A DNA stretch of 11,343 nucleotides from Acidimicrobiia bacterium (GTDB lineage: Bacteria; Actinomycetota; Acidimicrobiia; Spongiisociales; UBA5794). The position numbers and the translations under genes were made by a program. Location: positions 1-11,343 of the forward strand of contig JABDMN010000318.1 of the NCBI GenBank assembly GCA_013001485.1, in the 5' to 3' direction. Below, one piece after another: positions 1 through 11,343 of this stretch. The notes beneath the pieces are model-generated. The model saw only the letters and a program-made list of their open reading frames with translations, ran no database searches and had not been told where the DNA came from. How positions within the stretch are numbered: the stretch's first letter is position 1; each line of letters starts with the position of its first letter.

Positions 1-540
1 TACCAGCGCCACGTCGACGCCCTGGTCGACGCCGGCGTCATCGAGGATGCCTCCAAGCTGTGGTGGGACGTCCGTCCGAGCTGCCGCTATCCGACGCTCG
101 AGATGCGAATCTCCGACATCTGCACCAACGTCGACGACACGATCACCATCGCGGCTCTCTATGTCTGCCTGCTTTCGATGCTGTATCGGCGCCGCCAGGA
201 GAACCAGAGGTGGCGTTCGTACCTGCCGATGCTCGTGAACGAGAACGTGTGGCGGGCTGAGCGGTATGGGATCGGCGAATCCCTGATCGACTTCGGCAAG
301 GGCGAACTGGTCGACTACAAGTCGCTTGTCGACGAACTCATCGAGCTTGTTCGCGAAGACGCCGAGCAGCTCGGATGTGTTGACGAGATCGAGCACGCCC
401 GGACCATCGTCAGGCGGGGCACCAGCGCCGACTCTCAGCTCGCCACCTACCAGCGGGCTTTGGCAAAGGGTGCTTCCGACCAGGAAGCGCTCGAGGCAGT
501 CGTCGACTGGCTTGTTGCAGAGACGACGGCCGGCGTCTGA
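1..540 (+). CDS. Carboxylate-amine ligase, GCS2/YbdK family (3' part only)
   Basis: This is the C-terminal 179 residues of a gene that begins before the window; frame 1 is open from the first base to the TGA at 538-540. The fragment has the family signature WWDVRPSCRYPTLEMR at about residues 21-36, followed by SDICTNVDD, and near the end the GTSADSQLATY motif typical of GCS2-type ATP-dependent ligases. Members join an amino acid such as cysteine to glutamate or a related carboxylate through a gamma-amide bond. In actinobacteria they are annotated as YbdK-type ligases or glutamate-cysteine ligases (EgtA-like). The fragment alone cannot fix the substrate. nadE follows after 18 bp on the same strand, so the two are probably co-transcribed. 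Family assignment is firm; the physiological reaction is not. Confidence 0.9.
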   Translation, partial: YQRHVDALVDAGVIEDASKLWWDVRPSCRYPTLEMRISDICTNVDDTITIAALYVCLLSMLYRRRQENQRWRSYLPMLVNENVWRAERYGIGESLIDFGKGELVDYKSLVDELIELVREDAEQLGCVDEIEHARTIVRRGTSADSQLATYQRALAKGASDQEALEAVVDWLVAETTAGV

Positions 541-558
541 GGGCCTGGCGTCGCAACG

Positions 559-2268
559 ATGACCCACCTCCGAGTAGCAGGCGCCCAGCTGAACTTGACC
601 GTCGGCGACATCGACGGCAACACCTCGCGAATCATCGAAGCCATGGAATGGGCGGAAGCGTCCGATGCAGACGTGCTGGTTCTTCCGGAGCTGGCGATTC
701 CCGGCTACCCGCCCGAAGACCTGCTGCTTCGCCCGGGATTCGTCGCTGACAACAAGCGGGCCTTGGGGCTGATCGCGGCCGCCTCAAGCTCGGTCGTGAC
801 AGTCGTCGGCTTCGTCGACGACGCCGATGGGCGTCCCGGACACGACACCGACGACGCCGGGGCGCGGAGCGTCGCAAATGCTGCCGCCCTGGTGTGCGGA
901 GGCGAGATCCGCGGCGTCTATCACAAGAGCCTGCTTCCCAACTACGGCGTCTTTGACGAGCAGCGCTACTTCGTCAGTGGCGACTCGCCGGGAGTCGTGT
1001 GGGGGATCGGCGGAGTGCCGGTCGGTGTGTCGATCTGTGAGGACCTCTGGGTGGAGGAAGGGCCACCGAGCCGGCAGGCCGGCGCCGGCGCTGCAGTCCT
1101 CCTCAACATCAACGGTTCGCCCTATCACGCCGGCAAGACTTCGGACCGTGAGGCGCTGGTGACCGCCGAGGCGATTCGATCCGGGGTTCCGGTCGTGTAC
1201 TTGAACCTGGTCGGCGGCCAGGACGAACTGGTCTTCGACGGCGACAGCCTGGTGGTGGATGGGTCGGGAACGATCGTCTATCGGTCGCCGCAATTCGTCG
1301 AAGACCGTTTCGTTGTCGATGTCCCGGTCGAGGACGCGCGTGTTCCCGACGGGGCGGTGGTCATATCACCTCCGAAACAGCGACCTGACCCTGTGTCCCT
1401 GGCGCCGGTGCTGCCACCGCTCGACGAAACCCGGGCGATGTACCTCGCTCTCGTCACCGGGCTTCGTGACTACGTCGCGAAGAACGGGTTCCCCGGGGTC
1501 GTGATCGGACTCTCGGGAGGCATCGACTCAGCGCTGACCGCGGCCGTCGCCGTGGATGCTCTCGGCGCCAATGCGGTTCGAGGCGTGACGATGCCGTCCC
1601 GCTACAGCTCCCAGGGCTCCATCGACGACAGCGTCGAGCTGGCGAGGAGGTTGGGTCTGCGAATCGACACCGTGCCCATCGATGGGCTGTTCTCCGGCTT
1701 TCTCGATGCCCTCGATCCTCTGTTCGCCGGCACCGAGCCCGGAGTCGCCGAGGAGAACATCCAGGCCCGCGTCAGGGGAGTGATCCTGATGGCCGTCTCC
1801 AACAAGTTCGGTGGCATGGTCGTGGCGACGGGGAACAAGTCGGAGATGGCCGTCGGCTACGCCACGCTCTACGGAGACATGGCGGGTGGGTATGCCGTGC
1901 TCAAAGACGTGTTCAAGACGGAGGTCTACGAGCTCGCCGAATGGCGCAACACCGATTCCGAGGTGATTCCGCGGTCGATCATCGAGAAGCCGCCGTCTGC
2001 GGAGTTGCGCCCCAACCAGAAGGACACTGACAGCCTCCCGACCTATGACGTGCTCGACGGAATCCTCGAGCGCTACATCGAGGCAGACCAGTCGGTCGAA
2101 GAGATCGAGGCTGCAGGCTTTTCCGGTGCCGTTGTTCGCCGCGTCACCGGCATGGTCGACCGCAACGAGTACAAGCGACGGCAGGCCGCTCCTGGGGTCA
2201 AGATCTCGACGAAGGCGTTCGGGCGGGATCGGCGCCTGCCGATCACGAACGGGTATCGGCCGCAGTGA
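559..2268 (+). CDS. nadE: Glutamine-dependent NAD+ synthetase
   Basis: The 569-residue protein makes NAD+ from deamido-NAD+, ATP and ammonia taken from glutamine, the last step of NAD biosynthesis in the cytosol. The N-terminal nitrilase-fold glutaminase domain (about 1-270) has the triad Glu44 (VLPELAIPGYPPEDL), Lys123 (YHKSLLPNYGVFDE) and Cys160 (GVSICEDLW). The C-terminal synthetase domain (about 290-569) carries the ATP-pyrophosphatase P-loop SGGIDS at 319-324, then ATGNKSE and the KPPSAELRPNQKD segment. Length is slightly below the roughly 680 residues of mycobacterial NadE but normal for the shorter bacterial two-domain form. The ATG at 559 lies just before the conserved LRVAGAQLNLTVGD start. 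Only a distant GAGGG (539-543) precedes it, so it is likely read from the upstream operon. Its TGA overlaps the next gene's GTG by 4 bp. Confidence 0.97.
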   Translation: MTHLRVAGAQLNLTVGDIDGNTSRIIEAMEWAEASDADVLVLPELAIPGYPPEDLLLRPGFVADNKRALGLIAAASSSVVTVVGFVDDADGRPGHDTDDAGARSVANAAALVCGGEIRGVYHKSLLPNYGVFDEQRYFVSGDSPGVVWGIGGVPVGVSICEDLWVEEGPPSRQAGAGAAVLLNINGSPYHAGKTSDREALVTAEAIRSGVPVVYLNLVGGQDELVFDGDSLVVDGSGTIVYRSPQFVEDRFVVDVPVEDARVPDGAVVISPPKQRPDPVSLAPVLPPLDETRAMYLALVTGLRDYVAKNGFPGVVIGLSGGIDSALTAAVAVDALGANAVRGVTMPSRYSSQGSIDDSVELARRLGLRIDTVPIDGLFSGFLDALDPLFAGTEPGVAEENIQARVRGVILMAVSNKFGGMVVATGNKSEMAVGYATLYGDMAGGYAVLKDVFKTEVYELAEWRNTDSEVIPRSIIEKPPSAELRPNQKDTDSLPTYDVLDGILERYIEADQSVEEIEAAGFSGAVVRRVTGMVDRNEYKRRQAAPGVKISTKAFGRDRRLPITNGYRPQ

Positions 2269-3080
2269 CCTCAGACGTGATTCTCGATGGTGAGCTGGTT
2301 CCGGCGGAGGAAGCCACCGTGTCGGTGTTCGACGTCGGCTACCAGCGAGGGTTCGGTTGCTTCGAGGCCATGCGGTCCTACGGCGGAGTCGCGTTTCGAG
2401 CCGACCAGCACCTGGCCAGGCTCGCCTCCAGCGCCGCCGCGCTTGGGCTCGCCCTTCCCGCCACAGAGACCTTGGCTGGGTGGATTCGTGATCGGGCCGA
2501 AACGGGTGGCGATGCAGTGGTTCGAGTGTTCGTGTCGGCCACCGACTTCGAGTCTGATCCCCGGATCGTCGTGTTCGCCGAGGACATCCCCGAGGTACCG
2601 CCGGTGCTGCGGCTACTTCCACTGGGTGCGCCGTGGCATCCGGCCAGTCGAGACACGGAGCTGGCGGGAGCCAAGACGATGTCATATGCCCCCAACCTCG
2701 CAGCCACCCGCCACGCAGTCGCGGACGGGTTCCACGACGCGTTGCTACTCGACGCCGATGGCTTCGTGCTCGAAGGTCCGACCTATTCAGTGGGGTGGGT
2801 GTCGGACGGATCGATGCGAACACCGGCACTTGGCCAGGGGATCCTCGGGTCGATCACCCGGGAGGCGACCCTCGAGGTCGCTGCCGGAGCTTCGGTCGAG
2901 GTGCAGGAGGATCGGTTCAAGCTCGACGACGTGTTGTCGGCCGACGAAGTGTTCGTCATGTCGACTGTCCGCGAGGTTCGACCAGTCATTGCCGTCGGCG
3001 ACACCTCCTTCGACACCGGCCCGGTGACCGAGCAGTTGGCGACCGGCTTCCGTCGACTGGTCGTGGCGGAGACGACGTGA
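2265..3080 (+). CDS. Class IV PLP-dependent aminotransferase (BCAT / aminodeoxychorismate lyase-like)
   Basis: This 271-residue protein has the fold-type IV PLP enzyme pattern: an N-terminal VFDVGYQRGFGCFEAMRSY block at about 21-39, the probable Schiff-base lysine K137 in GAKTMSYAPNL, the GFHDALLLDADGFVLEGPT block, and TPALGQGILGSITR near the C-terminus. The family includes branched-chain aminotransferases, D-amino acid transaminases and 4-amino-4-deoxychorismate lyase (PabC). At the site where many members have Ser-Asn after the EGPT-type glutamate, this one reads EGPTYSVGWV, so I do not assign a substrate. The start is GTG 2265, overlapping the nadE stop in a GTGA junction, which implies translational coupling. 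No good Shine-Dalgarno sequence precedes it. Its stop overlaps the next gene in the same way. A role in amino acid or folate metabolism is inference only. Confidence 0.9.
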   Translation: MTSDVILDGELVPAEEATVSVFDVGYQRGFGCFEAMRSYGGVAFRADQHLARLASSAAALGLALPATETLAGWIRDRAETGGDAVVRVFVSATDFESDPRIVVFAEDIPEVPPVLRLLPLGAPWHPASRDTELAGAKTMSYAPNLAATRHAVADGFHDALLLDADGFVLEGPTYSVGWVSDGSMRTPALGQGILGSITREATLEVAAGASVEVQEDRFKLDDVLSADEVFVMSTVREVRPVIAVGDTSFDTGPVTEQLATGFRRLVVAETT

Positions 3081-3472
3081 GCTACTCCGGCGTTGTCGCG
3101 TCTCTGGAGCGGCTGTACGAGTCGGCTGTCATGGCCCCCCACGAGTTCGATGTCGCTCTCGCCGCCGAGGATCTGTTCGAGACCGTGCCAGACCGGGAGG
3201 TCGCCAAGCGGATACGTCGGGCGATGCGCGTCGCCGTCAAGCTCGCCGGATTCTGGCAAGGAAGGTCCGACGATGAGCCCGACTGGGTTCGACGTGTCGA
3301 CGAGGCATCGGGCGCGCCTGCGTGGCGGCCCCTCCTCGAGGTAGCCCAGCTTGGCCTGGATGCCAATCCTTCGGCCGATCTCTTCGATCTGGTGAAGAGA
3401 CTGTTCCCCGTCGTCCACTACGAACGGTGGATGGACGGGATGGGCTTCGAGGAGTGGCAGGAATCCGGGTGA
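3077..3472 (+). CDS. Conserved-looking hypothetical protein, translationally coupled
   Basis: I do not recognise this 131-residue protein. It starts at GTG 3077, overlapping the aminotransferase TGA by 4 bp; GGAG at 3068-3071 is a well-placed ribosome binding site. The same frame is open much further upstream (to about 2633), but that part is antiparallel-free shadow coding inside the aminotransferase and should be excluded. The product is soluble and mostly helical in appearance, with no signal peptide, membrane segment or cysteine motif. It has a basic patch (REVAKRIRRAMRVAVK, about residues 39-54), an acidic tryptophan-containing stretch (DDEPDWVRRVDE) and an aromatic C-terminus ending in GMGFEEWQESG. 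Being last in the GCS2 ligase-nadE-aminotransferase operon suggests a partner or accessory role with one of them, but nothing in the sequence defines it. Confidence 0.8.
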   Translation: MSYSGVVASLERLYESAVMAPHEFDVALAAEDLFETVPDREVAKRIRRAMRVAVKLAGFWQGRSDDEPDWVRRVDEASGAPAWRPLLEVAQLGLDANPSADLFDLVKRLFPVVHYERWMDGMGFEEWQESG

Positions 3473-3485
3473 GGGAACCCTCGCC
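3468..3485 (+). terminator. Hairpin spanning the stop codon of the nadE operon
   Basis: GTGAGGG-type and CCCTCGCC-type arms (3468-3474 and 3479-3485) form a 7-bp stem with one T·G wobble around a GAAC loop. The hairpin includes the TGA at 3470-3472. There is no T tract, so this would be a U-less actinobacterial terminator or an mRNA 3'-end stabiliser. Its place at the end of a four-gene run supports the call. Confidence 0.45.
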
Positions 3486-3517
3486 ACCCACCCGACGTTG
3501 ATCAGGTGCAGACTCGA

Positions 3518-3523
3518 TAAGGT
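3518..3523 (+). promoter_or_regulatory. Putative -10 box (TAAGGT) for the lipoprotein gene
   Basis: TAAGGT fits the actinobacterial -10 pattern TANNNT and ends seven bases before the ATG at 3531, which would put the transcription start at or next to the start codon. It lies in the context CGATAAGGT, nearly identical to CGATAAGCT before the hydrolase at 8587. No clear -35 box is seen. AAGGTGA (3519-3525) could instead act as a Shine-Dalgarno sequence, so the two readings compete here. Confidence 0.45.
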
Positions 3524-3530
3524 GACAGTG

Positions 3531-4037
3531 ATGCGGCACACGATGACGGCTTTGTTGCTCCTGGTGGCTCTGATCGGCGCCGCCTGCAGCGGTGACGACG
3601 AGCCGGCCACGACCTCGATCCCATCGACGACGCTCGGTGCCCTCGACACCACGACGACCAGCGCAGGCGACACCACCACGACTTCAACGAGCCCGCCGGC
3701 CGGTGTCTTCACGGTGCCCGACTACTCGATCGTCGAGCGAATCGAAGGTGAAGACGGGGACATCGTGGTTGTCCAGCTCGACCCGAATTCGTACGAGTCG
3801 CTCGACAGCGAGGACCTCATCAACGTCGTAGCCGACGTCGTGGATCGTTTTCCCCCCATCGGCGAGCTTCACATCGTGGATTCGGATGCCGCAGCGGCGT
3901 CGGTACTGATCGACAGCCCCTCAGCCTCTGAGGCAGCCGAACTCGCCGACCACTACTTCGTTCGCCTCGAGGAGGGTGCTCGCATCGTGTTCGTGAACAC
4001 CTTCTCTGACGCCGGACAGGTGATTCTGGGCTCCTGA
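3531..4037 (+). CDS. Threonine-rich secreted lipoprotein, unknown function
   Basis: The 168-residue product begins MRHTMTALLLLVALIGAAC. This is a short basic n-region, a hydrophobic core and a lipobox-like IGAAC with Cys19 as the likely lipidated residue, so it should be anchored on the outer face of the membrane. Residues about 20-60 are a flexible Thr/Ser/Asp/Pro linker with runs of threonine. A compact, acidic domain of roughly 105 residues follows, containing DIVVVQLDP, ELHIVDSDAAA and ARIVFVNTF blocks and no cysteine. I do not recognise this domain. The frame can be extended to TTG 3498, but ATG 3531 gives a proper signal peptide and lies seven bases after a -10-like TAAGGT. It sits between two hairpins, so it is probably transcribed alone. 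Lipoprotein status is well supported; function is unknown. Confidence 0.85.
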   Translation: MRHTMTALLLLVALIGAACSGDDEPATTSIPSTTLGALDTTTTSAGDTTTTSTSPPAGVFTVPDYSIVERIEGEDGDIVVVQLDPNSYESLDSEDLINVVADVVDRFPPIGELHIVDSDAAAASVLIDSPSASEAAELADHYFVRLEEGARIVFVNTFSDAGQVILGS

Positions 4038-4044
4038 GCCCGGA
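4025..4044 (+). terminator. Hairpin spanning the stop codon of the lipoprotein gene
   Basis: Arms 4025-4032 and 4037-4044 pair over 8 bp (one T·G wobble) around a CCTG loop, with the core GGGCT/AGCCC. The TGA stop (4035-4037) is inside the hairpin. No T tract follows. It separates the lipoprotein from the sigma-28-type promoter 26 bp downstream, which fits a terminator. Confidence 0.5.
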
Positions 4045-4069
4045 TCCGGAGACGCCGCCCTGATCGGGC

Positions 4070-4097
4070 TAAAGCACGACCCCCAACGGGCCGATGA
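4070..4097 (+). promoter_or_regulatory. Sigma-28 (FliA/SigD/WhiG)-type promoter
   Basis: TAAA (4070-4073), a 16-bp spacer and GCCGATGA (4090-4097) match the known sigma-28 family consensus TAAA-N15/16-GCCGATAA at every position but one. The expected start of transcription is near 4104, just ahead of the AGGAGG at 4113-4118 and the TTG at 4127. An in-frame ATG at 4094 lies inside the -10 element, so it cannot be the start codon of this transcript. Sigma-28 factors normally serve flagellar, chemotaxis or (WhiG) sporulation genes. No such genes are in the window. Confidence 0.75.
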
Positions 4098-4112
4098 TTC
4101 TCCCAAGTACCC

Positions 4113-4118
4113 AGGAGG
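4113..4118 (+). promoter_or_regulatory. Ribosome binding site that fixes the TTG start of the c-di-GMP regulator
   Basis: AGGAGG stands eight bases before TTG 4127. It decides against the longer reading from ATG 4094, which has no such site and overlaps the promoter -10 element. From TTG 4127 the protein begins MSARVMIIDGD, a normal receiver-domain start. Confidence 0.8.
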
Positions 4119-4126
4119 GGACTCAC

Positions 4127-5740
4127 TTGTCTGCACGTGTGATGATCATTGACGGAGACCGGGCTACCCGGGCTCTCTTGCGCGACCGGCTCCAGACCGC
4201 CGGAGTCGAGGTCGTCGCCGAAGCCAACGACTGTGACGAGGCGCAGCTGCTCATCGAAGGAGCACAGCCTGAGATCGCCTTGCTCGACGTGGCAGGTATC
4301 CGCGAGAACGCCGCCGAGGTCGCACGAGGCTTGAGAGAGCAGTCGGCGTTCACCATGGCCATCATCGCCATGGCCCCCGAGAACAGCGCAGACCGTGTCG
4401 CCGAGCTGGTGGCAGCGGGTGCAGTGGGATATGTCGTCAAAGAGGACGAGCGCCAGATGCTGGCCGCTGTCGAGGCGGTCCACAAGAGCGAGGGCTTCCT
4501 CTCGCCCGAGGTTGCCCGGCCCGTTCTCGACGAGGTTGCCCGCCTGTACGAGCGTGAGAAGATCCGAAACGACGAGCTCGAGGAGCTGGTTCGTCAGCTG
4601 CAGTCGCTTTCAGTCACGGACTGGCTGACCGGCCTCAAGAACCATGGCTACTACTTCGATCGTCTCGCCGACGAGCTGGATCGCAGCCTTCGTCACCGCC
4701 GCCCCATGTCGGTGGTCATCGGTGACATCGACGACTTCAAGCAGATCAACGACACCCGGGGCCACGCCGCCGGTGACCGGGTGCTCCAGGAGGTGTCGGC
4801 CGCAATGGCCGATGCCATCCGCTCCGCCGACATCGTGTGTCGAATCGGAGGCGAGGAGTTCGGCTTCTTGCTGCCCGAGACCGACAGCGCCGGGTCCGTG
4901 CTCGTCGCCGAACGTGTCCGCGAGGCCGTCGCCGACCTCAACATCACGGGTGTCGGCAGCGTCACTGTCTCCCTTGGTGTCGCTTCGGTCCCTGAGCACG
5001 CAGTCGACCGCGACGAGCTCATGGAGAACGCCGACCGGGCTCTGTACCTGGCCAAGCGCGAAGGCAAGAACCGGGTTCGGGTTGCCGGTCAGGCTGTTGC
5101 TCTCGGGGCATCGAAGTCTCAGAAGTCCAACGGGCGTATGCAGATCGTCGACTTGCTGGTTCGAGTGCTGCGTCTGCGTGACCCTCGTCTCGCCGAAGCC
5201 TCGACGCGAACCGCCGAGGTCGCCATCGCGATCGGTGCCCAGGCCAACCTGTCGACAGCCCGTCTCGAACACCTGCGTGTAGCCGCGTTGCTCCAAGAGG
5301 TCGGCAAGATCGGCGTCCCGGATTCCGTGCTCTACAAGCGGGGACCGCTGACGGATGACGAGTGGACTCAGATCAGGGAACACCCGAAGAAGGGTTTCGA
5401 GCTGGTGGGCGGGCTCATCCACCCAGAGGCCGGTGAGGCCGTGCTGGCGAACCACGAACGGTGGGACGGCGCCGGCTATCCCCGTGGCCTCAAGGGCGAA
5501 GAGATTCCTCTGCTGGCCCGGGTTCTGCTGGTGGCCGACGCCTACGTGGCGATGACCATGGATCGACCCTTCCAGACCGCCATGACACCGCAAGTCGCGC
5601 TCGAGGAGCTGCGGAAGAACGCCGGAACGCAGTTCGATCCTGCGATCGTGGATCTGATGGGCGACCTTGCCGCAGCCATGCAGCTCGCCGAGCAGCAGGA
5701 AGCCGAAGTCATCGACTTCCCAGAGCAAGCAGCTGGATAG
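4127..5740 (+). CDS. Response regulator with receiver, GGDEF and degenerate HD-GYP domains
   Basis: This 537-residue cytosolic protein has three parts. The receiver domain (about 3-120) keeps acidic Asp9/Asp11, phospho-acceptor Asp54 and Lys105, but the usual Ser/Thr appears to be Ala83. A charged, likely coiled-coil linker (about 135-162) leads to a GGDEF domain (about 163-316) with TDWLTGLKN, GDIDDFKQIND and the active-site signature GGEEF at 241-245. It also has an intact inhibitory site RSAD at 232-235, five residues upstream, so c-di-GMP synthesis with product inhibition is expected. The third domain (about 335-500) is clearly HD-GYP-like (GYP at 450-452, His419, His443, Asp471), but the HD pair is Gln390-Glu391, the first His of the HH pair is Asn442 and the first-helix His is missing. 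It is therefore probably not a working phosphodiesterase. No histidine kinase is adjacent. Expression appears to come from the sigma-28-type promoter just upstream. Confidence 0.95.
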   Translation: MSARVMIIDGDRATRALLRDRLQTAGVEVVAEANDCDEAQLLIEGAQPEIALLDVAGIRENAAEVARGLREQSAFTMAIIAMAPENSADRVAELVAAGAVGYVVKEDERQMLAAVEAVHKSEGFLSPEVARPVLDEVARLYEREKIRNDELEELVRQLQSLSVTDWLTGLKNHGYYFDRLADELDRSLRHRRPMSVVIGDIDDFKQINDTRGHAAGDRVLQEVSAAMADAIRSADIVCRIGGEEFGFLLPETDSAGSVLVAERVREAVADLNITGVGSVTVSLGVASVPEHAVDRDELMENADRALYLAKREGKNRVRVAGQAVALGASKSQKSNGRMQIVDLLVRVLRLRDPRLAEASTRTAEVAIAIGAQANLSTARLEHLRVAALLQEVGKIGVPDSVLYKRGPLTDDEWTQIREHPKKGFELVGGLIHPEAGEAVLANHERWDGAGYPRGLKGEEIPLLARVLLVADAYVAMTMDRPFQTAMTPQVALEELRKNAGTQFDPAIVDLMGDLAAAMQLAEQQEAEVIDFPEQAAG

Positions 5741-5762
5741 CAAGCGACTTCGTCGCTGGCTA
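5738..5762 (+). terminator. Hairpin starting at the stop codon of the c-di-GMP regulator gene
   Basis: Arms TAGCAAGCGAC (5738-5748) and GTCGCTGGCTA (5752-5762) pair over 10 of 11 positions around a TTC loop, with one A·G mismatch. The TAG stop codon is the outer end of the stem. No T tract follows; the heptad-repeat hairpin begins directly after it. A role in transcription termination between convergent genes is likely. Confidence 0.5.
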
Positions 5763-5765
5763 TCA

Positions 5766-5822
5766 GTCCCTAGTCCCTAGTCCCTAGTTCTTGGGCTTTG
5801 CTGGCGACTGGCGACTGGCGAC
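5766..5822. repeat. Heptad-repeat hairpin: (GTCCCTA)x3, 15-base loop, (TGGCGAC)x3
   Basis: Three exact copies of GTCCCTA (5766-5786) are followed by a 15-base spacer and three exact copies of TGGCGAC (5802-5822). The two units are imperfect reverse complements: each heptad pair gives five Watson-Crick pairs, one G·U pair and one C·C mismatch. The whole can therefore fold as a 21-position stem with mismatches at a 7-base period. It fills the gap between the convergent regulator and mgtE genes. It could be a terminator or a dispersed repeat family; the sequence alone does not decide. Confidence 0.75.
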
Positions 5823-5836
5823 CCTGCGAAGCCGCT

Positions 5837-7210
5837 TCACAGGACCAACGAGGCCGTTAAGAGGAATCCTCCGAAGCCGACTAGGTCGGTTACGAGGGTC
5901 AGGAAGATGTTTGATGCCAGGGCGGGGTCTTGGCCAAGTGCTTTCAAGATCAGTGGCACGCCGGCTCCAGCGACCACGGCGATCGCCATGTTGACGAAGA
6001 CTGCGACGGCGATCACGACGCCAACAGCACCGTCCCCGGCCACGACCGCCCCAAGCAGCCCTGCGAGCCCGGCAATCGCCAGGCCGTTGACGACGCCTAC
6101 CTGGGCCTCACGGCTGATTACCCGGGGAGCCCTCTGAGCCGGGATGTCGCCGACGGCAAGCGCCCGGATGACAACGGCGAGGCTCTGTGCCCCTGAATTC
6201 CCTCCGAGCAAGGCCACCATCGGCATCATTGCTGCCAGGGTCGCGTTGGCCTCGATCGTCCCCTCGAACGATCGGAGGAACACGGCCAGCGACAGGCCCA
6301 TCACGAGGTTCAGCGTGATCCAGGGAAGGCGGCGCCTCACGGACACGCCGACCGGGGTGTAGACCGTCTCCTCGGCACCGGCTCCCATCATCACGGCGAT
6401 GTCCTCCGTGGCCTCTTCCTGAAGCGCTTCGAGCGCCTCGGAGACTTTGACCATGCCGAGGAGCCGGCCGTTGTCGTCGACCACGGGCAGCGCGATCAGG
6501 TGATACCGCTGGATCAGCTCGGAAACGACTTCACGGTCTGTGTCGGCTTTCACCTGCACCGGAGCGTGCACCATCACTTCGTCGACCCCTGTGCCGGGGC
6601 GGGCGAACACCAGCTCCCGAAACGACAGAACGCCTGCCAGCCGCTGGTCGTTGCCGACGATGTAGACGTATCGCAGGTTGGATCCGAGAGAGTCGTGGAG
6701 CTGTCGGAGGCGCTCGATTGCCTCACCGGAGGTGATGCCGACCGGAAGGGTGGCCACATCGGTGGTCATCAGGCCGCCAGCAGAATCGTCGGGGTACGAC
6801 GCCAGGCGGATCGCCTCACTATCCGCACCCAGCGCTTCTGTGATCTGTGGCCGGGCATCGTCATCGAGCTCACCGAGGACGTCGGCAGCCTGGTCTGGCT
6901 CCATGGCGGCGAGAAGACGGGCAGCCTCTGTCGGGTCAAGCTCCGTCAGCACTTCTGCGGCCGCCGCGGGTCGCATCTCGTCGAGGACGTCCGCAGCGTC
7001 CTCGGAACCGAGGTCGGCGATCAACTCTGCCGCAGCCTCCTCGTCGATCGCTTCGAGGATGTCTGCCGCGTCGTGAGGGAGTTGCCCGGCCAAGGCCTCC
7101 CACTCCTCGCCGTGGTCTTCGAGGTAGTCCTCGGCGTCGTCGGGTCGTCGCCGCGCCAGCTCGCGCAGGCCCTGGGCGAGTTCGCGAGGACGGAGCAGCC
7201 GGAAACGCAT
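5837..7210 (-). CDS. mgtE: Magnesium transporter MgtE
   Basis: MgtE is a homodimeric, Mg2+-gated Mg2+ channel of the inner membrane. The 457-residue protein has the usual order: an acidic helical N domain (about 20-130, repeated DAAD and EAA(R/E) units), a CBS-domain pair (about 145-262, SAGGLMTTDVATLP then VMVHAPVQV and VVDDNGRLLGMVKVSEAL), and a transmembrane domain (about 295-457). The last contains PMVALLGGNSGAQS (330-343) and DPALASNIFLTLVTD, whose Asp442 corresponds to the conserved pore-region aspartate. Length is normal. The gene is convergent to the c-di-GMP regulator and divergent from selD. The ATG at 7210 has no Shine-Dalgarno sequence; TAGAGT seven bases upstream suggests a leaderless transcript. 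Mg2+ acts on the protein through the N and CBS domains. I saw no riboswitch. Confidence 0.96.
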   Translation of the reverse strand: MRFRLLRPRELAQGLRELARRRPDDAEDYLEDHGEEWEALAGQLPHDAADILEAIDEEAAAELIADLGSEDAADVLDEMRPAAAAEVLTELDPTEAARLLAAMEPDQAADVLGELDDDARPQITEALGADSEAIRLASYPDDSAGGLMTTDVATLPVGITSGEAIERLRQLHDSLGSNLRYVYIVGNDQRLAGVLSFRELVFARPGTGVDEVMVHAPVQVKADTDREVVSELIQRYHLIALPVVDDNGRLLGMVKVSEALEALQEEATEDIAVMMGAGAEETVYTPVGVSVRRRLPWITLNLVMGLSLAVFLRSFEGTIEANATLAAMMPMVALLGGNSGAQSLAVVIRALAVGDIPAQRAPRVISREAQVGVVNGLAIAGLAGLLGAVVAGDGAVGVVIAVAVFVNMAIAVVAGAGVPLILKALGQDPALASNIFLTLVTDLVGFGGFLLTASLVL

Positions 7211-7217
7211 AACCAGG

Positions 7218-7223
7218 ACTCTA
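7218..7223 (-). promoter_or_regulatory. Putative -10 box (TAGAGT) for mgtE
   Basis: On the minus strand TAGAGT ends exactly seven bases before the mgtE ATG, in the TANNNT-N7-ATG arrangement also seen at 3518, 8574 and 10092. There is no Shine-Dalgarno sequence between it and the start, so the mRNA is probably leaderless. No convincing -35 box is visible. Confidence 0.5.
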
Positions 7224-7289
7224 GGAACCGGTCTGGAGCTTGGGGCTCATGCGGAACCGTGCATGGGATGCCGTGTCGCCCGGGAATGG

Positions 7290-7323
7290 GACAGGCCCCC
7301 CAGGGGGGACGGGGGGGCCTGTC
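7290..7323. repeat. Strong GC-rich inverted repeat between mgtE and selD
   Basis: GACAGGCCCCCC (7290-7301) and its exact reverse complement GGGGGGCCTGTC (7312-7323) form a 12-bp perfect stem with a 10-base G-rich loop. No T tract follows on either strand. As it lies between divergent genes it ends no gene in the window. It may mark the end of an unannotated RNA, be a protein-binding dyad, or affect a leader transcript. Confidence 0.7.
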
Positions 7324-7481
7324 GTGTCCGTCCACGCACGGTGAATCGAACTGACTGAGCCTCTATAGATCAGGTTCTCGACGGCGAGTCGGTAAACGGC
7401 GCTTTACATACGGCTTCGTGCATACTGCGTCGGTGTTTGTCTAGTGCGCCCTGACGGCCAAGACTGTCCGGACTACTGCTG

Positions 7482-7491
7482 AAGGAGGTGA
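7482..7491 (+). promoter_or_regulatory. Near-perfect Shine-Dalgarno sequence for selD
   Basis: AAGGAGGTGA matches the full anti-Shine-Dalgarno complement over ten bases and sits directly before GTG 7493. Spacing from the GGAGG core is only four bases, slightly short. It marks a translation start upstream of the in-frame TGA, supporting the full-length selenoprotein reading rather than a start at GTG 7712. Confidence 0.8.
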
Positions 7492-7492
7492 C

Positions 7493-8536
7493 GTGGATCA
7501 CATACGCCTGACGGCCTTTTCTCACGGCGCAGGTTGAGCCTGCAAGCTCTCGTCAGCAGAGCTGGCGCAGGTTCTGCGTCCCCTGGAGAACACACCGGTC
7601 ACTGAGCACCCCGATCTCATCGTTGGAATCGGCGGTGCAGATGACGCCGCCGTCTTCCGCATCGATGCCGACACGGCCATCGCCCAGACAGTCGACTTCT
7701 TCACACCCATCGTGGACGACGCCTACGACTGGGGTCGGATCGCCGCGGCCAATGCGTTGTCCGACATCTACGCGATGGGTGCGACGCCGGCCATAGCCCT
7801 GCAGATCGCCGGGTGGCCTCGTGACTCGCTTCCGATGGAACTGCTGGCCGAGGTCTTCGCCGGCGGTGCCGACGTGCTGCGACGGGCGCGGTGCACTCTC
7901 GTCGGTGGCCACAGCATCGACGATCAGGAACCGAAGTACGGCATGGCCGTCACCGGGATCGCCCACCCGGCCCGCATCGTGACCAACGGCAACGCCAAGG
8001 CAGGCGACTTCCTCATTCTGACCAAACCGCTGGGGTCGGGGATCATCTCGACAGCGATCAAACGCGACCTCGCGGCGCCACAACAGCAACGCGAAGCCGT
8101 GGACATGATGACGGCCTTGAATGCCGGTGCCGCGGACGTCATGACGTCAATCGGCGTGCACTCGGCTACCGACATCACGGGTTTCGGACTGATCGGCCAC
8201 CTGTCCGAGATCACAGCGACCTCGGGGGTGGGTGCTGCTCTCTCGCTCAACGCGATTCCTGTGATCGATGGTGTTCGTGAGCTCGCTGCCCAGGGAGTCG
8301 TGCCGGGTGGCTCGCACCGCAATCTGGCCGCCGCAGAGGATGTCGCCGATCTCGGGGGCATCGATGAGGTCGACCGGCTGGTGATCACGGATGCCCAGAC
8401 CTCCGGCGGCCTGCTGATGGCCGTCCCCCCGGCCCGGGCCGAGGTGCTCATCAACGCTCTGGAGTCCAAAGACGATGTGATGGTGGCGGCCGTCATCGGC
8501 GAGGTGACCGACGGTGACCGCATCGTGGTCACCTGA
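7493..8536 (+). CDS. selD: Selenide, water dikinase containing selenocysteine at the active site
   Basis: SelD makes selenophosphate from selenide and ATP, the selenium donor for selenocysteine tRNA and 2-selenouridine. Reading from GTG 7493 gives MDHIRLTAFSHGAG, then TGA (7535-7537), then ACKLSSAELA. This aligns with the E. coli start RLTQYSHGAGCGCK, with TGA exactly at the catalytic Cys17 position. The product is thus a selenoprotein with Sec15 and the essential Lys18. The total is 347 codons, the same length as E. coli SelD. Downstream motifs are intact: GGADDAAVF, DFFTPIVDD, GRIAAANALSDIYAMG, GGHSIDDQEP, TDITGFGLIGHLSE and DAQTSGGLL. A SECIS-like hairpin follows the TGA. Calling the ORF from GTG 7712 would lose 73 residues including the active site. 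selA, selB and selC are not in the window. A hydrolase gene follows after 50 bp. Confidence 0.97.
7535..7574 (+). promoter_or_regulatory. Selenocysteine UGA codon and putative bacterial SECIS element
   Basis: The TGA at 7535-7537 is followed at once by a foldable segment. The outer stem pairs CCTGC (7539-7543) with GCAGG (7567-7571) and can extend through G·U and two more pairs into the UGA itself. Inside it are two alternatives. One is AGCTCT/AGAGCT (7545-7550, 7558-7563) with loop CGTCAGC. The other is a 7-bp stem (7551-7557 with 7561-7567) with loop AGA, 20 bases after the UGA. Both present a G among the first two loop bases, as known for bacterial SECIS elements bound by SelB. The second spacing is closer to known cases. 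Confidence 0.8.
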
Positions 8537-8542
8537 GCCGAA

Positions 8543-8562
8543 GGCCCCTGGCAGGGTGGGCC
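8543..8562 (+). terminator. Weak hairpin after selD
   Basis: GGCCC (8543-8547) and GGGCC (8558-8562) pair around a 10-base loop, six bases after the selD stop. The stem is short and there is no T tract. It lies between selD and the putative leaderless promoter of the next gene, so a terminator or attenuator is possible but weakly supported. Confidence 0.3.
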
Positions 8563-8573
8563 CCGCGTCCCGA

Positions 8574-8579
8574 TAAGCT
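8574..8579 (+). promoter_or_regulatory. Putative -10 box (TAAGCT) for the hydrolase gene
   Basis: TAAGCT, in the context CGATAAGCT, ends seven bases before ATG 8587. The same words and spacing occur before the lipoprotein gene. No Shine-Dalgarno sequence is seen before the ATG, so a leaderless mRNA starting at or next to it is likely. The upstream TTG 8581 would fall outside such a transcript. Confidence 0.5.
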
Positions 8580-8586
8580 CTTGGGG

Positions 8587-9492
8587 ATGAAGCGACTCCT
8601 GGCGTACGTAGCTGTTGCATGGGCGGCGTGGCGGTTGTTCGGTCCGCGAGAAACCCCTCGCTTTTCGGGGATTCAACGCCGGCCGATGAAGCTGCCTGGC
8701 CGCACCGTGTTCGTTGGCCAACGCGAGTTCATGGTGCGCCGCGCCGGTGTCGAAGGTGGCCCTCCCCTCGTGCTGGTTCACGGGTGGCTGTTCGACGCTG
8801 AATCCATGTTCCACGCCGTGGTCCCGCATCTCACCGACCAGTTCGACGTGATCACCATCGATCATCGCGGCCACGGGAAGACCGACCGCATGGGGGAGCG
8901 TTATGACATCGAGGATGCCGCCGATGAGGTGGCGGCGGTCATCGCGACACTCGATGTCGGCCCGGTGTCCTTGCTCGGCTACTCGATGGGTGGGCTGATT
9001 GCTCAGTCGGTGGCATTGCGTCACCCGGCGCTCGTGGATCGCCTCGTCCTTGCGGCTACGGCTGCGAGGCCTGTGAGAACTGGCCGGGTCGGCTTCCGGA
9101 TCGGGCTGAACCTGATGCGGGCGATCGATCGGCTCAGCCCGACCGAGGGAAGCTGGGTGGGCCGATTCATTCTGCGACAGCGTGGAAGCCTCGATCCAGA
9201 ACACGACCGCTTCACCTGGGAGATGCTCCAGCACCGTGATAGCGAGGCATTCCACGAGGCCGGGGCCGCGCTGTGGCGATTCGACTCCCGCGACTGGATC
9301 CGCAGGCTGAAGGTGCCAACGATGGTTGTGATCGCAACCCACGACCAGGTGATGCCTTCACCCCTCCAGTATGAGCTGGCGTCGCTGAGGCCGGAGCGGG
9401 TTGTTGAACTCCCGTCGGTGGGTCACGAGTCGATCATCACGAGACCAGCCGAGTACGCCAAAGCCATCTCGGCGTTCTGGCACGAGACCTGA
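8587..9492 (+). CDS. Alpha/beta-fold hydrolase with N-terminal membrane anchor
   Basis: The 301-residue protein belongs to the alpha/beta hydrolase superfamily. The oxyanion-hole motif HGWLFDAESM follows LVLVHG, then DHRGHGKTDR. The nucleophile elbow GYSMGG places Ser133, the acid is probably Asp253 in THDQVMP, and His280 (VGHES) completes the triad. A tryptophan/alanine-rich hydrophobic stretch at residues 4-18 precedes a proline-rich connector, so the enzyme may be membrane-anchored with its catalytic domain outside. An uncleaved anchor or a signal peptide are both possible. A cap region around 165-215 is likely. The substrate cannot be told; esterase, lipase and haloalkane-type functions all share this pattern. 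ATG 8587 is preferred to the in-frame TTG 8581 because of the -10-like box seven bases before it. rnhA follows after only 3 bp. Confidence 0.92.
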   Translation: MKRLLAYVAVAWAAWRLFGPRETPRFSGIQRRPMKLPGRTVFVGQREFMVRRAGVEGGPPLVLVHGWLFDAESMFHAVVPHLTDQFDVITIDHRGHGKTDRMGERYDIEDAADEVAAVIATLDVGPVSLLGYSMGGLIAQSVALRHPALVDRLVLAATAARPVRTGRVGFRIGLNLMRAIDRLSPTEGSWVGRFILRQRGSLDPEHDRFTWEMLQHRDSEAFHEAGAALWRFDSRDWIRRLKVPTMVVIATHDQVMPSPLQYELASLRPERVVELPSVGHESIITRPAEYAKAISAFWHET

Positions 9493-9495
9493 CCA

Positions 9496-9984
9496 ATGCG
9501 CGACCGTCTGCTCACTCTCGCCGAGGTTCTCGAAGCCTTCCCGAACGACATGAAGTCGGGCGTGTTCACCGATGGCAGTGCCGTCCCCAATCCCGGTCCG
9601 GGTGGCTGGGGAGTCGTCTACGTGCGTGACGGCGAGGTCGTCGACCAGGCCCACGGCCATGATCCCGACACGACCAACAACCGGATGGAGCTTGCGGCCA
9701 TCATCGAGGCCTACGCACTCGTACCGGATGGCGAACGCACAACGCTCTACAGCGATAGCAACCTCGCCGTGCGCACCTTGAACGAGTGGGCTGCCGGTTG
9801 GGAGCGACGAGGGTGGAAACGCAAGACGGGACCAGTGGAGAACCTGGACCTGGTCAAGAAGGCCTACTACCTGTTCCGACGCCGGCCGGAGGTGAAGGTC
9901 ACATGGATCAAGGCACACGACGGGCACCGCTGGAACGAATACGCCGACTCCCTGGCCTCGGCGTGGCAGCGGGACGAGCTATGA
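9496..9984 (+). CDS. rnhA: Ribonuclease HI
   Basis: RNase HI cuts the RNA strand of RNA:DNA hybrids, clearing R-loops and helping remove primers. The 162-residue protein has all four catalytic acidic residues: Asp26 (FTDGSAVPNPGPGGWG), Glu65 (TNNRMELAAI), Asp87 (YSDSNLAV) and Asp151 (NEYADSLAS). The catalytic-loop His141 (KAHDGH) and the tryptophan-rich basic segment WAAGWERRGWKRK (the handle region) are also present. Compared with E. coli the N-terminus is about 16 residues longer (RDRLLTLAEVLEAFPND). An internal ATG at 9550 would give the shorter form, but the longer reading begins 3 bp after the hydrolase stop and fits the operon spacing. No strong Shine-Dalgarno sequence is seen. Its stop is 5 bp from the stop of the convergent microprotein. 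Confidence 0.96.
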   Translation: MRDRLLTLAEVLEAFPNDMKSGVFTDGSAVPNPGPGGWGVVYVRDGEVVDQAHGHDPDTTNNRMELAAIIEAYALVPDGERTTLYSDSNLAVRTLNEWAAGWERRGWKRKTGPVENLDLVKKAYYLFRRRPEVKVTWIKAHDGHRWNEYADSLASAWQRDEL

Positions 9985-9989
9985 GACGG

Positions 9990-10079
9990 TCAGTGGGTGT
10001 GGGTGGACTCGACCGTCATGAACTTCGTGACGGCGAACCCGATCGCCACCAACACCAGCAGGAGGAACAGCTTCTTCAT
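9990..10079 (-). CDS. 29-residue membrane microprotein
   Basis: This short minus-strand ORF starts MKKLFLLLVLVAIGF, a di-lysine followed by a single hydrophobic helix of about 15-17 residues, and ends with a polar tail ESTHTH. It fits exactly in the gap between rnhA (stop 9984) and ctaA (start 10111). The minus-strand frame stays open much further upstream, into ctaA, but the part above 10079 is shadow sequence. TAGCCT lies exactly seven bases before the ATG, with GTCACA 17 bases further upstream as a possible -35, so a leaderless promoter is plausible. Small actinobacterial proteins with an MKK plus one membrane helix are known (for example the DLW-39 family), but the DLW tail is absent. Function unknown; it could also be chance. 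Confidence 0.55.
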   Translation of the reverse strand: MKKLFLLLVLVAIGFAVTKFMTVESTHTH

Positions 10080-10086
10080 CACCACC

Positions 10087-10092
10087 AGGCTA
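10087..10092 (-). promoter_or_regulatory. Putative -10 box (TAGCCT) for the microprotein
   Basis: On the minus strand TAGCCT ends seven bases before ATG 10079, and GTCACA (4 of 6 bases of TTGACA) lies 17 bases further upstream at 10110-10115. This repeats the TANNNT-N7-ATG arrangement of three other genes in the window. Confidence 0.45.
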
Positions 10093-10110
10093 CGCGATGG
10101 TGATGGACCT

Positions 10111-11049
10111 GTGACCGATCGGCTCAGCTCCCGGTTCGTCCGTTTGGCCTGGTTTGCGCTGGTAGTCACGACGATCGTGATCAGTACCGGCGCATTGGTT
10201 CGGGCTACGGAGTCGGGCGCCGGGTGCGGTGAGTCCTGGCCGAGGTGCGATGGAGCACTGATCCCGGTGTCCACCGATGCCGCCACCGTCATCGAGTTCA
10301 CGCATCGGATGGCGACGCTGGCGTCGTCGATCGCAGTCGGCTGGCTTGTCCTCTGGGCACTTCGCGCCGTCGGCCGGCATCACCGGGTTGGCAAGGCTGC
10401 CCTGGCAACCGCGGGGTTCTTCGTTGGTGAAGTCGCCATCGGCGCCTTCCTGGTGATCTTCGGGTGGGTTGACCAGGACTCGTCCGTCGGCCGCCTTGTT
10501 GTCGTCCCGCTGCACCTGGTCAATACCTTCCTCTTGCTCGGGGCGATCACCCTCGTCGCCCGGTGGGCGTCCGGCCGACCATCGATCGAGTGGCGCGGGG
10601 CGGCCCGGCGACCGGTAGCGATTGCCATTGGAGGGATGATGCTGATCGGCATCACCGGTGCCTGGAATGCCCTCGCCGACACTCTCTTCCCGGCAGAATC
10701 CGTGCTCGACGCGCTCCGCCAGGAGTTCGGCAACTCGGCGGAGCTGCTCGTCAGGCTCCGCGTGGTCCATCCGATCGTCGCCATCGCCGTAGGTTTGTCG
10801 CTGGTCTGGTTCGTCCGGCGGGTCCGGCCGCTGATCGACGAGTCGGCTCGGGGATTCGCCCGCTGGGTCGAGTACATCGTCTTCGGACAGTTCGTGGTCG
10901 GGATACTCAACATCGCGCTGCTCACTCCGGTCGAGATCCAGCTGGTGCACCTCGCCGTGGCTGATGCCCTCTGGGTGCTCGTCGTCCTGGTGGCCGCTTC
11001 GGCACTGGAGAAGAGCACCGAACCAGCATTGGTCGAGGCGCCGGCGTGA
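10111..11049 (+). CDS. ctaA: Heme A synthase, COX15/CtaA family
   Basis: CtaA oxidises the C8 methyl of heme O to the formyl group of heme A, the cofactor of aa3-type cytochrome oxidase, in the cytoplasmic membrane. The 312-residue protein is hydrophobic with about eight transmembrane helices. The first extracytoplasmic loop has the cysteine pair Cys39/Cys46 ([15 protein letters not shown]), followed by Glu62 and His65 in IEFTHRMA. Other conserved heme-ligand histidines are His135 (PLHLVN), His220 (VVHPIVA) and His280 (LVHLAVAD). This is the standard bacterial single-polypeptide arrangement. The start is GTG 10111: the frame opens at 9997, but residues before [15 protein letters not shown] are non-hydrophobic and overlap the opposite microprotein. 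The Shine-Dalgarno sequence is weak (GGTGATGGA). Its stop overlaps ctaB in a GTGA junction, so the two heme-modifying enzymes are coupled. Confidence 0.95.
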
Positions 11050-11343
11050 GCCAGGTCAGTGTGGTCAACCCGCGCGAGCGCATCGTCCCGGCATGGCGCT
11101 CCTACGTCGAGCTGACCAAGCCCCGGATCATCGAGCTGCTGCTCATCACGACCGTTCCTGCGATGTTTGTCGCTTCTGGAGGCTGGCCTGACTGGTGGCT
11201 GGTCGTCGCTGCACTGGTCGGCGGCACCCTGTCCGCAGGTGGCGCCAACGCCATCAACAACGCCATCGACCACGACATCGACCAGGTGATGAAGAGGACG
11301 TCGCGCCGTCCTGTGCCCACGAGCCGCGTCTCGTCCTCAAGGG
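11046..11343 (+). CDS. ctaB: Protoheme IX farnesyltransferase (5' part only)
   Basis: The first 99 codons of a UbiA-superfamily prenyltransferase run off the end of the window. The enzyme adds a farnesyl group to heme B to give heme O, the substrate of CtaA. The start GTG 11046 overlaps the ctaA TGA by 4 bp, with GAGG at 11035-11038 as a ribosome binding site. Visible features are a cytosolic N-terminus with the family motif [15 protein letters not shown] (about residues 19-33), a first membrane helix, a second helix ([17 protein letters not shown]), and the diphosphate/Mg2+-binding motif [19 protein letters not shown] followed by RRPVP. The order ctaA then ctaB in one operon fits aerobic cytochrome oxidase maturation. 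The symbol ctaB is interchangeable with cyoE. Confidence 0.95.

Follow-up and report, generated by a model that had tools for sequence, protein, structure and literature searches.

An in-frame UGA at the catalytic position of selenophosphate synthetase in an Acidimicrobiia bacterium is probably read as selenocysteine

The selD gene at positions 7493..8536 (forward strand) of the window, i.e., of the whole 11,343-nucleotide stretch of Acidimicrobiia DNA that was analysed, most probably encodes a selenocysteine (Sec)-containing selenophosphate synthetase in which the UGA at codon 15 would be decoded as Sec; we put the probability of this reading at roughly 96%. The sequence evidence that points to it comprises the reading frame, the conservation of the codon, coding constraint on both sides of it, covarying hairpins downstream, a tRNA-Sec gene (selC) and a second UGA-bearing gene in the same genome, and selA and selB in a sister genome. 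Actual Sec insertion, the activity of the enzyme, and the presence of selA and selB in this organism are what we infer.

The frame is preceded by the Shine-Dalgarno sequence AAGGAGGT (7482..7489, forward strand), which lies 3 nt 5' of a GTG start at 7493, and runs for 347 codons (7493-8533) to the true stop TGA at 8534-8536, the preceding in-frame stop being a TAG at 7442. Its single internal TGA is codon 15 (7535..7537, forward strand), which lies in the peptide VDHIRLTAFSHGAG-TGA-ACKLSSAEL; the ribosome-binding site, the GTG start, and the 347 codons free of any further stop are all as the first-pass annotation had described them. In the sister genome (G001), AGGAGGTGAC stands ahead of an ATG at the same start codon. 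Read through the TGA, the protein scores 392.4 bits against the NCBIfam selD model TIGR00476 (cut-off 125), carries the domains AIRS (PF00586) and AIRS_C (PF02769), and is aligned by phmmer with PDB entry 3u0o (E 2.2e-81), which we take to be SelD of E. coli. The TGA column there falls on the first Cys of SHGAGCGCK (presumably Cys17), as expected from the earlier placement of this TGA on the active-site Cys of SelD. The catalytic motif thus reads SHGAG-U-A-C-K here versus SHGAG-C-G-C-K in 3u0o, the two sharing SHGAG-x-x-CK, whereas the E. coli enzyme has Cys for Sec and its gene needs no SECIS element at this place. A second structural relative, SelD of Aquifex aeolicus (PDB 2yye and 2zod), aligns over residues 6-319 (E 2.7e-60) with a different loop (SSGCAAK); we take these entries to represent a natural selenoprotein that was crystallised with Cys at the Sec site. 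The feature under study had been drawn only as far as 7711; it extends past that point, because the whole selD gene to 8536 belongs to it.

From a gene caller applying the standard code, a truncated SelD would be expected. The first ATG, GTG, or TTG 3' of the codon-15 TGA is GTG 7712, which opens a 274-aa ORF (7712..8536, forward strand) without the catalytic loop. The forecast that automatic annotation would yield a truncated protein from 7712 held in its general form: P0004, the nearest relative among the matches listed (94% identity), is entitled 'selenide, water dikinase SelD, partial [Acidimicrobiia bacterium]', and its first residue corresponds to Leu 24 of the protein encoded here, past the Sec codon. 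Among the 120 database relatives listed of 7,949 at E 1e-60, Cys occupies the site in 109 (108 by motif, plus P0097 with a variant motif) and 11 start past it, a share that gives no estimate for truncated relatives because the listing favours full-length proteins. U is printed in none of the 120, and a stored U was possibly printed as C.

For comparison, a set of 60 genomes was used, i.e., the window's own genome (G000; 2.25 Mb in 405 contigs, 82.85% complete, 5.67% contamination, with the window as contig C237) and 59 relatives. SelD matches were found in 57 of the 60, one of which was weak (G059, 28% identity) and was left out of the SelD count, giving 56 genomes with a full-length SelD; the same search returned no match in G012, G026, and G029. 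Alignment of relatives at this column had been proposed as a check, and codon 15 in the 56 full-length genes is TGA (52), TGC (three), or TGT (one) and nothing else, at the same motif position throughout and with the conserved Lys codon after the site in 56 of 56. The sister SelD is 92% identical, with its TGA at the identical position, and the neighbourhood of the gene is common to both genomes (window positions 5984-10031 align end to end at 77%). Relative to the sister, codons 1-14 show five synonymous changes in addition to the altered start codon (GTG/ATG). In codons 16-73 there are 17 synonymous changes and one non-synonymous change, and in codons 74-347 there are 135 synonymous and 25 non-synonymous changes; of the 60 bases 5' of the start, 22 positions are identical in an ungapped count, which understates the likeness if indels are present. 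On these comparisons, codons on both sides of the TGA appear to evolve as protein-coding sequence, with selD under purifying selection.

Beyond the common motif, the SelD genes of three genomes in one family (f6; G048, G041, and G054, loci L110, L111, and L123) read SPGGG-U-T/A-S-K, so that the UGA is kept and two motif residues, the His and second Cys, are replaced. In a sample from across the phylum, 192 of 296 genomes had a SelD match at E 1e-50 or better; one TGA was present in 97 of the 150 matches listed and none in 53, the position of the TGA being confirmed in only a few of the 97. Among the matches listed, SelD genes with one in-frame TGA thus appear to be frequent in the phylum. A SelD with 54% identity was also seen on CAMBEL010000023.1 (L167), which is titled as a Bifidobacterium breve MAG; the title looks doubtful. 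Among the relatives compared here, G044 and G015 match PKRG01000006.1 (Acidimicrobiia bacterium ZC4RG17) and CAJWGC010000002.1 (uncultured Acidimicrobiia bacterium), respectively, with 100% identity across selD stretches of 1,701 and 3,987 bases, and the window's organism is likewise taken to be an uncultured member of Acidimicrobiia.

Downstream of the UGA, the 52 UGA genes were aligned over the UGA plus 51 nt, gap-free, and counts were taken on the 47 distinct rows. RNAalifold placed two abutting hairpins within 43 bases 3' of the UGA (alignment columns 11-29 and 30-46). The first of these, of 6 bp (7545..7563, forward strand; two of six pairs changed on both sides, 98.9% of cells paired), adjoins the putative SECIS apical hairpin, GGCGCAGGTTCTGCGTC (7564..7580, forward strand; three of seven pairs changed on both sides, 99.1% of cells paired). 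Over the whole 13-pair structure, 99.0% of cells are paired, and in the window all 13 consensus pairs are standard, one of them being G-U. The apical loop is GGUYC or GUY across the alignment and GGUUC (or GUU) in the window, where it stands 32-33 nt from the UGA. Double-sided changes occur in 23 cells versus a mean of 4.6 in shuffles that ignore relatedness (0 of 500 as high), and 5 of the 13 pairs carry such a change (a number reached by 11 of 500 shuffles). When the structure is slid by 1-3 columns, which keeps relatedness, 26.5-42.4% of cells are paired, a comparison that tends to favour any structure drawn from the alignment itself. PMC13188914 gives as constraints on bacterial SECIS elements a G in the first loop positions, a spacing of 16-37 nt, an upper stem of 4-16 bp, and an energy of -7.5 kcal/mol or lower; the apical hairpin of the window, at -8.6 kcal/mol, fits them.

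The genes with a Cys codon provide a contrast. All 52 UGA genes have GTC or GTT as the Val codon of the loop, versus 60% in the more distal part of these genes to the extent that it was covered; the corresponding codon in the four Cys genes is GTG, ATC, GTG, and GTG. Folded in isolation, the apical hairpin of the 52 UGA genes has a mean energy of -10.1 kcal/mol (weakest, -5.7), and that of the four Cys genes has -1.2, -5.0, -0.7, and -0.1 kcal/mol, one of these (-5.0) coming near the weakest UGA genes. The apical hairpin is lost or weakened in each of the four Cys genes. It is on covariation and on this contrast that the case for a SECIS rests, and energies are not relied on: when 54 nt of the window starting at the UGA are folded, the best structure has -22.6 versus -16.2 kcal/mol for the consensus, which comes within 0.3 kcal/mol of the best fold in only six of the 52 sequences; single-sequence folding of the region does not stand out from shuffles (z -1.0), and an Rfam scan of the window returned 0 matches. 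At 7536-7574, an alternative fold pairs GAGCCUGC (two UGA bases included) with GCAGGUUC at an energy below that of the SECIS structure. This fold may be due to chance, or it may compete with the SECIS before a ribosome arrives; a ribosome standing at the UGA would by our reasoning open it.

Turning to the decoding machinery, the window's genome has a tRNA-Sec gene at C226:8565-8655 (75.9 bits by Infernal, gathering score 47), at which ARAGORN reports a tRNA-SeC with anticodon TCA. Fourteen further Infernal tRNA-Sec matches in this genome all lie below the gathering score, and five of these loci were set aside after ARAGORN called four of them tRNA-Ser (L010, L011, L013, and L014) and returned nothing for the other (L009). 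In the 83%-complete assembly, the search for selA gave no match and that for selB nothing above the family cut-off; the top matches to the SelB model, on C315 and C78 (about 200 bits), proved on inspection to be EF-Tu genes. These two EF-Tu genes differ in sequence and may represent two loci or contamination (5.67%). In the sister genome, selA and selB are adjacent on C420, and comparison of this region with the window's genome gave 23 matches, of which one is long (C295:2-605 to positions 3-607, 81%) and the other 22 are short, about 24 to 140 bases, and lie elsewhere. Contig C295 stops approximately 3.5 kb ahead of the expected selA. The missing pair is best explained, by an indirect argument, as a probable assembly gap, because the sister has the pair and the homologous contig ends before it. 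The first-pass annotation had suggested looking for selA, selB, and selC in the rest of the genome; selC was found, while selA and selB were not in this 83%-complete assembly, both being present in the sister. Absence of both selB and selC from a finished genome, which would have counted against the proposal, is not the situation here, with selC present and the genome unfinished.

Across the 60 genomes, SelB is over its cut-off in 53 and SelA in 52, and a tRNA-Sec was found in 48 (with stricter filters, E 1e-10); judging from these gene counts, Sec decoding appears to be common in this Acidimicrobiia order. Among the 52 genomes with a TGA-containing SelD, 47 have a SelB above the cut-off. The others are the window's own genome, G016 (95% complete), in which two SelB pieces lie on two contigs, G022 (90% complete), which is without SelA and has both tRNA-Sec and an FdhA gene with TGA, and G030 and G033 (60% and 72% complete), both without SelA and tRNA-Sec. 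One of the genomes without SelD, G012, is also without SelA, SelB over the cut-off, and tRNA-Sec.

The search for other Sec-containing ORFs, for which fdh had been named as an example, yielded an FdhA-type gene in the window's genome (C360:4918-6786, L151). It has one in-frame TGA, in the motif SCNRT-U-HAPSVAGL, i.e., at the active-site motif before His-Ala-Pro, and it carries the molybdopterin oxidoreductase domains PF00384 and PF01568. Its score against NCBIfam TIGR01591, 659.8 bits (model positions 50-672 of 672), falls just below the cut-off of 666.25, and for this reason the gene is labelled no more than FdhA-type. A hairpin with a GGUC loop lies 18 nt from its UGA. In the SECIS of E. coli fdhF, a short G+C stem is capped by the loop GGUC; compared with that element, the selD loop is separated from its UGA by 32-33 nt, a stretch that includes a second hairpin, whereas the FdhA loop of this genome lies at 18 nt. 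Together with selC and the 52 TGA plus four Cys codons at the site, the UGA-bearing FdhA gene supports the core of the earlier proposal, i.e., that SelD is itself a selenoprotein with Sec at the catalytic Cys position and an N-terminus hidden by the TGA. Elsewhere in the set, an FdhA-type match with a single TGA occurs in at least 43 of 60 genomes, among the matches listed, with the position of the TGA read in eight. Selenouridine synthase, sought in 13 genomes including that of the window, was over its cut-off in none, and five had short matches of about 25 residues. For GrdB/PrdB, 33 of the 60 genomes had a match, six of them full-length, with no in-frame stop among the matches listed.

Five relatives, namely G007, G024, and G032 (one genus) and G050 and G056 (another family), have a TGA-containing SelD and both selA and selB over the cut-offs. 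A selC gene was found in four of the five. None has an FdhA-type match with an in-frame TGA among the matches listed (for G050, no match is listed) or a selenouridine synthase over the cut-off, and the GrdB/PrdB family is missing in the first three and present without an in-frame stop in the other two. It is conceivable, and in our estimation unlikely, that SelD is the sole selenoprotein in some relatives, in which case the Sec machinery would serve only its own feeder enzyme in a closed loop without visible pay-off. Another selenoprotein in these five is likelier, because most selenoprotein families were outside the search. The genome of the window is itself outside this scenario, as it has an FdhA-type gene with UGA. 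Zhang et al. (2006) raised the possibility that SelD maintains the Sec trait without FdhA, perhaps sustaining selenouridine formation (PMC1794560).

Other accounts of the internal TGA must be weighed against decoding as Sec. Were it a real stop, selD would be a pseudogene or would give a shorter protein translated only from GTG 7712. The 274-aa ORF from 7712 does exist, and among the 120 database relatives listed, examined as proteins only, 11 start past the Sec/Cys site; yet this account is hardly credible in view of the 17 synonymous changes to one non-synonymous change in codons 16-73 and the five synonymous changes in codons 1-14 relative to the sister, as well as the state of this codon in the 56 full-length genes, which is TGA in 52 and a Cys codon, never another stop, in the rest. 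The short form would also be without the catalytic loop, and an N-truncated Leishmania SelD without the catalytic residues failed to complement E. coli selenoprotein synthesis (PMC7595633). An assembly or sequencing error in place of TGC or TGT could be suspected in a genome this fragmented (405 contigs, 83% complete, 5.67% contamination), but is very unlikely because the same TGA is carried by 52 genomes of the order; moreover, the SECIS hairpin is absent or weakened precisely in the four genes that have TGC or TGT.

Genome-wide reassignment of TGA (e.g., to Trp or Gly), under which the codon would not be Sec, deserves next to no credence: of 11 ORFs picked in the window, 10 (selD among them) end in TGA, the genome encodes a tRNA-Sec with anticodon TCA, and the codon sits in the catalytic Cys/Sec column. 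The frame and its UGA might instead be a relic, left after loss of selA and selB and now read poorly or not at all. We consider this quite improbable. Neither selA nor selB was found in the assembly, as such a loss would predict; against it stand the retention of selC and of a UGA-bearing FdhA frame, the 13 of 13 intact consensus SECIS pairs in the window, the purifying selection on selD relative to the sister, and the occurrence of selA and selB in that sister, with the homologous contig ending before the pair.

On the favoured reading, i.e., that the UGA is decoded as Sec, translation would begin at GTG 7493 and the ribosome would reach the UGA at codon 15, where SelB, with Sec-tRNA-Sec and bound at the downstream SECIS hairpin, would bring about insertion of Sec instead of termination. 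Translation would then proceed to the second UGA, at 8534, which would end the protein. Sec 15 would replace the catalytic Cys in the flexible N-terminal loop, alongside Lys 18, with selenide and ATP being converted to selenophosphate. This product would supply Sec synthesis for SelD itself and for the presumptive Sec-containing formate dehydrogenase of the same genome. If Sec is required for activity, a positive feedback is plausible, in which synthesis of SelD depends on SelD's own product because of the decoding of the UGA as Sec. The Cys-containing relatives, for their part, suggest that Sec is dispensable for the SelD enzyme in this order.

The four Cys-containing SelD genes (G015, G043, G044, and G057; L044, L105, L106, and L107) do not form one group in a maximum-likelihood tree built from 56 SelD proteins and eight outgroup rows. 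That of G015 stands beside the Sec gene of G018 and that of G043 with the Sec gene of G056; those of G044 and G057 share a family with two Sec genes. The Sec/Cys label requires five changes with the outgroup, four of them inside the order, and the family of G044 and G057 is explained equally well by two losses of Sec or by a single loss plus a regain. On the assumption of an ancestor with Sec, the tree thus indicates that at least three of the four changes within the order were from Sec to Cys, because this family allows either two losses or a loss and a regain. SelA and SelB exceed their cut-offs in all four Cys-SelD genomes, and three of these genomes (not G043) have an FdhA-type match with TGA, among the matches listed. 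The Sec-containing arrangement is not obligatory in the order, because four Cys-SelD relatives keep selA and selB. Zhang et al. (2006) reported a change from Sec to Cys in SelD and also remnants of SECIS elements after Cys codons, shown for an FdhA and a HesB-like gene (PMC1794560).

The window's selD is an ordinary further example of a long-known class of Sec-containing SelD, known also in Actinobacteria. Mariotti et al. (2015) counted Sec in 19% of the SelD genes found in a set of 223 reference prokaryotes, without exception at one and the same position (PMC4561486). The Sec-SelD proteins of bacteria and archaea share this single Sec position with the present case, with Sec machinery in the clade; only the lineage differs, the TGA-containing form being the usual one (52 of 56) in this uncultured Acidimicrobiia order. 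In Zhang et al. (2006), Table 4 enters Rubrobacter xylanophilus SelD under families of selenoproteins that sister organisms have lost; SelD also stands in Table 3 among the selenoproteins of Symbiobacterium thermophilum, then classed under Actinobacteria (PMC1794560). The R. xylanophilus Sec-SelD is of the same kind, in another lineage of the phylum. Our literature search found no paper treating Sec-SelD in Acidimicrobiia, a statement that covers that search alone.

Ultimately, the analysis corrects the annotation of selD for a lineage in which standard gene callers drop the catalytic N-terminus of the protein. The order also offers a natural series for the study of Sec and Cys exchange in SelD, with four Sec/Cys changes on the tree, at least three of them from Sec to Cys if the ancestor had Sec; each Cys gene has a lost or weakened SECIS apical hairpin, and its genome retains selA and selB.
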